A stretch of DNA of 64,000 nucleotides, from NCBI GenBank assembly GCA_903913215.1, contig CAIWKE010000002.1:1-64000 (forward strand), given 5' to 3'. Of this stretch, positions 1-64,000 are shown in pieces. The translations under genes were made by a program, and so were the position numbers. Each line of letters begins with the position of its first letter. The first letter of the stretch is position 1. The notes below the pieces were generated by a model that did no database searches, was not told where the DNA came from, and was given only the letters and a program-made list of their open reading frames with translations. This stretch comes from an uncultured Holophagaceae bacterium (GTDB lineage Bacteria; Acidobacteriota; Holophagae; Holophagales; Holophagaceae).

Positions 1-402
1 CTGACGCAGAAGACGCGGAAATGGGCTGGAGGCGGAGACAACTCAGAGCCGTTTTTCGCCGGGGATGAACGGTGATGGACGGGGATAGACAAGGTTCTGC
101 TTTTCATCCCCGTCCATCCCCGCCATCCCCGGCCAAAAGATTTGTCTGTCGGTGGATCCCGTCGAACGAGGCCAGCCATGCGATGGCGCAGTGGGCACCA
201 TAGTCCAGCCAACCCCGTGAATTCAAGAACTTGAAACCACCGATAAATGCTGATGAACGCCGATCAAGCAGCACGGTGGTGGGGCAGCATTGCCCGGATC
301 CACAGGGATAGGTAGTCCTGGTGTCCCATTCCAGGGCCCAGGTCTCACACGCTATGACGCGATGAACCACTTTTTTTAGCTTGGGCTCGGCGATGGGATC
401 GA
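1..402. other. Gene-free stretch with degenerate repeats
   Basis: No convincing gene is seen here. The only sizeable open frame, on the minus strand, has a composition and sequence that do not look like a protein family. The stretch holds a purine-rich tract of the 'gacgcagaagacgcgga' type at 5-22. It also holds the palindromic repeat at 58-133 and a degenerate run with 'gctgatgaacgccgat' near 248-263. The last resembles a third common type of intergenic repeat. It reads as a repeat-filled intergenic spacer. Confidence 0.5.
58..133. repeat. Palindromic intergenic repeat, family A copy 1
   Basis: The left arm starts gccggggat and is built from repeats of GGGGAT/GGATGAACGG type. The right arm (about 105-133) is its imperfect inverted complement ending ccatccccggc. 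The copy at 60186-60260 has the same arms, the same ggggataga-AAgg core, and the same downstream flank (ggccaa followed by an A-rich run and TTTGT). It could form a long RNA hairpin on either strand. Confidence 0.75.
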
Positions 403-912
403 CTACAGCCCGGCTGGCACACCCATGGCCAGCTTGAACTTGCGCCCGATCCAGGTGGCCGCCAGGGGCCGCTGGAATTTGCCGCCGCGCAGGTCGCCCA
501 AAGTCAGGAGGGCCAGGTCGAGAACCGGCGTATCCGCGGTCAGGGTGCCGTCCAGGAGGCGGGCTTCGAGGTCGCTGCGCGGCATGGCTTGGAGCCCATC
601 CCCCAGGCGAACCAGCACCGCGCTGGGATCTGCCAGGTCCATGCCAGCCTTGGCGACCAGCTGCTGCACGCCGCGCAGCATGCCGTCGATGGCGCAGCCT
701 GAGGGCTGGGCGGCGAGGGAGGGCTCGGCCACCGCGAGGATGCGCTGCTCCAGCAGGGCCCAGGCCCCGGTGTACTGCACGCCCTTGTGGCGCCAGCGAC
801 CGAGGAGGGTCTCCATGTCCGGGGCCAGCTGCTCGGCGCGGGCGGGCTGGTCCAGGGCCAGGAGCCAGAGACGGGATGAGTCGGGCAGGGCCTGAAACGC
901 GGTGAGGGGCAT
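403..912 (-). CDS. Conserved hypothetical protein, family often mislabelled 'ABC transporter ATPase'
   Basis: This is a 169-residue soluble protein. The start chosen is the ATG at 912, because GGAG lies just upstream at about 6 bases and the longer frame adds only low-quality residues. It resembles a Bacteroidetes-type family of about 150-170 residues that begins with 'LP..SR.W', has 'W..HG' near residue 40 and 'GCAIDGML' in the middle, and ends in a basic 'W..R.FK' stretch. Members are often annotated as ABC transporter ATPases, but no Walker A, signature or Walker B motif is present here, so that name is wrong. Its function is unknown. It is transcribed divergently from hemH, with the two starts about 107 bases apart. 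Confidence 0.7.
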   Translation of the reverse strand: MPLTAFQALPDSSRLWLLALDQPARAEQLAPDMETLLGRWRHKGVQYTGAWALLEQRILAVAEPSLAAQPSGCAIDGMLRGVQQLVAKAGMDLADPSAVLVRLGDGLQAMPRSDLEARLLDGTLTADTPVLDLALLTLGDLRGGKFQRPLAATWIGRKFKLAMGVPAGL

Positions 913-1019
913 GATTACTCCGGATGGGAACAGTCTATGGGATGCCGCCACGGCCCGCGTCATGCCTTGTCCAGGCTTCCGTGACGAAATTGGTACCCAG
1001 TCTCGCTAAGGTGGGAGTC

Positions 1020-1967
1020 GTGCGAGATACGGCGATCCTCCTCCTGAATCTGGGCGGTCCAGTGAACCTGGACCAAGTAGAACCTTTCCTGGCGGCCCTC
1101 TTTGGCGACCGCGACTTGATCCGTCTGCCGGGCCCTGCCTGGCTGCAGGGGCCCTTGTCCCGCCTCATCGCCAAGCTCAGGGCGCCTGGCGCCAAGGGGC
1201 GCTATTCCGAAATCGGCGGGGGCTCGCCCCTGTTGAAGGAGAGCGCCTACCAGGCCTCGGCCCTGCGTGTGGCACTGCGGGCCGCCGGGCGGCAGGAGCC
1301 CGTGAAGCTCTGCTTCCGCTACGCCGCACCCCGGGCCGCGGGCCTGCTGCGAGCCTTGAAGCGGGATGGCATCACGAAACTGGTGCCTGTCACCTTCTAC
1401 CCCCATGATTGTCGCGCCACCACGGGCTCCAGCCTGCGGGAGTTGGCCGTGGAAGCCGCCAAGGTGGGCATGGAAGTGCTGCCGGGCGTGGACCACTACG
1501 CCACGGACCCCGACTACCTGGACAGTCTGGAGCGGCCCCTGCGGGTGGCCCTCCAGCAGTTGCCGGAAGCTACCGTGATCTTCAGCGCTCACAGCCTGCC
1601 GGTGCGCCAGATCGAGTCCGGGGATCCCTACGAGCGGGAGATCCACGCGACCCGCGACGCCCTCATGGCGCGCATTGGCGAGATCCCCGGCGGCTACACA
1701 CTGGCCTACCAGAGCCGCACGGGCCCCGTGAAGTGGCTGGAACCGCCTCTGAAGACCGTGCTCGAAGGCATGACCGGCCGCGATGTGATCGTGGTGCCCA
1801 TGAGCTTCGTGAGCGAGCACATCGAGACCCTGCACGAGCTGGACATCGAGTACCGCCACGTGGCGGACCAGGCGGGGATCCGCAACTATCGGCGGGTGGC
1901 CGCCCCTGGCACCGATCCCGCCTACATCCGTTGCCTCACGAGGCGCGTCCTGGAGATCCTCCCATGA
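1020..1967 (+). CDS. hemH: Ferrochelatase (protoporphyrin or coproporphyrin ferrochelatase)
   Basis: HemH inserts ferrous iron into the porphyrin in late haem synthesis. The 315-residue product has the family landmarks: 'ILLLNLGGP' at the N-terminus, 'GGGSPL' near residue 73, the catalytic-histidine segment 'FSAHSLPVR', 'YQSRTGPVKWLEP' and the C-terminal 'SEHIETLHELDIEY'. The GTG at 1020 puts the protein start right before this conserved N-terminus. An AAGG lies about 8 bases upstream. An ATG at 924 in the same frame would add 32 residues not typical of the family. The stop overlaps the start of the next haem gene by ATGA, so the two are translationally coupled. Confidence 0.93.
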   Translation: MRDTAILLLNLGGPVNLDQVEPFLAALFGDRDLIRLPGPAWLQGPLSRLIAKLRAPGAKGRYSEIGGGSPLLKESAYQASALRVALRAAGRQEPVKLCFRYAAPRAAGLLRALKRDGITKLVPVTFYPHDCRATTGSSLRELAVEAAKVGMEVLPGVDHYATDPDYLDSLERPLRVALQQLPEATVIFSAHSLPVRQIESGDPYEREIHATRDALMARIGEIPGGYTLAYQSRTGPVKWLEPPLKTVLEGMTGRDVIVVPMSFVSEHIETLHELDIEYRHVADQAGIRNYRRVAAPGTDPAYIRCLTRRVLEILP

Positions 1968-3220
1968 GCACGTTGATCCTCGGCGGCGGTGTCACCGGCC
2001 TCGCTGCGGCCTGGCACCTCCAGCAGCGCGGGCAGGCCGTGGAAGTGTGGGAGGCTGGCTCATCGGTAGGCGGCTGGATGAAGACCCTGCCCTGGGAGGG
2101 CGGTCACTTCGAGACGGGCCCCCAGGGCGTGCTCTGGCAGAAGGGCACCGCCGTGGACCGCCTATTCAGCGCCATCGACCTGCCCTTCAAGTCGCCGGGC
2201 ACCGGGGCCCGCTGGGTGGGGAAGGGAGGCCGCCTCATTCCCGTACCTGCCTCGCCGCCTTCCCTGATGTTTTCTTCCCTCATGACCCTGGGTGCCAAGC
2301 TGCGCATGATGGCGGAGCCCTTCATCCCCGTGCGTGGCGCCGAGCCTGAGGAGGGCCTGTCGGCCTTCATTGAGCGGCGCCTGGGGCGCGGCGTCGCCAC
2401 GGAACTGCTGCCCGCCATGGTGGCTGGCGTACTGGCGGCTCCTGCCGACATCCTCTCCGTGGACGCCATCCCCAAGCTGCGGCAGTGGGAGGCCACGGGC
2501 AGCCTGGTGAACGGCATCCGCAAGAGCGGCGTGAGCCACATGGTGGTGCCCGAGGGCGGCATGGGCGCCTTGCCCATCCAGCTCGCGGCCCGACTCGCGG
2601 ACGTGCGCACGGGATTGCGCGCCGAAGCCCTGGAAGCCATGCCCGATGGGCGCTGGCGTGTGCGCGGCGGTGGTGAGGTGCGCGAGGCAGACCGGGTCGT
2701 CCTGGCCCTGCCGGCCTTCGAGGCAGCTCTGCTGCTGGGCTCCGCAGCACCTCAAAGTGCGGCGGCGCTGGGCGCCATCCCCTACACTTCCGTGGACCTC
2801 TGGCACAGCCGCCACGCGGCCCTGCCGCAGCTGAAGGACAGCTTCGGGTTTCTCATCCATCCTCCGGAAGGCCGGGGCTACCTGGGCTCCCTGGTGCCCT
2901 CCTGGATGGATCCACAGAGCGCCCCGGATGGGCTCATGCAGCTGCGCAGCTTCATCGGCGGCGCCTTTGGCAAGCCTGCGGATCTGGAAACCTGGGAAGG
3001 TGTGCAGGCCCGCCTGCAGCACTGGATTCCCACGCTGGCCGCGCCCCTGGCCGTGCGCCACGAGCGCGCAGAGCGGGCCATCCCGCGCCCAGAACTGGGC
3101 CACCGCGCCCGGGTCCAGGCAGCCCTGGCGGGCCTGCCTGCGGGACTGGACTGGCTCAGCAATGCCCGCTTCGGGCCCGGCGTCCGGGACATCCTCGAAG
3201 GGCTGGAGTCCTGGGCCTGA
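1964..3220 (+). CDS. hemY: Protoporphyrinogen/coproporphyrinogen III oxidase (HemY type)
   Basis: This FAD-dependent amine-oxidase-fold enzyme oxidises the porphyrinogen to the porphyrin, the step next to ferrochelatase. The 418-residue product opens with the dinucleotide-binding fingerprint 'LILGGGVTGLAAAWHL' and a following acidic 'VEVWEAGSSVGG'. It then has 'FETGPQGVLW' and ends in 'SNARFGPGVRDILEG', which matches the C-terminal FAD contact of the family. It overlaps hemH by ATGA and no other haem gene lies nearby. Whether the substrate is protoporphyrinogen (classical route) or coproporphyrinogen (monoderm-type route) cannot be settled from the sequence. The symbol hemG is also used for this family. 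Confidence 0.88.
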   Translation: MSTLILGGGVTGLAAAWHLQQRGQAVEVWEAGSSVGGWMKTLPWEGGHFETGPQGVLWQKGTAVDRLFSAIDLPFKSPGTGARWVGKGGRLIPVPASPPSLMFSSLMTLGAKLRMMAEPFIPVRGAEPEEGLSAFIERRLGRGVATELLPAMVAGVLAAPADILSVDAIPKLRQWEATGSLVNGIRKSGVSHMVVPEGGMGALPIQLAARLADVRTGLRAEALEAMPDGRWRVRGGGEVREADRVVLALPAFEAALLLGSAAPQSAAALGAIPYTSVDLWHSRHAALPQLKDSFGFLIHPPEGRGYLGSLVPSWMDPQSAPDGLMQLRSFIGGAFGKPADLETWEGVQARLQHWIPTLAAPLAVRHERAERAIPRPELGHRARVQAALAGLPAGLDWLSNARFGPGVRDILEGLESWA

Positions 3221-3301
3221 TTAACAAAGGAGTGTCAGAAACCGTGAGCGCATGGCCACCCGGCTTCTTGAAAAATGGAGGATCCGTTTTGGAGGATCCC
3301 C

Positions 3302-4140
3302 ATGCGCTCATCCCTTCTCCCCCTCGCCCTGCTGGCTGGCCTGCCCCTGCTGGCTCAGGCCCCGGAGGCCCCCAAGCGACCCTGGTCCGACAAGGGCTCC
3401 CTCAGCTATGTGGCCGTGGGCGGCAACGCCACCAGTTCGAGCCTGGGCTTCTCGAACGAATACAAGTACCTCTGGAGCGACGCCACGTTCTCCTTCAACG
3501 CTAGGATGTGCAGGTCTCCACCACCACCTACACCCGCAGCGCCAGCGGCCCCAGCTTGGCCAGCGCCACCGTGGCCAACCAGGGCACCACCCTCAAGGGC
3601 ACCGAAAGCTACTTTGCCAACTTCCGTTATGACCAGAAAGTTTCCGAGCGGCTCGGGTGGTTCAGCTCCGCAGGGTGGGAACGCAATATCCCCGCGGGCC
3701 TGGCGGGTCTGGGCTACTGGTGGGTGAAGGAGGACCGCACCAAGTTCTTCACGGACGCCGGCCTGGGCTACACCAAGGAGACCCTGGTCTTTTCGCCGGC
3801 CGGCACGGACTCGGGCTTCGGCACGTTCCACCTGGGTGCAAAGCTGGAGAAGAAGCTCTTCTCCGCCTCGGTGCTGACCTCGGAGCTGAACGTGTCCGAC
3901 AGCCTCAAGTAGAGCTCGAACTATCTGGCCGTGTGTCGCAACGCCTTCACCACCACCCTGTCCTCGCGCCTGGCCCTGAAGGTGGGCTACGACCTGACCT
4001 ACAAGAACAAGCCCGCCTCCGTGGCCGTGGACGTGGTGAAGACGCCCATCACCACGCCTCCCGTGATCCTGGGCCAGGTGCCCTTCTTCCTCAAGAGGAC
4101 GGGCTCGGTGTTCACCACTAGCCTCGTGATCACGTTTTAA
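3302..4140 (+). pseudogene. Broken DUF481 (YdiY-like) outer membrane protein
   Basis: The gene starts at ATG 3302 after a good GGAGG. The N-terminus 'MRSSLLPLALLAGLPLLAQA' is a clean signal peptide, followed by 'GSLSYVAVGGNATSSSLGF', typical of DUF481 beta-barrels. The frame is lost near 3500-3505. Homologous sequence resumes one frame over ('VQVSTTTYTRSASG', 'FANFRYDQKVSERLGWF', 'FTDAGLGYTKE'). It is then cut by an in-frame TAG at 3910-3912. The same frame continues past the stop with 'TTTLSSRLALKVGYDLTYKN' to a terminal 'VFTTSLVITF', a normal barrel C-terminus ending in F. Two lesions in one gene suggest a true pseudogene rather than one sequencing error. Confidence 0.8.
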
Positions 4141-4250
4141 GCTTGCCCTCCTACAAAGCTTGATGAGCTGAATGGCTTCAGTGGAACCGGGCTCTGATCC
4201 GGTTATCTTCGTGGGACAAGCCTTCCCATTCACCCCCCACAGGCGACCCC

Positions 4251-4691
4251 ATGACCCTCTACGAGCACAAGCCCCATCCCCAGATCGAGTCTCGGAAGAA
4301 GCGCGCACCCCGGGTCAAGGCGCCCAAGGAAGGAGCCGTGGCCCACTTCAACGCCTACCTGGGCGAGAAGATCACCCAGGGCGTGGGCACCATGTGGTGC
4401 GCCTACGCTTTCGCCATCCTGGCCTGCATCAGCCTGCCCGAGGCCATCCACGCTGGCAAGAGCGCCCTCATCGCCTGGATCGCCCAGACCTTCCTGCAGC
4501 TGGTCCTGCTGTCCATCATCATGGTGGGCCAGAAGGTAGAGGGGGCCGCGGCGGATGTGCGGGCCGACGACACCTACAAGGACGCCGAGGCCATCCTGCA
4601 CGAGGCCATCGAGATCCAGAAACACCTGGAGGCCCAGGACGCGGTTTTGCAGAAGCTCATCGCAGCCTATCCAACGGAGCCAAAGTCATGA
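4251..4691 (+). CDS. Small conserved inner-membrane protein with two transmembrane segments
   Basis: This is a 146-residue protein with a basic N-terminal tail ('SRKKRAPRVKAPK'). Two hydrophobic segments follow at about residues 48-68 ('MWCAYAFAILACISLPEAI') and 76-93 ('WIAQTFLQLVLLSIIMVG'). After these comes a soluble, probably helical C-terminal part with several acidic residues. The pattern 'W.AQTFLQLVLLSIIMVGQ' is familiar from uncharacterised two-TM proteins of many bacteria. No catalytic motif is visible and I assign no function. It stands alone between the broken outer membrane gene and the radical SAM gene, with only a weak AGGCGA ribosome site. Confidence 0.7.
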   Translation: MTLYEHKPHPQIESRKKRAPRVKAPKEGAVAHFNAYLGEKITQGVGTMWCAYAFAILACISLPEAIHAGKSALIAWIAQTFLQLVLLSIIMVGQKVEGAAADVRADDTYKDAEAILHEAIEIQKHLEAQDAVLQKLIAAYPTEPKS

Positions 4692-4763
4692 GAGGCCAAG
4701 GCTGACCTAGGTCATTTCATCAGGAAGCCTTGACGAAACGAAAAAAAGGCGAAAACTGATGAC

Positions 4764-5657
4764 ATGACCCCCTTCCTGCCACCAATGGATCCACCGCTGC
4801 CCTTTGGAAGTCTCCTGGTGGAGCCCGAAGAGGCGCGGTCCATCCTGCGGCCCCAGAAGGACGAGCGATATGGCTTTGGCTTCGCCCTCAGTCCCTACCG
4901 GGGCTGTAGCCATGGCTGCCGCTACTGCTACGTGCGCGAGTACCCCAACGCGCTGCACGCCCCCGGGGACTGGGGCGGCTGGGTGGCCCCCAAGCTGAAC
5001 GCCCCGGAGCTGCTCTGGTCCCAGCGCCACAAGCTGCACAACGCCCGGGTCTTCATGGCCTCGGCCACGGACCCCTACCAGCCCCTGGAGCGCCAGTACC
5101 GCCTCAGCCGCCGCTGCCTGGAGGTACTCCTGCTCTGTCCCACCACCGACGTCATCGTCCACACACGCTCCCCCCTGGTACTCCAGGACCTGGACCTGCT
5201 GAGGGCCTTCGGTAGTCGGCTGAGCCTGGGACTCTCCATCCCCACGGATGACGACACTGTGCGCCAGGTGGTGGAACCCCACGCCCCGGCCATCCCCAGC
5301 CGCTGGGCCGCAGTCGAGCGACTGGCGGCGGCGGGGATTCAGGTCACGGTTGGCGTGGCGCCCCTCCTGGCGGTCCACGATGCCCAGGCCTTTGCCCGCC
5401 GCACCCGCGCCAGCGGCGCCACGAACGCCTGGGTGGGTGGCCTGCGCCTCCTGAAGCAGGATCCCTTCTACAAAGTGCTGGCGGACCACGGCTGGCTCAA
5501 GGTGCTGGACCCCGATTACAAGGACAGCATCCGCCAGGCCTTCGCCGAGGCCTTTCCGACACGGAAGGCGCCCAAACCCCCCAAAGCCAAGGCCATGCCT
5601 GCGGTGGCCATCATGCCTGAGCCCCGGCAGCCAGGGCTGTTTGATCGGGTGGGGTGA
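4764..5657 (+). CDS. Radical SAM protein, SplB / Rv2578c-like
   Basis: The 297-residue protein carries the radical SAM cluster motif C-x3-C-x2-C in 'YRGCSHGCRYCYVREYP', preceded by 'FGFALSPYRGC'. This arrangement is typical of the SplB-like group often annotated as spore photoproduct lyase-like or Rv2578c-like. 'ASATDPYQPLERQYRLSRR' and 'HTRSPLVLQDLDLL' are further hallmarks of this group. The group binds a [4Fe-4S] cluster and cleaves S-adenosylmethionine; the substrate is unknown. The organism is not evidently a spore former, so a DNA-lesion role is only a possibility. The C-terminus after about residue 255 is a lysine/proline-rich tail of unclear use. Confidence 0.85.
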   Translation: MTPFLPPMDPPLPFGSLLVEPEEARSILRPQKDERYGFGFALSPYRGCSHGCRYCYVREYPNALHAPGDWGGWVAPKLNAPELLWSQRHKLHNARVFMASATDPYQPLERQYRLSRRCLEVLLLCPTTDVIVHTRSPLVLQDLDLLRAFGSRLSLGLSIPTDDDTVRQVVEPHAPAIPSRWAAVERLAAAGIQVTVGVAPLLAVHDAQAFARRTRASGATNAWVGGLRLLKQDPFYKVLADHGWLKVLDPDYKDSIRQAFAEAFPTRKAPKPPKAKAMPAVAIMPEPRQPGLFDRVG

Positions 5658-5837
5658 GAAACTCGCAGGACGCTAGGCGTTGAGTTGCTTCTGTCGCGCC
5701 ATCAGGGATCGCAGTACGAGGCTCTGCACCACGGTCATGGCGTTGGAGGTGGATTGGGCAGGAATCATAACAGGGCTGGGCCGTCCCGATCAGCGCGGAC
5801 CAAATTGTAAGAAAGAGTGCGAACCGACTTGGCGAGC

Positions 5838-6248
5838 TCACTTCTCCAGAATCACCCCACCTCGCGGCGCCGCAGGCCGGTGGTACGCCAGGCGGCCGGG
5901 CAGACAGGAGAGCAGGGCGCCCTGGCCCTGGAGGCAGATGAGGTTCAGGGCCTCGGCCAGGGGCAGTTCGCGGCCATCGAGGCGGTGCGCGGCCAGGAGC
6001 AGATGGCAAGTGGTGGGGGCACCCTTGGCCCGGAGCAGGGCCTCCAGGCCACCAGGATAGTCCTGGTCTTCGGGCACGGCGGTGGCGAGGCCGGGCAGGC
6101 AGGGCAGGGGGCGGTCCAGGGTGCTGAGGATCTCCCGTCGGCGCTTGGGTTGTGCCAGGTACTGGCCCCAGCGGGCCCGCTTCTCGGAAGTGAGGAAGGC
6201 CTTCAGGAAGGCTGCCTCGTGGTTGTCAGAGGGGTCTAGGTTGCTGAT
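5838..6248 (-). CDS. Conserved hypothetical protein, start uncertain, overlaps gltB end
   Basis: The real protein is about 130 residues. It contains 'AFLKAFLTSEKRARWGQYL', 'PKRRREIL', 'LLRAKGAPTTCHLL' and 'GQGALLSCLPGRLAYH', a pattern I know from uncharacterised proteins in proteobacteria and cyanobacteria. No enzyme motif stands out. No ATG, GTG or TTG lies in frame at a sensible place. The coordinate given uses an ATC at 6248 with GGAG a few bases upstream, inside the end of gltB; CTG codons further in are alternatives. The overlap suggests translational coupling to gltB on the same strand. The function is unknown. Confidence 0.6.
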   Translation of the reverse strand: MSNLDPSDNHEAAFLKAFLTSEKRARWGQYLAQPKRRREILSTLDRPLPCLPGLATAVPEDQDYPGGLEALLRAKGAPTTCHLLLAAHRLDGRELPLAEALNLICLQGQGALLSCLPGRLAYHRPAAPRGGVILEK

Positions 6249-9200
6249 AGCGACTCCGCCACGGCCTTGGGCACGAAGGCGATGAAGGCCTGCAGGGCGC
6301 CGGACCAGTCCTCCAGCAGGGCGCTGGCGGTGCTGCTGCCGGTCTCCGCCCGGTGTGCTTCGAGGAGCGCCTGGAACTGGGCCTCCTCCTCGAAGCGCCA
6401 GGGGATGGGGGCCAGGTAGTCGGCATTGACGCGGTGGGCGTGTTCCTTGCGGAGGAACAGGACGCCCCCGGTCATGCCGGCCCCGGCATTGGCCAGGACC
6501 GTGCCGAGAATGGCCACGGCCCCCCGGGTCATGTATTCGCATGCGTGGTGGCCCGCGCCTTCGACCACGGCCTGGGCGCCGCTGTTGCGCACGGCGAATC
6601 GGTCGCCGGCGAGGCCCCGGGCGAAGAATCGGCCCCCGGTGGCGCCATAGAGGGCACCGTTGCCCAGGATGGCATTCTCCTCGGGCCGGAACCGGGACTC
6701 GGGCCCGGGACAAAGGGCGATGCTGCCGCCGGACATGGACTTGGCCACAGAATCGTTGGCCTCGCCCAGCAGCTTCACGGCCAGGCCCTCAGTGAGGAAT
6801 GCGCCGAAACCCTGACCGGCACTGCCCTTGAACGTGATCTGGACCCGACCGGGCACGGCCGCGTCCTGGCCCGAGTGACGGCGCCCACGGATGCCCATGG
6901 CGACGCGCCCGGCCAAGGTGGCCAGCACACCGCGATCCTGAGTACTGATGGGGAACTCGAGACTGAGGCTGGCGCCGCTTTCCAGGAATGGCTGGGCGGC
7001 CTCAACCAGGGCCTGGTTCAGGGGCCCCACCCCCTCGGGCTGGAGCACCATGTCTGCCATGTCCAGGGGCTTGGGCGGCGGATTCAGGAAGGAGGAAAGG
7101 TCCAGTTTGCGGTCGTGGACGAAGGTGGCGTGCTCCGGCGAGATCGAGAGCAGGTCCGTGCGGTCCCGCAGTTCCGCGAGGCTGCGCAGGCCCAGGGAGG
7201 CCAGGTGGTGGCGCACATCCTCGGCCAGGTGGTAGAGCATGCGCTGGATGGCTTCGGGCGTGCCCGAGTAGCGGGCCTTGAACTTGGGATCGTGGGTGGC
7301 GATACCCGCAGGGCAGGTGTTCTTTTCACAGACCCGGGCCATGACGCAGCCCTCGGCCACCAGCAGCAGTTTGCCGAACTCGAAGCCCTCGGCGCCCAGG
7401 ATGGCAGCGGTGACCAGGTCCTTGCCCGTGAGCAGGCCGCCGTCCACGCGCAGTTCCACCTGATCGCGCATGCGGTTCTCCCGCAGGGCGTCGTGGGCTT
7501 CCACCAGACCGATCTCCCAGGGGAGGCCCGTGTGCTTCATGGAACCCAGGGTGGCAGCGCCGGTGCCGCCGTCGCCGCCAGCCACGTAGATGATGTCGGC
7601 TCCGGCCTTGGCCACGCCCACGGCGATGGTTCCGATGCCGGTGCCCGAAACCAGCTTCACGCTGATCTTGGCAGCTGGGTGTACCTGCTTCAACTCGTAG
7701 ATGAGCTCCTTCAGATCCTCGATGCTGTATATGTCATGGAGGGGTGGCGGAGAGATGAGGTCCACACCGGGCAAGGAGAAGCGGGCCCGGGCAATGGTGG
7801 CGTCCACCTTGACCTTCATGAGCTGGCCGCCCTCGCCGGGCTTGGCGCCCTGGGCCACCTTGATCTGGATTTCCTGGCCCGAGACCAGGTATTCCGCCGT
7901 GACCCCGAAGCGGGCCGAGGCCACCTGCTTGGTCGTGGCCGTGAGACCGTCCGTCCAATAGAACGGGTTCTCGCCGCCTTCACCACTGTTGCTGCGACCA
8001 CCCACGGCCGCCATGGCCAGGAAGAGATCCCGCTGGCTTTCGGCACTGACGGCGCCGAAGGACATGGCCCCCGCGCCGAAGCGGGCCAGGATGGCGGAGC
8101 GGGGCTCCACTTCGGCCAGGGGTCGGGGGGTCGAAGCCTTGCGGAATGCCAGCAGGTGCCGCGGATTGATGGGCTCGTCGGCCTTGAGGGAGGCCAGGTA
8201 GTCCTGGTAGAGGGCTGCAGCTTCTGCGGACTCGGGCGCGGCCTCCACCAACTTGTGGATGAGGCGGGACCGGGCGGAGGTCATGCCGTGGCGCTCCCCC
8301 TCGTTGGGTTTGCCGGACTCGCGGAACTGATGGGTGTGCAGCAGCCGGCCCGAGAAGCCGGACTGGGCCGCCATGCTGGTCTTGAGCAGCACGTCCCCGG
8401 CCAGTTCCTCGTAGCCGATGCCGCCCAGTGGGCTGGCGTGGCCCGGGAAGAAGATCTCCATGAGCTCGGGCCCCAGGCCCACGGCCGTGAAGAGCTTGGC
8501 GCTCATGTAGCTCTGCACCACCGAGATGCCGGACTTGGCCATGATCTTCAGCAGACCTGACTCCAGAGCCGAGATCAGGTTCTGCTCGCGCTGGTCAGGG
8601 CTGAGGTTGGCAAAGGAGGGATGCTCGTCCCGTCGGGCGATCTCCAGGGCCAGGACCGGACAGACCGCCGAGGCGCCGAAGCTGATGAGGGCCGCCACGT
8701 GATGGGACGTACGGGCTTCCGACGTGTGCATGACGATGGAGGCATTGAGCCGCAGTCCCGTCTCGTTGAGGGTGTGGACCACGGCCCGCAGTGCGATGAG
8801 TCCCGGAATGGGCGGCATCTCCACGCTGGCGTCAGCGTCGCTGAGGATGATGACGCTGGTTCCGGTCTCCACGGCCCGCTGCACGTCCGCGGCCAATTTT
8901 TCCACTGCAGCGTGGAAGCCGAGGATGCCCTCACTGCGCCGGAACAGAATGGGGAAGGTTCGGGGGATGATCTGGGACACCGCCCGGGACAGGCCCTGCA
9001 TGCGCTGGAGAAAGCGCATCTGACCCAGGTCGAGGATGGGCCGGGGCAGTTCCAATGCCTCTGACAGGGGCACCAGATCCTTGGGGAAGAAGATGTTCGG
9101 CGCGCGGCCCAGGAAGACCCGGAGGTCCGTGATGTTGCCTTCGCGGAGGTAGTCCAGAGGCGGGTTTGTGACCTGGGCGAAGTGCTGGAAGAAGTAGTCG

Positions 9201-10624
9201 AAGAAGGGCCGTGGTTCCGAGGAGAAGACGTTGGGTCGGGCGGTATCGCCCATGGAGCCGATGGCCTCCTTGCCCGTGGCGATCATGGGGTAGAGGACCT
9301 TCTCGATTTCCTCCTTGGAGCAGGTGAAGAGGGTCTTGTGGAAGGCGCTGACGGGGCCTTCGGGGCTGCCCACCTCCGGCAGGCTGCCGATGGTGGTGGT
9401 GCGGGGATCGAAGGCCGCGTTGCGGTTCTCGCGGGACTGGCTGGCGTCCCGGAAGGCCACCTTGCCCGTGGGCAGATCGACTTTGACGCCGGTGCCCGCG
9501 TAGACGATGCCCTTGCGCTCCACGGCGGATTCGTCCATGGGGAAGGCGCCCGCCTCGGAGGCGAGAATGAAGTGGTCCTTCGTCATGGTCCAGCGGGCTG
9601 GGCGGAAGCCGTTGCGGTCCAGACGCGCGCCCACAGTGTTGCCATCCGAGAACATGATGATGGCGGGCCCGTCCCAGGGCTCCATCGCCCGGCTCCAGAA
9701 GGTGTAGAACGCCGTCTGGCCCTCGGCGGGGGGCATCATGATGGCGAGGATGTCCTCCATGTGCGGGATGCTGCTGCGGTAGAGCAGGCCCTCGGCGATC
9801 TCGTTAAGGCTGCCGGAATCGCTGATGGAGCCGTGGGTGACCAGCTGGTCCGCCTTCAGCCCGATGGACATCTCACGGGACACGCCGCGGGAGCGGTTGC
9901 CGGCGATGGTGTTGATCTCGCCGTTGTGGGCGATGAGCCGGAAAGGCTGAGCCTTGTCCCAGGAGGTGCGGGTGTTGGTGCTGAAGCGGCGGTGGATGAG
10001 GGCGAAGCGCGTGACGAAGCGCGGATCCTTCAGGTCCAGGTAGAAGCGGTCCAGGTCCACGGAGCGGGTGAGGGCCTTGTAGACGATGGTGCGGGCGGAT
10101 AGGGACGCGAAGAAGAACTCGCCCTTGATGCCCTGCTCACTCTGCTTGGTGCGGAGGATCTGCTTGGCGTTGTAGAGCAGCTTGTCGAAGGAGGCATCGG
10201 TGCGGCAGTGGGCTGGGCGCCGCAGGATCACCTGGCTCAGAGAGGGCAGGGTGCGGCGGGCTTCCTCGCCCAGCACAGTCACGTCCACCGGGACCTGACG
10301 GGTGCCCAGGATCTCCAAGTCAAAGAAGGCGAAGACTGAGCTGAACATGTCCAGGGCCTTGCGCAGGCGCAGGGGATCCTGGGGTCCGAAGAGGTTGGCC
10401 ACGGCGATCTCGCCGGGCTTGTAGCCCAGCAGGGCGAAGGGGATATCGGTCATGACCCCGGCGCCATCGCTGGAGATCTGGTCGGCCGCACAGCCGCCCC
10501 GGTGTTCCACACAGCGCAGGGCATGGAGGGCATCCGCCAGGATCTGGTGGGAGGCGGTACCGGTCCGGCTGGCGATGAAGCCTACGCCGCACGCGTCGTG
10601 CTCGTTCTGGGTTGCATTGAGCAT
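6236..10624 (-). CDS. gltB: Glutamate synthase large (alpha) subunit
   Basis: At 1462 residues it is full length for GltB. The amidotransferase domain starts after a short propeptide, with the nucleophile Cys12 in 'HDACGVGFIA'. Around residues 870-1150 lies the FMN-binding synthase domain, with 'FGAGAMSFGAVSAESQRDL' and 'VYVAGGDGGTGA'-like glycine-rich segments. The iron-sulfur cysteines are seen in 'CVMARVCEKNTCPAGIATHD' near residue 1093. A C-terminal GXGXG beta-helix domain ends the protein ('GNGALYGATGGRFFARGLAG'). It makes glutamate from glutamine and 2-oxoglutarate. The small subunit gene gltD is not adjacent, so the electron partner must be encoded elsewhere or be ferredoxin. It is divergent from dnaX, with about 105 bases between starts. 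Confidence 0.96.
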   Translation of the reverse strand: MLNATQNEHDACGVGFIASRTGTASHQILADALHALRCVEHRGGCAADQISSDGAGVMTDIPFALLGYKPGEIAVANLFGPQDPLRLRKALDMFSSVFAFFDLEILGTRQVPVDVTVLGEEARRTLPSLSQVILRRPAHCRTDASFDKLLYNAKQILRTKQSEQGIKGEFFFASLSARTIVYKALTRSVDLDRFYLDLKDPRFVTRFALIHRRFSTNTRTSWDKAQPFRLIAHNGEINTIAGNRSRGVSREMSIGLKADQLVTHGSISDSGSLNEIAEGLLYRSSIPHMEDILAIMMPPAEGQTAFYTFWSRAMEPWDGPAIIMFSDGNTVGARLDRNGFRPARWTMTKDHFILASEAGAFPMDESAVERKGIVYAGTGVKVDLPTGKVAFRDASQSRENRNAAFDPRTTTIGSLPEVGSPEGPVSAFHKTLFTCSKEEIEKVLYPMIATGKEAIGSMGDTARPNVFSSEPRPFFDYFFQHFAQVTNPPLDYLREGNITDLRVFLGRAPNIFFPKDLVPLSEALELPRPILDLGQMRFLQRMQGLSRAVSQIIPRTFPILFRRSEGILGFHAAVEKLAADVQRAVETGTSVIILSDADASVEMPPIPGLIALRAVVHTLNETGLRLNASIVMHTSEARTSHHVAALISFGASAVCPVLALEIARRDEHPSFANLSPDQREQNLISALESGLLKIMAKSGISVVQSYMSAKLFTAVGLGPELMEIFFPGHASPLGGIGYEELAGDVLLKTSMAAQSGFSGRLLHTHQFRESGKPNEGERHGMTSARSRLIHKLVEAAPESAEAAALYQDYLASLKADEPINPRHLLAFRKASTPRPLAEVEPRSAILARFGAGAMSFGAVSAESQRDLFLAMAAVGGRSNSGEGGENPFYWTDGLTATTKQVASARFGVTAEYLVSGQEIQIKVAQGAKPGEGGQLMKVKVDATIARARFSLPGVDLISPPPLHDIYSIEDLKELIYELKQVHPAAKISVKLVSGTGIGTIAVGVAKAGADIIYVAGGDGGTGAATLGSMKHTGLPWEIGLVEAHDALRENRMRDQVELRVDGGLLTGKDLVTAAILGAEGFEFGKLLLVAEGCVMARVCEKNTCPAGIATHDPKFKARYSGTPEAIQRMLYHLAEDVRHHLASLGLRSLAELRDRTDLLSISPEHATFVHDRKLDLSSFLNPPPKPLDMADMVLQPEGVGPLNQALVEAAQPFLESGASLSLEFPISTQDRGVLATLAGRVAMGIRGRRHSGQDAAVPGRVQITFKGSAGQGFGAFLTEGLAVKLLGEANDSVAKSMSGGSIALCPGPESRFRPEENAILGNGALYGATGGRFFARGLAGDRFAVRNSGAQAVVEGAGHHACEYMTRGAVAILGTVLANAGAGMTGGVLFLRKEHAHRVNADYLAPIPWRFEEEAQFQALLEAHRAETGSSTASALLEDWSGALQAFIAFVPKAVAESLSAT

Positions 10625-10729
10625 CTGATCCCCTACAGGATCAAGCCATGTTACCGCAAGGGGGGAGGCGGGACCCCATCAGTTCAGCTGATGACGCATT
10701 CTTCCGCCTTATGGGAGACTGGTACTGCC

Positions 10730-12379
10730 ATGACGACCCTCGCCCTCAAGTACCGCCCCAACGTTTTGTCCGACCTCGTGGGGCAGGAGGGCAGCGTGAA
10801 GGCCCTGGCCAACGCCCTGCGCAGGGCCAAGGAGAGTGGCCGCATCCATCAGGCCTACCTCTTCGCTGGCGTGCGTGGTACGGGCAAGACCAGCACCGCA
10901 CGCATCCTGGCGCGGGCGCTGAACTGCGCTCAGGGGCCCACGGCCACGCCCTGCGGCATCTGCGATCCCTGCAAGGCCGCAGAACTGCCCGACCAGAACC
11001 TGGATATCGTCGAGATCGACGCTGCCAGCCGCGCCTCCGTAGCTGATGCCCGGGCATTGCGCGAGCAGGTGCAGACGCGGCCCGCCTTCTGCCGCTACCG
11101 GGTCTACATCATCGATGAAGTCCACATGCTCAGCACCGAGGCCTTCAACGCCCTGTTGAAAGTGATCGAGGAACCGCCGCCCCACGCCATCTTCGTGCTG
11201 GCCACCACAGAACTCCAGGACGTGCCCGATACCATCAAGAGCCGGGTGCAGATCTTCCCCTTCCGCCTCATCCCCGTGCCCCTCATCGAAGGTCGCCTCA
11301 AGCACGTCTGCGAGGCCGAGGGGGTGGGCTTCGAGCCGGGCAGCCTGCGGCTGGTGGCCGAGGCGGGCCAGGGCTCCATGCGTGATGCGCTCACCATCCT
11401 CGACCGTGTCATCTCCGCCGGGGATGGCCAGGTGCAGGAGGAAGCCGTCCGCGAACAGCTGGGCATCGTCAGCGCCCACCTGGTGCAGGGTGTGCTTTCA
11501 GCCCTGGCCATCGGCGATACGGCCTCCCTGGTGGAGGCCTGCCGCGAACTGGCCGAGCAGGGCGCTGACTGGGCCACCTTCTGGCGGGAGCTGGTGCTGG
11601 CCTTCCGCGACCGCCTGGAAGCCGAAGCCCGGGCGGCCAGGGGCCCCCAGGAGCTGCTGCGCTGGGCGCGCATGCTCCAGCTGCTGCTGAGCCGGGAGCG
11701 GGATCTGCGGGACAGCAGCCTGCCTCGCGTCGTCGTTGAACTGGCGCTGCTCACGGCAGCCCAACTGCCCCACCTGGCGCCTCTGGATGCCCTGGTCTCC
11801 GGCCAGGTCGCCGCGCGTCCCGCGGGCGCGCCGAACCCGGCTCCGGGGCAGGCCCCGCCACGGGTCCCTCCTAAGGCCCCCCAGGTCGCGCCGGCGCCTG
11901 AGGGGCCGAAGCGGCCGGCCCCCGCGCCACCCGTTTCCTCTCCGGCGCCGCCCCCCTCCCATCCGGCTCCACCTGCCCCGCATCCCGTCCCACCCCACTT
12001 CGCCCATGGCACCCCTGCACAGTTGCGGGCTGCCTGCTCAGAAGCCCTCCGCCAGGCCCCCACCCTGCGGATCTACGCCATGGCCCCCCAGATGGCCTCG
12101 GAATTGGTCTGGGAGTCGCCGGTCCTGCGCTTCCGCTTTCCCGCCAATGTGCGGCAGACCCTCCAGGATTTCGAGCGGGACCAGGCCAGCCCCCACCTGC
12201 TGGCGGCCCTGAAGGCTCTGCTGCCGGGCCTCGCCCGCCTGGACGTGAGCTTCGAGGAGGTTGGCACCCAGCCTGCCGCCGCTGAGCGCCCCGAGGATCG
12301 GCTCCGCCGGGAGCCAGCCTTCCAGGAGCTGCTGCGGCTCAGCGGCGGCGAGGTGCTGGAGATCAAGCGCCAGGACTGA
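10730..12379 (+). CDS. dnaX: DNA polymerase III subunits gamma/tau
   Basis: This is the ATPase of the clamp loader. The 549-residue product has 'LALKYRP', Walker A 'GVRGTGKTST', and the zinc-binding cysteines around 'CAQGPTATPCGICDPC'. The Walker B is 'YIIDEVHML', and sensor region 'LATTELQDVPDTIKSR' follows. Domain III then leads into a proline/alanine-rich linker (about residues 360-430) and a C-terminal tau-like domain. The ATG at 10730 sits immediately before the conserved N-terminus. The only purine-rich site is a distant GGGAG. I saw no A-rich slippery site that would make a short gamma form by frameshifting. Confidence 0.95.
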   Translation: MTTLALKYRPNVLSDLVGQEGSVKALANALRRAKESGRIHQAYLFAGVRGTGKTSTARILARALNCAQGPTATPCGICDPCKAAELPDQNLDIVEIDAASRASVADARALREQVQTRPAFCRYRVYIIDEVHMLSTEAFNALLKVIEEPPPHAIFVLATTELQDVPDTIKSRVQIFPFRLIPVPLIEGRLKHVCEAEGVGFEPGSLRLVAEAGQGSMRDALTILDRVISAGDGQVQEEAVREQLGIVSAHLVQGVLSALAIGDTASLVEACRELAEQGADWATFWRELVLAFRDRLEAEARAARGPQELLRWARMLQLLLSRERDLRDSSLPRVVVELALLTAAQLPHLAPLDALVSGQVAARPAGAPNPAPGQAPPRVPPKAPQVAPAPEGPKRPAPAPPVSSPAPPPSHPAPPAPHPVPPHFAHGTPAQLRAACSEALRQAPTLRIYAMAPQMASELVWESPVLRFRFPANVRQTLQDFERDQASPHLLAALKALLPGLARLDVSFEEVGTQPAAAERPEDRLRREPAFQELLRLSGGEVLEIKRQD

Positions 12380-12394
12380 TCCGGCGCGGCCTGC

Positions 12395-12616
12395 TCAGCC
12401 GCCCGACACCGGCGGCATGAGGGCCACCTCGTCACCGTCCGCCAGAGTTGTGGACCGGTCCGCGAAGCTCTGGTTCACCGCCAGCAGGGCGTCCTGGGGC
12501 AGCGCCGCCAGCCGCGGGTCAACCAGCAGCTCGCCCAGGGTCGGCGCCAGGGGCAGCTCCAGCTCGCTGAAGCCCAGCAGGGCGCGGTACCGGGCGAAGC
12601 ACTTGAGATGGATCAT
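12395..12616 (-). CDS. MoaD/ThiS-family ubiquitin-like sulfur carrier
   Basis: This 73-residue protein has the beta-grasp pattern of MoaD/ThiS: 'IHLKCFARYRALLG' at the start, 'LADGDEVALMPPVSGG' at the end. The terminal Gly-Gly is the site that is adenylated and thiocarboxylated in this family. The start at 12616 is supported by AAGGA seven bases upstream. MoaD carries sulfur for molybdopterin synthase, ThiS for thiazole. The 'FARYRALLG' segment is MoaD-like, so that is favoured. No other molybdopterin gene is nearby; it sits downstream of tamB on the same strand with a 29-base gap and converges with dnaX. Confidence 0.82.
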   Translation of the reverse strand: MIHLKCFARYRALLGFSELELPLAPTLGELLVDPRLAALPQDALLAVNQSFADRSTTLADGDEVALMPPVSGG

Positions 12617-12645
12617 GGGATTCCTTTTCTTCTGCGGTCCAAAGC

Positions 12646-15600
12646 CTACTTCGGGCTCCAGGTATGGCGGATCTCCCCCGAAAGCCCCGCGCCGGCGCTG
12701 CCGGCCTTGGTACCGCCGAACTGGAAGATCAGGTTGCCCAGGCGCCACTCGAATTGCCCAGAGTCGATGTTCAGCTCACTGCTCTGTTTGTGGGTGTAGA
12801 TCCCCGTGAACCCCTGCCCGAACAGGTAGAAGGTCTTTCCGATGGTGAATTCCCGCTCCGTACCACCCAGCACGCCCGTTCGCACGGTCACCCCCACCCG
12901 ATCTACCCCTAGGACTTTCCGCAGCTGCTCCTGGAACGGGGCGAAGGCGAGGGTGGTGAGGAGACCTCCGGTGGCACCGCCGAGCCCCTGGGAGATAGCG
13001 CCCTGGGTGGCGCTGGAGGAGGCTGCGGCGGTGCCTACGTTGGCGACGTTGCTGGGGTTGATGAGGATGGCGACGATCTCGTCCTGGCGCAGGACGGGTG
13101 TGGAGCTGGGCAGGATGCTGAGGTTGCTGAGGGTGCCGTGGACGTCCAGATTCACGGCGTAGCCGGGAATGGAGCTGAGGCTGCCCTGAAGGCTGATCAT
13201 GGGATCCAGCGGCCGGGATTCAGAGAAGGTGAGGGAACCCCGGTTCACCACCACGTCCCCGGCGGGGAAGATATTGGTGATCCGGCCTCCGGGTGTGAAG
13301 ACCATGACGCCCTTGGGTACGGGGTGGGCCAGAGTGCCCCGGACCAGGAAGGGCCCCTCGGTGCGGCCCTCCAACTTCAAGAGGTTGGTGTCGAAGCTCC
13401 AGGGACTGCGGAGGTCCATGTCCAGCTCCAGCCGGATGCGGTCCAGGGGATCGTCCAGATCCAGGCCACCCAGTCCTGTGTCGCTCACGGCGCTGCGCAG
13501 GATGAGGTCCGACAGCTTGATTTCCGCGTTGTAGTTCAAACGATCGGCGCTGAGCTTCCCGCGCAGGGTGCCCCCATCCTCCCGGCCTTCCAGGTCGGCT
13601 TGGAGGCTGCCCTGAAGGTCTAATCCTTCGGGCAGGTTCCGCAGCTGGAAATTGGCCAGGGAAGCCTTCAACTTGTAGGCGTCCAGGCCACCCAGCTGCC
13701 AGGCCATGGTGCCCGAGAGGCGAAGCTCCCCCTGGGCCAGGTTGCCCCGGAGGGGATTCTGCTCAGAGATGGATAGGGTGCGGTCCTTGAGAATGATTTC
13801 AGCCTGGAGGTTCTCCACGCCCTGGTAGCGCCGCAGGACCATCTGGCCCTTCTCCAGGGAGAGCGTCCCATCCAGCAGGGGTTCCGTGTAGGTGCCGTGG
13901 GAGAGGATGTCAAAGCGGCCCGTGCCCTGGATATGGAGGTCCGAGAGCATGTTGTATTCATCGACCTCCATGACCTGATCCAGGATGGCCTTCAGATGAG
14001 CCAGGTCGGCGGCGCCTCGCGCCCGGAGTGCCATGGGGGCAGCATTGGAGAATGGCAGGGCGCCTGTGATGTGCAGGCGGGCGGCCCGGTCCACGCCCTG
14101 CTCCGCGGGTTGGCGGGACCCCCCAACCAGGGGGATGTCCACCAGCGCGCCCTGAGCGTCGCCCTGCAGGGTGGAGGTCTTGTTCTGGTGGAGCTCGAAG
14201 GCGTTGAAGCGGGCTGAGAACTGGTCCAGGGTGCCCGTCCAGGTCAGATCCCGGCCGTTGGCCCAGCGGCCCTGCAGCTTGGCGGAGAGGCTGAAGTCTT
14301 CCAGCACATCCTGCGTGAGGGATTGGGCTTGGGCGTCCACCTTGGCCGTGTCCGGCAGGAGGGCCAAGTCCAGGCTCCCCACCAGGTCTGTCCCGGCCTG
14401 GTGCACCTGAAGGTCCACGATGGGCCGTTCCATGGCCTGCAGGCCGAGGCGTGCGCCCAGCCGTCCCTTCTCCAGCTGCACCTGGCCCTGCAGCCCTTCG
14501 ATGCTCCGATCCCCCAGGAAGAGTCGACCCTGGCTCAGATTGATACGGCCCTGGGGAAGGTCCAGGACCCCGAAAGGGCTGGTGATGGGCCCCAGGAGCC
14601 GGGCCTCGGCCAGAGCCTGGATTCGAGGACCGGGCAGGGCCAGTACCTGGGTATCCACTCGGCCCCGCAGGTCCACCCACCAGGACCAGGCCCGGAAGTC
14701 CATGTCCGCCTGGCCCACGAGGCCCAGGGCTCCCTCGGGCGGCGCATCTCCGCGCCCCAGGAGGTCCGTCCGCTCGGCGATGCGGACCCCCCGGAGGCGA
14801 AGCTGGAGCCTATCCAAGTCCATTTGAAAGTCTGAGGAGGCTGCTGGAATTTTTATTCCGTAAGCTTCTGCTGATTCAGTTTGGGCATTGCCCTGCATGA
14901 CCAGGTGTTGGTAGGGGCCCCACAGTCGCACCCACCCGCTGCCCAGGCCGGTGATGGGCAGTTCCCTGCCTTCGGCATCCTTAAGTCTCGCGGCCCGGAG
15001 GCCCTCGGCGATGGGCAGACCCGAGGCGAAGTAGCACATGTCGATCTGAGGCTCGCCCGGGGCCCGCTTGGCCCAGGTGAGCCAGAGCTCACCCCCGCCC
15101 CGGCCCTGATCTTTGCGGAGGTCGATGTTCTGCACGCGCAGCTCGCTGGCGTGGATGCTGACCTCCCCCCGGAGGCTGTCCGCTTGTGCCGCCTGCCAAC
15201 GGGGCTGCAGTACTTCCAGGGTGCCCTCCAGGCCCAGGCCCCCCTCCCGGTCCCACTGCAGCCGGGCTGCCCCCTTGGCCCGGCCCTCCATGTCCAGGTC
15301 CACGACCTTCCAGGCCGTCAGGGCCTGGGCGACCTGGCCGGCATCCACCTCAACCTGGCCCTCCCCCTCGGCCCGGCTCAGGCCATGAGCGCCCACGGTG
15401 GCGGTGCCGCTGCCCTCAAGCTTGATGGCCTCCAGGGCCAGGTGAAGCGAGGAGAGCTTGGCCTGGCCAGCGTCGAGGGAGGCCTCCAGGCCGCCAGCTT
15501 CTACGCCGTGCTGGGTGAGCCGGGTATTGAGGGTGGCGCCCCAGCGATCCAGGCGATCGAGTGGTTGGCCAGCCTCGGGGCCGCGGACTTCGGCTTCAAC

Positions 15601-16743
15601 CTGGGCCCGCACGGCCTTGAACTCAGGCAGCCTCAACCACTGGCCCAGGGCCTCCAGGTCCAGGTTTGAGCCCCGGACCCTGGCGTGGATGGGCTCGCGC
15701 GCAGCCCAATTCCCCTCGACCTCGAGATCCCCCTGGGAGGAGGCCCAGCGGAGTGTCTCCAGGCGGATCCGGTCCAGGCCGCCGCCAGCCTTCAGGTTCA
15801 GCTTGCCGGGCTGGGAAAAACCGAACCCTGGGCGCAGCTCCTGGCCCTCCACGGATAGGCTCCACTGGGGGTGCTGAAGTGAACCCTGCAGGGCTCCTTG
15901 GAATTCCAGGCTCCCCCGCAAGGGGGGCTGACTCAGGCCCGCCCAGCGGGTGGCCTGGGCTGCATCCAGGATGCCGGACAGGGTCCCTTCCATGGGGAAC
16001 TCGCCCTTGGGGGTGGCGGCGCGGCCCTTGGCGCTGAGCCGCACTTGGGTCTCAGCCAGGCGGAGATAGGCCTCCTGGACCTTCCAGGCCTGCTCGGAAA
16101 ATTCCCCGGCCAGATCCAGGCGGCCCTTCTCCCAGCCCTCGGGGCCCCGCACTTCCAACTGGGGACCGGCCAGATTCACCCGCAGGTGGTTCGGGCCCAC
16201 GCCGGTGGCCTTGGCGTCGAATCGGTAGCGCAGGGCGGGCATGCCGCGCAGGGTCTCGGGCAGCTCTACCTCGCCCCCCACGAGGCTGAAGAGGTCCAGA
16301 CGGACCTGGGGCAGGGGCCCCTGCCGGGGCGGACGCTCCTTGAGGTGGAGCGACTGCAGGCTTCCTTCGGTAAGGCGCAGGTGGGGATGCTCGATGCGCA
16401 GGGCACGCAGGTGCTTGCTGGGTCCGACCAAGGACCAGAAATCAGCCTGCACTTCGATGCGATCCACAGACAGAAAGTCAGCGCCGAGCCTGACATCCTG
16501 GAGCACCAGGGAACCCAGCAAGGGATGGAATTCCACCCGGCCGATGGCCAGGGGCAGCCCCGTTTCCTCCTGCACGAGCTTGTCCAACTGCCCCACGGCG
16601 TAGTGGAGCACCGCCGGGCGGCTGGCGAGCCAGGGCACACCCACATACGCCGTGGCACCGGCCACCACCAGATAGGAGATGCGACGAACCCAGCGGCGGC
16701 CCCAGAGCCGAAGAACCGCGTCCTTCGTGGGGTGCCAGACCAT
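12646..16743 (-). CDS. tamB: Translocation and assembly module / phospholipid transport protein TamB (DUF490)
   Basis: The 1365-residue protein has one N-terminal membrane anchor (about residues 20-40, 'ISYLVVAGATAYVGVPWLA') followed by a very long periplasmic part rich in alternating beta strands. The C-terminal DUF490 domain is recognisable ('TPGGRITNIFPAGDVVVNRG', 'LVRGTLAHPVPKG', 'GVDRVGVTVRTGVLGGTERE', ending 'EIRHTWSPK'). TamB-family proteins bridge inner and outer membranes and move phospholipids or assist outer membrane protein assembly. Only three bases separate it from the upstream kinase gene, so the two are probably co-transcribed. A TamA/BamA partner gene is not in the window. 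Confidence 0.9.
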   Translation of the reverse strand: MVWHPTKDAVLRLWGRRWVRRISYLVVAGATAYVGVPWLASRPAVLHYAVGQLDKLVQEETGLPLAIGRVEFHPLLGSLVLQDVRLGADFLSVDRIEVQADFWSLVGPSKHLRALRIEHPHLRLTEGSLQSLHLKERPPRQGPLPQVRLDLFSLVGGEVELPETLRGMPALRYRFDAKATGVGPNHLRVNLAGPQLEVRGPEGWEKGRLDLAGEFSEQAWKVQEAYLRLAETQVRLSAKGRAATPKGEFPMEGTLSGILDAAQATRWAGLSQPPLRGSLEFQGALQGSLQHPQWSLSVEGQELRPGFGFSQPGKLNLKAGGGLDRIRLETLRWASSQGDLEVEGNWAAREPIHARVRGSNLDLEALGQWLRLPEFKAVRAQVEAEVRGPEAGQPLDRLDRWGATLNTRLTQHGVEAGGLEASLDAGQAKLSSLHLALEAIKLEGSGTATVGAHGLSRAEGEGQVEVDAGQVAQALTAWKVVDLDMEGRAKGAARLQWDREGGLGLEGTLEVLQPRWQAAQADSLRGEVSIHASELRVQNIDLRKDQGRGGGELWLTWAKRAPGEPQIDMCYFASGLPIAEGLRAARLKDAEGRELPITGLGSGWVRLWGPYQHLVMQGNAQTESAEAYGIKIPAASSDFQMDLDRLQLRLRGVRIAERTDLLGRGDAPPEGALGLVGQADMDFRAWSWWVDLRGRVDTQVLALPGPRIQALAEARLLGPITSPFGVLDLPQGRINLSQGRLFLGDRSIEGLQGQVQLEKGRLGARLGLQAMERPIVDLQVHQAGTDLVGSLDLALLPDTAKVDAQAQSLTQDVLEDFSLSAKLQGRWANGRDLTWTGTLDQFSARFNAFELHQNKTSTLQGDAQGALVDIPLVGGSRQPAEQGVDRAARLHITGALPFSNAAPMALRARGAADLAHLKAILDQVMEVDEYNMLSDLHIQGTGRFDILSHGTYTEPLLDGTLSLEKGQMVLRRYQGVENLQAEIILKDRTLSISEQNPLRGNLAQGELRLSGTMAWQLGGLDAYKLKASLANFQLRNLPEGLDLQGSLQADLEGREDGGTLRGKLSADRLNYNAEIKLSDLILRSAVSDTGLGGLDLDDPLDRIRLELDMDLRSPWSFDTNLLKLEGRTEGPFLVRGTLAHPVPKGVMVFTPGGRITNIFPAGDVVVNRGSLTFSESRPLDPMISLQGSLSSIPGYAVNLDVHGTLSNLSILPSSTPVLRQDEIVAILINPSNVANVGTAAASSSATQGAISQGLGGATGGLLTTLAFAPFQEQLRKVLGVDRVGVTVRTGVLGGTEREFTIGKTFYLFGQGFTGIYTHKQSSELNIDSGQFEWRLGNLIFQFGGTKAGSAGAGLSGEIRHTWSPK

Positions 16744-16746
16744 CGT

Positions 16747-17715
16747 TCAGTTCTTCTCGCCGCAGTTCGGGCAGACCATGGCCATGCGGGGCAGCTGCCG
16801 GTAGCAGAAGCGGCAGAGGCGGGACTGAGTGGCGGCCCGCAGGGTGGGGTGGGGCCCCGAGGCTGAAGAGGAGAGGACGGCGGTGCCCAGGGGGCGGGTC
16901 TCCCGGGCGACATTCTCCTTGAGGCGGCGGAGGGCCTCCAACAGGGCCTGGGCGGAGAGGAAGCGCTCCCCCAGGTTCACGGCCAGGGCCTTCATGACCA
17001 CCTCCGAGAAGGCCTTGGGCACGATGGGATTCCGCAGGTGGGGGGCAAGAATCTGCTGGCTGGTGAGAGCCTGGGCGATCTTCAGGGGATCTGCGTCGTA
17101 GAAGGGCACAGTGCCCGTGAGCATCTCGTAGAGGGTGATACCCAGGGACCAGAGGTCCGACTGGAACACGGCCCGGCCCCGGAAGTGTTCAGGCGCCATG
17201 TAAGGTGGGGAGCCGATGCGCGTGGGGGCGTAAGGCACGTGCTGCATTTCCAGGACCCGGGAGGTGCCGAAGTCCGTGACCTTGGCGATGCCCTCTTTGT
17301 TCACCAGGATGTTGGCGGGGCGCAGGTCCCGATGGAGGATCTGGTGCCCGTGGGCGAACGCGATGGCGCTGCAGACATCCAGGCCGATCTCCAGGGCCCG
17401 ATTGGGTGGGAGGGAGCGCTCGCGGCGAATGTAGCGATCCAGGCCCTCGCCCTCGATGTATTCCAGCACCATGAAGAAGATCCCGTTCTTCCGCTCCACC
17501 GTGATGAGTTCGACGATGTTGGGATGCTTCAGGCCCGCCATGATGCGGGGCTCCTTCAACAAGTCCACGATTTCGTCCTGCTGCTGATGCGGGACTTTGA
17601 GCGCCACCTTGCGGTTCACCCAGGTATCGAGCGCCAGGTACACGGCCCCGAAACCTCCAGAACCGAGGCGATCCAGGATCTGGTATTTGCCCAGGGTCTG
17701 GTCCTTGGAAAGCAC
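16747..17715 (-). CDS. Hanks-type Ser/Thr protein kinase with C-terminal zinc ribbon
   Basis: The kinase domain starts 'LGKYQILDRLGSGGFGAVYL', with the lysine in 'VALKVPHQ', catalytic loop 'HRDLRPANILV', 'DFG' in 'KVTDFGTSR', and 'YMAPEHF'. Arg replaces the usual Lys of HRDLKPAN, a change also found in active kinases. The C-terminus lacks a membrane segment and ends in two cysteine pairs, 'CRFCYRQ' and 'CPNCGEKN', a zinc ribbon. The GTG at 17715, ten bases after CGGAG, gives 322 residues; the frame is open further upstream, with poor sequence. It is followed after 3 bases by tamB, which suggests a shared envelope-related task; the phosphorylation targets are unknown. Confidence 0.88.
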   Translation of the reverse strand: MLSKDQTLGKYQILDRLGSGGFGAVYLALDTWVNRKVALKVPHQQQDEIVDLLKEPRIMAGLKHPNIVELITVERKNGIFFMVLEYIEGEGLDRYIRRERSLPPNRALEIGLDVCSAIAFAHGHQILHRDLRPANILVNKEGIAKVTDFGTSRVLEMQHVPYAPTRIGSPPYMAPEHFRGRAVFQSDLWSLGITLYEMLTGTVPFYDADPLKIAQALTSQQILAPHLRNPIVPKAFSEVVMKALAVNLGERFLSAQALLEALRRLKENVARETRPLGTAVLSSSASGPHPTLRAATQSRLCRFCYRQLPRMAMVCPNCGEKN

Positions 17716-17776
17716 GTTGAGTGGGCTCCGCAGTGATAGGTCTAGAATGCCCGAAACGGGCCGACCTGCGGGCAAC

Positions 17777-19396
17777 CTATTCGAAGATGCGCTCGAAGAA
17801 TGAGCCCCGCTCCTGACCCGCGGCCACCATATGGCTGATCCTGGGTCTGGAGTTGGCGCAGAGCTCGAAGGCCTGGCGCAGGTAGCCGCGGTCCTCCACT
17901 GTGGCACGGTGGTGCTGGCGCAGGTGCTCGCCCCAACTGGAGCTGAGAAAGCTCTCGGTGAAGCGGTAGAGGCCCGGTTCCACCGGGCTCAGATCCAGAA
18001 AGAGGGACCAGCGCACGGCCCCATCCCGTATGCGGATGCGGCGCACCTCCTGCATGGCGAGCTGGAAGGCCTCCTTCTGGGCCTCCCGGACCTGGTATTC
18101 CAGCACCGTGAGGATGGGCCCCTCGTCGGGATGGATGGCCTCGGGCGAGTGGGGCTCCAGGCGATGGGGGCTCAGGTCCATGGGCACATGCAGGGCCTGG
18201 AGGCGCAGCCTGGCCGTGGCCGCCAGCAGGAGGAGCATGCCCACGGCCGAGGCGGCGAAGGCCGTGTGCAAGCCCCAGCGCTCGGCTACCCAGCCCCAGA
18301 AGGCGGCGCCGCTGGCCATGCTGCCGCCCCAGACGGTGATGTAGACGCCCAGGGCCCGAGCCCGCACCCAGGAGGGCACCGAGAGCTGCACGGCGGTGTT
18401 GCAGGTGCTGAGTACCGAGAGCCAGCCTGCACCGCAGATGAGGAGGGCCATGCCCACGGGCAACGCATGGACCACGAAGGCCAGCACCAGCAGGCCTGCC
18501 GCATAGATGGTCATGGCTCCGGCCAGCAGGCTGTTGGGGCTGAGTCTGGTGCGCAGGCTCGGCAGCACGAAGGTGGCGGCCACGGCCCCAGTCCCCGTGC
18601 AGCCCAGCAGGAGGCCGAAGGCCGAGGAACCCAGCCCCAGGCGGTGGATGGCCAGGGTGGGCAGGAGGGCGAAGGCGGCGCCGCCGAAGAAGACGAAGCC
18701 GCCCCCCCGCAGGAGGATCACCTGGAGGGCACGGCTGTGGCGGGTGTAGCGGAGGCCTACCTTCATGGCAGCACTGAAGCGCTCGGCGGGCAGGTCCGTG
18801 GGGACCACGGTCCGGCGCCAACCTTTGAGCACCACCAGCACGCCCACGAAGGAGACGGCATTGAGCGTGAAGGCCCAGGTAGGGCCGAAGAGCCCCACGA
18901 CGAGGCCCCCTAGGGCGGGGCCCACGGCGCGGCTCACGTTGAAGCCCACGCTGTTGAGGGCGACGCCCGCCGCGATCTGCTCCCGGGGCACCAGTTCCGG
19001 CAGGCAGGCCTGCCACGCGGGAGCATTGAGGGCCGCCCCTACACCCAGGAGCAGGGACATGGTGATGAGCACTGTGGGCGTGACCAGGTGCAGGGCGGAG
19101 AGCAGGGCCATGGCCGCAGCCACCAGCAGCATCCACGCCTGGGTGCCCAGGAGCAGGCGGCGGCGGTCCACGATGTCGGCGATGGCCCCGCCAGGCATGG
19201 ACAGGATGAGCATGGGCAAGGTGGAACCCGTTTCGATGAGGCTCATCAGCAGTGGCGAGTGGGACAGTCCCCCCATGACCCACTTCTCGCCCACGCTTTG
19301 CACCCAGGTGCCCACGTTGGAAGCCATGGCCGCCACCCAGATCACCAGGAACAGGCGGTTGCGGAGCGGGGCGAACGGTGAGCGCGAGTCGGACAC
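17777..19396 (-). CDS. EntS-like MFS exporter with C-terminal ABM-like domain
   Basis: Residues 1-400 form a 12-segment major facilitator of the MFS_3/EntS group: 'WVAAMASNVGTWVQSVGEKW', 'PGGAIADIVDRRRLLLGTQ', 'ALNAPAWQACLPELVPREQ' and 'ALNSVGFNVSRAVGPALGG'. After it comes a soluble tail of about 120 residues ('LTVLEYQVREAQKEAFQLAM', 'YRFTESFLSSSWGEHLRQH') that looks like an antibiotic-biosynthesis-monooxygenase-type alpha-beta barrel. This combination recurs in the family. EntS exports enterobactin, but no siderophore genes are here, so the substrate is unknown. The GTG at 19396 is the start best placed before the first helix; ribosome site support is weak. Confidence 0.82.
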   Translation of the reverse strand: MSDSRSPFAPLRNRLFLVIWVAAMASNVGTWVQSVGEKWVMGGLSHSPLLMSLIETGSTLPMLILSMPGGAIADIVDRRRLLLGTQAWMLLVAAAMALLSALHLVTPTVLITMSLLLGVGAALNAPAWQACLPELVPREQIAAGVALNSVGFNVSRAVGPALGGLVVGLFGPTWAFTLNAVSFVGVLVVLKGWRRTVVPTDLPAERFSAAMKVGLRYTRHSRALQVILLRGGGFVFFGGAAFALLPTLAIHRLGLGSSAFGLLLGCTGTGAVAATFVLPSLRTRLSPNSLLAGAMTIYAAGLLVLAFVVHALPVGMALLICGAGWLSVLSTCNTAVQLSVPSWVRARALGVYITVWGGSMASGAAFWGWVAERWGLHTAFAASAVGMLLLLAATARLRLQALHVPMDLSPHRLEPHSPEAIHPDEGPILTVLEYQVREAQKEAFQLAMQEVRRIRIRDGAVRWSLFLDLSPVEPGLYRFTESFLSSSWGEHLRQHHRATVEDRGYLRQAFELCANSRPRISHMVAAGQERGSFFERIFE

Positions 19397-19434
19397 GGGG
19401 TTAGGGTAGCTCCATTGAGCCGGATTCCGGGGCT

Positions 19435-19472
19435 CACAGAAAAGGCCCCGAGAAGCCGGGGCCTTTTCTGTG
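19435..19472 (-). terminator. Rho-independent terminator after rpoD
   Basis: Two perfectly complementary 16-base arms (19435-19450 and 19457-19472) enclose a six-base loop. The stem has a GGCCCCG core, and on the minus strand it reads into CCTTTTCTGTG. It lies just after the rpoD stop and before the exporter gene, which separates their transcripts. Confidence 0.85.
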
Positions 19473-19484
19473 AGTGAGAAAAAA

Positions 19485-21209
19485 CTAACCCAGGAACGCC
19501 TTGAGCGTCTTGGAATAGCGCGGGTGGCGGATCTTACGCAGGGCCTTGGACTCGATCTGCCGGATGCGCTCACGGGTGACGGCGAACTCGCTGCCCACTT
19601 CCTCCAGCGTGTGTTCGGAACCGTCGTCGCCCACGCCGAAGCGCATGCGGAGGACGCGCTCTTCGCGCTCGCTGAGGGTGTTGAGGACGTTGCGGACGGT
19701 CTCCTTGAGGCGCTGCTGCACGACCTGCTCCACGGGGGAGACCACAGTCTTGTCTTCGATGAAGTCGCCGAGGTGGGAGTCTTCCTCCTCGCCGATGGGC
19801 GTCTCCAGGGAGATGGGCTCCTGGGCGATCTTCATCACCTTGCGGACCTTGCCCACGGGCATGTCCATGGCGTGGGCAATCTCCTCGCTCGAGGGTTCCC
19901 GGCCCAGCTTCTGCACCAGCTCGCGCTGGGTGCGGATGAGCTTGTTGATGGTCTCGATCATGTGCACGGGGATGCGGATGGTGCGGGCCTGGTCCGCAAT
20001 GGCGCGGGTGATGGCCTGCCGGATCCACCAGGTGGCGTAGGTGGAGAACTTGAAACCGCGGCTGTATTCAAACTTGTCCACGGCCTTCATGAGCCCAATG
20101 TTGCCCTCCTGGATGAGGTCCAGGAACTGCAGCCCACGATTGGTGTAGCGCTTGGCGATGCTGACCACGAGGCGCAGGTTGGCCTCGATGAGCTCGGCTT
20201 TGGCGCCCCGGCTGATGCCTTCAGCGCCCTTGAGGCCGTTGAAGTCCTTGTGGAACTGATCGCTGGTGGTCTCGTATTTGATGAAGAAGTCCGCCAGGGT
20301 CTTCTCGATGTGGGCCAGCTCGTCCTTGTATTTGTCCTTGAGCTTGGCGAAGGCGGGGTTCTTCATGCGATCCCGCAGCTCACGGCACTTGCGCTCGCCG
20401 GCCATGACCTGGCTGTGCTGGTGGGTGATCTTGTCGATGAGGCGGGTGACGGCCAGGCTGTTGAGGCCCAACTTGCGGATCTGGCGGGACAGGCGGCCCC
20501 GGGCGAAGAGCAGTTCCTTGTCCAGCTTGCGGCGCTTGGGCAGGGTCTTGGTGCCAGCATCCACCTGGAGCTTGAGGTCCAGCAGCTCCTGGAGGGCCTG
20601 GTCGAACACCAGCAGCTTCTCGAACTGGTGGTGCACGTGCTGGGTGGCCGACGTGCTCTCGGCATCCTCATCGTCATCCACCTCGTCGGACAGACCCACC
20701 ACTTCGCGGATCTTGCCGGGGTTCTCCTTCAGCATCTTGCCGATCTCGATGAGGAGGTTGGCGGCCAGACGGGACCGGGAGAGGGAGCGCATGACGCTGC
20801 GCACACCCACTTCGATGCGCTTGGCGATCTCGACCTCGTCCTCGCGCTTGAGGAGGGGCACGGTGCCCATCTCCTTGAGGTACATGCGGACCGGGTCATT
20901 GAACTTGTCGCTGTCGGGGCTGTCGATCTCGACGTCGAGATCCTTGTCTCCCTTGCCAGTGCCTTCCACCAGGACGAATTCTGGCTCGATGGCTTCGCGG
21001 GCGGCCTGGGCTTCTTCTTCGGTGGCCCCGATGCCCACGCCCAGGCGGGCGAACAGGCTCATGATCACTTCGAGATCATTGGGATTCGAAGCGGTATGGG
21101 GAAGGAAGTCATTGAGCTGGTCAACCAGCAGGAATCCGTTTTTCCTTCCAATGGAGATCAGAGCTTTGGTCAGGGGGTAGTAGGTGTCGCGGGGCGGCGT
21201 CGGAACCAT
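19485..21209 (-). CDS. rpoD: Primary sigma factor RpoD (sigma-70)
   Basis: The 574-residue protein has all sigma-70 regions. These are an N-terminal 1.1 part, '[20 protein letters not shown]' (1.2), and a non-conserved insert. Next come '[20 protein letters not shown]' and '[20 protein letters not shown]' (2.1-2.2), then '[20 protein letters not shown]' (2.3-2.4). Region 3 has '[13 protein letters not shown]', and region 4.2 ends in '[20 protein letters not shown]'. ATG 21209 was chosen over 21236 because GAGG lies six bases upstream. It lies downstream of dnaG in the same direction, matching part of the ancestral rpsU-dnaG-rpoD macromolecular-synthesis operon, but rpsU is absent here. Confidence 0.96.
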
Positions 21210-21361
21210 TCGTACCTCAAAGAGCGCTGCGGGCATCGAACCGATGAGGGTCAGGGGACCCGGCGGCCGAGAGATTGCAGAATCCGGCCAATGTACCTGC
21301 CGGAAGCGGACCTTTCAGTATAGGGACTTCAGGCGATCCGGCAAGGGCTGGCTTTATCTTC

Positions 21362-23089
21362 CTACCGCAGACCGCGTCGGCGCTTGGAGAGTTCCTTCTG
21401 GCGGGCGATGAGCTCATTTTGCCGGGCCATGACGCGGGTCGTGAGGTCTGCGTCCACCAAGGTCCGGGGATCCTGCAGCAGGCGGTTGTTGGCCTGCAGC
21501 TCCCGGTCCACGTAGCGGGCCTCCAGTTTGACACAAAGGGCCTCGACATCCCGGCCGGCCTCGTCTTTGGGGCTGGCCTTGGCCTCCAGGTGGCGCAGGG
21601 CTGCCAGGGCCCCTTCGGGCAGTCGCGTGGCGTCGCCATCCGCATCCAGGAGGGCCTGGAGCAGGGGGGCTCCATCGAGGCTATCCCACCAGGCGGCCGG
21701 GAGCTCCTGCACCCGGCGGCACTGACCCGCTGTACTCAGCAGCAGCAGGCCGCGGATGAGCTCGTCCAGTTCCGGCTGCACCGGGATGGTGGTGTCCACT
21801 TCGTCGTAGGAGGGCGGCGGGGCCTGGCGGCCCTTGACGGCCCGGTCCAGTTCCTGGAGCGGCACCTGCAGCTGGTGGGCCAGACTGGCGAAGAGATCCC
21901 GGCTCTCCGTCGTGCGGGGCAGGTAGGGCAGGAACTCCAACAGGTCCTTGAAGGCCCCCATGCGGTCTGTGATACGACGCAGATCCTTGCCCTCCATGGC
22001 CCGGTCGACCATAAAGGCGGTCCAGTCCGGCACGGTGCGCAACAGTTCCCGGAAGGCCTCGCCCCCCAGCTTGAGGCACCAGGTATCGGGGTCCTCGCCC
22101 TGAGGCAGTTCCAGCAGGCGCACTTCGAAGCCCAGGGGCAGGGCCATGCGGAGGCTCTTCTCCATGGCTCGGCGGCCGGCGGCGTCGCCGTCGAAACAGA
22201 GCACCACCCGCCGGGTGAAGCGGCCCAGCTGCTTCAGGTGCTCATCCGTGAGGGCCGTGCCCAGGGGCGCCACCGCCTGATAGATGCCCTGCTGGTGCAG
22301 CTGCAGTACATCGAAATACCCTTCCACCACCAGGGCGCCATCCTTCATGGCCCCCTTGGCCCGGTGGAAGCCGAAGAGGGTGGCCCCCTTGTGGAAAAGC
22401 TGGGTGTCCCGGGTGTTCAGATACTTCGGTTGGCCCTCACCCATCACCCGCCCGCCGAAGGCCACCACCCGGCCCCGGGCATCGTGGATGGGGATGGTGA
22501 GGCGGTTGCGGAGGAAGTCGATCTGCGTGCCCCGCTCGCTACGGCTCACGAGGCCCGCCTGCTCTAGCAGCTCGCCGGAGAAATTGAGGCCTCGCAGGTG
22601 ATTCGTGAGGGCGTCCCAGCCGTCCGGGGCCAGGCCGAAGCCCGCCTCGCTCAGGAAGGCGCCCTCGTAGCCTCGGTCCCGGAGGTAGGCGCGTACATGC
22701 TCATTGCGCGCCAGCTGAGCCTCGAAGAAGGCTTGGGCCGCTTCCAGGGCGGACCGGAGGCGAGTCTCCAGGTCCACCTCAGCCGAGGGGCGCTCCCGCC
22801 GTTCGGGCATATCGATGCCCGCAGCCCGGGCCAGCTGCTCCAGGGCCTCGGGGAAGGTCATGCCCTCGCGCTCCATGAGCCAGGCGAAGGCGTCGCCGTT
22901 CTTCCCACAACCGAAGCAGTGGTAGAAGCCACGGGCGGGAATCACCTGGAAGCTGGGACTGCGCTCCGCGTGGAAGGGGCAGAGCCCCACATGGGCCGAG
23001 CCCTGCTTGCGCAGCTTCACTGCCTGGCCCACCAGGGCCAGCAGGTCCGTGGCGTCCCGGACACGCTCGACAAGTTCGCGGTCACGCAT
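21362..23089 (-). CDS. dnaG: DNA primase
   Basis: The 575-residue primase has the N-terminal CHC2 zinc finger ('LCPFHAERSPSF' and 'YHCFGCGKNGDAF'), the catalytic core with 'FGGRVMGEGQPKYLNTRDT', and the TOPRIM motifs 'VVEGYFDVL' and 'CFDGDAAGRRAME'. A C-terminal helicase-interaction region follows. The ATG at 23089 directly precedes the conserved 'VERVRDATDLLALVG'; the longer frame from 23179 runs into the palindromic repeat and is not favoured. The 152-base gap to rpoD leaves room for a separate rpoD promoter. Confidence 0.95.
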   Translation of the reverse strand: MRDRELVERVRDATDLLALVGQAVKLRKQGSAHVGLCPFHAERSPSFQVIPARGFYHCFGCGKNGDAFAWLMEREGMTFPEALEQLARAAGIDMPERRERPSAEVDLETRLRSALEAAQAFFEAQLARNEHVRAYLRDRGYEGAFLSEAGFGLAPDGWDALTNHLRGLNFSGELLEQAGLVSRSERGTQIDFLRNRLTIPIHDARGRVVAFGGRVMGEGQPKYLNTRDTQLFHKGATLFGFHRAKGAMKDGALVVEGYFDVLQLHQQGIYQAVAPLGTALTDEHLKQLGRFTRRVVLCFDGDAAGRRAMEKSLRMALPLGFEVRLLELPQGEDPDTWCLKLGGEAFRELLRTVPDWTAFMVDRAMEGKDLRRITDRMGAFKDLLEFLPYLPRTTESRDLFASLAHQLQVPLQELDRAVKGRQAPPPSYDEVDTTIPVQPELDELIRGLLLLSTAGQCRRVQELPAAWWDSLDGAPLLQALLDADGDATRLPEGALAALRHLEAKASPKDEAGRDVEALCVKLEARYVDRELQANNRLLQDPRTLVDADLTTRVMARQNELIARQKELSKRRRGLR

Positions 23090-23124
23090 GGGTTGAATGG
23101 GATCCCAAAAAAAGAAACTGGATT

Positions 23125-23226
23125 CGCAGAGATCGCTGAGGAGGCGGAGGGAAGCGGAGAAATTCCGGTCCTCCAGCATACCTCCCCGCCTTCGGCGGCC
23201 TCAGGTTTCTCGGCCCCCTCTGCGAC
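23125..23226. repeat. Palindromic purine-rich repeat, family B copy 1
   Basis: The left arm (cgcagagatcgctgagg followed by ggcggagggaagcggagaa) is mirrored by a right arm (cctccccgcc... ggcctcaggtttctcgg... ccctctgcg). Pairing is imperfect. It fills the space between the divergent dnaG and P-loop genes. The 'CGGAG/CGCAGAGG' periodicity links it to the copies at 24292-24365, 40206-40299 and 44082-44177. Confidence 0.55.
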
Positions 23227-23283
23227 TTTAGTTGTCCTTGATGTCGGATGTCCCAAGGCGTGGCATATTTGAGGATTCGCCGG

Positions 23284-24282
23284 ATGGAGCACATGAGCCA
23301 ACTCCTAGACACGATCCTCTTGTTCAGCCTGCCCGCATCGGGCAAGTCGGAGGTGCGCCGCTACCTGGCCAGCCTCACCCCGGACCAGTGCCGCAATGAC
23401 TTCCACATGGGCGAGACCCTGCAGCTGGATGACTATCCGTATGTGCACCTCATGCACCGCATCGACGACGAGCTGCAGGCCAACGGCCTGCCCTACGCCT
23501 ACTACCATGGCCCCAACCGCCCCTTCATCAACAACTGGACCTGGGCTGTCCTCATCGAGCTGCTGAATGAGGACTATGCGGACCTCATGGCCAGTCACCA
23601 GGTGGAGGTGGCCAGCGCCGCCCAGCACCTCTTCGACCGGCTCGACGCCGCCCACGCCAAGGTGGGCATCCCCCAGCCGATGGGCGAGATCCCCCACCGC
23701 CTGCGCGTTCGGATCGCCGCGGCCCTGGAGGCTGAGTGCCGGGCCGAGCTGGACACCCTCAACCGCCAGAACGCCCAGGACAAGACCGGGCGCACGCTGG
23801 TGATCGAGGCCGCCCGAGGCGGCGCCAACGGCTCCGCCTTCCCCCTCTGCCCGCCCCACGGCTACGACACAGCCTTCCAGACACTGTCTCCCGCCATCCT
23901 GAAGAGCGCTGCAGTCCTATACGTCTGGGTGGATCCCACCGAGAGCCGCCGGAAGAACATCGAGCGCGGGCGCCCCGACGGCCAGGGCAGCATCCTCCAC
24001 CACAGCGTCCCCATGGAGGTCATGCTTGGCCAGTACGGCTGCGACGACATGGCCTGGCTCATGGAGCAGAGCGACCGCCCCGGCACCATCCGGGTGGAGC
24101 GACTCCTCCAGGACGGAGACCGCTACACCACCCAGGTCTACCACCTCCCTGTGGCCCGCTTCGACAACCGCGGTGACCTGACCACCTTCGTGCGCGAAGA
24201 CCAGAAAAGCTGGAAGCCCGCCGACATGAACGCCATCCACAGCGGTCTGAAACTGGCCTTCGATCAGCTGGCGAAGGGGTAA
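23284..24282 (+). CDS. P-loop NTPase-like conserved protein of unknown function
   Basis: The roughly 332-residue protein begins with 'DTILLFSLPASGKSEVRRYL', a Walker A variant (SLPASGKSE) close to that of small-molecule kinases. Other stretches are 'QCRNDFHMGETLQLDDYPY', 'YYHGPNRPFINNW' and 'AVLYVWVDPTESRRKNIER'; the last resembles the lid region of nucleotide kinases, with arginines after an aspartate. It is soluble, with no signal peptide. The start could be ATG 23284 or ATG 23293. I recognise it only as a conserved uncharacterised P-loop protein. It stands alone between a palindromic repeat on each side. Confidence 0.72.
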   Translation: MEHMSQLLDTILLFSLPASGKSEVRRYLASLTPDQCRNDFHMGETLQLDDYPYVHLMHRIDDELQANGLPYAYYHGPNRPFINNWTWAVLIELLNEDYADLMASHQVEVASAAQHLFDRLDAAHAKVGIPQPMGEIPHRLRVRIAAALEAECRAELDTLNRQNAQDKTGRTLVIEAARGGANGSAFPLCPPHGYDTAFQTLSPAILKSAAVLYVWVDPTESRRKNIERGRPDGQGSILHHSVPMEVMLGQYGCDDMAWLMEQSDRPGTIRVERLLQDGDRYTTQVYHLPVARFDNRGDLTTFVREDQKSWKPADMNAIHSGLKLAFDQLAKG

Positions 24283-24291
24283 TAGGAAGGT

Positions 24292-24365
24292 TTAACCCCA
24301 GAGGACGCAGAGGGCGCAGATAAGAGAATGCTTTTCTCTGCGCCCTCAGCGTCCTCTGCGGTTAA
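24292..24365. repeat. Palindromic purine-rich repeat, family B copy 2
   Basis: The left arm, ttaaccccagaggacgcaga..., and the right arm, ...tctgcgccctcagcgtcc then tctgcggttaa, are nearly perfect inverted complements with a very short loop at about 24329-24331. It sits between two convergent genes and could serve as a terminator for both. Confidence 0.75.
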
Positions 24366-24376
24366 TTGTTTTGAAT

Positions 24377-25720
24377 TCAGTGCGCCACCGCATTGGCTTT
24401 GGCGTTCCAGATGCGGGTCATGATGAAGGCGCCCATGAGGCTGAAGGGGATGATGCAGCCCACCCAGACCCAGGCGTTGGCGGGCTGGTGGCCGTGGGTG
24501 GCGATACCGTCCCAGCCGTATGTCTTGAGGATGGTGCCGAGGCCCACGCCCGTGAGTCCCGAGCCAATGTACTGGATGCCGTCCAGGGCGCCGGCCACGG
24601 AGGCGGCGGCCTTGCGGCCTCCGAAGTCCATGCTGGCGGTGCCGCTGAGCATGCCGTGGACGCCGAAGATGAACATGGCCGTGAGACCCAGCAGGATCAC
24701 GGCCCAGATCTGGCCCGCGTGGCTGCCTTGGCCCAGGCTCAGGCCCAGGAGCCCCAGCATCAGCACCTGCACCAGGTAGAAGAGAAAGGCCACGGGGGGC
24801 CGCCGGGACTGGAAGTGCTTGTCGCTCATCCATCCGCAGATCAGGCCGCCCAGGATGCCGCCAGCCATGAAGGCGATGCCGGTCCACCAGAAGAGGTGGG
24901 CGCGCCGGTCCAGGTGGTAGACCTCCTGCAGGTATTCCGTGAAGTAGAGCATCACGCCCTGGCGCACGAAGCCCGTGCAGAACTCGGCGCAGATCAGCGC
25001 CACGATGATGGGATTGTGGAAGACCTTCCGCGCCAGGTCCGCCAAGGGCAGGGGGGCGTCCTCGGCGGAGGCGGCGTTGGAGCCGTCCCCGGTGTCGAAA
25101 TCTTGGAACCCTGCGTGGCTGGGGCGGTTGCGGACCAGGAACCAGTCCACCAGGAACATGCCCGCCATGGCCGCCGAGGGCACGAACCAGATGACGGTCC
25201 AGCTATGGAAGCTGGCAAGGAGCCAGGCCCCGATGGTGGTGGCCAGGAAGTAGCCGGAGCTGATCATGATGCCGAAGATGCCGCCGAAGACGCCCCGCTC
25301 CTGCACGTGGAACCAGGTGCTGTTCACCTTCACCACCGACAGGGCTCCGAAGCTCTGGAAGTACATGTTCAGGCTCCAGAGCAGGCTCATGCTGAGCAGC
25401 AACTGGGAGCCGGGCTTGTTGAGGAACATGAAGCCGATGCAGAGGTTCAGCAGGGCTGCGCCCAGGGCGCCCACCAGGATCGCCTTGCGACCCCCGATGC
25501 GATCCGCGATGGGCCCGTTGAAGGCCACGGCCAGACCGTAGGTCCAGAAGCCCGCGGAGGCGATGAGGCCCATCTGGCCCTTGTCCAGGTGGTACCAAGC
25601 CCCGATGTCGCTTTTCACGATGTTGAAGTTGTAGCGGCCCATGTACATCGCCGCATAGGTCAGCCCCAGGGGGAACCAGTTCATGAAGCGGCGCAGGCGA
25701 AAGGCAGGACTGTGATCCAA
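24377..25720 (-). CDS. Organophosphate:phosphate antiporter-family (GlpT/UhpT/UhpC-like) MFS transporter
   Basis: The 447-residue, 12-helix protein shows OPA-family features: 'AAMYMGRYNFNIVKSDIG' in the first helix and loop, 'GPIADRIGGRKAILVGALG' in the loop between helices 2 and 3, and 'FGGRKAAASVAGALDGIQYI' in the C-terminal half. Members exchange glycerol-3-phosphate, hexose phosphates or phosphoglycerate for inorganic phosphate, or act as sensors. The substrate cannot be told here. It is a single gene with no glycerol or sugar-phosphate enzyme nearby. Confidence 0.87.
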   Translation of the reverse strand: MDHSPAFRLRRFMNWFPLGLTYAAMYMGRYNFNIVKSDIGAWYHLDKGQMGLIASAGFWTYGLAVAFNGPIADRIGGRKAILVGALGAALLNLCIGFMFLNKPGSQLLLSMSLLWSLNMYFQSFGALSVVKVNSTWFHVQERGVFGGIFGIMISSGYFLATTIGAWLLASFHSWTVIWFVPSAAMAGMFLVDWFLVRNRPSHAGFQDFDTGDGSNAASAEDAPLPLADLARKVFHNPIIVALICAEFCTGFVRQGVMLYFTEYLQEVYHLDRRAHLFWWTGIAFMAGGILGGLICGWMSDKHFQSRRPPVAFLFYLVQVLMLGLLGLSLGQGSHAGQIWAVILLGLTAMFIFGVHGMLSGTASMDFGGRKAAASVAGALDGIQYIGSGLTGVGLGTILKTYGWDGIATHGHQPANAWVWVGCIIPFSLMGAFIMTRIWNAKANAVAH

Positions 25721-25807
25721 AGCAACCTCGATGTCCCCAGGTTATCGGAGGCCGGGGGCACACCCTAGGAACAAGGGTGTAACCCCGGTCAAAGCTCCCG
25801 GCTGGGC

Positions 25808-26368
25808 TTAGTTGGCCTTGTGGAACACCTCGTCCGTGCCCGTGAGGGTCCAGCCGCTCCCCTTCTTCTCGAAGGTGGCGTGGCGGGGCTTGGTCTGGCC
25901 GATGCGGATGTCGGGGTACTGGGCCTGCAGAATGGAGAACTGGGCCGTGGGCTTCTCCAGCCGAATCTCGTAGAGGACGCGGCTGCCCTCGCGTGTGGGC
26001 TCCATCTTGGCAGCGCGTACGAAGACCGCCTGGGCAGCGGGGATCTTGAAGCCCTGGGGCGCCGCTGTGATGGTTTTGGGAGCATCCAGCTTGAGGCGGA
26101 ACTGGAAGACCTCCTGGTTCCCCTCCGTCTTCTGGAGGGACTCGAACCAGCCGCTCTTGTCCAGGTTCTCCTTCAGGGCGGAGAGGCGCATGTAGGCAGG
26201 GCTGCCCTTTTCGGCGGAGGCCTTCTCGGGCACGGTGACCGGCACTACCACGGGGTAGTTTTGGCTGAGCAGTTCCTCAGCCTTGGTGCGGCTCAGCTTG
26301 GAGCTGCAGCCCAGGCTGAGCAGGAGGGCGGGGACCAGGAGGGCGGGGAGCAGGTGGGCAGTGCGCAT
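25808..26368 (-). CDS. Putative lipoprotein of unknown function
   Basis: The start is ATG 26368, with AAGGAA about seven bases upstream. The N-terminus '[20 protein letters not shown]' followed by CSS gives a signal peptide with lipobox LSLGC. The mature protein is about 165 residues with alternating polar and hydrophobic strands ('[15 protein letters not shown]', '[15 protein letters not shown]', '[15 protein letters not shown]'). It resembles no family I can name. It is probably anchored in the envelope. It is monocistronic and divergent from kbl. Confidence 0.75.
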
Positions 26369-26469
26369 GGCAGGTTCCTTTGCAGTTCGACAAAGATGGT
26401 GACACAACCAGCCTACCTCCACGCAACCCCGGAGTATCCTATGGACCCTGCCTGACGAGGAGAAGTGCT

Positions 26470-27663
26470 GTGAATCCTGGCTATCTGGCCCACCTGAACC
26501 GCGAACTCGAAGGGCTGAAGGAAGCTGGCCTCTACAAGACCGAGCGGGTCATTACCTCCCCCCAGCAGCCCCGCCTGCGGGCCAACGGCCGCGATGTGGT
26601 CTGCCTCTGCGCCAACAACTACCTGGGCCTCGCCAACCATCCTGAGGTGATCAAAGCCGCCCAGGCGGTCATGGGCGACCACGGCTTCGGCATGGCCTCG
26701 GTGCGCTTCATCTGCGGCACCCAGGACATCCACCGGGAGCTGGAGCAGAAGCTGGCGGCCTTCCTGGGCTTCGAGGATACGCAGCTCTACTCCTCCTGCT
26801 TTGACGCCAATGGCGCCATCTTCGAGGGCCTTCTGGGCGAGGAGGACGCCATCATCAGCGACGCCCTCAACCACGCCTCCATCATCGACGGCATCCGTCT
26901 CTGCAAGGCTCAGCGCTTCCGCTACGCCAACTCGGACATGGCGGATCTGGAAGCCCAGCTCAAGGCCGCCGATGCCGCCGGGGCCCGCTTTAAGCTGGTG
27001 GTGACTGACGGTGTCTTCAGCATGGACGGCTACATCGCCAAGCTGGCGGAGATCTGCGATCTGGCTGAAAAGTTTGGCGCCATGGTCATGGTGGATGACA
27101 GCCACGCCGTGGGCTTCATGGGCGAACATGGACGCGGCACCCACGAGCACTGCGGGGTCATGGGTCGCGTAGACTTCATGACCGGCACTTTCGGCAAAGC
27201 CCTGGGCGGCGCCTCCGGCGGCTACATCGCGGGCAAGGCCGAGGCCATCGACTGGCTGCGACAGAAGGCCCGGCCCTACCTCTTCTCCAACTCCGTGGCC
27301 CCCAGCATCGTGGCTGCCACCTTGAAGGTGCTGGACCTGCTCAAGGACAGCGGCGACCTCATCACGCGGGTCCACGAGAACGCCCACTACTTCCGCGCGG
27401 GCATGGAAAAGGCGGGCTTCAAGCTGCTGAAGGGCGAACACCCCATCGTGCCCGTCATGCTCTACGAGGCGCCCTTGGCCCAGGAGTTCGCCAAGCGCCT
27501 GCTGGATGAAGGGGTCTACGTCATCGGCTTCCTCTTCCCGGTGGTGCCGAAGGGCGGCGCCCGCATCCGCACCCAACTCAGCGCCGCCCACACCCGGGCA
27601 GACCTCGACCATGCCATCGCCGCCTTCACCAAAGTGGGGCGCGAGCTGGGCGTCATTGAATAG
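26470..27663 (+). CDS. kbl: Glycine C-acetyltransferase (2-amino-3-ketobutyrate CoA ligase)
   Basis: This PLP enzyme of the alpha-oxoamine synthase family cleaves 2-amino-3-oxobutyrate with CoA to glycine and acetyl-CoA, the second step of threonine breakdown. The product is 397 residues, the usual length. Landmarks are '[12 protein letters not shown]', '[20 protein letters not shown]', '[13 protein letters not shown]' and the PLP-lysine motif '[13 protein letters not shown]'. The GTG at 26470 is chosen because of a GAGGAG nine bases before it. The usual partner, threonine dehydrogenase (tdh), is not in the window, so it may be elsewhere or the enzyme may work with threonine aldolase-type routes. 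Confidence 0.94.
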
Positions 27664-27700
27664 TCCCTTTTGCTGGGCAATGAAGGGTAAAAGGCACAAC

Positions 27701-27722
27701 TGATCACCACCAAGGCACTAAG
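27701..27722. repeat. Half-copy of a CACCAAG-type repeat
   Basis: 'gatcaccaccaaggcac' and the bases that follow match the complement of 31567-31600 and partly the stretch at 28481-28500. It looks like a broken arm of a further palindromic repeat type located just after kbl. Confidence 0.4.
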
Positions 27723-27728
27723 CGGCGC

Positions 27729-28337
27729 TTAACCCCAGTGGATGACCCCGCCGCGGCTGCGCTCCTGCCAGGCGTGGTCCAGCAGGGGCGCCAGGTCCGG
27801 CGGGCACTGGAAGGCCAAGGTGGCTTCGTCGCCGCTGAAGCTCTGCTCCACGACTTCGACCCCGGGGAAGGCGCCCAGGAGGGCGAAGGGCAGGTGGGCC
27901 TGGGTGGCGCCCACCCGGAGCTCGCCCCGCCGGAGGATGCGCACCTCCTCCCAGGCACCGGCCTCGTCTGCCAGGGCCAGGGCCCCCTGGACCCCTTCCG
28001 TGTAGGCCCGCACCAGGCCCCCGGTGCCCAGCTTGGTGCCGCCGTACCAGCGGATGCAGACGGCCAGCAGGTCCGTGGCCTCAGCCCCCTCCAACACCGC
28101 CAGCATGGGGCGTCCGGCGGTGCCCGAGGGCTCCCCGTCATCGTCGGCGCCGAAGGCCAGGACTGGCACACCCTCCCGCCAAGCGCTGCAATGATGGGTG
28201 GCGTCAAAGTCCCGCTTGCGCAAGGAGGCCAGCACGCTCGCCCGCTCAGCAGCATCCCGGGCCGGATGCAGCTCCGTGAGGAAGACCGAGGCCTTCTCCC
28301 GGAAACGATGAACCAGAACCTGCTTGAGGCGACGCAT
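27729..28337 (-). CDS. YigZ / IMPACT-family (UPF0029) protein
   Basis: The 202-residue protein has the family signature 'DDDGEPSGTAGRPML' and 'CIRWYGGTKLGTGGLVRAY', plus the histidine-rich 'DATHHCSAWR'. The N-terminal fold is like ribosomal S5 domain 2. The C-terminal part resembles the second YigZ domain. Bacterial YigZ is linked to translation or nucleotide binding, but its exact reaction is unresolved. It converges with kbl and is flanked by fragments of CACCAAG-type repeats. Confidence 0.9.
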   Translation of the reverse strand: MRRLKQVLVHRFREKASVFLTELHPARDAAERASVLASLRKRDFDATHHCSAWREGVPVLAFGADDDGEPSGTAGRPMLAVLEGAEATDLLAVCIRWYGGTKLGTGGLVRAYTEGVQGALALADEAGAWEEVRILRRGELRVGATQAHLPFALLGAFPGVEVVEQSFSGDEATLAFQCPPDLAPLLDHAWQERSRGGVIHWG

Positions 28338-28480
28338 GGCTCAGGATGGCCGAGGCGGGGAGCCCGGACAATGGGGCCGGGGCCGGTTCCCCAAGTCCGG
28401 CAGGCATCAACAAGGTCTTGATTGCACAGCGGCAAAAATAGCCCGGTACAATTAATACACTTTCTTGCAGGCCGAAACAG

Positions 28481-28500
28481 AGACCACCAAGGCAAGAAGG
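28481..28500. repeat. Half-copy of a CACCAAG-type repeat
   Basis: 'agaccaccaaggcaagaagg' matches the start of the other two CACCAAG-type pieces. It lies directly upstream of the small secreted protein gene, so it may overlap its leader. Confidence 0.3.
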
Positions 28501-28517
28501 TCACGGTGGTCAAGTCA

Positions 28518-28802
28518 ATGCGAACCCTTTCATTCCCCGCCCTGAGCCTGCTCCTGGCCCTGTCCGGCACCCTCCAGGCCCAGGTTCGGCTCAGCGTGCC
28601 CTGCTCGGTACGTATCCGCCCCGCCGCCGCTGTGGACTACGATCTGGCCTCGGAAGTGAGTCTTCGGGGGGGCATCGTGGGCCGGGAAGGCCACTTGCTG
28701 CTGCTCCAGTTGCGTGCCGGCCTGGTGCGCATCGATGCGGGATCCTCCATCGCAGCCTCGCACCTGAGCTCTGGCACCCAGGTGCCGGTGGTGGCCGCCT
28801 AG
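28518..28802 (+). CDS. Small secreted protein of unknown function
   Basis: The 94-residue product opens with a clear signal peptide ('MRTLSFPALSLLLALSGTLQ' then AQ, cleavage likely after AQ), leaving a mature part of about 70 residues with no cysteine pairs apart from one Cys near the start. The ATG at 28518 is preferred over the upstream 28422, because it places the signal peptide at the N-terminus. No family is recognised. It is short and could be a false call, but the signal peptide and the GC-rich third positions support it. Confidence 0.5.
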   Translation: MRTLSFPALSLLLALSGTLQAQVRLSVPCSVRIRPAAAVDYDLASEVSLRGGIVGREGHLLLLQLRAGLVRIDAGSSIAASHLSSGTQVPVVAA

Positions 28803-28859
28803 CTGCATGGGTTGGGTCCGATCGGACCTGGGAATAGAGAAAGCAGAGCAATTGGGATT

Positions 28860-29010
28860 CAGTGGCCAGTTACGCAGGACCTCTGATCTGGCCGTTCTCG
28901 ATTGAAAGTTATAGCCTTCAAAACAGCATAAATTTCTTAGACTTTATTACGATCTGCGTTATTTCCTTGTGCGATTTCGGGCTGGAAATCCGAATGATTT
29001 TTTTGTACAG
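28860..29010. other. AT-rich spacer without gene
   Basis: This stretch is strikingly AT-rich against its surroundings, with runs such as aacagcataaatttc and gatttttttgtacag. A short open frame crosses it on the plus strand, but it has no ribosome site and an odd composition. It could hold promoter elements or be a remnant of acquired DNA. Confidence 0.4.
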
Positions 29011-29048
29011 ACCAAGGGCCAGGATGCGGGTGCATCCTGGCCCTTGGT
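29011..29048 (-). terminator. Strong hairpin downstream of icd
   Basis: Two perfect 17-base arms (29011-29027 and 29032-29048) are separated by a four-base loop, gggt. It begins 17 bases after the icd stop. On the minus strand the hairpin is followed by CTGTAC and an A run rather than a T run, so it may be a Rho-assisted terminator or an mRNA 3'-end stabiliser. Confidence 0.65.
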
Positions 29049-29064
29049 GTAGCGAGATGGTGCC

Positions 29065-31628
<2,564 letters not shown>

Positions 31629-32564
31629 TCAAGCTAGCACCGGCAGGGCCGAACCGGAGGCGGCCCGGACGGTGCCCTTGGCCACGGCAAAGTCCATGCG
31701 ACCCAGGTTCACGCCGCCGAAGCCCACCTGGAAGACCAGGGTCTCCCCCTGGGCCTGGGGCACCTTGGTGGGGGCCTCGAGGAAGGTGTGGCTGTGGCCG
31801 CCGATGATGGCGTCAATGCCCGCCACGGCGCCAGGCAGGCGCAGGTCATCCGGGGCGGTGCCGTTCAGGTTGTAGCCCAGGTGGGAGAGCAGGACGACCA
31901 GGTCCACTTTCTCCACCTCTCGCAGGTGCTTCACCACGGGCTTCAGGCTTTCATAGGGATCCCGCCAGGTGATGCCCTCATGGTTCTTGTCGCTCACCAG
32001 GCCCGCGAAGGCCACGCCCACGCCCGTGAGGCCGACGCGCAGGCCCGGGAAGGTCTTGACCTGATAGGGCCGGACCCGCTTGGCCAGGGCTGGGGCGCCC
32101 TTGAAGTCGTAGTTGCAGTTGAGCAGGGCGAAGGGGGCATTGGCGTGCTGCAGTTGCTCCATGGCCTCCAGAGCCTCCACCAGGGGGCCCACGCCGTTGT
32201 CGAAGTCGTGGTTGCCCAGGGTGCCCGCGTCGTAGCCCATCATGCGCATGAGCTGATAGTCCAGGCGGCCCTTGTAGCGGTTGAAGTAGGGCGTGCCCTG
32301 GAAGGTGTCCCCGGCGTCCAGCAGGAGCACGGAACCCAGCTGCTGGCGGAGCTGCTTGATGAGGGTGGCCCGGCGGGTCACGCCGCCCAGGCCGCTGATG
32401 GCGCCATTGCCCGGGCCAAAGGGCTCGATCCGGGAGTGCGTGTCATTGGTGTGCAGGAGCGTGATGCGGCCTGAACCCTGGACCGGCTCCGCAGCGGCCT
32501 GGAGGGGCAGTTGGGTGGCGGCGGCAGTGGCGCCCAGGGCGGCGAGGAAGGTGCGGCGATCCAT
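31629..32564 (-). CDS. 5'-nucleotidase/UshA-type metallophosphatase domain protein
   Basis: The 311-residue protein carries only the N-terminal catalytic half of a UshA-type 5'-nucleotidase. Dimetal motifs are visible: 'LLHTNDTHSRIEPF', 'LLLDAGDTFQGTPYF', 'TLGNHDFDNGVGPL', 'VLLSHLGYN' and 'IIGGHSHTF'. The N-terminus 'MDRRTFLAALGATAAATQ' resembles a Tat-like signal with a single RR pair. The start is ATG 32564. The C-terminal substrate-binding half is encoded separately just upstream (stop at 32573), so the two products probably act together in the periplasm on nucleotides or related esters. Confidence 0.88.
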   Translation of the reverse strand: MDRRTFLAALGATAAATQLPLQAAAEPVQGSGRITLLHTNDTHSRIEPFGPGNGAISGLGGVTRRATLIKQLRQQLGSVLLLDAGDTFQGTPYFNRYKGRLDYQLMRMMGYDAGTLGNHDFDNGVGPLVEALEAMEQLQHANAPFALLNCNYDFKGAPALAKRVRPYQVKTFPGLRVGLTGVGVAFAGLVSDKNHEGITWRDPYESLKPVVKHLREVEKVDLVVLLSHLGYNLNGTAPDDLRLPGAVAGIDAIIGGHSHTFLEAPTKVPQAQGETLVFQVGFGGVNLGRMDFAVAKGTVRAASGSALPVLA

Positions 32565-32572
32565 GGTGGCCC

Positions 32573-33376
32573 CTAGAACTTGAACTTCTTGTCGCGGATG
32601 GCTTCCTGGATCGGCACAGGAATGCTGTACCGACCTGGGGCTGGGGGCAGCAGATCCTGGTTGGCCTTGCCCAGGACGCCGCACTGGTCCAGCAGGAGTT
32701 GGCGCAGCGTGATGCCCGTGGTGAAGGGCTTGCGGCCAGTCTTGAGCGTGGGGATCGAGTCCCCACCGCCGTAGAGGTAGTCCGAGGTGGCCACCTTCAC
32801 CGTGGCCTTGGGATCAATGAGGCTGCCATCAGCCCAGGTGACCGTCAGGATGCCCTTCTCGGGGCTGCCCTCCACCCTGGCGATGATGCCAGAGCAGGGC
32901 TCGCCCCCCCTCCGTGCGATGCCTTCGCTCACGACCTGGATTAGTTCGGCACCCGTGAGTTCCACCACCACCAGCTCGTTCTCGAAGGGCATCAGCTCGA
33001 AGATGTCGGCCACCTTCAGCTGGCCCGCACGCAGGTTGGAGCGCAGTCCACCGGCATTGGTGATGGCGAAGCGCACAGGCGCGTTGATGGCACCCTGGGC
33101 GGCCAGGCGCATGGCGTCCGCCACCCAGTAGCCCAGCAGGTTCTCCTCGCCACGGCGGCCCCGGAACAGGCCCTGGGGTGCCTTCACCAGGGGCAGGTCG
33201 AAGGTGGCCTTGATCTCCGCCGCCAGGGGCGCGATCACCTTCTGGATCTCAGGATCTTCAGGGATGGCGGCGTTCACCGGGAGCACGACGCCCTTGGCCG
33301 GAGGCACCGGGGTCTGGGCCGCCAAAGACAGCCCCAGGAGCGCCGGGAGAAGGAGGCTAAAGGGCTTCAAATTCAC
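32573..33376 (-). CDS. 5'-nucleotidase C-terminal domain protein
   Basis: A signal peptide ('LKPFSLLLPALLGLSLAAQ') is followed by the 5_nucleotid_C fold: 'LLGYWVADAMRLAAQ', 'FAITNAGGLRSNLRAGQL', 'VADIFELMPFENELVVVELT' and 'VATSDYLYGGGDSI'. In full-length UshA this half supplies substrate specificity after the metallophosphatase domain. Here it is an independent 267-residue secreted protein placed before, not after, the catalytic half in the transcript. The GTG at 33376 has GAGGTG eight bases upstream and lies inside the end of the preceding membrane gene, an overlap that suggests coupling. Confidence 0.87.
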   Translation of the reverse strand: MNLKPFSLLLPALLGLSLAAQTPVPPAKGVVLPVNAAIPEDPEIQKVIAPLAAEIKATFDLPLVKAPQGLFRGRRGEENLLGYWVADAMRLAAQGAINAPVRFAITNAGGLRSNLRAGQLKVADIFELMPFENELVVVELTGAELIQVVSEGIARRGGEPCSGIIARVEGSPEKGILTVTWADGSLIDPKATVKVATSDYLYGGGDSIPTLKTGRKPFTTGITLRQLLLDQCGVLGKANQDLLPPAPGRYSIPVPIQEAIRDKKFKF

Positions 33377-34283
33377 TGGGGGGCACCTCGAGGGCGGCGC
33401 GGGCATCCCGCACCAGGACATCCTGGATCCAGAAATGGGTGACGGCGCGGAGCAGCCAGCCCATGAGCCAGGCATTGATGGCGGTGACAAGCAGCAGCAG
33501 CAGCAGGAAGAGCCAGACCCGGAAGCTGGTGCTTCCGCCCATGCGCCAGGCCAGCAGCAGCACCAGGGAAGGCAGCAGGGCGCGCAGGGCGGCGCCGCCG
33601 AGGTTCAGGAGGGTCCACTGCACGGGGTGGGACCAGAGGCGCAGGAAGCTGTCCTTCAAGTGGGTTCGGTAGCCGCGCTTCAGGCCCGCGGCGCGGCCCA
33701 GGCGGCAGAACCACCACTGGAGGTTCAGGGCAGCGATCAGGGCCATCCAGAAGAGGGGGCGGCCGATGAAGGCTGCCCAGCCCAGGCCGTCGATGCCAAT
33801 GCCGCCGATCCGACCCAGGACCCAGGATGTAATGAAGACCACGAGACCCAGGGGCAGCAAGCCGATGAGCAGGGTGTCCAGGGCTCCCAGCAGCCAGGGG
33901 CCCAGGCGCGCCTTCACCCCTACGTGTTCGGCCTGCATGCGCCAGCCGCACCAGAGCACGATCACCAGGCCCAGGCCCATGAGGTGCACGGTGGGGGAAT
34001 TCGTAAGTCGATATTTGAGGCCGCCGTTCTCCATGAGTTCCCAGATATCCCGGGCGCTGATCTGCTCACCCCAGTGGGAGGGCAGGGCGCTCCAACCCGC
34101 GGCGCGACGGAGATGTCCCGCCCAGCCCAGGGCCGGGCCCAGGAGGGTCAGCAGCCAGCCCGCGATGAGGCCCCAGCCCCAGCGCGTGAACCCGCCCGGC
34201 AGGGCCGCCGAGAGAAAAGTCCATGGCGCCCGGGGCGACAGGTCCTCTTCGGTGTGGATGGTGGTGGGGCGCGTGGATTCCAT
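33357..34283 (-). CDS. Multi-pass membrane protein of unknown function
   Basis: About 308 residues with several long hydrophobic segments: 'WGLIAGWLLTLLGPALGWA', 'LMGLGLVIVLWCGW', 'LLIGLLPLGLVVFITSWVLG', 'FWMALIAALNLQWWFC' and 'VWLFLLLLLLVTAINAWLMG'. The pattern suggests six or so membrane passes with a short C-terminal tail. I recognise no family. It overlaps the start of the 5'-nucleotidase C-terminal gene, so the three genes form one unit. The start could be 34283 or 34307; neither has a good ribosome site. It is divergent from the trp leader. Confidence 0.65.
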   Translation of the reverse strand: MESTRPTTIHTEEDLSPRAPWTFLSAALPGGFTRWGWGLIAGWLLTLLGPALGWAGHLRRAAGWSALPSHWGEQISARDIWELMENGGLKYRLTNSPTVHLMGLGLVIVLWCGWRMQAEHVGVKARLGPWLLGALDTLLIGLLPLGLVVFITSWVLGRIGGIGIDGLGWAAFIGRPLFWMALIAALNLQWWFCRLGRAAGLKRGYRTHLKDSFLRLWSHPVQWTLLNLGGAALRALLPSLVLLLAWRMGGSTSFRVWLFLLLLLLVTAINAWLMGWLLRAVTHFWIQDVLVRDARAALEVPPSEFEAL

Positions 34284-34317
34284 GGCCGTCCAGAAGCAAT
34301 CTTCCATCAAACCACAC

Positions 34318-34347
34318 TTGACAGGGAGCACCCCAACCGGGTTTCAT
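34318..34347 (+). promoter_or_regulatory. Candidate trp operon promoter
   Basis: A perfect TTGACA lies at 34318-34323, and TTTCAT (four of six matches to TATAAT) at 34342-34347, with an 18-base spacer. The transcript would begin near 34354, at or next to the leader ATG at 34355, so the leader ORF may be read from a nearly leaderless message. That fits its lack of a Shine-Dalgarno sequence. Confidence 0.5.
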
Positions 34348-34354
34348 CGCTCTC

Positions 34355-34447
34355 ATGCAGCTGTGCTCCTCGACCTCTCGCCAGGGCCTCCTCCACGGGG
34401 GTTGGTGGTGGCGCGTGGGCTCGGACTGCTCCCTGTGCGAGGCCTAG
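34355..34447 (+). CDS. trpL: trp operon leader peptide (attenuation sensor)
   Basis: A 30-codon ORF opens with ATG and ends at TAG 34445-34447. Codons 17-19 (34403-34411) are three consecutive TGG, giving 'HGGWWWRVG'. Trp codons are rare, so three in a row in a tiny ORF directly before trpE strongly indicates a tryptophan-sensing leader. It lies between a promoter candidate and a terminator that precedes trpE. When tryptophan is short, the ribosome should stall at 34403-34411 and leave 34417-34424 free to form the antiterminator. It is far below normal gene-calling length and has no clear ribosome site. Confidence 0.85.
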   Translation: MQLCSSTSRQGLLHGGWWWRVGSDCSLCEA

Positions 34448-34500
34448 CGGCCTAAGCCCTTCAGGAACTTCCGAGCCCGACCCTGTGGTCGGGCTTTTTT
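34417..34500 (+). promoter_or_regulatory. trp attenuator (antiterminator and terminator)
   Basis: The terminator stem is gcccgacc (34475-34482) with ggtcgggc (34487-34494), loop of four, then T6 at 34495-34500. The competing antiterminator pairs gggctcgg (34417-34424, just after the Trp codons) with ccgagccc (34471-34478), eight perfect base pairs that consume the left terminator arm. A pause-type stem, ggcctc (34385-34390) with gaggcc (34439-34444), is also possible. This matches the classical 1:2, 2:3, 3:4 layout. Confidence 0.85.
34475..34500 (+). terminator. Intrinsic terminator of the trp leader
   Basis: Eight-base-pair perfect GC-rich stem, four-base loop, and six T residues, placed 17-42 bases before trpE. 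It would end trpE transcription when the leader is fully translated. Confidence 0.9.
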
Positions 34501-34516
34501 GTTGATGGATGCAACC

Positions 34517-35917
34517 ATGTCCCCAGCCCCCAAGCACCTGATTCGGCACCCGCTCCCCGCGGACCTGCTGACGCCCCTGGCGGCCTACCTGGCCCTGCGC
34601 CCCGCGGGCGCCAGCCTCCTGCTGGAGTCCTGCGACCAGGGCGAGCGCGTAGGTCGGCACAGTTTCGTGCTGCTGGAAGGGGAAGACGAGGTCCGCCTGG
34701 AGGCGCCAGCCACCGGCTGGGTGGAGGCCCTTCGGGACTTGGCTGGCGCTGCACCGGCCTCCAGCATGCACGATCCAGGTTCGGCTCTGCCGCCCCTACG
34801 CGAAGGCCTGCCCGTGGGCGTGGGCTGTGCCGGGTATCTCGGTTTCGAGGCAATGGGGGCCAGCGAGCCCACCCTCCCCTTGCCCGCCAACAACACCCTG
34901 GGCCTGCCCTGCCTCTGGGTGCGCCGCTTCGACACGGCCCTGGTCTTCGACCACCTGCACCAGGTGGCGGAACTGCAGACTCTCAGCGCCCGGCCCGAGG
35001 CGGGCTTTACGCGCCTGGCCGCCCTGCGGGCACGGCTCCTGGCGGGAGTGGGCGATCCCGGGCCTTCCACCGCGCAACCTGTGGCCCAGGCCCTCAGCAG
35101 CCGGGAAGCCTACGAGAGCCACGTGCGCCGTGCCCAGGAGCTGATCCTCGACGGGGATATCTACCAGCTGGTGCCCAGCCAGCGCTTCCGCGTCACCAAC
35201 CCGCCGCCTCCGCTGGAGGCCTACCGTCGCCTCCGCCGCCTCAATCCCAGCCCCTACGGCTACCTCCTGGAGTGGGGTGGCTTCGCCCTGGTGGGCGCCT
35301 CGCCAGAGATGCTGGTGCAAGTGCAGGGCCGGGAAGCGGAGACCCTGCCCATCGCGGGCACCGTGCCCCGGGGGGGCAGCACCGAGGAGGACGCCTCCCG
35401 CTTCGAGGCCCTCAAGCGCGATCCCAAGGAGTTGGCGGAGCACCAGATGCTGGTGGACCTGGCCCGCAACGATCTGGGCCGCGTGGCCGTGCCCGGCGGC
35501 GTGCGGGTGGAGAAGCCCCTGGCCCTCCAGCGCACGAGCCACGTGCTACACCTCACCACTACCGTGAAGGCCGAGCTGAAGCCGGGCCTGGATGCCCTGG
35601 ATGTGCTGGAGGCCGCCTTCCCCGCGGGCACCGTGAGCGGGGCGCCCAAGCTGCGGGCCTGCCAGCGCATCGCCGAGTTGGAGGGCGAGGTGCGCGGCCC
35701 CTATGGCGGCGTGCTGCTGCGCCTGGGCGCCGATGGTGTCCTGGATACGGCCCTCATCCTCCGCACGGCGGTCTACAGCGGCGCCGCCGCCTACATCCAG
35801 GCGGGCGCGGGCGTGGTGCGGGCGTCCAACCCCACGTCGGAATACTTCGAGACCCTGCACAAGCTGGGGGCCATCGCCCAGGCCCTGGGCGTGCAGCTGG
35901 ACGGAGGTGCCCGATGA
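34517..35917 (+). CDS. trpE: Anthranilate synthase component I
   Basis: TrpE makes anthranilate from chorismate with the glutamine amidotransferase TrpG. The product is about 466 residues. The N-terminal feedback-inhibition motif 'LLES' lies near residue 35. The chorismate-binding half shows 'GDIYQLVPSQRF', 'LVGASPEMLV', 'LPIAGTVPRGGSTEEDASRF', 'EHQMLVDLARNDLGRVA' and 'FPAGTVSGAPKLRA'. The start is either ATG 34517 or ATG 34505; a GGATG precedes the former. It overlaps trpG by ATGA. Expression should be controlled by the attenuator just upstream. Confidence 0.95.
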   Translation: MSPAPKHLIRHPLPADLLTPLAAYLALRPAGASLLLESCDQGERVGRHSFVLLEGEDEVRLEAPATGWVEALRDLAGAAPASSMHDPGSALPPLREGLPVGVGCAGYLGFEAMGASEPTLPLPANNTLGLPCLWVRRFDTALVFDHLHQVAELQTLSARPEAGFTRLAALRARLLAGVGDPGPSTAQPVAQALSSREAYESHVRRAQELILDGDIYQLVPSQRFRVTNPPPPLEAYRRLRRLNPSPYGYLLEWGGFALVGASPEMLVQVQGREAETLPIAGTVPRGGSTEEDASRFEALKRDPKELAEHQMLVDLARNDLGRVAVPGGVRVEKPLALQRTSHVLHLTTTVKAELKPGLDALDVLEAAFPAGTVSGAPKLRACQRIAELEGEVRGPYGGVLLRLGADGVLDTALILRTAVYSGAAAYIQAGAGVVRASNPTSEYFETLHKLGAIAQALGVQLDGGAR

Positions 35918-36492
35918 TCCTCCTCATCGACGCGCTGGATTCCTTCACCTACAACCTGGTGCAGGCGTTTGAAACGTTGGGCCGCGAGGTCAAGGTCGTT
36001 CGCCACGACGCCATCACCCTGGCCGAGGCCAAGGCGCTGGCTCCCGAGGCCGTGGTGCTCTCGCCCGGTCCCGGGCACCCCACCGAAAGCCCAGCCCATA
36101 TGGCTTTGGCAGGCTCGGACTGGAACGTCCCGCTGCTGGGTGTCTGCCTGGGCCACCAGGCCCTGGCCGCCGCCACGGGTGGCAAAGTGGGCCGGGCCAT
36201 CGAACCCCTGCATGGAGAGGCCACGCCCCTGGACCACGACGGCACGGGACTCTTCCAGGGCCTGCCCAAGGGCCTGCCTGTGGGCCGGTACCACAGCCTC
36301 ATCGCCGAGCCCGCCTCGCTGCCCGCCTGCTGGCGCGTGACGGGCCGGAGCCACGGCGGCGAGATCATGGCCATGGCTCATCTGAGCCTGCCCCGCTGGG
36401 GCGTGCAGTTCCACCCCGAAAGCATCCTCACGCCGGACGGTCCGGCCATGCTGGCGAACTTCCTCCGCCTGGCCCAGGAGGCATCCCGATGA
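35914..36492 (+). CDS. trpG: Anthranilate synthase component II (glutamine amidotransferase)
   Basis: The 192-residue class I amidotransferase supplies ammonia to TrpE. It starts 'MILLIDALDSFTYNLVQAF'. The oxyanion strand is 'VLSPGPGHP', the nucleophile Cys is in 'GVCLGHQAL', and the His-Glu pair is in 'WGVQFHPESILT'. A specificity segment is 'VGRYHSLIAEP'. It overlaps both neighbours by four bases. It could also serve folate synthesis as PabA, which is common when only one such subunit exists. Confidence 0.94.
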   Translation: MILLIDALDSFTYNLVQAFETLGREVKVVRHDAITLAEAKALAPEAVVLSPGPGHPTESPAHMALAGSDWNVPLLGVCLGHQALAAATGGKVGRAIEPLHGEATPLDHDGTGLFQGLPKGLPVGRYHSLIAEPASLPACWRVTGRSHGGEIMAMAHLSLPRWGVQFHPESILTPDGPAMLANFLRLAQEASR

Positions 36493-37526
36493 CCCTGCTC
36501 ACCACCCACAACCCCAGCCGCCCCCTGCCCGAGGCCACTGCTTCGGAGCTCATGCGCATCTTCATCGACCAGGACACGGACGCCCTGCTGGTGGGGGCCT
36601 GCCTGGCCCTGCTGGCCCAGCGGGCGCCCGAGGCCCACGAACTGGCGGCCTTTGCCGAGGCCCTCGCGGATGTGGCCGTACCCTTTCCGGCCTGCCCTGC
36701 GGACGCCATCGACGTGGTGGGCACCGGCGGCGACGGCATCTCCACGGCGAACCTCAGCACCCTCACGGCCCTGTTGCTGGCTGATTTCGGCGTGCCGGTG
36801 GTGAAGCATGGGAACCGCGCCGCCACGGGGGTTTGTGGCAGCGCGGATCTCATGGAGGCCCTGGGCTACGACCTCTCCCGGGCCAGTTCGGACCTGATGG
36901 CTGATCTGCCGCTCCGGCACTTCGCCTTCCTTTTCGCCCCTGCCTACCACCCACTGCTGGGCCGTCTGCGGGAGATCCGCAAGCGCCTGGGCATCCCCAC
37001 CATCTTCAACCTGCTGGGCCCCCTACTGAATCCGGCCCAGCCGCCCCTGCAGGTGCTGGGCGTGGCCCGGGAGGACCTCATGCAGCCCATGGCCGGAGCC
37101 CTGGCGCGGCGGGGCAGTCTGCGGCGGGCCTTCGTGATCCACGGCAAGGACGCCGAGGGCCGGGGGATGGATGAGGCCTCCATCGAGGGGCCCACCGTGG
37201 TCGTGGAAGTGGACGCGGGCCAGGTGCTCGGCCGCCGGGTGCTCGTGCCCCGGGATCTGGGCCTGAGCCAGCCGGTGGCCGGTGCCCTCCACGTGCGGGA
37301 CCGGGCCCAGGCCCTGGCCGTGGCCCGGGGACTCTTCGCGGGCGCCGCCCATGCGGACTTCCGGCCCGCCGTGGCGGATGCCGTGGCCCTGCAGACGGGC
37401 TTGGGTCTCCTGCTCCATCGCGGACTCGGCCTGGATGGCATCGGCGCCGCGTTCCTGGAGGCCCGCGCGCGCCTGGACCGGGGCTTCACACTGCCCTTTC
37501 CACCGCCTCTGGGGGAGCGCCCATGA
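36489..37526 (+). CDS. trpD: Anthranilate phosphoribosyltransferase
   Basis: TrpD joins anthranilate to PRPP. The 345-residue protein carries the typical 'DVVGTGGDGISTANLST' PRPP loop, 'VVKHGNRAATGVCGSADLME' (anthranilate-side), 'FLFAPAYHPLL' and 'NLLGPLLNPAQP'. Its position between trpG and trpC, with ATGA overlaps at both ends, is the common trpEGDC order. Nothing is unusual about its length or motifs. Confidence 0.95.
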   Translation: MTLLTTHNPSRPLPEATASELMRIFIDQDTDALLVGACLALLAQRAPEAHELAAFAEALADVAVPFPACPADAIDVVGTGGDGISTANLSTLTALLLADFGVPVVKHGNRAATGVCGSADLMEALGYDLSRASSDLMADLPLRHFAFLFAPAYHPLLGRLREIRKRLGIPTIFNLLGPLLNPAQPPLQVLGVAREDLMQPMAGALARRGSLRRAFVIHGKDAEGRGMDEASIEGPTVVVEVDAGQVLGRRVLVPRDLGLSQPVAGALHVRDRAQALAVARGLFAGAAHADFRPAVADAVALQTGLGLLLHRGLGLDGIGAAFLEARARLDRGFTLPFPPPLGERP

Positions 37527-38353
37527 GCCAGCTGCCTGAACCCCGCGCCCTGGTGCGGGCCGCGGCCCTTGCTCCCAGCCACTTGCTGCGGGTGCTCGAG
37601 GCGGAACTGGAGCGGCTGGAATCTGCAACAACGCGAAATCCTGCTGCATTCGTTCCGCGCCAAACCTCTGGCGCCTTCGAGGCGGCTCTGCGCCGCGATG
37701 CTGCCCGGGGCGGCGCCATCATCGCCGAGTACAAGCAGGCCTCCCCTTCGCTGGGGCCCTTTGCCCTGGGCACGCCCCTGCTGCCCCAGCTCCGGGCCTA
37801 CCGGGAGGGCGGCGCCGCGGCCTTTTCGATCCTGGCGGAGCCCACCTACTTCAAGGGTTCGGCCGAGCACCTGCGGGCCGCAGCAGAGCTGGGACTGCCC
37901 CGCCTCTACAAGGGCTTCGTCATCTCCGAAGCGCAACTGGATGAGGCCGCGGCTGTGGGCGCGGAGGCGGTGTTGCTCATCGCCCGGGTTCTGCGGGAGC
38001 ACACGGCGGCCTTCGCCGAAGCGGCCCGGGCCCGGGGCATGGAGCCCCTGGTGGAGCTGCACGACCTCACGGAGGTGCCCTTTGCCCAGGCGGCAGGCGC
38101 TCGTCTGGTGGGCATCAATGCCCGGGACCTGGCCACCTTCACCCTGGGTGCCCCTACCGCCGAGCCTTTGCGCCGGGCCTTTCCCGAGGCCCTGTTGATC
38201 CGCGAGTCGGGCTTGGCCACGGTGGAGGAAGCCCGCCAGGCCCTGCGCGCAGGCTTCGACGCGGTGCTCATGGGCGAGGCCCTCATGCGCAGCCCCGACC
38301 CCGCCGACTTCCTGGGCCGCATCCTGGCTGATCTGCGCCCGGTGGCCCCATGA
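37523..38353 (+). CDS. trpC: Indole-3-glycerol phosphate synthase
   Basis: TrpC closes the indole ring from CdRP. In the 276-residue product the TIM-barrel catalytic residues can be placed: Glu and Lys in 'AEYKQASPS', Lys in 'LYKGFVIS', Glu in 'LVELHDLTE', Asn in 'VGINARDL' and Ser in 'IRESGLA'. Two usual motif positions vary: the common KDF is KGF and the common N-N-R is N-A-R. The essential side chains are kept, so activity is expected. It overlaps trpD and trpF by ATGA. Confidence 0.93.
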   Translation: MSQLPEPRALVRAAALAPSHLLRVLEAELERLESATTRNPAAFVPRQTSGAFEAALRRDAARGGAIIAEYKQASPSLGPFALGTPLLPQLRAYREGGAAAFSILAEPTYFKGSAEHLRAAAELGLPRLYKGFVISEAQLDEAAAVGAEAVLLIARVLREHTAAFAEAARARGMEPLVELHDLTEVPFAQAAGARLVGINARDLATFTLGAPTAEPLRRAFPEALLIRESGLATVEEARQALRAGFDAVLMGEALMRSPDPADFLGRILADLRPVAP

Positions 38354-38970
38354 AGATTCTGGCCAAGGTCTGCGGCCTGGTGCGCGCTGAGGATGTGGCG
38401 CAGGCCGCAGCGGTCGGTGCAGACCTATTGGGCTTCGTGTGCCATCCGCCCAGTCCCCGCCATTGCGCGGATCTTGGCGTCGCCACGCCCTACCTGGATC
38501 GCGCCGTGCTGGTGATGGTGGCGGATGACCCCGAGACCATCCTCGCCCAGGCCCGGCTGCACGGCTTCCGCTGTGTCCAGCCTTATCTCCCGGCTGCAGG
38601 CCGGGAGCAGGCGATCAATCTGCTGCGCCAAGCGGGCCAGATGATCCTGCTGCCCTGGGCGGATGAGCCGGGGCAGGCCCTCATCCGGGCCGACTGGTAT
38701 CTCTGGGAACCCAGCGCCAAGGTCACCGGTGTGCTGGGCGGGTCGGGGCAGGGCCACGCGTTCAGCCACCCGCCGCCGGGGCACTTCCTGCTGGCGGGAG
38801 GGCTGGATGGCGCCAATGTCCAGGCTCGGTTTGCAGCCCTCCCCATTGCCCTGCGAAGCCAGTTCCGGGGGGTGGACGCCGCCAGCCGCCTGGAGGCCGC
38901 CCCGGGCCTCAAAGATCCTCTCAAAGTCAGTGCCTTCGTTGCCGCCGCCCACGCTCTGGAGTTCCCATGA
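38350..38970 (+). CDS. trpF: Phosphoribosylanthranilate isomerase, divergent
   Basis: TrpF isomerises PRA to CdRP. The 206-residue protein starts 'MKILAKVCGLVRAEDVAQAA' (catalytic Cys in KVCG) and keeps 'PPSPRH' and the phosphate-binding 'LAGGLDGANV' and 'GVDAASRLEAAPGLKDP'. It departs from the family at several sites. The usual VQLHG is 'VQPYLP', and the segment that usually has the catalytic Asp (LLLDS) reads 'WYLWEPSAK', giving Glu at that place. Position in the operon strongly supports the call. It may be slow or tuned. Confidence 0.85.
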   Translation: MKILAKVCGLVRAEDVAQAAAVGADLLGFVCHPPSPRHCADLGVATPYLDRAVLVMVADDPETILAQARLHGFRCVQPYLPAAGREQAINLLRQAGQMILLPWADEPGQALIRADWYLWEPSAKVTGVLGGSGQGHAFSHPPPGHFLLAGGLDGANVQARFAALPIALRSQFRGVDAASRLEAAPGLKDPLKVSAFVAAAHALEFP

Positions 38971-40151
38971 CCGCCGGATTCAAACTACCGACCCGCTTTG
39001 GCGCCCAGGCTCTGGGCGGCTGTTACGCGCCGGAAACCCTCATGCAGCCCTTGCTGGATCTTGAGGCGGCCTTCCGCGCCGCCGTGGAAGACCCGGCCTT
39101 CCTGGCTGAGCTGAGAGGTGAACTGCGCCACTTCGTGGGTCGGCCCACGCCACTCACCCCTGCGCCGCGCCTGGCCGCGCAGCTGGGGCTGAAGGCCCTC
39201 TTCCTCAAGCGGGAGGACCTCACCCATACCGGCGCCCACAAGATCAACAACGCCCTGGCCCAGGCCATCCTGGCCCGCCGCATGGGCAAGACCGAGATCA
39301 TCGCCGAGACCGGCGCGGGCCAGCATGGCGTGGCCACCGCCGCCGCCTGTGCGCGCCTGGGCCTGGCCTGCACTGTGTACATGGGCGTCACGGACATGGC
39401 CCGTCAGGCCCCCAACGTGGCCCGCATGCGCCTCTTCGGCGCCAAGGTGGAGCCTGTGGCAGCAGGGCAGGGCACCCTCAAGGAGGCCGTGAACGAGGCC
39501 CTGCGGGCCTGGGCGGGCCAGTGCGACCGAGCCCACTACATCCTGGGATCGGCCCTGGGGCCCCATCCCTTTCCGACCATGGTGCGCACCTTCCAGACCG
39601 TCATCGGTGAGGAGGCTCGCGCCCAGGTGCTGGAGCAGACGGGCAGCCTGCCTGAGGTGGTCCTGGCCTGCGCAGGTGGGGGCAGCAACGGCCTGGGCCT
39701 GTTGGTGCCCTTCCTGGGTGATCCCGTGCGGCGCGTGGCCGTTGAAGCGGGCGGCCATGGCGCAGACCTGGGCCAGCATGCGGCGCGCCTCGATGGTGGT
39801 CGCATGGGCGTCCTGCACGGCTGCAAGACCCTGCTGCTGCAAGATGAACACGGCCACACCGCCGAAACCGCCAGCATCAGCGCGGGTCTGGACTATCCCT
39901 CCCTGGGGCCCGAGCTGGCGGCCCTGGTGCTGGACGGCAAGGTGGAGGTGCGGCGGGCCTCGGACGAAGAGGCCCTCCAGGGCGCCCGCCAGCTCTGCAT
40001 GGCCGAAGGCATCCTGCCAGCCCTGGAGAGCAGCCACGCCCTGGCCCTCCTGCCAGCCCTCGCCGCCGAAGGCGCCGCCACCGTGCTCCTCGGCCTCAGC
40101 GGGCGAGGCGACAAGGACCTATCCACATACCAGGCAAGGCTGGGGATCTAG
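38967..40151 (+). CDS. trpB: Tryptophan synthase beta subunit
   Basis: TrpB condenses indole with serine. The 394-residue PLP enzyme contains the Schiff-base lysine in 'LTHTGAHKINNALAQ', 'IAETGAGQHGVATAAACARL' after it, the glycine-rich phosphate loop 'CAGGGSNGLG', and 'ALAAEGAATVLLGLSGRGDKD' at the end. It is the TrpB1 type that pairs with TrpA. After it the overlap chain of the operon breaks: trpA is 269 bases away, beyond a palindromic repeat. Confidence 0.95.
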   Translation: MTAGFKLPTRFGAQALGGCYAPETLMQPLLDLEAAFRAAVEDPAFLAELRGELRHFVGRPTPLTPAPRLAAQLGLKALFLKREDLTHTGAHKINNALAQAILARRMGKTEIIAETGAGQHGVATAAACARLGLACTVYMGVTDMARQAPNVARMRLFGAKVEPVAAGQGTLKEAVNEALRAWAGQCDRAHYILGSALGPHPFPTMVRTFQTVIGEEARAQVLEQTGSLPEVVLACAGGGSNGLGLLVPFLGDPVRRVAVEAGGHGADLGQHAARLDGGRMGVLHGCKTLLLQDEHGHTAETASISAGLDYPSLGPELAALVLDGKVEVRRASDEEALQGARQLCMAEGILPALESSHALALLPALAAEGAATVLLGLSGRGDKDLSTYQARLGI

Positions 40152-40420
40152 ATTCCTGGCTTCATGGAACACAAATGAACGAGCCGCAAAGGAAAAGATG
40201 AAATGGCCACAAAGAACACAGAGGGCACAAAGGGCACAAAGAAAAGCCTGGCCCCCACTGGAACCTCGTCTCCTTTGTGCCCTTTGTGTTCTTTGTGGCT
40301 GAATCCTATTTCAGTGCGAAGTTCTGTGGCTCCATGCCTTGGGCGATCCTCCCGGCAGGCAATCTCTGCGGTGAAATCCTTCTAGTACTTTGCGATGTTG
40401 ATTTCTGAAAGGGCGCACGA
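40152..40420. other. trpB-trpA spacer containing a repeat
   Basis: The 269-base spacer is filled mainly by the palindromic repeat at 40206-40299. No gene is seen. An AAAGGG eight bases before trpA should serve as its ribosome site. The other trp genes overlap, so this spacer is probably an insertion into a once-continuous operon. Confidence 0.6.
40206..40299. repeat. Palindromic repeat in the trp operon, family B copy 3
   Basis: The left arm (gccacaaagaacacagaggg... cacaaagg) and the right arm (40273-40299, ctttgtgccctttgtg then ttctttgtggc) are inverted complements with one mismatch over about 27 bases, separated by about 30 bases. It would form a long stem in the trp transcript between trpB and trpA. 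Confidence 0.85.
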
Positions 40421-41176
40421 ATGAATCCTCTCCTTCCCTTCTTGATGGCCGGTGACCCTTCCCTGGAGGCTCTGCCAGGGCTGCTTTCCGAGGCCAAAGC
40501 CCTCGGCCTGGAGGCTATCGAGCTGGGCCTGCCCCACTCGGATCCCATCGCGGACGGCCCGGTGCTGCAGGCGGCGGCTCACCGCGCCATCCAGCGGGGG
40601 GCCACGCCTCTCCGGGTGCTGGAGGCCCTGGCGGGTCTCTCGGACAGTCCCGACGTGGTTTTGTTCACGTACCTGAATCCGCTGCTGCAGATTGGTGCGG
40701 GCAACCTGCGGCGACTGCTGGCACCCACGCCCGTGAAGGCCCTCTTGGTGGTGGACCTGCCCTTTGGTGAAGAACCGGACTTCGAGCGGGAACTGCGGGA
40801 GGCGGGCTATCCCATGGTGCCCCTGCTGGCGCCCACCACCAGCCTAGCCAGAGCGCGGGAGCTGCTTTCGGAGCGGCCTGATCCGGGCCCGGGCCATTCC
40901 TTCGCCCAGCGCTTCGCCTACCTTGTGGCCCGCCTCGGCGTGACGGGGACGGGGCAGGGCACCGACCTGGGCCCCGTGGCGGGCCGGGTGCTGGATCTGC
41001 AGGCGGTGTCGGAACGACCCTTGGCCGTGGGCTTCGGGTTGTCGGATGCCAGCAGCCTGCAAGCCGTCCGAGCCTTGGGTGCTACACCCGTCATCGGCTC
41101 TGCTCTGGTGCAGGAACTGGCTGCCGGTGCGGCTCTGTCCGTGGTGCTGGCACCTCGAATGGTTGCTGATCGCTAG
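40421..41176 (+). CDS. trpA: Tryptophan synthase alpha subunit, shortened N-terminus
   Basis: TrpA cleaves indole-3-glycerol phosphate to indole, which is channelled to TrpB. Catalytic Glu and Asp are seen in 'AIELGLPHSDPIADGPVLQ'. The C-terminal phosphate-site motif is 'VGFGLSDASSLQAV' with 'VIGSALVQEL'. The protein begins directly at 'NPLLPFLMAGDPS', about 15-18 residues short of normal TrpA: the first helix is missing. An in-frame TGA at 40406 rules out an upstream start in this frame. Activity is plausible but altered stability or TrpB contact is possible. Confidence 0.92.
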   Translation: MNPLLPFLMAGDPSLEALPGLLSEAKALGLEAIELGLPHSDPIADGPVLQAAAHRAIQRGATPLRVLEALAGLSDSPDVVLFTYLNPLLQIGAGNLRRLLAPTPVKALLVVDLPFGEEPDFERELREAGYPMVPLLAPTTSLARARELLSERPDPGPGHSFAQRFAYLVARLGVTGTGQGTDLGPVAGRVLDLQAVSERPLAVGFGLSDASSLQAVRALGATPVIGSALVQELAAGAALSVVLAPRMVADR

Positions 41177-41321
41177 ATCGCCAATCGAAAACTTCCATCA
41201 GGGTGTTCGGGAGTGGTTGCAGGACTCCGATGATTTGGTATCGTTGACCAACTTCATTCCTAAGGAATCGGCTGACAACAGCCACTCAACCCCGGGAAAC
41301 CGGGACAGGAGCCATGCCCCT

Positions 41322-42818
41322 ATGCGCCATCGTGCCCGTCTCACCCTCACCACCCTGGCCCTGATCGCGGGCACTGCCTTCGCCCCCCAGGCCCAGGCCA
41401 GCGGCTTCCAGCTGCGTGAGCAGAGCCCCCTTTCCCTGGGCAACGCCTTTGCGGGCATCAGCGCCGGTGGGGGGGATCTCACCTCCCTCTACTTCAATCC
41501 CGCTGTGATGACCCAGTACGACGGCGTGCAGTTCACCTTCGGCGGCACCTACGTCGGTCTGAGCGCCAAGATCAACAATGCCTCCGGGTCGCGCACCTCT
41601 GACCTCACGAGCCTGGGCTTCAACGTGGCTCCCGTGACGGGTGCTGCCCTGAGCCCGATCTCCGGGGGATCCAGTCATCCAAATGCCGCCATCTCGGCCA
41701 TCCTGCCCGAGTTCAACATCATGTACAGCCCGACCCAGGACCTGCGAGTCGGCCTGTCGGTGAACGTGCCCTTCGGCTTGGCTACGGAGTACAACGCCAG
41801 CTGGGTGGGCCGCTACCATGCCCTGAAGACTGACCTCAAGACCATCGATATCGCCCCCAGCCTCGCCTATCGCGTGAGCAAGGAGTTCTCCTTTGGTGTG
41901 GCCTTCATCGCCCGGCGGGCTGATGCCGAACTGACCAATGGTGTCGACTACGGCACTGCCCTGGCGCTCAAGGTGGGCTCCGGCCTGGCTGCGGCTGGGC
42001 TTTCCCCCGTGGCTGCACCTGGCGGCAACAGCCCCGTGGCCAACGTGGCCATGGGCGCCCCCAATGCCGCATTTGGCATCCCCGGTTTCGCTACCCCAGG
42101 GGCCTGGGACGGAGCAGCCGGCCTCAAGGGCGGCGGTTGGGGTTACGGCTTCAAGGTGGGCGCCACCTACCAGCCCTCCCAGGATCTGCGCTTCGGTCTC
42201 GCCTACAACAGCGCCATGACCATGACCCTCAAGGGTGATGCTTCGTTCCAGTTCCCCGCCACCATGCCCGCCACGGACCTCGGCGCCCTCAATGCCGCCG
42301 GCCTCAAGAACGGCAGGGGCTCTGCGGATCTGTCCCTGCCCGCCACGGCCTCCCTTGGCTTCGACTGGAAGACCAGCCCCACCTTCACATTGCAGGGTGA
42401 AGTGGCCCGCACCACCTGGTCCAAGTTCAAGGAACTGCGCGTCAAGTTCGACACCGGCGCCCCTGATTCCGTGACGGATGAGAGTTGGAAGGACAGCACG
42501 TTCATCTCCCTCGGTGGCACCTGGAAGACCAACACTCCCTGGACCTTCCGGGCTGGCTTGGCCTTTGACACCAGCGCTGTGGACGACAACCACCGCACCC
42601 CCCGCATTCCCGACAACGACCGCAAGTGGGTTTCCGTGGGCCTGAGCTACACGCTTTCCAAGAAGGCCACCATCGATGTGGGCTACTCCCGCCTCTTCAT
42701 CGCCGACGGCAAGATGAACCTCAGCGCCGCCGGTCCCAATCAGACCCGGGGCAACCTCACCGGTACCATCCTGGCCGAGATCAACCTGTTTGGCGCTGGC
42801 TTCCGCTACAACTTCTAG
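41322..42818 (+). CDS. FadL/OmpP1-type outer membrane transporter
   Basis: The 498-residue protein has a signal peptide ('RLTLTTLALIAGTAFAPQAQ' then ASG) and the FadL N-terminus 'GFQLREQSPLSLGNAFAG', followed by 'GGDLTSLYFNPAVMTQYDGV', typical for the plug region of the family. The rest is a beta barrel ending in 'GAGFRYNF', with a terminal Phe. Family members import long-chain fatty acids or other hydrophobic compounds. The start is the only ATG that gives a signal peptide; AGGAG lies about ten bases upstream. A thiolase gene of possible beta-oxidation use converges on it. Confidence 0.9.
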   Translation: MRHRARLTLTTLALIAGTAFAPQAQASGFQLREQSPLSLGNAFAGISAGGGDLTSLYFNPAVMTQYDGVQFTFGGTYVGLSAKINNASGSRTSDLTSLGFNVAPVTGAALSPISGGSSHPNAAISAILPEFNIMYSPTQDLRVGLSVNVPFGLATEYNASWVGRYHALKTDLKTIDIAPSLAYRVSKEFSFGVAFIARRADAELTNGVDYGTALALKVGSGLAAAGLSPVAAPGGNSPVANVAMGAPNAAFGIPGFATPGAWDGAAGLKGGGWGYGFKVGATYQPSQDLRFGLAYNSAMTMTLKGDASFQFPATMPATDLGALNAAGLKNGRGSADLSLPATASLGFDWKTSPTFTLQGEVARTTWSKFKELRVKFDTGAPDSVTDESWKDSTFISLGGTWKTNTPWTFRAGLAFDTSAVDDNHRTPRIPDNDRKWVSVGLSYTLSKKATIDVGYSRLFIADGKMNLSAAGPNQTRGNLTGTILAEINLFGAGFRYNF

Positions 42819-42833
42819 CTTTTCACCCCAATG

Positions 42834-42863
42834 CAAAAATGGGCCCGGAAGGGCCCATTTTTG
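42834..42863. terminator. Bidirectional intrinsic terminator
   Basis: Perfect arms caaaaatgggccc (42834-42846) and its complement (42851-42863), loop ggaa. The A tract on one side and T tract on the other allow termination on both strands, between the convergent porin and thiolase genes. Confidence 0.9.
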
Positions 42864-42891
42864 TGTTCAGAAACAGATCTTCAGGGGAACC

Positions 42892-44064
<1,173 letters not shown>

Positions 44065-44081
44065 GGGAACTCCAAAATAGA

Positions 44082-44177
44082 GAAACCGCGAAAAACGCGA
44101 AAGGGCGGAAAAAGGAAGCAGATATCGATGCTACCGGTCCTTGCTTTCGCGGGCCCGCAGGGCCTTTTCGCGGTTTC
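44082..44177. repeat. Palindromic repeat, family B copy 4
   Basis: Arms gaaaccgcgaaaaacgcgaa (from 44082) and ccttttcgcggtttc (44163-44177) are inverted complements. The middle is less well paired, with ccgcgaaaaac-type units. It lies between divIVA and the thiolase gene. Confidence 0.65.
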
Positions 44178-44186
44178 AGTTTCCGG

Positions 44187-44723
44187 TCAGAGCTGCCGCG
44201 GGGGCAGGGTGGGGTCTTCCAGGGCGCTGAGGTCCAGGCCCTCAAGGTTAAGGGTGGGCGGGGCGGCCACGTAGACATCCGGGGCCTCCTCCTGCAGGTG
44301 CCGACGGGTGCGGTCCATGAGGGACTCGATTTCCCTCAGGAACTTGAGCCGCTCCATGCGCAGGTTCCGCAGGTGCACTTCCATTTCCACCACGTGCTGC
44401 TGGGCCTCGCGGATGACTTCCTCGGCCTTGAACTGGGCCTCGCGGATGATGAGGTCCCGCTCCCGGTTGGCGCCGTCCAGAACATCCTCGCGGGTGCGCT
44501 GGGCCTGGAGGAGGGTCTCCCGGAAGATGCGGTCCTGCTCGTGGTACTGGCGCAGGCGCTCCCGGCTGTCGAGGATCTCCTCTTTGAGCTTTTGGTTCTC
44601 ACCCAGGAGCTCCTCCCACTCCCCGGCGATCTCGTGGAGGAAGGTCCGCACCTCGGCTTCCTCCAGGCCCCGGAAGACCTTGCCGAAGTCCCTGCGCTGG
44701 ATGTCGAGAGGGGTGAATTTCAT
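44187..44723 (-). CDS. DivIVA-domain protein
   Basis: The 178-residue protein begins 'MKFTPLDIQRRDFGKVFRGL', which matches the membrane-binding N-terminus of the DivIVA family, then 'EVRTFLHEIAGEWEELL'. The following residues 35-140 form a long coiled coil rich in Glu, Arg and Leu. A short proline-containing tail ends it. DivIVA proteins recognise curved membrane at poles or septa and recruit partners. It is followed upstream by yggT with a 15-base gap; the yggT-divIVA pair is the common order near cell-division genes. Confidence 0.88.
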   Translation of the reverse strand: MKFTPLDIQRRDFGKVFRGLEEAEVRTFLHEIAGEWEELLGENQKLKEEILDSRERLRQYHEQDRIFRETLLQAQRTREDVLDGANRERDLIIREAQFKAEEVIREAQQHVVEMEVHLRNLRMERLKFLREIESLMDRTRRHLQEEAPDVYVAAPPTLNLEGLDLSALEDPTLPPRQL

Positions 44724-44738
44724 GGTGACCTCTCGCAG

Positions 44739-44996
44739 CTAGGACAGGCTGGCGTTGCTGAGTACGGACTTGATCAACTGAAGTAGCAGGATGGCGATGA
44801 AGACATCAAGACTGAACCCTCCAATGGGGGGAACAATGGCGCGGATCGGGTAAATGACCGGGTCGGCGATGGCATGCAGGAGCCGCACCCACCGGTTCCT
44901 GGGGTCGATGGGGAACCAGGAAAGTAGGGCCGTGGCAAAGAGCACGGCAATGAGGGCATTGATGATGAGGGTGGCGAGGGCGAAGAGCAGGGGCAT
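44739..44996 (-). CDS. YggT-family membrane protein
   Basis: This 85-residue protein has two hydrophobic segments, at about residues 4-27 and 64-82. Between them is the family motif 'WFPIDPRNRWVRLLHAIADP', followed by 'VIYPIRAIVPPIGGFSLDV'. YggT proteins affect osmotic or cation stress and often lie with division genes. It is transcribed in front of divIVA. The start codon is 50 bases away from the divergent bshA start, so the promoters face each other. Confidence 0.9.
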   Translation of the reverse strand: MPLLFALATLIINALIAVLFATALLSWFPIDPRNRWVRLLHAIADPVIYPIRAIVPPIGGFSLDVFIAILLLQLIKSVLSNASLS

Positions 44997-45046
44997 GAGC
45001 AGGATCCCGGGAATCCGTTCATCATAGCTGGGAGCGAGGCTTTCCT

Positions 45047-46156
45047 ATGCGCATTGGCATTTCCTGCTACAGCACCTTCGGCGGCTCTGGCGTCGTGGCC
45101 ACCGAGGTGGGCAAAGCCCTGGCGGCCCGGGGCCATGAGATCCACATCCTGAGCCCCAGCCTCCCCCCCCGCCTGGTGGGCTTCGAGGACCGCATCAACT
45201 TCCACGAGGTCCGGGCCTCGCCCTATCCCCTCTTTGAGGACGCGCCTTATTCCATCGCCCTGGGCTCCAAGATGGCGGATGTGGCCGAGCACTACCACTT
45301 GGACATCATCCACGCCCACTACGCCATCCCCCACGCCATGGCGGCCCTCCTGGCCCGCATGGCCATCCCCAGCCTGAAGGTGGTCACCACCCTCCACGGC
45401 ACCGACATCACCGTGGTGGGCAGCGACCCCAGCTACCTGCCCATGGTGAAGATGGCCATCCGGGAGAGCGACGGCGTGACATCGGTCTCCGAATATCTGC
45501 GCCAAGAGACCATCCGCACCTTCGGTGTGGACCGGGACATCGACGTCATCGCCAACTTCGTGGAGCCCCCGGGCCAGGAACGCCCGGATTGCCGGGCCTG
45601 GCTGGCCCCCAAGGCCGCCTCGGTCCTCACCCACATCTCCAACTTCCGCCCCGTGAAGCGGGTGCTGGATGTGCTCAAGGTCTTCGAGAAGGTCCGCCAG
45701 GAGGTGCCCGCCCGTCTCATCATGGTGGGAGATGGTCCGGATCGGCTGGAGGCCGAGGCCTACTGCCGTGACCGGGGCTTCGCCGCCGAGGTTCGCTTTA
45801 CCGGCAAGCAGTTGGATATCGGCACCGTCCTGGCATGCTCGGACGTGTTTCTGTTGCCCAGCGCTACGGAAAGCTTCGGCTTGGCCGCTCTGGAGGCCAT
45901 GGGGCATCGCGTGCCGGTCATCGCCAGCCGGGTGGGGGGCCTGCCCGAAGTGGTTCGCCACGGCGTGGACGGCTATCTGGAGACCATGGGAGACGTCGCG
46001 GCCATGGCCGCAGACGTCCTGACCCTGCTCCGGGACGAGCCCCTGCGCAGGCGCATGGGGGAATCGGCCCGGGACCGGGCCCTGGGCACCTTCGCCGAAG
46101 GGCCTGTGGTGGACCAGTACGAGGCCGTCTACCGCCGGGTGTTGGGACAGGAGTAG
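45047..46156 (+). CDS. bshA: N-acetyl-alpha-D-glucosaminyl L-malate synthase BshA
   Basis: BshA joins UDP-GlcNAc and L-malate in the first step of bacillithiol synthesis. The 369-residue GT4 (GT-B fold) protein begins 'MRIGISCYSTFGGSGVVATE', has 'IHAHYAIPHAMAA' and 'TTLHGTDITVVGSDPSY', and the nucleotide-sugar site 'LPSATESFGLAALEAMG'. 'THISNFRPVKRV' is typical of BshA. bshB and bshC are not in the window. It implies bacillithiol as the low-molecular-weight thiol, which would interact with arsenic and metal detoxification. Confidence 0.93.
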   Translation: MRIGISCYSTFGGSGVVATEVGKALAARGHEIHILSPSLPPRLVGFEDRINFHEVRASPYPLFEDAPYSIALGSKMADVAEHYHLDIIHAHYAIPHAMAALLARMAIPSLKVVTTLHGTDITVVGSDPSYLPMVKMAIRESDGVTSVSEYLRQETIRTFGVDRDIDVIANFVEPPGQERPDCRAWLAPKAASVLTHISNFRPVKRVLDVLKVFEKVRQEVPARLIMVGDGPDRLEAEAYCRDRGFAAEVRFTGKQLDIGTVLACSDVFLLPSATESFGLAALEAMGHRVPVIASRVGGLPEVVRHGVDGYLETMGDVAAMAADVLTLLRDEPLRRRMGESARDRALGTFAEGPVVDQYEAVYRRVLGQE

Positions 46157-46190
46157 CCACTTAGGACTTAGGCCCGGAGGCGCTTGGCCG

Positions 46191-48785
46191 ATGAGAGGCC
46201 ATGCAGGGGGCTTCGTGAGGGCTTGGCGAGCGTTGGGTTGGGTCCTTCTGGCTGTCTGTGCCATGGCTGCCGATGGCTGGCACCGCCCCTTCTGGGTGCT
46301 GGGCCCGGACCAGGGCCTGCCCATGGGGGGCATCGCGAGCCTCACTCAGGACACTGAGGGGTTCATCTGGGTGGGCACCGAAAATGGCCTGCTGCGCTAT
46401 GAAGGTGGGGCCAGCAGTCGCTGGACCCGGGCGGACGGGCTGCCCTCGGACACGGCCCACCGGGTGCTGGCGGATCCCGCAGGAGGCATCTGGGTGGCCA
46501 CGCCCCATGGGCTAGCCCACATCCAAGATGGGCGCATTGCCGTTGCCAAGTTGGATGAGGCTCCTCCCGGGCTCGCTCCTACCACCATGGCGCTGGATGA
46601 AGCCAGCCGCCTCTGGGTGGCCACCACCGAAGGTCTCTTTGTGCAGCAACGCGGCCTGCAATTCAAGGCCCTGGCCTGGGCCACCCAGGGGCGGCAGTTC
46701 TCCCTGGCCCGGGGCCGTCGGGGGGCCATGCACCTGGGCTCGGATCGCGGCGTCTGGACCTTCCTGCCTGGCGGTAGCATCCAGTCCTGGGGGCCCGCCG
46801 AAGGCCTGCCCGCAGGCGGCGTGACCACCCTGGTGGAAGATCGCCAGGGCAACCTCTGGGCCGGCACGGGGCGCCAGTTGGTCATGAAGCCCCTGGATGC
46901 TCTCCGCTTCACAGACCAGTCCCAGCACCTGAAGGGGAGCCTCTCCCCCAACAGCGTCCCCTTCCTGGATGTGGACGGCTCCGTCTGGATCCCCACCCAG
47001 GCGGGCGCCCTGCACCTGGAGGACGGCAAGGCCGAACTGCTGGACACCAACATGGGCCTGCCCTTCCGCTGGGTGCGGACCGTCTTCCGAGACCGGGAGG
47101 GCACGCTCTGGGTGCTGGGCACCACTTTGGCGCGCCTGCAGGGTTCCGGGCGCATCTGGAACCACGCCCTCTCTGGCGGGGATTCCGGCGAGGTGGTTTG
47201 GGCCATGCTGCGGGATCCCCAGGGCCGTCTGCTGGTGGGCACGGACGATGGGGCGGTGCGCCAGGAAGGCGGCCGCTTCCGGAGGATCCCTGGTACCGAG
47301 GGCCGCCGCATCAAGTACCAGAAGGTCGACCGCACGGGCCTCCTCTGGATGGTCAGCACGGTGGGCCCCACGCTATGGCTGCGGCCGGGCGCCACCCGGG
47401 CCGAAGTGGCCCCGCTGGGAGACCTCGGCTTTGGCATCAACACCGTCATAGAGGATTCCCGGGGCACGGTCTGGCTGGGCCACACCCGCCAGGGCCTCCT
47501 GCGCTGGGATCCACGCTCCAGCAGGCTGGTCCAGGAGGTGGGGCCTGGTTCTGCGCCCGGTGCCGTCCTGGGCGTGTTCCAGATCAAGGAGGATCCCCAG
47601 GGCCGACTCTGGGCCGCCACGGGCGGAGGCCTCTACCTGCGGGATGAGCGCCGGGTCTGGCGGCAATTCAACGCCTCTCAGGGGCTGAAGCCCTATGGGC
47701 TCTTCGGTCTGGACTTCCTGCCGGATGGCAGTGCCTGGATCTTCTACCAGGAACCTCTGGGTCTGACCCGCGTGCGGGTGGAAGGCGACCAGCTCACAGT
47801 GGTGGAGCAGCGCACGAAAGGGCAGGGGCTCCGCTCCAACATGGTCTACGCCGTGGCAGTGGACAATCTGGGCCATACCTGGGCGACCACGGAACAGGGT
47901 GTGGACCGCCTGGATCCGGTCCTGCACCTAGGTCGCCGGGAGGGCATGGTCACCGAGGACTGCGATCTCCTGGGCCTTCTGGCGGAACCAGGGCGCCTCT
48001 GGGTGGGCACGGCTGGCGGTTTGGTGCGCTACGACACCGACCAGGTGACAGCCCAGGGTGCGCCGCCGCGGGTGCACATCCTGCGGGTGATTCACGGCGA
48101 GCGGCAGACCGAGGCCCCCATGGAGGAGCTGGCCACCGTGTCGGCGAAGGAAGCCTCCCTGGCCTTCCGGGTGGCTGTGCCCAGCTACAAGGACGAGGGC
48201 CTGCTCCGCATCCAGGTGAGGCTGGTGGGCCTCGAGGAATCCTGGCACGACGTGGATGCGCCTCTGGTCCGCTACCCGGCCCTGCCTGGCGGCAATTACC
48301 GCTTCGAGGCCCGTGCCATGAGCCCCGAGGGGGGCCTCGGGCCCGTGACCAGCCTGCGTTTCCAGGTGCGCCCCCCCTGGTGGCGATCCTGGTGGATGCT
48401 CGGCCTGGAGGCCCTCGCGGTACTGGGAGCCCTGGGATTGCTGGTCTGGGTGCGCTTGGCGGCCCTGGCTCGCGCCAAGGTGGAACTGGAGGCCCTGGTG
48501 GCCCGCCGCACCGACGAACTGAGCGCCCGCAACGAAGAGCTTTCCGGCGCTCTGGGGCGGGTGCGGCAGCTTTCAGGTCTGTTGCCGATCTGCTCCTGCT
48601 GCAAGAAAATCCGAGATGATCGGGGCTACTGGAACCAGCTGGAGCAGTATTTCAGCGAGCATTCCGATGTGGGCTTTTCCCACGGCATCTGCCCCGAATG
48701 TGTGGGGACGATGTTCCCGGGCCGGGGCCAAAAGCCTGGCGATACAAGTATCCAAGAGACCCCGCCAAACGGAAATTCAACCTGA
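46191..48785 (+). CDS. Periplasmic propeller sensor with C-terminal Cys-rich cytoplasmic domain
   Basis: This 864-residue membrane protein has a signal/anchor N-terminus. About eleven Reg_prop repeats then form a propeller, for example 'DTEGFIWVGTENGLLRYEG', 'EDRQGNLWAGTGRQL' and 'EDSRGTVWLGHTRQGLLRWD'. A Y_Y_Y domain follows ('VRYPALPGGNYRFEARAMS'). One membrane segment lies at about 734-757, then a coiled coil. There is no kinase domain; the C-terminus 'LPICSCCKKIRDDRGYWNQL' continues to 'FSHGICPEC', with cysteines at 801, 803, 804, 834 and 837. A metal or redox site is likely. The same tail is found on other signalling proteins. Its signal and output are unknown. Confidence 0.85.
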   Translation: MRGHAGGFVRAWRALGWVLLAVCAMAADGWHRPFWVLGPDQGLPMGGIASLTQDTEGFIWVGTENGLLRYEGGASSRWTRADGLPSDTAHRVLADPAGGIWVATPHGLAHIQDGRIAVAKLDEAPPGLAPTTMALDEASRLWVATTEGLFVQQRGLQFKALAWATQGRQFSLARGRRGAMHLGSDRGVWTFLPGGSIQSWGPAEGLPAGGVTTLVEDRQGNLWAGTGRQLVMKPLDALRFTDQSQHLKGSLSPNSVPFLDVDGSVWIPTQAGALHLEDGKAELLDTNMGLPFRWVRTVFRDREGTLWVLGTTLARLQGSGRIWNHALSGGDSGEVVWAMLRDPQGRLLVGTDDGAVRQEGGRFRRIPGTEGRRIKYQKVDRTGLLWMVSTVGPTLWLRPGATRAEVAPLGDLGFGINTVIEDSRGTVWLGHTRQGLLRWDPRSSRLVQEVGPGSAPGAVLGVFQIKEDPQGRLWAATGGGLYLRDERRVWRQFNASQGLKPYGLFGLDFLPDGSAWIFYQEPLGLTRVRVEGDQLTVVEQRTKGQGLRSNMVYAVAVDNLGHTWATTEQGVDRLDPVLHLGRREGMVTEDCDLLGLLAEPGRLWVGTAGGLVRYDTDQVTAQGAPPRVHILRVIHGERQTEAPMEELATVSAKEASLAFRVAVPSYKDEGLLRIQVRLVGLEESWHDVDAPLVRYPALPGGNYRFEARAMSPEGGLGPVTSLRFQVRPPWWRSWWMLGLEALAVLGALGLLVWVRLAALARAKVELEALVARRTDELSARNEELSGALGRVRQLSGLLPICSCCKKIRDDRGYWNQLEQYFSEHSDVGFSHGICPECVGTMFPGRGQKPGDTSIQETPPNGNST

Positions 48786-48823
48786 TACCATCGGACTTCG
48801 ATCAGTAGTCATCCAGGACCCCT

Positions 48824-51124
48824 ATGGCTGTCGATCCAACGCGCTCTGAAGTCGTCCTGAGCCAGGATGGGACGGCCTTGGACGAGCGTCTGCGGGCCCT
48901 GGTCCAGAACTCGTGGGACATCCTCTCGATCCTGGATGCCGAAGGCAGGCTGGTCTACAACTCCCCGGCCGCCGAGCGGATCCACGGCTTCAAACCCGAA
49001 GACATGCTGGGCCGCTCCACGGTGGACTACATCCACCCCGATGATCGGGACCAGGTCGGCCGGGCCATGGGCTGGCTTCTGGCGCACCCCGGTGAGCCCG
49101 CCACCGTGGAATATCGCTACGCCTGCAGCGATGGCCGCTGGCTTTGGATGGAGGCCGTGGGGGTGAACTTCCTGAGCCACCCCGGGGTCCAGGGCATCGT
49201 GGTGAACTCCCGCGACATCAGTGACCGGAGGGGTATCGAAGAGGAGTTGCGAACCAGCGAGGCCATGTACCGCGAACTGCTGGAGCACCAGGGCGAGGGC
49301 TTCGGCATGGTGGACGAGACCGAACGCTTCGTATTCACCAATCCTGTAGCTGAAACCATATTTGGCGTCCCTCCCGGCGGTCTCCTGGGCCGCAGCCTCT
49401 TGGACTTCCTGGATGAAACTGGGCAGGCCAAAGTTAGGCAGGAAACCGATCAGCGCATGAGTGGCCAGGTGGACACCTATGAGTTGGAGATCCAGCGGCC
49501 CAGTGGCGAGCGCCGGACCATCCTGGTCACCGCCTCTCCGCGCTTCCGGCCCGAGGGGGGAAGTCCCCAGGTGATCGGTGTGTTCAGGGATGTCACGGAG
49601 CTGGTACTGGCCGAGGCGGAGCGGCAACGAGTCGAGGCGGCCCTGAAGGAATCCCTGGAATTCAGCGAGCGCCTGCTGGCCTCCCAGCCCCTGGGCGTCA
49701 CGGTCTACCACGCCGACAGCGGCCGCTGCGTGCTGGCCAACGAGGCCATCGCCCGGATGCTGGGCGCCACGGTGGCAAAGCTCCTGACCCAGAACTTCCG
49801 TGAGATCTCATCCTGGAAGCCATCGGGCCTGCTGGAACTTGCCGAGAGTGCCCTGCTCAGCGACCAGGAACAGGCTCTGGAACTCCAGCTGAAGACGAGT
49901 TTCGGCAGGAACTGCTGGTTGAAAGTATTCATCTCCATCTTCCAGGTGGGCGGAGAGCGCCATCTGCTCATGCTCTGCGAAGACATCACCGAGCAGAAGA
50001 CCGCCGAGGAGGACCGGCGCCGGCTGGAGGAGCACCTCGCCAAGACTCAACGGCTGGAAAGCCTTGGCAGCCTGGCCGGGGGCTTGGCCCACGACATGAA
50101 CAACGTGCTGGCGGCCATCCTGGGCATGGCCAGCGTCCACCAGGAGCGCGAGCCCGAGGGCTCGGCCCTGCGGTCGGACATGGACACCATCGTCAAGGCC
50201 TGCGAGCGGGGTGGGGCCATGGTGCGGGGGCTCCTGGGCTTCGCCCGCCAGGACCTCACGGACATCAGGGATGTGGACCTCAATGCCCTCGTCCGGGATC
50301 AGGTCGCCCTGCTGTCCAGGACCACCCTGCAGCGCGTCCGCCTGGAAATGGACTTGGCTGAGCCCCTGCCCATGGTGCGGGGCGAGGCCTCGGCACTCAG
50401 CCACGCGCTCATGAACCTCTGCGTGAACGCTGTGGATGCCATGAGCGGCGGCGGGCAATTGACGCTGCGCACCGCCCTGGCGGAAGGGGATTTCGTGAGC
50501 CTCACGGTGACGGATACCGGCTGTGGCATGAGCCGGGAGGTGCTGGCCAAGGCCTTGGATCCCTTCTTCACCACCAAGCCCCAGGGCAAAGGCACGGGAC
50601 TGGGGTTGGCCACGGTCTACGGCACAGTGAAGGCCCACCGGGGTCGGCTGGACCTCAGCAGCAGCCCCGGCGAAGGCACCTGCGTAAGCCTCTTCCTGCC
50701 CGCCGCATGGCCCGACGTCCAGCCCGTGGTGCCGCTCAATCCTGAGGTCGGGCAGAACAGTTCGCTGGATGTGCTGGTGGTCGATGATGACGGCCTGGTG
50801 TCTACAGCTGTGAGTAGCCTGCTCACGGCCATGGGCCACATCGCCACCGTTGTGGACTCCGGCGAGGAGGCCCTGGCCCAACTTGAAGCCGGCCTGCGGG
50901 TGGATCTGATCATCCTGGACCTGAACATGCCGGGCATGGGCGGAGCGGCAGCCCTGCCCATCATCCGCCGACTGCGGCCGGAGGTACCTGTGCTTTTAGC
51001 CACGGGTCGGGTGGACCAGGACGCCTTGGACCTGGTGCAGACCATCCCCAGGGTGAGCCTCATGCCGAAGCCCTTCGCGATGGCGGAACTGAAGAAGCGG
51101 TTGGCGCCATTCTCGGGCCGATGA
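48824..51124 (+). CDS. PAS-domain hybrid histidine kinase with C-terminal receiver
   Basis: This 766-residue soluble protein has three PAS-type units: 25-140 ('ILDAEGRLVYNSPAAERIHG', 'RYACSDGRWLWMEAV'), about 150-280 and about 290-400. A HisKA domain follows with phospho-acceptor His423 in 'AGGLAHDMNNVLAAIL'. The HATPase domain has 'NLCVNAVDAMSGGG', 'VTDTGCGMS' and 'GKGTGLGLATVYG'. A receiver domain carries Asp699 in 'DLIILDLNMPG', with a Lys in 'LMPKPF'. It has no membrane segment, so it senses internal or diffusible signals. It lies 38 bases after the propeller protein and may share its transcript. Confidence 0.92.
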   Translation: MAVDPTRSEVVLSQDGTALDERLRALVQNSWDILSILDAEGRLVYNSPAAERIHGFKPEDMLGRSTVDYIHPDDRDQVGRAMGWLLAHPGEPATVEYRYACSDGRWLWMEAVGVNFLSHPGVQGIVVNSRDISDRRGIEEELRTSEAMYRELLEHQGEGFGMVDETERFVFTNPVAETIFGVPPGGLLGRSLLDFLDETGQAKVRQETDQRMSGQVDTYELEIQRPSGERRTILVTASPRFRPEGGSPQVIGVFRDVTELVLAEAERQRVEAALKESLEFSERLLASQPLGVTVYHADSGRCVLANEAIARMLGATVAKLLTQNFREISSWKPSGLLELAESALLSDQEQALELQLKTSFGRNCWLKVFISIFQVGGERHLLMLCEDITEQKTAEEDRRRLEEHLAKTQRLESLGSLAGGLAHDMNNVLAAILGMASVHQEREPEGSALRSDMDTIVKACERGGAMVRGLLGFARQDLTDIRDVDLNALVRDQVALLSRTTLQRVRLEMDLAEPLPMVRGEASALSHALMNLCVNAVDAMSGGGQLTLRTALAEGDFVSLTVTDTGCGMSREVLAKALDPFFTTKPQGKGTGLGLATVYGTVKAHRGRLDLSSSPGEGTCVSLFLPAAWPDVQPVVPLNPEVGQNSSLDVLVVDDDGLVSTAVSSLLTAMGHIATVVDSGEEALAQLEAGLRVDLIILDLNMPGMGGAAALPIIRRLRPEVPVLLATGRVDQDALDLVQTIPRVSLMPKPFAMAELKKRLAPFSGR

Positions 51125-51251
51125 ACCGTGATGGTATTTTTTGCTCGATCGGCGAATGTCGCCTAGGTATTTCTCGATAAATCTGTGACCCCTGCCATCG
51201 CGCCGGGACGGGTCTTCCCCCAGACTTGGCCTCTGTCCTTGCAGAGGTACC

Positions 51252-51917
51252 ATGTCCTTCCAGTCCACGTCCGCCCTCGGTACCATCCTGGAGCTGCCTG
51301 ATCAGGAGCATCTGGACTTTGATGGATTGGTCCAGGAAAACGAGCGCCTACAGCGGAAGGAGGGATTCCTGAACCGCCTGTTGATGGCCATGACGCTGCT
51401 GACCCGGCACCGCTCTCTGGTTTCCGGGGATCTGGATAAGGCCCTGCGCGACATCACCCGCATGGCGGCCCTGTCCCTGGAGGTGCAGCGTGCCAGTGTC
51501 TGGTTCTTCGACACCACGCGCACGGCACTGACCTGCGCCTGCATTTTTGATGGCCTGGAAGGCCTGCACGGCGAGGGGGCCCGGCTCCAGTCCAGCCAAT
51601 ACCCGGCCTACTTCGCGGAAATCGAGCGGGGCCGCGTGGTGGCCGCCGAAGATGCCTGCCTCGATCCCCGCACCGGCGAGTTCACCGTGGGCTACCTGGT
51701 ACCCCTGCGCATCACATCACTGCTGGACATCCCCATCAAGGCGGGCGACAAACTGGCGGGTGTGGTCTGCCTGGAACACACGGGGCCCAAGCGGGCCTGG
51801 CAGTGGGAGGAGCAGCAGTTTGGCGCCTTCGTCTCCAGCCTGGTGAGCCTGGCCATCGAGGCCTCGGACCGCATCCGCAGCCTCGAGGCCCAGAAGCTGG
51901 TTCAGCCCCAACGGTGA
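51252..51917 (+). CDS. GAF-domain protein
   Basis: The 221-residue soluble protein has a short N-terminal coiled coil (20-45) and then one GAF domain ('DLDKALRDITRMAALSLEV', 'RASVWFFDTTRTALTCACIF', 'VGYLVPLRITSLLDIPIKAG', 'LAGVVCLEHTGPKRAWQWEE'). No output domain follows, so it is likely a ligand- or redox-sensing partner of the neighbouring kinases. The 127 bases before it hold a small hairpin, ggcga atg tcgcc. Its start has AGAGG about seven bases upstream. Confidence 0.85.
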   Translation: MSFQSTSALGTILELPDQEHLDFDGLVQENERLQRKEGFLNRLLMAMTLLTRHRSLVSGDLDKALRDITRMAALSLEVQRASVWFFDTTRTALTCACIFDGLEGLHGEGARLQSSQYPAYFAEIERGRVVAAEDACLDPRTGEFTVGYLVPLRITSLLDIPIKAGDKLAGVVCLEHTGPKRAWQWEEQQFGAFVSSLVSLAIEASDRIRSLEAQKLVQPQR

Positions 51918-52129
51918 ATCCGCCAGTCAACGGTTCCCCGCGCTGCTTCGGTGGGGGCAGGCGAACTGTTTTTTCTTGAGTAGACCCAACGTAATCGCTG
52001 AAATTATCCTTTGTGCCTCCCCTGGACGAAACGGCATGCATGGGTTTCGGAATCCAGGGGCTTCAATGCCATTCCACTCAAGTTGGTGCACGGACTCCGG
52101 GCCGTGGGACCGAGGTGTGGCCCCGGGAG

Positions 52130-55100
52130 ATGCTCGTCCGTCTAAGGGTCGGCCTGGGCCTTGGCTGGCGCCTATTGGCCCTCTTGGCGGCCCTGGCGGT
52201 TCCCCTGGGGGCCCAGGCTCTGGCCATGCGCCATTTCGACAGCCGCGACGGCATCACCCAGAGCCAAGTCACGGCCCTGGTGGAGGACCGCAACGGCTTC
52301 ATCTGGGTCAGTGTGAATGATGCCGTGACCCGCCTGGGTCAGAGCGGGTTCCAAGTCTTTGATTCCTCCAATGGGATGCAGCTCAAGGACATCAATGGGC
52401 TCCTCGAAGACCGCCAGGGGGCTATCTGGGTGGCCAGCGCTGGCAAGGGCGTGGCCCGCATCCGGGGCCGGGAAGTCACCAACTTCGGCAACGCCGAAGG
52501 ACTTCAGGACCTCAACATCCACTCGATGTTTGAAACCCCCTCGGGAGAGCTGCTCATCGGTTCCCTGAAGGGGCTCTTCCGGCTTCGGGGCCAGCGCTTT
52601 GAGAGGGTTCCCCTCCCCGCACCTTGGGATATGACCTCGTTCACGGCCCTCTGCTCGGATGGCCGGGGGGGCCTCTGGCTCGGTTCGCGAAAGGGGGTGC
52701 TGGCCCATTGGAACGGCTCCACTGTCGACCAGGCCGCCCTGCCGCCGACGTCTGAAGCAAACTCCATTCTGAACTTGGCCCAGGACCCTTCCGGCCAGGT
52801 GTGGGCCCTTCAATCGAACCGCCTGCTGCGGCTGAGCGGGGGCGGTAGCTGGGAGGTGGAGCCCCTACCCGGAGCGCCAGCGGATGCCGCTTTCCGCAGG
52901 TTCAACCTGGATCGCCAGGGAGAGTTGCTGATTGCCATGGGCACAGACGGACTCTACCTCTACAACACCAAGGGCGAGCACCATTCGATGAATGCGCGGG
53001 AACTCCTGTGCCGTGATTCGGTGTTCTGCGCCTTGCGGGATCGAAATGGCGACCTCTGGCTGGGGACCAATGGGGACTATCTCTGGTCCCAGCCCTTTCC
53101 GCCCCTGCACAGCCTAGTCCGCCATCCTGATACTGGGGTCGACCTGGGCCTGGGCACCGTCTGTGCCCTCATGGAGTTGCCGGATCATCGGGTCCTGCTG
53201 GGTAGCAACAACGGCGTCTTCCTTTGGGAGGAGGGCAAGGGGCTCGTCCAGCACTGGACCGGTGGAGATGGACTCGTCTCCCAGGAGGTTTGGTCCTTCT
53301 TCCCCGATGGCCATGGAGGCGCCTGGGTAGGAACCCACAAGGGCGTGCAGAGGCTGGGCCCCGGGGGACGCCTCCTGCCAGGCCCCAAGGAGCTGGCAAC
53401 CACCCATGTCCAGGCCATGGTCCGGGTGGGCGACCGCTTCTGGGCCTGCACGGACAAGGGGTTGGCCGAGCTGGATGCCGAGGGGCGCTTCGTGGCCCTG
53501 CATGATCCTCTGAGCCTTGTGGGTTACACCTCGGTCCACTGCCTGATACCCCGGGAGGACGATCTCCTGGTGGGCACCAGCCTGGGCCTGCTCAGTTTCA
53601 AGGACGGCACCTTCAGTCGCGCCTTTCCGGGCACCCCCACGGACAAGCTCCAGGTGCTCGCCCTCCACCAGGACACGAGCCGCCGCCTCTGGGTGGGCAC
53701 CTCCCAGAACCTCTGGGTGCGGGATCCCCGCGATAGCTCCTGGGGCACCCTGAGCCAGGATGCAGGCAGCCAGCCCATGGAAGGCATCAACTGGATCAAG
53801 GGGCTCGCCAACGGGCTCACGGCCATCGGTCATGGGCGGGGTGTGAGCCTCGTGAGCCCTGAGGGCAAGGCCTTCCACTTGACCAGGCGTCTGGGCCTGC
53901 TGTCGGACGAGACGAACCAGGGCGCCGCCATGGCGGATCAGCAGGGCCGGTTGTGGATTGGCATGGTGGGGGGCGTGTGCATCCTGGATCGCCTGGATCG
54001 GGTGCCGCAACCCCTCGCCTCCCGGCCCGTGGTGCTGGACCTGACCTGGGCGCAGGGCTCCTTCGCCTTTCCCAAGGTCGTAACCCTGCCACCAGGCTTC
54101 GCGAACCTGGCGGTCCATATCGACGCAGGGTCGCCCAATGTGGCTTTTCCCGTGCGCTTCGAAGCCAAGCTGGACGATCCGGCGGGGCCTTGGCACGCCT
54201 TGGAGTCCGGCGTGGGCGGCATCTACTACGGCGGCCTCAGTCCCGGGCGGCACCGCCTGGTGTTCCGCTCCAGCCTGGACGGCGTGGACTGGCGCGAATC
54301 AGAGCCCCTGCTCATGACCATCCAGCCACCCTGGTACCTCTCGCTCTGGGCCAAGGGCCTCCTCCTGGTGGTGGGGGTTCTGGCCGCTTATGCTGGGGTC
54401 AAATACCGAGTCCGCCTGCTGCAGCGCAACAACCGGGACCTAGAGGCCAAAGTCGCGGTCCGCACCCGGGAGCTGGAAGGACGCACTCAGGAACTGGCTC
54501 AGCGCAATCAGGCCATGGAGTGGATCCACCGGGAGCTGCGGAGCACCCTAGAGTCCAGGATGCAGATGATCAATACCGTGAGCCACGATCTGCGCTCACC
54601 CCTTACCAGCATCCGCCTCAGCGTGGACCGGCTGCAGGAATCCCCGGAGCCCATGCAGCCCCGGGTGACGAAGATCCTGGGTGTCATGGCCCACGAGGCG
54701 CAGCGATTGGAGGCCATCATCAAGGGCGTGCTGGACCGGAACCGGGAGGATGCCCTGGCGGACCGGCTTTCCCTGCAGGCCGGCACCCCCCGGGAGATTC
54801 TGGAGGGCCTGGAGGGCACCCTCACGCTCAAGGGCGAATCCCTGGGCCTGCGGACTCAGCTGAGCCTGGAACCCATTTCCCTGGATGTGGAGATCCTGTT
54901 GGATCCCGCCGCCATGCAGCAGGTGCTGTTCAACCTCGTGGAAAACGCCCTCAAGTTCACCCCCCGGGGAGGGAAGGTGGGGGTGCGGAGTTCTTTGGTT
55001 GGGGCCGACTGGATGCTGGAAATATGGGATACCGGCCGGGGCATACCCAAGGACCAGTGCGAGCGGCTCTTCCATCCCTTCGAGCAGGGCCAGGTGGTGG

Positions 55101-55315
55101 ACGCCAAGCAGGGCTGGGGGCTGGGGCTCTACATCTGCCGTTCCATCGTCGAGGCCCACGGGGGGCGCATCGAGGTGGAAAGCACGCTGGGCGAGGGCTC
55201 GGTCTTCAAAGTTCTGCTACCTATAGTGAAAGGACCCGCCGGACATTCAGAGCTGGACCAACTCCTGGACCTGAACAGCTGGAGCCAGCCCGGCTCGACC
55301 CCTCTCCCCAAATAA
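52130..55315 (+). CDS. Propeller-type membrane sensor histidine kinase
   Basis: About 1061 residues. A signal/anchor ('GWRLLALLAALAVPLGAQAL') precedes 12 or so Reg_prop repeats ('EDRNGFIWVSVNDAVTRLG', 'EDRQGAIWVASAGKGVARI', 'DRNGDLWLGTNGD', 'DTSRRLWVGTSQNLWV'). A Y_Y_Y-like domain and one membrane helix lie near 740-760. The coiled coil 'DLEAKVAVRTRELEGRTQEL' leads to HisKA with His819 in 'NTVSHDLRSPLTSIRLSVDR', and a HATPase domain ('NLVENALKFTPRGGKVGV', 'DTGRGIPKDQCERLFHPFEQ', 'GWGLGLYICRSIVEAHGG'). No receiver or regulator is fused. The start used is the ATG before the anchor helix. Confidence 0.9.
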   Translation: MLVRLRVGLGLGWRLLALLAALAVPLGAQALAMRHFDSRDGITQSQVTALVEDRNGFIWVSVNDAVTRLGQSGFQVFDSSNGMQLKDINGLLEDRQGAIWVASAGKGVARIRGREVTNFGNAEGLQDLNIHSMFETPSGELLIGSLKGLFRLRGQRFERVPLPAPWDMTSFTALCSDGRGGLWLGSRKGVLAHWNGSTVDQAALPPTSEANSILNLAQDPSGQVWALQSNRLLRLSGGGSWEVEPLPGAPADAAFRRFNLDRQGELLIAMGTDGLYLYNTKGEHHSMNARELLCRDSVFCALRDRNGDLWLGTNGDYLWSQPFPPLHSLVRHPDTGVDLGLGTVCALMELPDHRVLLGSNNGVFLWEEGKGLVQHWTGGDGLVSQEVWSFFPDGHGGAWVGTHKGVQRLGPGGRLLPGPKELATTHVQAMVRVGDRFWACTDKGLAELDAEGRFVALHDPLSLVGYTSVHCLIPREDDLLVGTSLGLLSFKDGTFSRAFPGTPTDKLQVLALHQDTSRRLWVGTSQNLWVRDPRDSSWGTLSQDAGSQPMEGINWIKGLANGLTAIGHGRGVSLVSPEGKAFHLTRRLGLLSDETNQGAAMADQQGRLWIGMVGGVCILDRLDRVPQPLASRPVVLDLTWAQGSFAFPKVVTLPPGFANLAVHIDAGSPNVAFPVRFEAKLDDPAGPWHALESGVGGIYYGGLSPGRHRLVFRSSLDGVDWRESEPLLMTIQPPWYLSLWAKGLLLVVGVLAAYAGVKYRVRLLQRNNRDLEAKVAVRTRELEGRTQELAQRNQAMEWIHRELRSTLESRMQMINTVSHDLRSPLTSIRLSVDRLQESPEPMQPRVTKILGVMAHEAQRLEAIIKGVLDRNREDALADRLSLQAGTPREILEGLEGTLTLKGESLGLRTQLSLEPISLDVEILLDPAAMQQVLFNLVENALKFTPRGGKVGVRSSLVGADWMLEIWDTGRGIPKDQCERLFHPFEQGQVVDAKQGWGLGLYICRSIVEAHGGRIEVESTLGEGSVFKVLLPIVKGPAGHSELDQLLDLNSWSQPGSTPLPK

Positions 55316-55379
55316 ATCCAGCCAAACCCCTCATGGCGGAGGTATTTCGGTCCGATAAGACGGGAGCGGGGAGGGCACC

Positions 55380-55958
55380 ATGAACATCGGAACGGTCGGC
55401 CCCCTGTCCCAATTCCAGTACCAGGCGCCAACGCCCCTGAGCGCCAGTTCCCAGACCACGAACAGCTCCCCCAGCACGACGCCGGTGGCTGCTTCGGCCA
55501 ACGGTACCACCAGTGGCACCGGCCCGCAGGATCCGGCCGTTCTCCAGGCACTGACGGCGGCCTACGCCAGCCTGGCCAGCAGCGCCAATGGCATCGGCAG
55601 CTCCTCGGAAGCCCTCTCCTCCCTGGCCAGCAGCATTTACAGCCTCAGCAGCAACGGTTCCTCCGCGACACCCATTTCGGGGCTCAGTGCAGCCCTCTCC
55701 GTCTCGACGCCGTCGCTCCTGTCCACGAGCCAGTCCTCGCAGAGCTCCAACGGGCTCCTCGCTGCGGTCAACATGGATGCCACGGCGGCACTGGCTGCCT
55801 ATTCCTACCGCCTCAACAATCCCTCGGCCACCGCGACCGTGACCGCACCGACGGCGTCGGGTTCCACCACGGACGGAACGCAGTCGACCTCCCTGCAAAG
55901 CGCCATCCAGGCGGCCCTTTCGGTAGCCACGAGCAGCAGTCTCAGCCTTCTCGCCTGA
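55380..55958 (+). CDS. Ser/Ala/Thr-rich low-complexity protein of unknown function
   Basis: The 192-residue protein is dominated by Ser, Ala, Thr and Leu, for example 'ALSSLASSIYSLSSNGSSAT' and 'SLLSTSQSSQSSNGLL', with few charged residues. The N-terminus, 'MNIGTVGPLSQFQYQAP', is not a classical signal peptide. The composition suggests a surface-related or appendage-associated, possibly intrinsically flexible protein, but that is a guess. The GGGAGGG before ATG 55380 is a good ribosome site. It follows the propeller kinase by 64 bases and precedes another short unknown gene. Confidence 0.65.
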   Translation: MNIGTVGPLSQFQYQAPTPLSASSQTTNSSPSTTPVAASANGTTSGTGPQDPAVLQALTAAYASLASSANGIGSSSEALSSLASSIYSLSSNGSSATPISGLSAALSVSTPSLLSTSQSSQSSNGLLAAVNMDATAALAAYSYRLNNPSATATVTAPTASGSTTDGTQSTSLQSAIQAALSVATSSSLSLLA

Positions 55959-56074
55959 GGCAAGACTCTGAAGCAGGCGAGGAGATTTCGGGTTTTGGCC
56001 TGAAATGTCCAAACAGTCATTGAATTTCTCCGGTATAGAGCCGACATTAGAGTTGGCTTGAAAAGCGGTGTTCC

Positions 56075-56419
56075 ATGGCCATCGGCCTCAGCACGACCCT
56101 TCCTATGTATCGGGCAGTCACCGGTTCAACTAAGCCGTTTGAATCCGTAGGCGCCGCCAATGCGCAGATCTTCGGGAAGCCGCTGCTGGACTACACGCCC
56201 TCGCCCCTCTTCAAGACGGTTCCGCCCCCGGCTCCTGCAGCTCCAGAGCCGACCTCGCGGCAGGACCGGCAGCCGCAGGATGCCAAGGTCCAAGGTGCAG
56301 CCTCCAGTATTCCTGAGCCGATGGCGCCGAAGGTGGCTTCCTACCCTCCGACCTACACGCGCTCGACCCAGAGCCAGGCCCCTGTGGCCACGGGCAATCA
56401 TCTGAACACCAAGGCTTGA
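56075..56419 (+). CDS. Proline-rich short protein of unknown function
   Basis: This 114-residue protein is rich in Pro, Ala, Ser and Gln ('VPPPAPAAPEPTSRQDRQP'), with a start 'MAIGLSTTLPMYRAVTGST'. No domain is seen. It shares the compositional style of the preceding gene. There is no clear Shine-Dalgarno sequence. It could be a false call, though no better frame covers the stretch. If real, it is probably disordered. Confidence 0.45.
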   Translation: MAIGLSTTLPMYRAVTGSTKPFESVGAANAQIFGKPLLDYTPSPLFKTVPPPAPAAPEPTSRQDRQPQDAKVQGAASSIPEPMAPKVASYPPTYTRSTQSQAPVATGNHLNTKA

Positions 56420-56465
56420 CCAGGGCGTGACCAGGGCGGCCTGAAGGGGGACTGAGTTCCAGGCC

Positions 56466-57896
56466 TCAGCCCAGGCGGCGGCCGAGGTCCAGCACAGCCG
56501 CCACGAGAGTCTCCAGGTCCTCTGCGCGGGTCCGGTGGTTCACCAGGGCCGCACGGATGACCAGGGCGCCCCGCAGCCGCGTGGTGGAGGGGGCCGCCAG
56601 ACCGGAGGCCTGGAGTTCCATCACGATGCGGGCGTTCAGTGCATCAGGGTTCTCGCCCCGGTGCCTGAAGCAGACGATGTTGAGGGTCACAGGCGCCATG
56701 AGCTCCAGGGCCGGTTCAGCCTGGATCCGGGTCGCCAGTGACTGGGCCAAGGCGCAGGTTCCCTCAATGACGGCGCCAAGGTGTCGCAGTCCGTGGGTCC
56801 GCAGGGTGAACCAGGTCTTGAGGGCCCTGAACCCCCGGCTGAGGTCCGGCCCGTAATCGCAGGGCCAGGGGGAGCCTGCTGCAAGGCCGCAGCTCTCCCG
56901 CTGCAGGTAGGCCGCCGGGGCGGCGAAGGCGTCCAGGTGCTGCTGCCCGTCCCGCACCAACAAATATCCGGCGTCGTAGGGCACCTGGGCCCACTTGTGG
57001 AAGTCGAAGGCCAGGGAGTCCGCCCGCTCCAGTCCCACCAGCAGGTTCGCCAGGCTGGGCGCGAGGATGGCCAGGGCGCCGAAGGCCCCGTCCACGTGAA
57101 ACCAGAGGCGCTGTCGCTGGGCCAGGTCCGCCAGGCCCGCGAGGTCGTCCACGGCCCCGGTGTCCACGGTGCCGGCCGTGCCCACCACAAGGAACGGGCG
57201 CAGGCCGGCGGTGCGATCTGCCGCCAGGGCGGCTTCCAGGGCCTTCAGGTCCATGCGGCCCAGGTCATCAACGGGCACCAGGTGCAGGGCGGCCCGACCC
57301 AGCCCCGCCATGTCCAGGGCCCGAGGCACGCAGCCGTGCACAGCGGCGGAGGCGTAGGCTACGAGGCCCGCCTGGTGCAGTCCGGGATCCCGGCCTTCCA
57401 GGGCCCAGTGCCGCGCCACCAGGAGGCCCAGGAAGTTGGCCATTGAGGTGCCCGTGAGGAAGAGCCCGCTGGCGCTTTCCGGGAAACTGAAGAGGCGCCG
57501 CACCCAGCGGAGGATCTGCCGCTCTACCTCGATGGGAGCGTGGTCACGGCCGCCCAGGTTCGCGTTGAGCCCCGCGGCCAGCATCTCGCCGAGCATGCCC
57601 TCCAGGTTGCCGCCGCCATGGACCCAGCCCATGAAACCCGGATGCAGGTTCCCCGTACCGTAGGGCAGCACCGTGCGCAGGAAATCCGCATGGACCTCCG
57701 CCAGCGCGCCGGGCTCCAGCGGAAGGTCCGCGTTGAAGGCGTTCCGCACCGCATCGGGCATGGGCTGCCACACCGGGCCTTCACGCAGGGCCGCCACATG
57801 GTCCAGGATGTCGTCCAGCATGCGATGGGCCTGGTGGCGCAGGCTGGTCCAGTCCTCGGGGTCGAGGCTGTGAGAGGGGAATTCAGCAGACGTCAT
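56466..57896 (-). CDS. PLP-dependent decarboxylase, aromatic-L-amino-acid decarboxylase family
   Basis: The 476-residue group II decarboxylase has 'GTGNLHPGFMGWVHGGGNLE' near residue 95, 'LTGTSMANFLGLLVARH', 'FHVDGAFGALAIL' and the PLP lysine in 'LAFDFHKWAQVPYDAGY', then 'LKTWFTLRTHGLRHLG'. The family decarboxylates aromatic amino acids, glutamate, 2,4-diaminobutyrate and similar. The exact substrate cannot be set. The start at 57896 has GAGGTG seven bases upstream. It is divergent from an ATP-grasp-like gene only 64 bases away, which suggests co-regulation. Confidence 0.9.
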   Translation of the reverse strand: MTSAEFPSHSLDPEDWTSLRHQAHRMLDDILDHVAALREGPVWQPMPDAVRNAFNADLPLEPGALAEVHADFLRTVLPYGTGNLHPGFMGWVHGGGNLEGMLGEMLAAGLNANLGGRDHAPIEVERQILRWVRRLFSFPESASGLFLTGTSMANFLGLLVARHWALEGRDPGLHQAGLVAYASAAVHGCVPRALDMAGLGRAALHLVPVDDLGRMDLKALEAALAADRTAGLRPFLVVGTAGTVDTGAVDDLAGLADLAQRQRLWFHVDGAFGALAILAPSLANLLVGLERADSLAFDFHKWAQVPYDAGYLLVRDGQQHLDAFAAPAAYLQRESCGLAAGSPWPCDYGPDLSRGFRALKTWFTLRTHGLRHLGAVIEGTCALAQSLATRIQAEPALELMAPVTLNIVCFRHRGENPDALNARIVMELQASGLAAPSTTRLRGALVIRAALVNHRTRAEDLETLVAAVLDLGRRLG

Positions 57897-57960
57897 GCCA
57901 GGCACCTCGGCAACCCGTGAGGTTACGATCATCATGATCGCAGCAGGGAGGAGCACCGCC

Positions 57961-59127
57961 GTGCCGGACCAGCCCACACTCGACGGTTTCCTGCCCCTGC
58001 AGCGGCGGGCCAGGGCCGGCGAGGATCTGCGGCCCCTGGCTGCGGCCCTGCTGGAGCGGGCCGGGCGGGACGAGGCTGCGGCCCCGGCCCTGCTGGAGCT
58101 GTCCTGGGTTTTTACCCTTTGTGGTCAAGTCGAGCAGGCCCATGCCGCAGAAGCGCTGGCCCTGGACCTCCGGCAGCACTACCGGGTCGGCCTGGAACGG
58201 CCTGGTGGCCTGCGGCTCCTGGCCCTCATGGCGTCAGGGGGCTACTTCATGAACACACCCCTGGAGTGCCTCCTGCAGGACACTGAGGTGAATCTGGAGG
58301 TGCTCTTCCTGAGGCCCGGCCAGCCCCTACCCGAGCGACTTCCAGACCATGACCTGGCCTTCCTCGCCATCCGGGAAGCGGACGAGCATCTGCCCCTGCT
58401 GCGGCACCTGGAGGGGCTGCTGGACAAGCGCCCGCGGGTGAACGCGCCCGGCCACATCCCACGACTGGCGAGGGACCGCGCCAGCCATGCACTCCAGGAT
58501 GTGGCGGGGCTTCACATGCCCCACACGGTGCGGGTGCCGCGGGCAGCCCTCGTGGCTGAAGTCGCGTCGAGGCTGCCGCAGCCCCTGCTGGTCCGGGCCG
58601 TGGGGGCTCACATGGGCGAGAACCTGCTGCGGGTGGAAGCCCTCACTGAGCTGCCCCCCTGGCTGGAGAGCCAACCGGCGCAAGCCTTCTACCTGTCTCC
58701 CTACGTGGACTACAGCAGTCCGGACGGGCTCTTCCGCAAATACCGCATCGTCCTTATCGACGGGGAGCCTTTCGCTTCCCACCTGGCCATCGCGGAACAC
58801 TGGATGATCAACTACATGAACGCCCACATGGAGCTGAGTTCCGTGCGGCGAGGCGAGGAGGCGGCCTTCATGGAAGGCTTCACTTCGGGTTTCGCGGCCC
58901 GGCATCGGGAGGCGCTGGCTGCCATCCATGCCAGGCTGGACCTGGACTACTTGGTGATCGACTGCGCAGAGACACGTGCCGGGGAACTCCTCGTCTTCGA
59001 GGTGGACACTGCCGCCCTGGTGCACGCGGAAGATCCGGTCGACCTCTTCCCCTATAAGCAGCCGGCCATGCGCAAGCTGTTCCAGGCCTTTGTGGCCCTG
59101 CTGCGCCAAAGGGCCGCCGCAGGCTGA
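57961..59127 (+). CDS. ATP-grasp-like protein of unknown function
   Basis: About 388 residues. Residues 1-90 are helical and TPR-like. From about 150 onward there are features like RimK-type ATP-grasp ligases: 'RPRVNAPGHIPRLARDRASH', 'QPLLVRAVGAHMGENLLRV', 'KYRIVLIDGEPFASHLAIAE' and the acidic C-terminal 'YLVIDCAETRAGELLVFEVD'. The tail 'PVDLFPYKQPAMRKLFQAF' is familiar from uncharacterised proteins of rhizobia and methylotrophs. The start is GTG 57961, chosen for the GGGAGGAG before it. An amino acid ligase or similar is plausible; the substrate is unknown. Confidence 0.65.
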   Translation: MPDQPTLDGFLPLQRRARAGEDLRPLAAALLERAGRDEAAAPALLELSWVFTLCGQVEQAHAAEALALDLRQHYRVGLERPGGLRLLALMASGGYFMNTPLECLLQDTEVNLEVLFLRPGQPLPERLPDHDLAFLAIREADEHLPLLRHLEGLLDKRPRVNAPGHIPRLARDRASHALQDVAGLHMPHTVRVPRAALVAEVASRLPQPLLVRAVGAHMGENLLRVEALTELPPWLESQPAQAFYLSPYVDYSSPDGLFRKYRIVLIDGEPFASHLAIAEHWMINYMNAHMELSSVRRGEEAAFMEGFTSGFAARHREALAAIHARLDLDYLVIDCAETRAGELLVFEVDTAALVHAEDPVDLFPYKQPAMRKLFQAFVALLRQRAAAG

Positions 59128-59146
59128 TCCGATTGCGGCGGGCCGA

Positions 59147-60064
59147 TCAGGTGGCGGGCCCGAGCCCCTGCTTCTTCCAGTATCGGCACAGGCCCTGGAC
59201 ACTCATAAAGGCCGGGTCCGCGATCTCGTAGTCCTGGATGGACGGCTCGTCCAGGCCGTGGCCCTTGAGCAGGGCGTGCATGAAGGCTTGGAAGCGGGGC
59301 AGCAGCTCCGTCTCGGCGCTCCCGGCCACCACCTCCCGCTTCATCCACTCGGCGATGCGGTGGATGTTCTCCTCCAGGGAATCGAAGTGGGCCAGGCCAT
59401 CACGCTTGATGCCGAAGTGGGTGGGATAGATGTACTGGGGATGGCAGGCCCGCATGCGGGCATTGGAGAGGGCCCAGGCCTCCAGGTCGATGTCCGGGGG
59501 CGGGAAGGGGGGGATGACGGGCCCATGGCCGATGCGGATGCCGCCCACATCACCAGTGAAAAGACCGTCCTCCAGGCGCCAGGTGATGTGGTGGATGGCA
59601 TGGCCCGGGGTGTGGATGGCCTGCATGGCCACATCGCCGAAGCGGAGCACTTGCTCATCCTCCACGGCCACCACCTGGCCAGCGGGGATGGGCTCCATGC
59701 GACCCCAGAGCCGCTCCATGGCGTCGCCGTAGATGCGGGTGGCGGAACCCATGAGCTTGCCCGGCTCCGCGAGGTGGGCGGCGCCCTTGGGATGCACATA
59801 GACATTGGCGCCGTGCTGGGCCAGGCGCCAAGCCGCGCCCGCATGATCCAGGTGGATGTGGGTCACGAAGACGTGGCGGATCTCCTCCAGTTCGAAGCCC
59901 TGGGCTTGCACGGCGCTGCGGAGGTGCTCGTAGAGGGATTCGGGCCCCGTCTCCACCAGGAGCGGCCCTTCGGGCGTCCGCACCAGGAAGGCGGCCACGG
60001 TGCCTGCAGTCTGGAACTGGAGGTCCAGCACCGAAACGGGTCCCTGGGTATCACTGGCTGACAT
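59147..60064 (-). CDS. Metallo-beta-lactamase-fold hydrolase
   Basis: The 305-residue protein has the metal motif HxHxDH in 'VFVTHIHLDHAGAAWRLAQH', then 'VYVHPKGAAHL', 'AIHTPGHAIHHITW', 'LFTGDVGGIRI' and 'YPTHFGIKRDG'. The metal-binding set (H, H, D, H, H, D, H) is complete, so it should be active. It resembles glyoxalase-II- or quorum-lactonase-like MBL proteins; the substrate is unknown. The start at 60064 has GGAGG six bases away. It converges with the ATP-grasp-like gene. Confidence 0.87.
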   Translation of the reverse strand: MSASDTQGPVSVLDLQFQTAGTVAAFLVRTPEGPLLVETGPESLYEHLRSAVQAQGFELEEIRHVFVTHIHLDHAGAAWRLAQHGANVYVHPKGAAHLAEPGKLMGSATRIYGDAMERLWGRMEPIPAGQVVAVEDEQVLRFGDVAMQAIHTPGHAIHHITWRLEDGLFTGDVGGIRIGHGPVIPPFPPPDIDLEAWALSNARMRACHPQYIYPTHFGIKRDGLAHFDSLEENIHRIAEWMKREVVAGSAETELLPRFQAFMHALLKGHGLDEPSIQDYEIADPAFMSVQGLCRYWKKQGLGPAT

Positions 60065-60185
60065 GCTGGCCTCCGGGTTTCCTGCATGGTCAGGGCAGGG
60101 GACTGCCAAGGCAAGCCCTGCGCTGGGAGGGGGGCTACAAAACCTCTGGTGCATCCGAACTTCGAAGGGCCGTGAAGGGAACTTA

Positions 60186-60260
60186 GCCGGGGATACACAG
60201 GATGAACGGGGATAGAAAAGGCCCTGTTTTTCATCCCCGTTCATCCTGTTTATCCCCGGC
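60186..60260. repeat. Palindromic intergenic repeat, family A copy 2
   Basis: The left arm begins gccggggatacacaggatg and the right arm (60232-60260) ends atccccggc. It shares core and flanks with the copy at 58-133 and sits between the MBL gene and arsR, so it may insulate the ars operon. Confidence 0.8.
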
Positions 60261-60281
60261 CAAGAAAATTTGTTTGAGGGC

Positions 60282-60316
60282 TTGTTTTCAAATAACCGGA
60301 AATATAGAATTAATAT
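60282..60316 (+). promoter_or_regulatory. Candidate ars promoter/operator
   Basis: AT-rich against its surroundings. TTGTTT (60282-60287) and TATAGA (60303-60308) are spaced by 15 bases. The sequence around 60302-60318 forms an imperfect dyad (ATATAGAA / TTAATATAT) suited to an ArsR homodimer. The expected transcript start is at or near the ATG at 60317, which would make the message leaderless. Confidence 0.4.
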
Positions 60317-60640
60317 ATGAGCCACCCGGACCCCACCCTTCTTCACGCCACTCGCCAACTCAAGGCCCTGGCTCACGCGGGTCGGCTGGCAGCCTTGCGG
60401 GCCGTGGTCTCGGGCCCGGCAGCGGGCACACCTGCAGGTCAACTCCAGGCCCAGTTGGGCCTGGCAGCTTCCACCCTCAGCCACCACCTAGGCGACCTCA
60501 CGGAAGCCGGCCTGCTGCGCGCCGAGCGTCAGGGCACCACCATCCGTTACGCGGCCCGCTTCGACCAGCTCAAGGCCCTGACCGAGTATCTCTGGCAGGA
60601 CTGCTGCGGCGGCGGTGGCTGCGATCCCAACTGCTGCTGA
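60317..60640 (+). CDS. arsR: ArsR-family arsenite-responsive repressor with C-terminal Cys site
   Basis: The 107-residue winged-helix repressor has 'LKALAHAGRLAALRAVV', 'LGLAASTLSHHLGDLTEAGL' (recognition helix) and 'RAERQGTTIRYAARF'. It lacks the usual N-terminal ELCVC metal site. Instead its C-terminus is 'WQDCCGGGGCDPNCC', with Cys96, 97, 102, 106 and 107. This matches the kind of As(III) site described for AfArsR (Cys95, 96, 102). It has no Shine-Dalgarno sequence and probably starts at the first base of the transcript. It heads arsR-arsM-acr3-arsC. Confidence 0.9.
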   Translation: MSHPDPTLLHATRQLKALAHAGRLAALRAVVSGPAAGTPAGQLQAQLGLAASTLSHHLGDLTEAGLLRAERQGTTIRYAARFDQLKALTEYLWQDCCGGGGCDPNCC

Positions 60641-60654
60641 GCCAAGGAGAATCC

Positions 60655-61491
60655 ATGACAACGTCCCATCCCACCCACCTCAAGATCCAGGATGCCTATG
60701 GCAAAATCGCCACCAGCCTCGGCGGCGGTTGTTGTGGTCCCAGCTCCGGTTGCTGCGGCGGTGATCGGGCCGAGGAGGTCGCCCAGGGCGTGGGCTACTC
60801 CGTGGCAGAGCTGGCCACCCTGCCTGACGGCGCCAATCTGGGCCTCTCCTGTGGCAACCCCACGGCCTTGGCGGCCCTCAAGCCGGGCGAGGCGGTGCTG
60901 GACCTGGGAAGTGGCGCGGGCCTGGACGTGTTCCTGGCGGCCCAGCGCGTGGGACCGACCGGTGAGGTCCACGGGGTGGACATGACCCGGGAGATGTTGG
61001 CCAAGGCCCGCCACAACGCGGCAGAGTTTCGCCGTCGCACGGGCCTGGACAACGTGACCTTCCACCAGGGGCAGATCGAGGCCATCCCGCTGCCGGAGGC
61101 GACCATCGACGTGGTGCTCTCCAACTGTGTCCTGAACCTCAGTCCCGACCAGGCCCAGGTCTGGAAGGAGATCGCCCGGGTGCTGCGCCCTGGCGGCCGG
61201 GTATCCATCTCGGACATGGTGCTGTTGCGTCCTCTGCCCGAGGCTCTGAAGGAGAGCGTGGTGGCCCTGGTGGGCTGCATCGCTGGAGCCGCACTGGTCG
61301 AGGAGCTCCGCGCCATGATGGCGGCGGCGGGTCTGGTGGATATCGACCTGAGTCCCAAAGGCGAGGCCATCGAAGCGATGCTGCCCAGCAATGATCCGAT
61401 GACGGCCTACCTCCTGAGCCAGCTGCCTCCAGGAACCCGGCCCTCGGACTTCATCACCAGCATGATCATCTCCGCCCGCAAACCAGCCTGA
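60655..61491 (+). CDS. arsM: Arsenite S-adenosylmethionine methyltransferase
   Basis: ArsM methylates As(III) to volatile or less bound forms. The 278-residue class I methyltransferase has the SAM site 'VLDLGSGAGLDVFLAAQRVG'. Cys66 ('LGLSCGNP'), Cys158 ('LSNCVLNLS') and Cys208 ('LVGCIAG') match the three arsenite-binding cysteines known in ArsM. The N-terminus adds two Cys pairs (26-27, 33-34). AAGGAGA precedes ATG 60655. It lies 14 bases after arsR and 12 before acr3. Confidence 0.93.
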   Translation: MTTSHPTHLKIQDAYGKIATSLGGGCCGPSSGCCGGDRAEEVAQGVGYSVAELATLPDGANLGLSCGNPTALAALKPGEAVLDLGSGAGLDVFLAAQRVGPTGEVHGVDMTREMLAKARHNAAEFRRRTGLDNVTFHQGQIEAIPLPEATIDVVLSNCVLNLSPDQAQVWKEIARVLRPGGRVSISDMVLLRPLPEALKESVVALVGCIAGAALVEELRAMMAAAGLVDIDLSPKGEAIEAMLPSNDPMTAYLLSQLPPGTRPSDFITSMIISARKPA

Positions 61492-61503
61492 ACAAGGAGT
61501 TCC

Positions 61504-62598
<1,095 letters not shown>

Positions 62599-62638
62599 AA
62601 CCCCGAAGCCCCCGATCAGTCTCTTCCCCGGAGATCCC

Positions 62639-63139
62639 ATGACCTCGCCCAACTACAACGTATTGTTCCTCTGCACGGGGAACTCCGCCCGCAGCATTCT
62701 GGCCGAAGCCATCATGAACGAGGAGGGCAAGGGAACCTTCCGTGGCTACAGTGCTGGCAGCCAACCCAAGGGAGAAGTCCACCCTCTGGCCCTGGAGCGG
62801 CTGCAGAAGGCCAATCTTTCCATCGAGGGCTACCGGAGCAAGAGCTGGAGCGAGTTCGCCGCGCCCGGCGCACCCACCTTGGACTTCGTCTTCACGGTTT
62901 GCGACAACGCGGCTGGGGAGGTCTGCCCCGTGTGGCCTGGACAACCCATGACCGCCCACTGGGGAGTCCCAGACCCTGCGGCTGTGAAAGGAACTGAGGA
63001 GGAGAGGCAGAAGGCCTTCCTCACCGCCTATCTCCAGCTCCAGAGCCGGATCAAGATGTTCCTGGCCCTGCCGCTTGGGGCGCTGGACCGCATGAGCTTG
63101 CACCAGAAGATGGTCGAGATCGGGGCCACCAAGGACTGA
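62639..63139 (+). CDS. arsC: Arsenate reductase, low-molecular-weight phosphatase type
   Basis: The 166-residue ArsC has the P-loop nucleophile Cys12 and Arg18 in 'LFLCTGNSARSILAEA'. The redox pair Cys88 and Cys96 is in 'FTVCDNAAGEVCPVWPG', as in thioredoxin-coupled ArsC (pI258 type). It reduces arsenate to arsenite, which ArsM and ACR3 then handle. The ATG at 62639 has GGAGATCCC just upstream. The longer frame, starting before the acr3 stop, is not favoured. It ends one base from the convergent cydB. Confidence 0.93.
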   Translation: MTSPNYNVLFLCTGNSARSILAEAIMNEEGKGTFRGYSAGSQPKGEVHPLALERLQKANLSIEGYRSKSWSEFAAPGAPTLDFVFTVCDNAAGEVCPVWPGQPMTAHWGVPDPAAVKGTEEERQKAFLTAYLQLQSRIKMFLALPLGALDRMSLHQKMVEIGATKD

Positions 63140-64000
63140 TCAGTACCCCTCGCCCTCGGCGGCGGCACTGACCTTGCCTCGGTGGAATCGGAAGAGGAAG
63201 GCCACGTAGCCCAGGGCGATGGGGAAGCCCAAAAGCCACCAGGCTAGGCCCACCCGCAGGCCGTGCTGGCCTACGGCGGCGTTGAGGGCCGTGAGGTCGA
63301 AGGCCGGATCCAGCGTGGAACGCAGCATGACGGGGAAGACGCAGGCGGCGCTGGCGGCCAGCAACCCCAGAATGAAGGCGCCAGAGCCCAGGAAGGCCAA
63401 GAGGAAGCGCTGGAGGTGGAGGCCCGTGAAGACCAGGCCCAGGCCCCCAAGGAAGATCAGGGTGGCCAGCCAGGCCAGGGGCGCGTGAGGCAGGTTCCGC
63501 AGGATGGCCGGGTTCACGGCAGTGGTGGCCAGGGTGGCCAGGACCCAGAAGATCAGGACCAGTGCCCAGAGCCGCCCCGCTAGGCCCTTGGACCGCTCAT
63601 GGACGGGACCCGCGGTCTTCCAAGCCAGGAACACGGCGCCATGGGCGGCCATGGTCACCAGGGCGAAGAGGCCGACAAGCACCGTGTACCAGTCCAGGAC
63701 GCCCAGGTGGGCGCCCAGTCCGAAGTCGGACCAGAGGGGCAGGCTGAAGTAGCCGCTGGCATCCAGGGGCACGCCCCGCAGCACGTTGCCCAGGGCCGCG
63801 CCAAGCAGGACAGGCAGCAGGATGCTGGAGACGGCGAAGGTGCTGTCCCAGAAGTGCCGCCAGAGCCCATCCTCCACATGGGAACGGAACTCGATGGAGA
63901 TGCCCCGGAGCATGAGGAACCAGACGACCAGCCATATGGCCAGGTAGAAGCCCGAAAAGCCCGCTGCCAGGACCTTGGGGAAGGCGAGGAAGAGGGAACC
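63140..64000 (-). CDS. cydB: Cytochrome bd ubiquinol oxidase subunit II, 5' end beyond window
   Basis: The open frame continues to the right edge, so the N-terminal part and start are missing. The visible part includes 'FYLAIWLVVWFLMLRGISIE', typical of CydB helix 2-3, then 'FRSHVEDGLWRHFWDSTF' and 'AALGNVLRGVPLD', with about seven hydrophobic segments. CydB with CydA forms the high-affinity oxygen-reducing oxidase; cydA should lie further right. The stop is at 63140-63142. It matches the main family in the parts seen. Confidence 0.93.
   Translation of the reverse strand, partial: GSLFLAFPKVLAAGFSGFYLAIWLVVWFLMLRGISIEFRSHVEDGLWRHFWDSTFAVSSILLPVLLGAALGNVLRGVPLDASGYFSLPLWSDFGLGAHLGVLDWYTVLVGLFALVTMAAHGAVFLAWKTAGPVHERSKGLAGRLWALVLIFWVLATLATTAVNPAILRNLPHAPLAWLATLIFLGGLGLVFTGLHLQRFLLAFLGSGAFILGLLAASAACVFPVMLRSTLDPAFDLTALNAAVGQHGLRVGLAWWLLGFPIALGYVAFLFRFHRGKVSAAAEGEGY

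Follow-up and report, generated by a model that had tools for sequence, protein, structure and literature searches.

Attenuation of trp operons by way of a translated leader is an old class of mechanism. In Escherichia coli, the leader ORF, trpL, is preceded by a 26-nt stretch that runs from the start site. For trpL of Sinorhizobium meliloti, which attenuates trpE(G), the ATG is reported to be the 5' end of the RNA and trans functions are reported for rnTrpL and peTrpL, at least in the excerpted account (PMC7298713). For the trp genes of Corynebacterium and Streptomyces, classical attenuation has been predicted from double or triple UGG codons and a G+C-rich terminator (PMC1262725, in excerpt). 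Outside proteobacteria and actinobacteria, trp attenuation is little described, as was maintained in the initial annotation of the locus discussed here and as the available part of a 2010 paper agrees (PMC2965389); in the openly licensed literature, we recognised no description of a trp leader peptide in Acidobacteria. Comparative analysis of the region upstream of trpE in a soil bacterium of the family Holophagaceae now reveals what is very probably a ribosome-mediated transcription attenuator of the trpEGDCFBA operon. What is added to the old class is a comparatively well-supported family in Acidobacteriota that stays below threshold in Rfam, is predicted to be leaderless and, to judge from the sequences, is common to two other phyla.

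The window, that is, the whole stretch of 64,000 nucleotides that was analysed, contains between positions 34318 and 34517, in this order, TTGACA, 18 bases, TTTCAT, 7 bases, ATG, three TGG codons, strand 2, TAG, strand 3, the terminator, T6 and trpE (Table 1). Three features by which the class is recognised are present: a short ORF in which Trp codons cluster, ahead of a trp gene, an intrinsic terminator, and an antiterminator that is incompatible with the terminator. The leader ORF translates as MQLCSSTSRQGLLHGGWWWRVGSDCSLCEA followed by the stop codon. The stretch GGGCTCGG at 34417-34424 is perfectly complementary to CCGAGCCC at 34471-34478, and the antiterminator helix reaches 9 bp with the addition of the pair between 34425 and 34470; four bases, 34475-34478, are common to the antiterminator and the terminator. 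A terminator scan recovers the same hairpin with two extra foot pairs (34473-34496). The initial annotation had placed the 30-codon ORF with its TGG triplet, an 8-bp antiterminator, and the terminator stem with T6 ahead of trpE at coordinates that are all exact, the antiterminator being one pair longer than proposed. When we scanned both strands of the 64 kb for an ATG ORF with two TGG codons within about four positions and a perfect-stem terminator at most 75 nt from the stop, this ORF was the single one found, and five mononucleotide shuffles of the window yielded no such arrangement. A palindrome, GGCC-TAGC-GGCC, spans the leader stop codon (34441-34452) and is seen in the rows of the genus, in part of them as the variant GGCC-TGAC-GGCC; it is absent from the other genera aligned.

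Table 1. Features of the trp leader and of the operon that follows it, with positions in the window
Feature	Position	Strand	Basis
-35 box TTGACA	34318..34323	+	sequence
probable -10 element TTTCAT	34342..34347	+	recurs at exact ATG distance in 34/60 leaders
leader peptide ORF, 30 aa	34355..34447	+	sequence and frame conservation in 60/60
possible hairpin 5' of and into the Trp codons (polymerase pause?), weak	34379..34407	+	shuffle z
three tandem Trp codons (sensor)	34403..34411	+	sequence
strand 2, antiterminator 5' arm, within leader ORF	34417..34425	+	pairing alignment and folding
strand 3, antiterminator 3' arm	34470..34478	+	last four bases are also the terminator foot
intrinsic terminator stem-loop (3:4), 8 bp	34475..34494	+	terminator scan and covariation
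U-tract T6	34495..34500	+	sequence
trpE	34517..35917	+	NCBIfam; under equivalog cut-off
trpG	35914..36492	+	NCBIfam; passes an equivalog cut-off
trpD	36489..37526	+	NCBIfam; passes an equivalog cut-off
trpC	37523..38353	+	NCBIfam; under equivalog cut-off
trpF	38350..38970	+	NCBIfam; weak, under equivalog cut-off
trpB	38967..40151	+	NCBIfam; passes an equivalog cut-off
trpA	40421..41176	+	NCBIfam; passes an equivalog cut-off

The order trpEGDCFBA, likewise proposed at the outset, is borne out by the seven genes that follow, which are named by NCBIfam, with trpE, trpC and trpF under the equivalog cut-offs. Besides its ATG at 34517, trpE has an in-frame alternative start, TTG at 34499. A gap of about 270 bases (40152-40420) separates trpB from trpA, whereas the preceding genes overlap. 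The long ORF 5' of the leader (33357-34331), for which no family scores over threshold, runs on the opposite strand, so that the terminator can serve the leader transcript alone. Could the operon also be subject to repression? The genome does encompass a TrpR-family gene (PF01371, 55 bits, over the cut-off; TIGR01321, 42.4 bits, under the cut-off) that directly precedes a trpB2-like gene (the pair at L230:1456-3159, contig C28), and a perfect 22-base palindrome, a candidate autoregulatory operator, overlaps the start of the TrpR-family gene (L230:1448-1469). Allowing up to three mismatches, we found no second copy of this palindrome in the genome and no E. coli-like trp operator in the window or in L230. 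Given that such an operator is missing from the window and that the palindrome is unique, attenuation may be the sole tryptophan control of the trpEGDCFBA operon.

A TrpE match at an E-value of 1e-60 or better is present in 61 of the 77 genomes of the family and in none of the other 16. Fifty-three of these proteins are of the Geothrix type (at least 70% identical across the matching part): 46 come from the genus of the window, itself included, and seven from genera g4, g5 and g6; the other eight show 40-44% identity. Among the best 80 matches, TrpE of Geothrix limicola, paludis, fuzhouensis, campi, terrae, rubra, fermentans and oryzisoli is 79-84% identical to that of the window, and TrpE from Holophagaceae and Acidobacteria metagenome bins, 70-87%. 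These names point to a Geothrix-like Holophagaceae bacterium as the source of the window. The leader is found 5' of all 53 Geothrix-type trpE genes in Holophagaceae (Acidobacteriota) and, together with seven loci from Lysobacterales and Opitutia that are discussed below, these make up the 60 leaders compared. Every one of the 60 contains at least two Trp codons (two, four apart, in L054), preserves the reading frame and encodes a peptide of 28-31 aa. The strand-2 core (34418-34425 in the window) lies 9 nt from the last Trp codon in 59 of the 60 leaders and 15, 12 or 21 nt from the first Trp codon in 45, 14 and 1 of them, respectively; the stop codon follows 24 or 27 nt past the start of the core in all 60. 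When the 77 family genomes were searched with a covariance model of the element, 54 gave exactly one match each; by coordinates, 53 of the 54 sit just 5' of TrpE matches, and the remaining one is in G055, where the TrpE match is missing. Because the other 53 matches are alignment rows or identical to such rows, this search demonstrates uniqueness rather than independent discovery.

What, then, appears to be under selection in the leader? Within the genus, codon 19 is Trp in all 44 distinct 30-residue ORFs, codon 18 in 35 and codon 17 in 31, with Tyr, Ser, Arg and Phe as the replacements at codons 17 and 18. Synonymous changes make up 26% in the leader frame, vs 33% and 47% in the two other frames; there is thus no excess that would point to selection on the peptide sequence, whereas the frame and the Trp codons do look selected.

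The pairing alignment includes 53 distinct rows, seven of the 60 leaders each being identical to another in the part aligned. In the antiterminator, 95.4% of the 477 cells pair and nine cells, in two pairs, are changed on both sides; in the terminator, 99.5% of the 423 cells pair and 22 cells, in three pairs, are changed on both sides. In 500 shuffles, neither helix is ever equalled in its percentage of paired cells, its count of cells with two-sided change or its covariation score; with the partners slid by 1-3 columns, pairing is at most 58.5%. The number of pairs with two-sided change is unremarkable, being reached by 97 (antiterminator) and 52 (terminator) of the 500 shuffles, and so is the count of additional pair types (424 and 433, respectively). 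At one antiterminator position that goes from C-G to U-A, all 53 rows pair (42 C-G, 6 U-A and 5 U-G); mapped onto a trpE tree for the genus, U-A requires five changes of state, of which well-supported branches force at least three, and one of the U-A rows is nested in a group of U-G rows. The 2:3 helix is lengthened by lineage-specific pairs; its outermost pair is missing in 14 of the 53 rows, and L029 has one mismatch within it. The check on relatives that had been set beforehand thus found the Trp run and the pairings conserved and did not refute the attenuator reading of the initial annotation, which gains support from the Trp codons of all 60 leaders and from the compensatory changes in both helices. 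At the level of sequence comparison, the ORF, its frame, the Trp codons, two mutually exclusive helices and a rigid geometry are established.

The same rigidity extends upstream. TTGACA is present in all 60 leaders, most of which had been extracted by that very string, so the telling fact is the distance from its first base to the ATG, which is 35-39 nt in all 60 (37 in 44 and 36 in 11). The spacer between TTGACA and TTTCAT is 17-18 bases; TTTCAT is a weak match to TATAAT, and a strict promoter scan reported no promoter at the leader. Inspection of the sequence directly 5' of the leader ATG detected no Shine-Dalgarno-like stretch. With this promoter spacing, transcription is expected to start at or next to the ATG, leaving no room for a ribosome-binding site, and the leader ORF is predicted to be leaderless, with its ATG no more than one or two bases from the transcription start. 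Several unrelated acidobacterial leaders, for example L208, L187, L213 and L222, look similarly leaderless by eye.

These observations suggest the following chain of events. Transcription would start at or beside the leader ATG, and the 5' end of the RNA would recruit a ribosome independently of any Shine-Dalgarno sequence. When charged tRNA-Trp is scarce, the ribosome would stall with a Trp codon in the A site; strand 2, whose first base is 14 nt downstream of that of the first Trp codon, would remain free and would pair with strand 3 as the latter emerges, sequestering four bases of the terminator foot, whereupon the polymerase would continue into trpEGDCFBA. With plentiful tryptophan, the ribosome would translate through strand 2, reach the stop codon 20 nt farther on and there separate strands 2 and 3, so that 3:4 would form and transcription would end at T6. 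Leaderless initiation, stalling, the response to tryptophan and the role of the ribosome as a divider are what we infer here.

Folding calculations bear on several of these steps. The ribosome footprint used extends 13 nt from the A-site codon and, on the basis of these 13 nt, a ribosome on a Trp codon leaves strand 2 free by geometry; in the leaders with the 12-nt spacing, such a footprint would cover the first base of the core. With the first Trp codon in the A site and strand 4 still unmade, the antiterminator has a mean probability of 0.99 (above 0.5 in 60 of 60 leaders); with the second Trp codon there, the mean is 0.89 (above 0.5 in 58 of 60). With the ribosome at the stop codon, the terminator alone is left (P 1.0). 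At equilibrium, the whole RNA with a stalled ribosome has a mean probability of 0.70 for the terminator vs 0.63 for the antiterminator, the two being partly compatible, and in the window the respective values are 0.98 and 0.02. Since the equilibrium favours the terminator in the stalled state, the model needs a kinetic advantage for 2:3, in that the antiterminator would win by forming first.

When tryptophan is plentiful, it would be the translating ribosome, rather than a 1:2 protector hairpin, that holds strands 2 and 3 apart. A candidate conserved 1:2 pairing of the initial ORF codons with strand 2 (GCTGTCC with GGACGGC) is suggestive on inspection, but it does not differ in duplex energy from shuffled or swapped partners, and hence this pairing is not claimed. 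As long as strand 3 is unmade, strand 2 pairs upstream (mean P 0.65; above 0.5 in 53 of 60), although such pairing does not stand out from shuffles. In ribosome-free leaders, 2:3 exceeds 0.5 in 58 of 60, the two others being Opitutia leaders with 0.49 and 0.44. The possible pause hairpin ahead of the Trp codons has z-scores mostly between -1 and -3 in leaders of the Geothrix genus (mononucleotide shuffles), -0.8 in the window, and about 0 in genus g6 and Lysobacterales.

Is this type of control confined to the Geothrix-type trpE? At seven of the eight family loci with TrpE of 40-44% identity (L056-L060, L062 and L063; genera g3, g7 and g9), a different Trp-rich short frame lies upstream, for example ...AWRWWPN... 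or ...TWNWSWWPQ...; the eighth divergent locus, L061, was not placed by tblastn. In these three genera, trpE is of different origin, and the type of control has been kept or regained. Across the phylum, TrpE (TIGR00564) is detected at an E-value of 1e-90 in 121 of 149 Acidobacteriota genomes. We scanned 88 trpE upstream regions outside Holophagaceae, from 85 genomes (three gave two regions) and about 73 genera by hand count, 30 of the 88 being the best-scoring places rather than an even sample. Twenty-two of the 88 contain an intrinsic terminator preceded by a short ORF that has two or more Trp codons within four positions, and in 66 the scan found no such arrangement; counted in this way, Cys, His, Met, Lys, Tyr and Phe codons give 1, 1, 2, 4, 7 and 8, respectively, with seven Tyr and seven Phe loci coinciding with Trp loci. 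For 20 of the 22 candidates (all but L143 and L162), pairing between the terminator arm and the sequence that follows the Trp run was scored, and z was -2 or lower in eight. Putative Trp-rich leaders are scattered through Acidobacteriota. A control in Geothrix detected no His or Ile/Val/Leu leader with a T-run at 11 hisG and eight ilvB loci (L251 and L241 were left out, and one hisG place had no locus); it is a weak control, since both upstream regions that were inspected end in another gene, where a leader need not be expected.

Trp-rich short ORFs followed by T-runs, with up to four consecutive Trp codons, were also seen at trpE loci of Ignavibacteriota (L129, L130, L133 and L134) and of Thermoleophilia/Actinomycetota (L122, L124 and L125), which are likely further groups with trp leaders.

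The relationships beyond the phylum are of a different kind. Among the best 80 matches, the TrpE proteins from outside Holophagaceae that are nearest to that of the window come from Lysobacterales (67-68% identity) and Opitutia (64-65%), and the next ones drop to about 43% or less. The outside homologues considered are the seven of these with at least 64% identity and an upstream region (L117, near a contig end, is without one), and in all seven the same leader is found with the same TTGACA spacing. Furthermore, trpG and trpD follow in all seven and trpC in six (in L112, it was not found within the 4.9 kb available). These leaders resemble that of the window in promoter spacing, Trp run, strands 2, 3 and 4, and the gene order trpE-G-D-C, but belong to other phyla, and their upper terminator stem covaries, with GGTC..GACC in place of GACC..GGTC. 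In the isolate Lysobacter silvestris AM20-91, the leader and the operon reside on a contig of 1.18 Mb, which excludes mis-binning as the explanation in this case; the sole other TrpE-like match in the L. silvestris genome at an E-value of 1e-20 is pabB (over the NCBIfam cut-off), which implies that the transferred operon stands in for a native trpE. In the TrpE tree, Lysobacterales and Opitutia join Holophagaceae on one long, fully supported branch, and Lysobacterales group with a g5 sequence (support 94/96, just under the mark of the tool). Given that the leader accompanies all 53 Geothrix-type trpE genes and all seven outside homologues, the promoter, the attenuator and the operon seem to have moved together between phyla. 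In one Opitutaceae bin, the transferred trp operon is preceded, at a distance of several hundred bases, by a tRNA gene (L111:1165-1238); tRNA genes are a common kind of integration site. A more far-reaching scenario, which we consider tentative and rather doubtful as a whole, is that of a mobile trp cassette with its own leaderless attenuator that spread among Acidobacteriota, Pseudomonadota and Verrucomicrobiota and displaced the native trpE, its switch lacking a protector hairpin, the ribosome dividing the RNA and an untranslated leader reading through by default. If true, such default read-through would be the opposite of superattenuation in E. coli.

Could a different mechanism account for these findings? 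The rival that fares best, albeit an unlikely one, holds that, beyond attenuation, the leaderless RNA left by termination or the leader peptide has a function in trans, in the manner of rnTrpL and peTrpL. The combination of a leaderless trpL with trp attenuation is on record for S. meliloti (PMC7298713, in excerpt), but a leader peptide that bears no sign of amino-acid selection argues against a peptide function. It is highly improbable that the Trp codons are incidental and the terminator answers to a non-translational sensor, such as a T-box, a TRAP-like protein or a riboswitch. A terminator and an antiterminator alone would indeed suit any sensor, but at the gathering threshold Rfam finds no family in the window and only a single tRNA in 17 related loci, the spacing from the Trp codons to strand 2 is nearly invariant, and 22 of the 88 other acidobacterial trpE regions have a Trp-rich ORF with a terminator of their own. 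Slightly less credible still is a TnaC-like arrest of the nascent peptide that senses free tryptophan, for which the presence of Trp in the leader peptide might be invoked; outside the Trp codons, however, the peptide varies with no sign of amino-acid selection, and arrest by excess tryptophan would, as we infer, wrongly induce a biosynthetic operon. A chance ORF over the terminator of a neighbouring gene, however common short ORFs are in G+C-rich DNA, can be practically dismissed, being refuted by the conservation in 60 of 60 leaders and at odds with the opposite orientation of the long ORF upstream.

In functional terms, the preferred reading, ribosome-mediated attenuation, implies a switch that probably turns the trp operon on when tryptophan is short, a principle familiar from E. 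coli that would here be conserved in a phylum where trp attenuation is hardly described. Sensor, amino acid and target operon are each identifiable by name, and in cultured species; promoter and attenuator occur with the same operon in different phyla, their geometry hardly altered; and the 60 natural variants are a resource on how much of the E. coli layout is needed.

How does this family compare with those already known? The Rfam model of the Trp_leader (RF00513) gives the window 17.7 bits, against a gathering score of 41. The model of the Burkholderia anti-hemB RNA (RF02837) matches 34418-34502 from end to end with 30.5 bits (gathering score 49.5), above the Trp_leader model, which probably reflects a resemblance of the motif formed by strands 2, 3 and 4. 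The conserved triple gGCC-rGCy-GGCC of actinobacteria (PMC1262725, in excerpt) has as its counterpart GGCTCGG / CCGAGCCCG / CGGGC in the Geothrix-type leaders. With trpL of S. meliloti, as far as the excerpted account goes, these would, by prediction, share trp attenuation and a leaderless ORF, but the S. meliloti peptide has 14 aa, compared to 28-31 aa in the Geothrix type, and belongs to a different phylum (PMC7298713).

The E. coli layout, to which the locus had been assigned in the initial annotation, applies in part. A short ORF with tandem Trp codons, ahead of trpE, and the mutually exclusive antiterminator and U-tract terminator are shared with trpL of E. coli, whereas the Geothrix-type leader is apparently leaderless, has its strand 2 within the ORF and lends no support to a 1:2 pairing. 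In E. coli, strand 2 comes after the trpL stop codon and would be masked by a ribosome positioned there; in all 60 leaders compared here, the stop codon lies beyond the strand-2 core. In the same kind of calculation, with assumed strand boundaries, strand 3 of the E. coli RNA pairs with strand 2 with a probability of 0.79 under a stalled ribosome; in the ribosome-free E. coli RNA, this value is 0.00 and that of 1:2 is 0.58. Thus, when free of ribosomes, the RNA of the Geothrix type forms 2:3 (mean P 0.96), whereas that of E. coli pairs 1:2.
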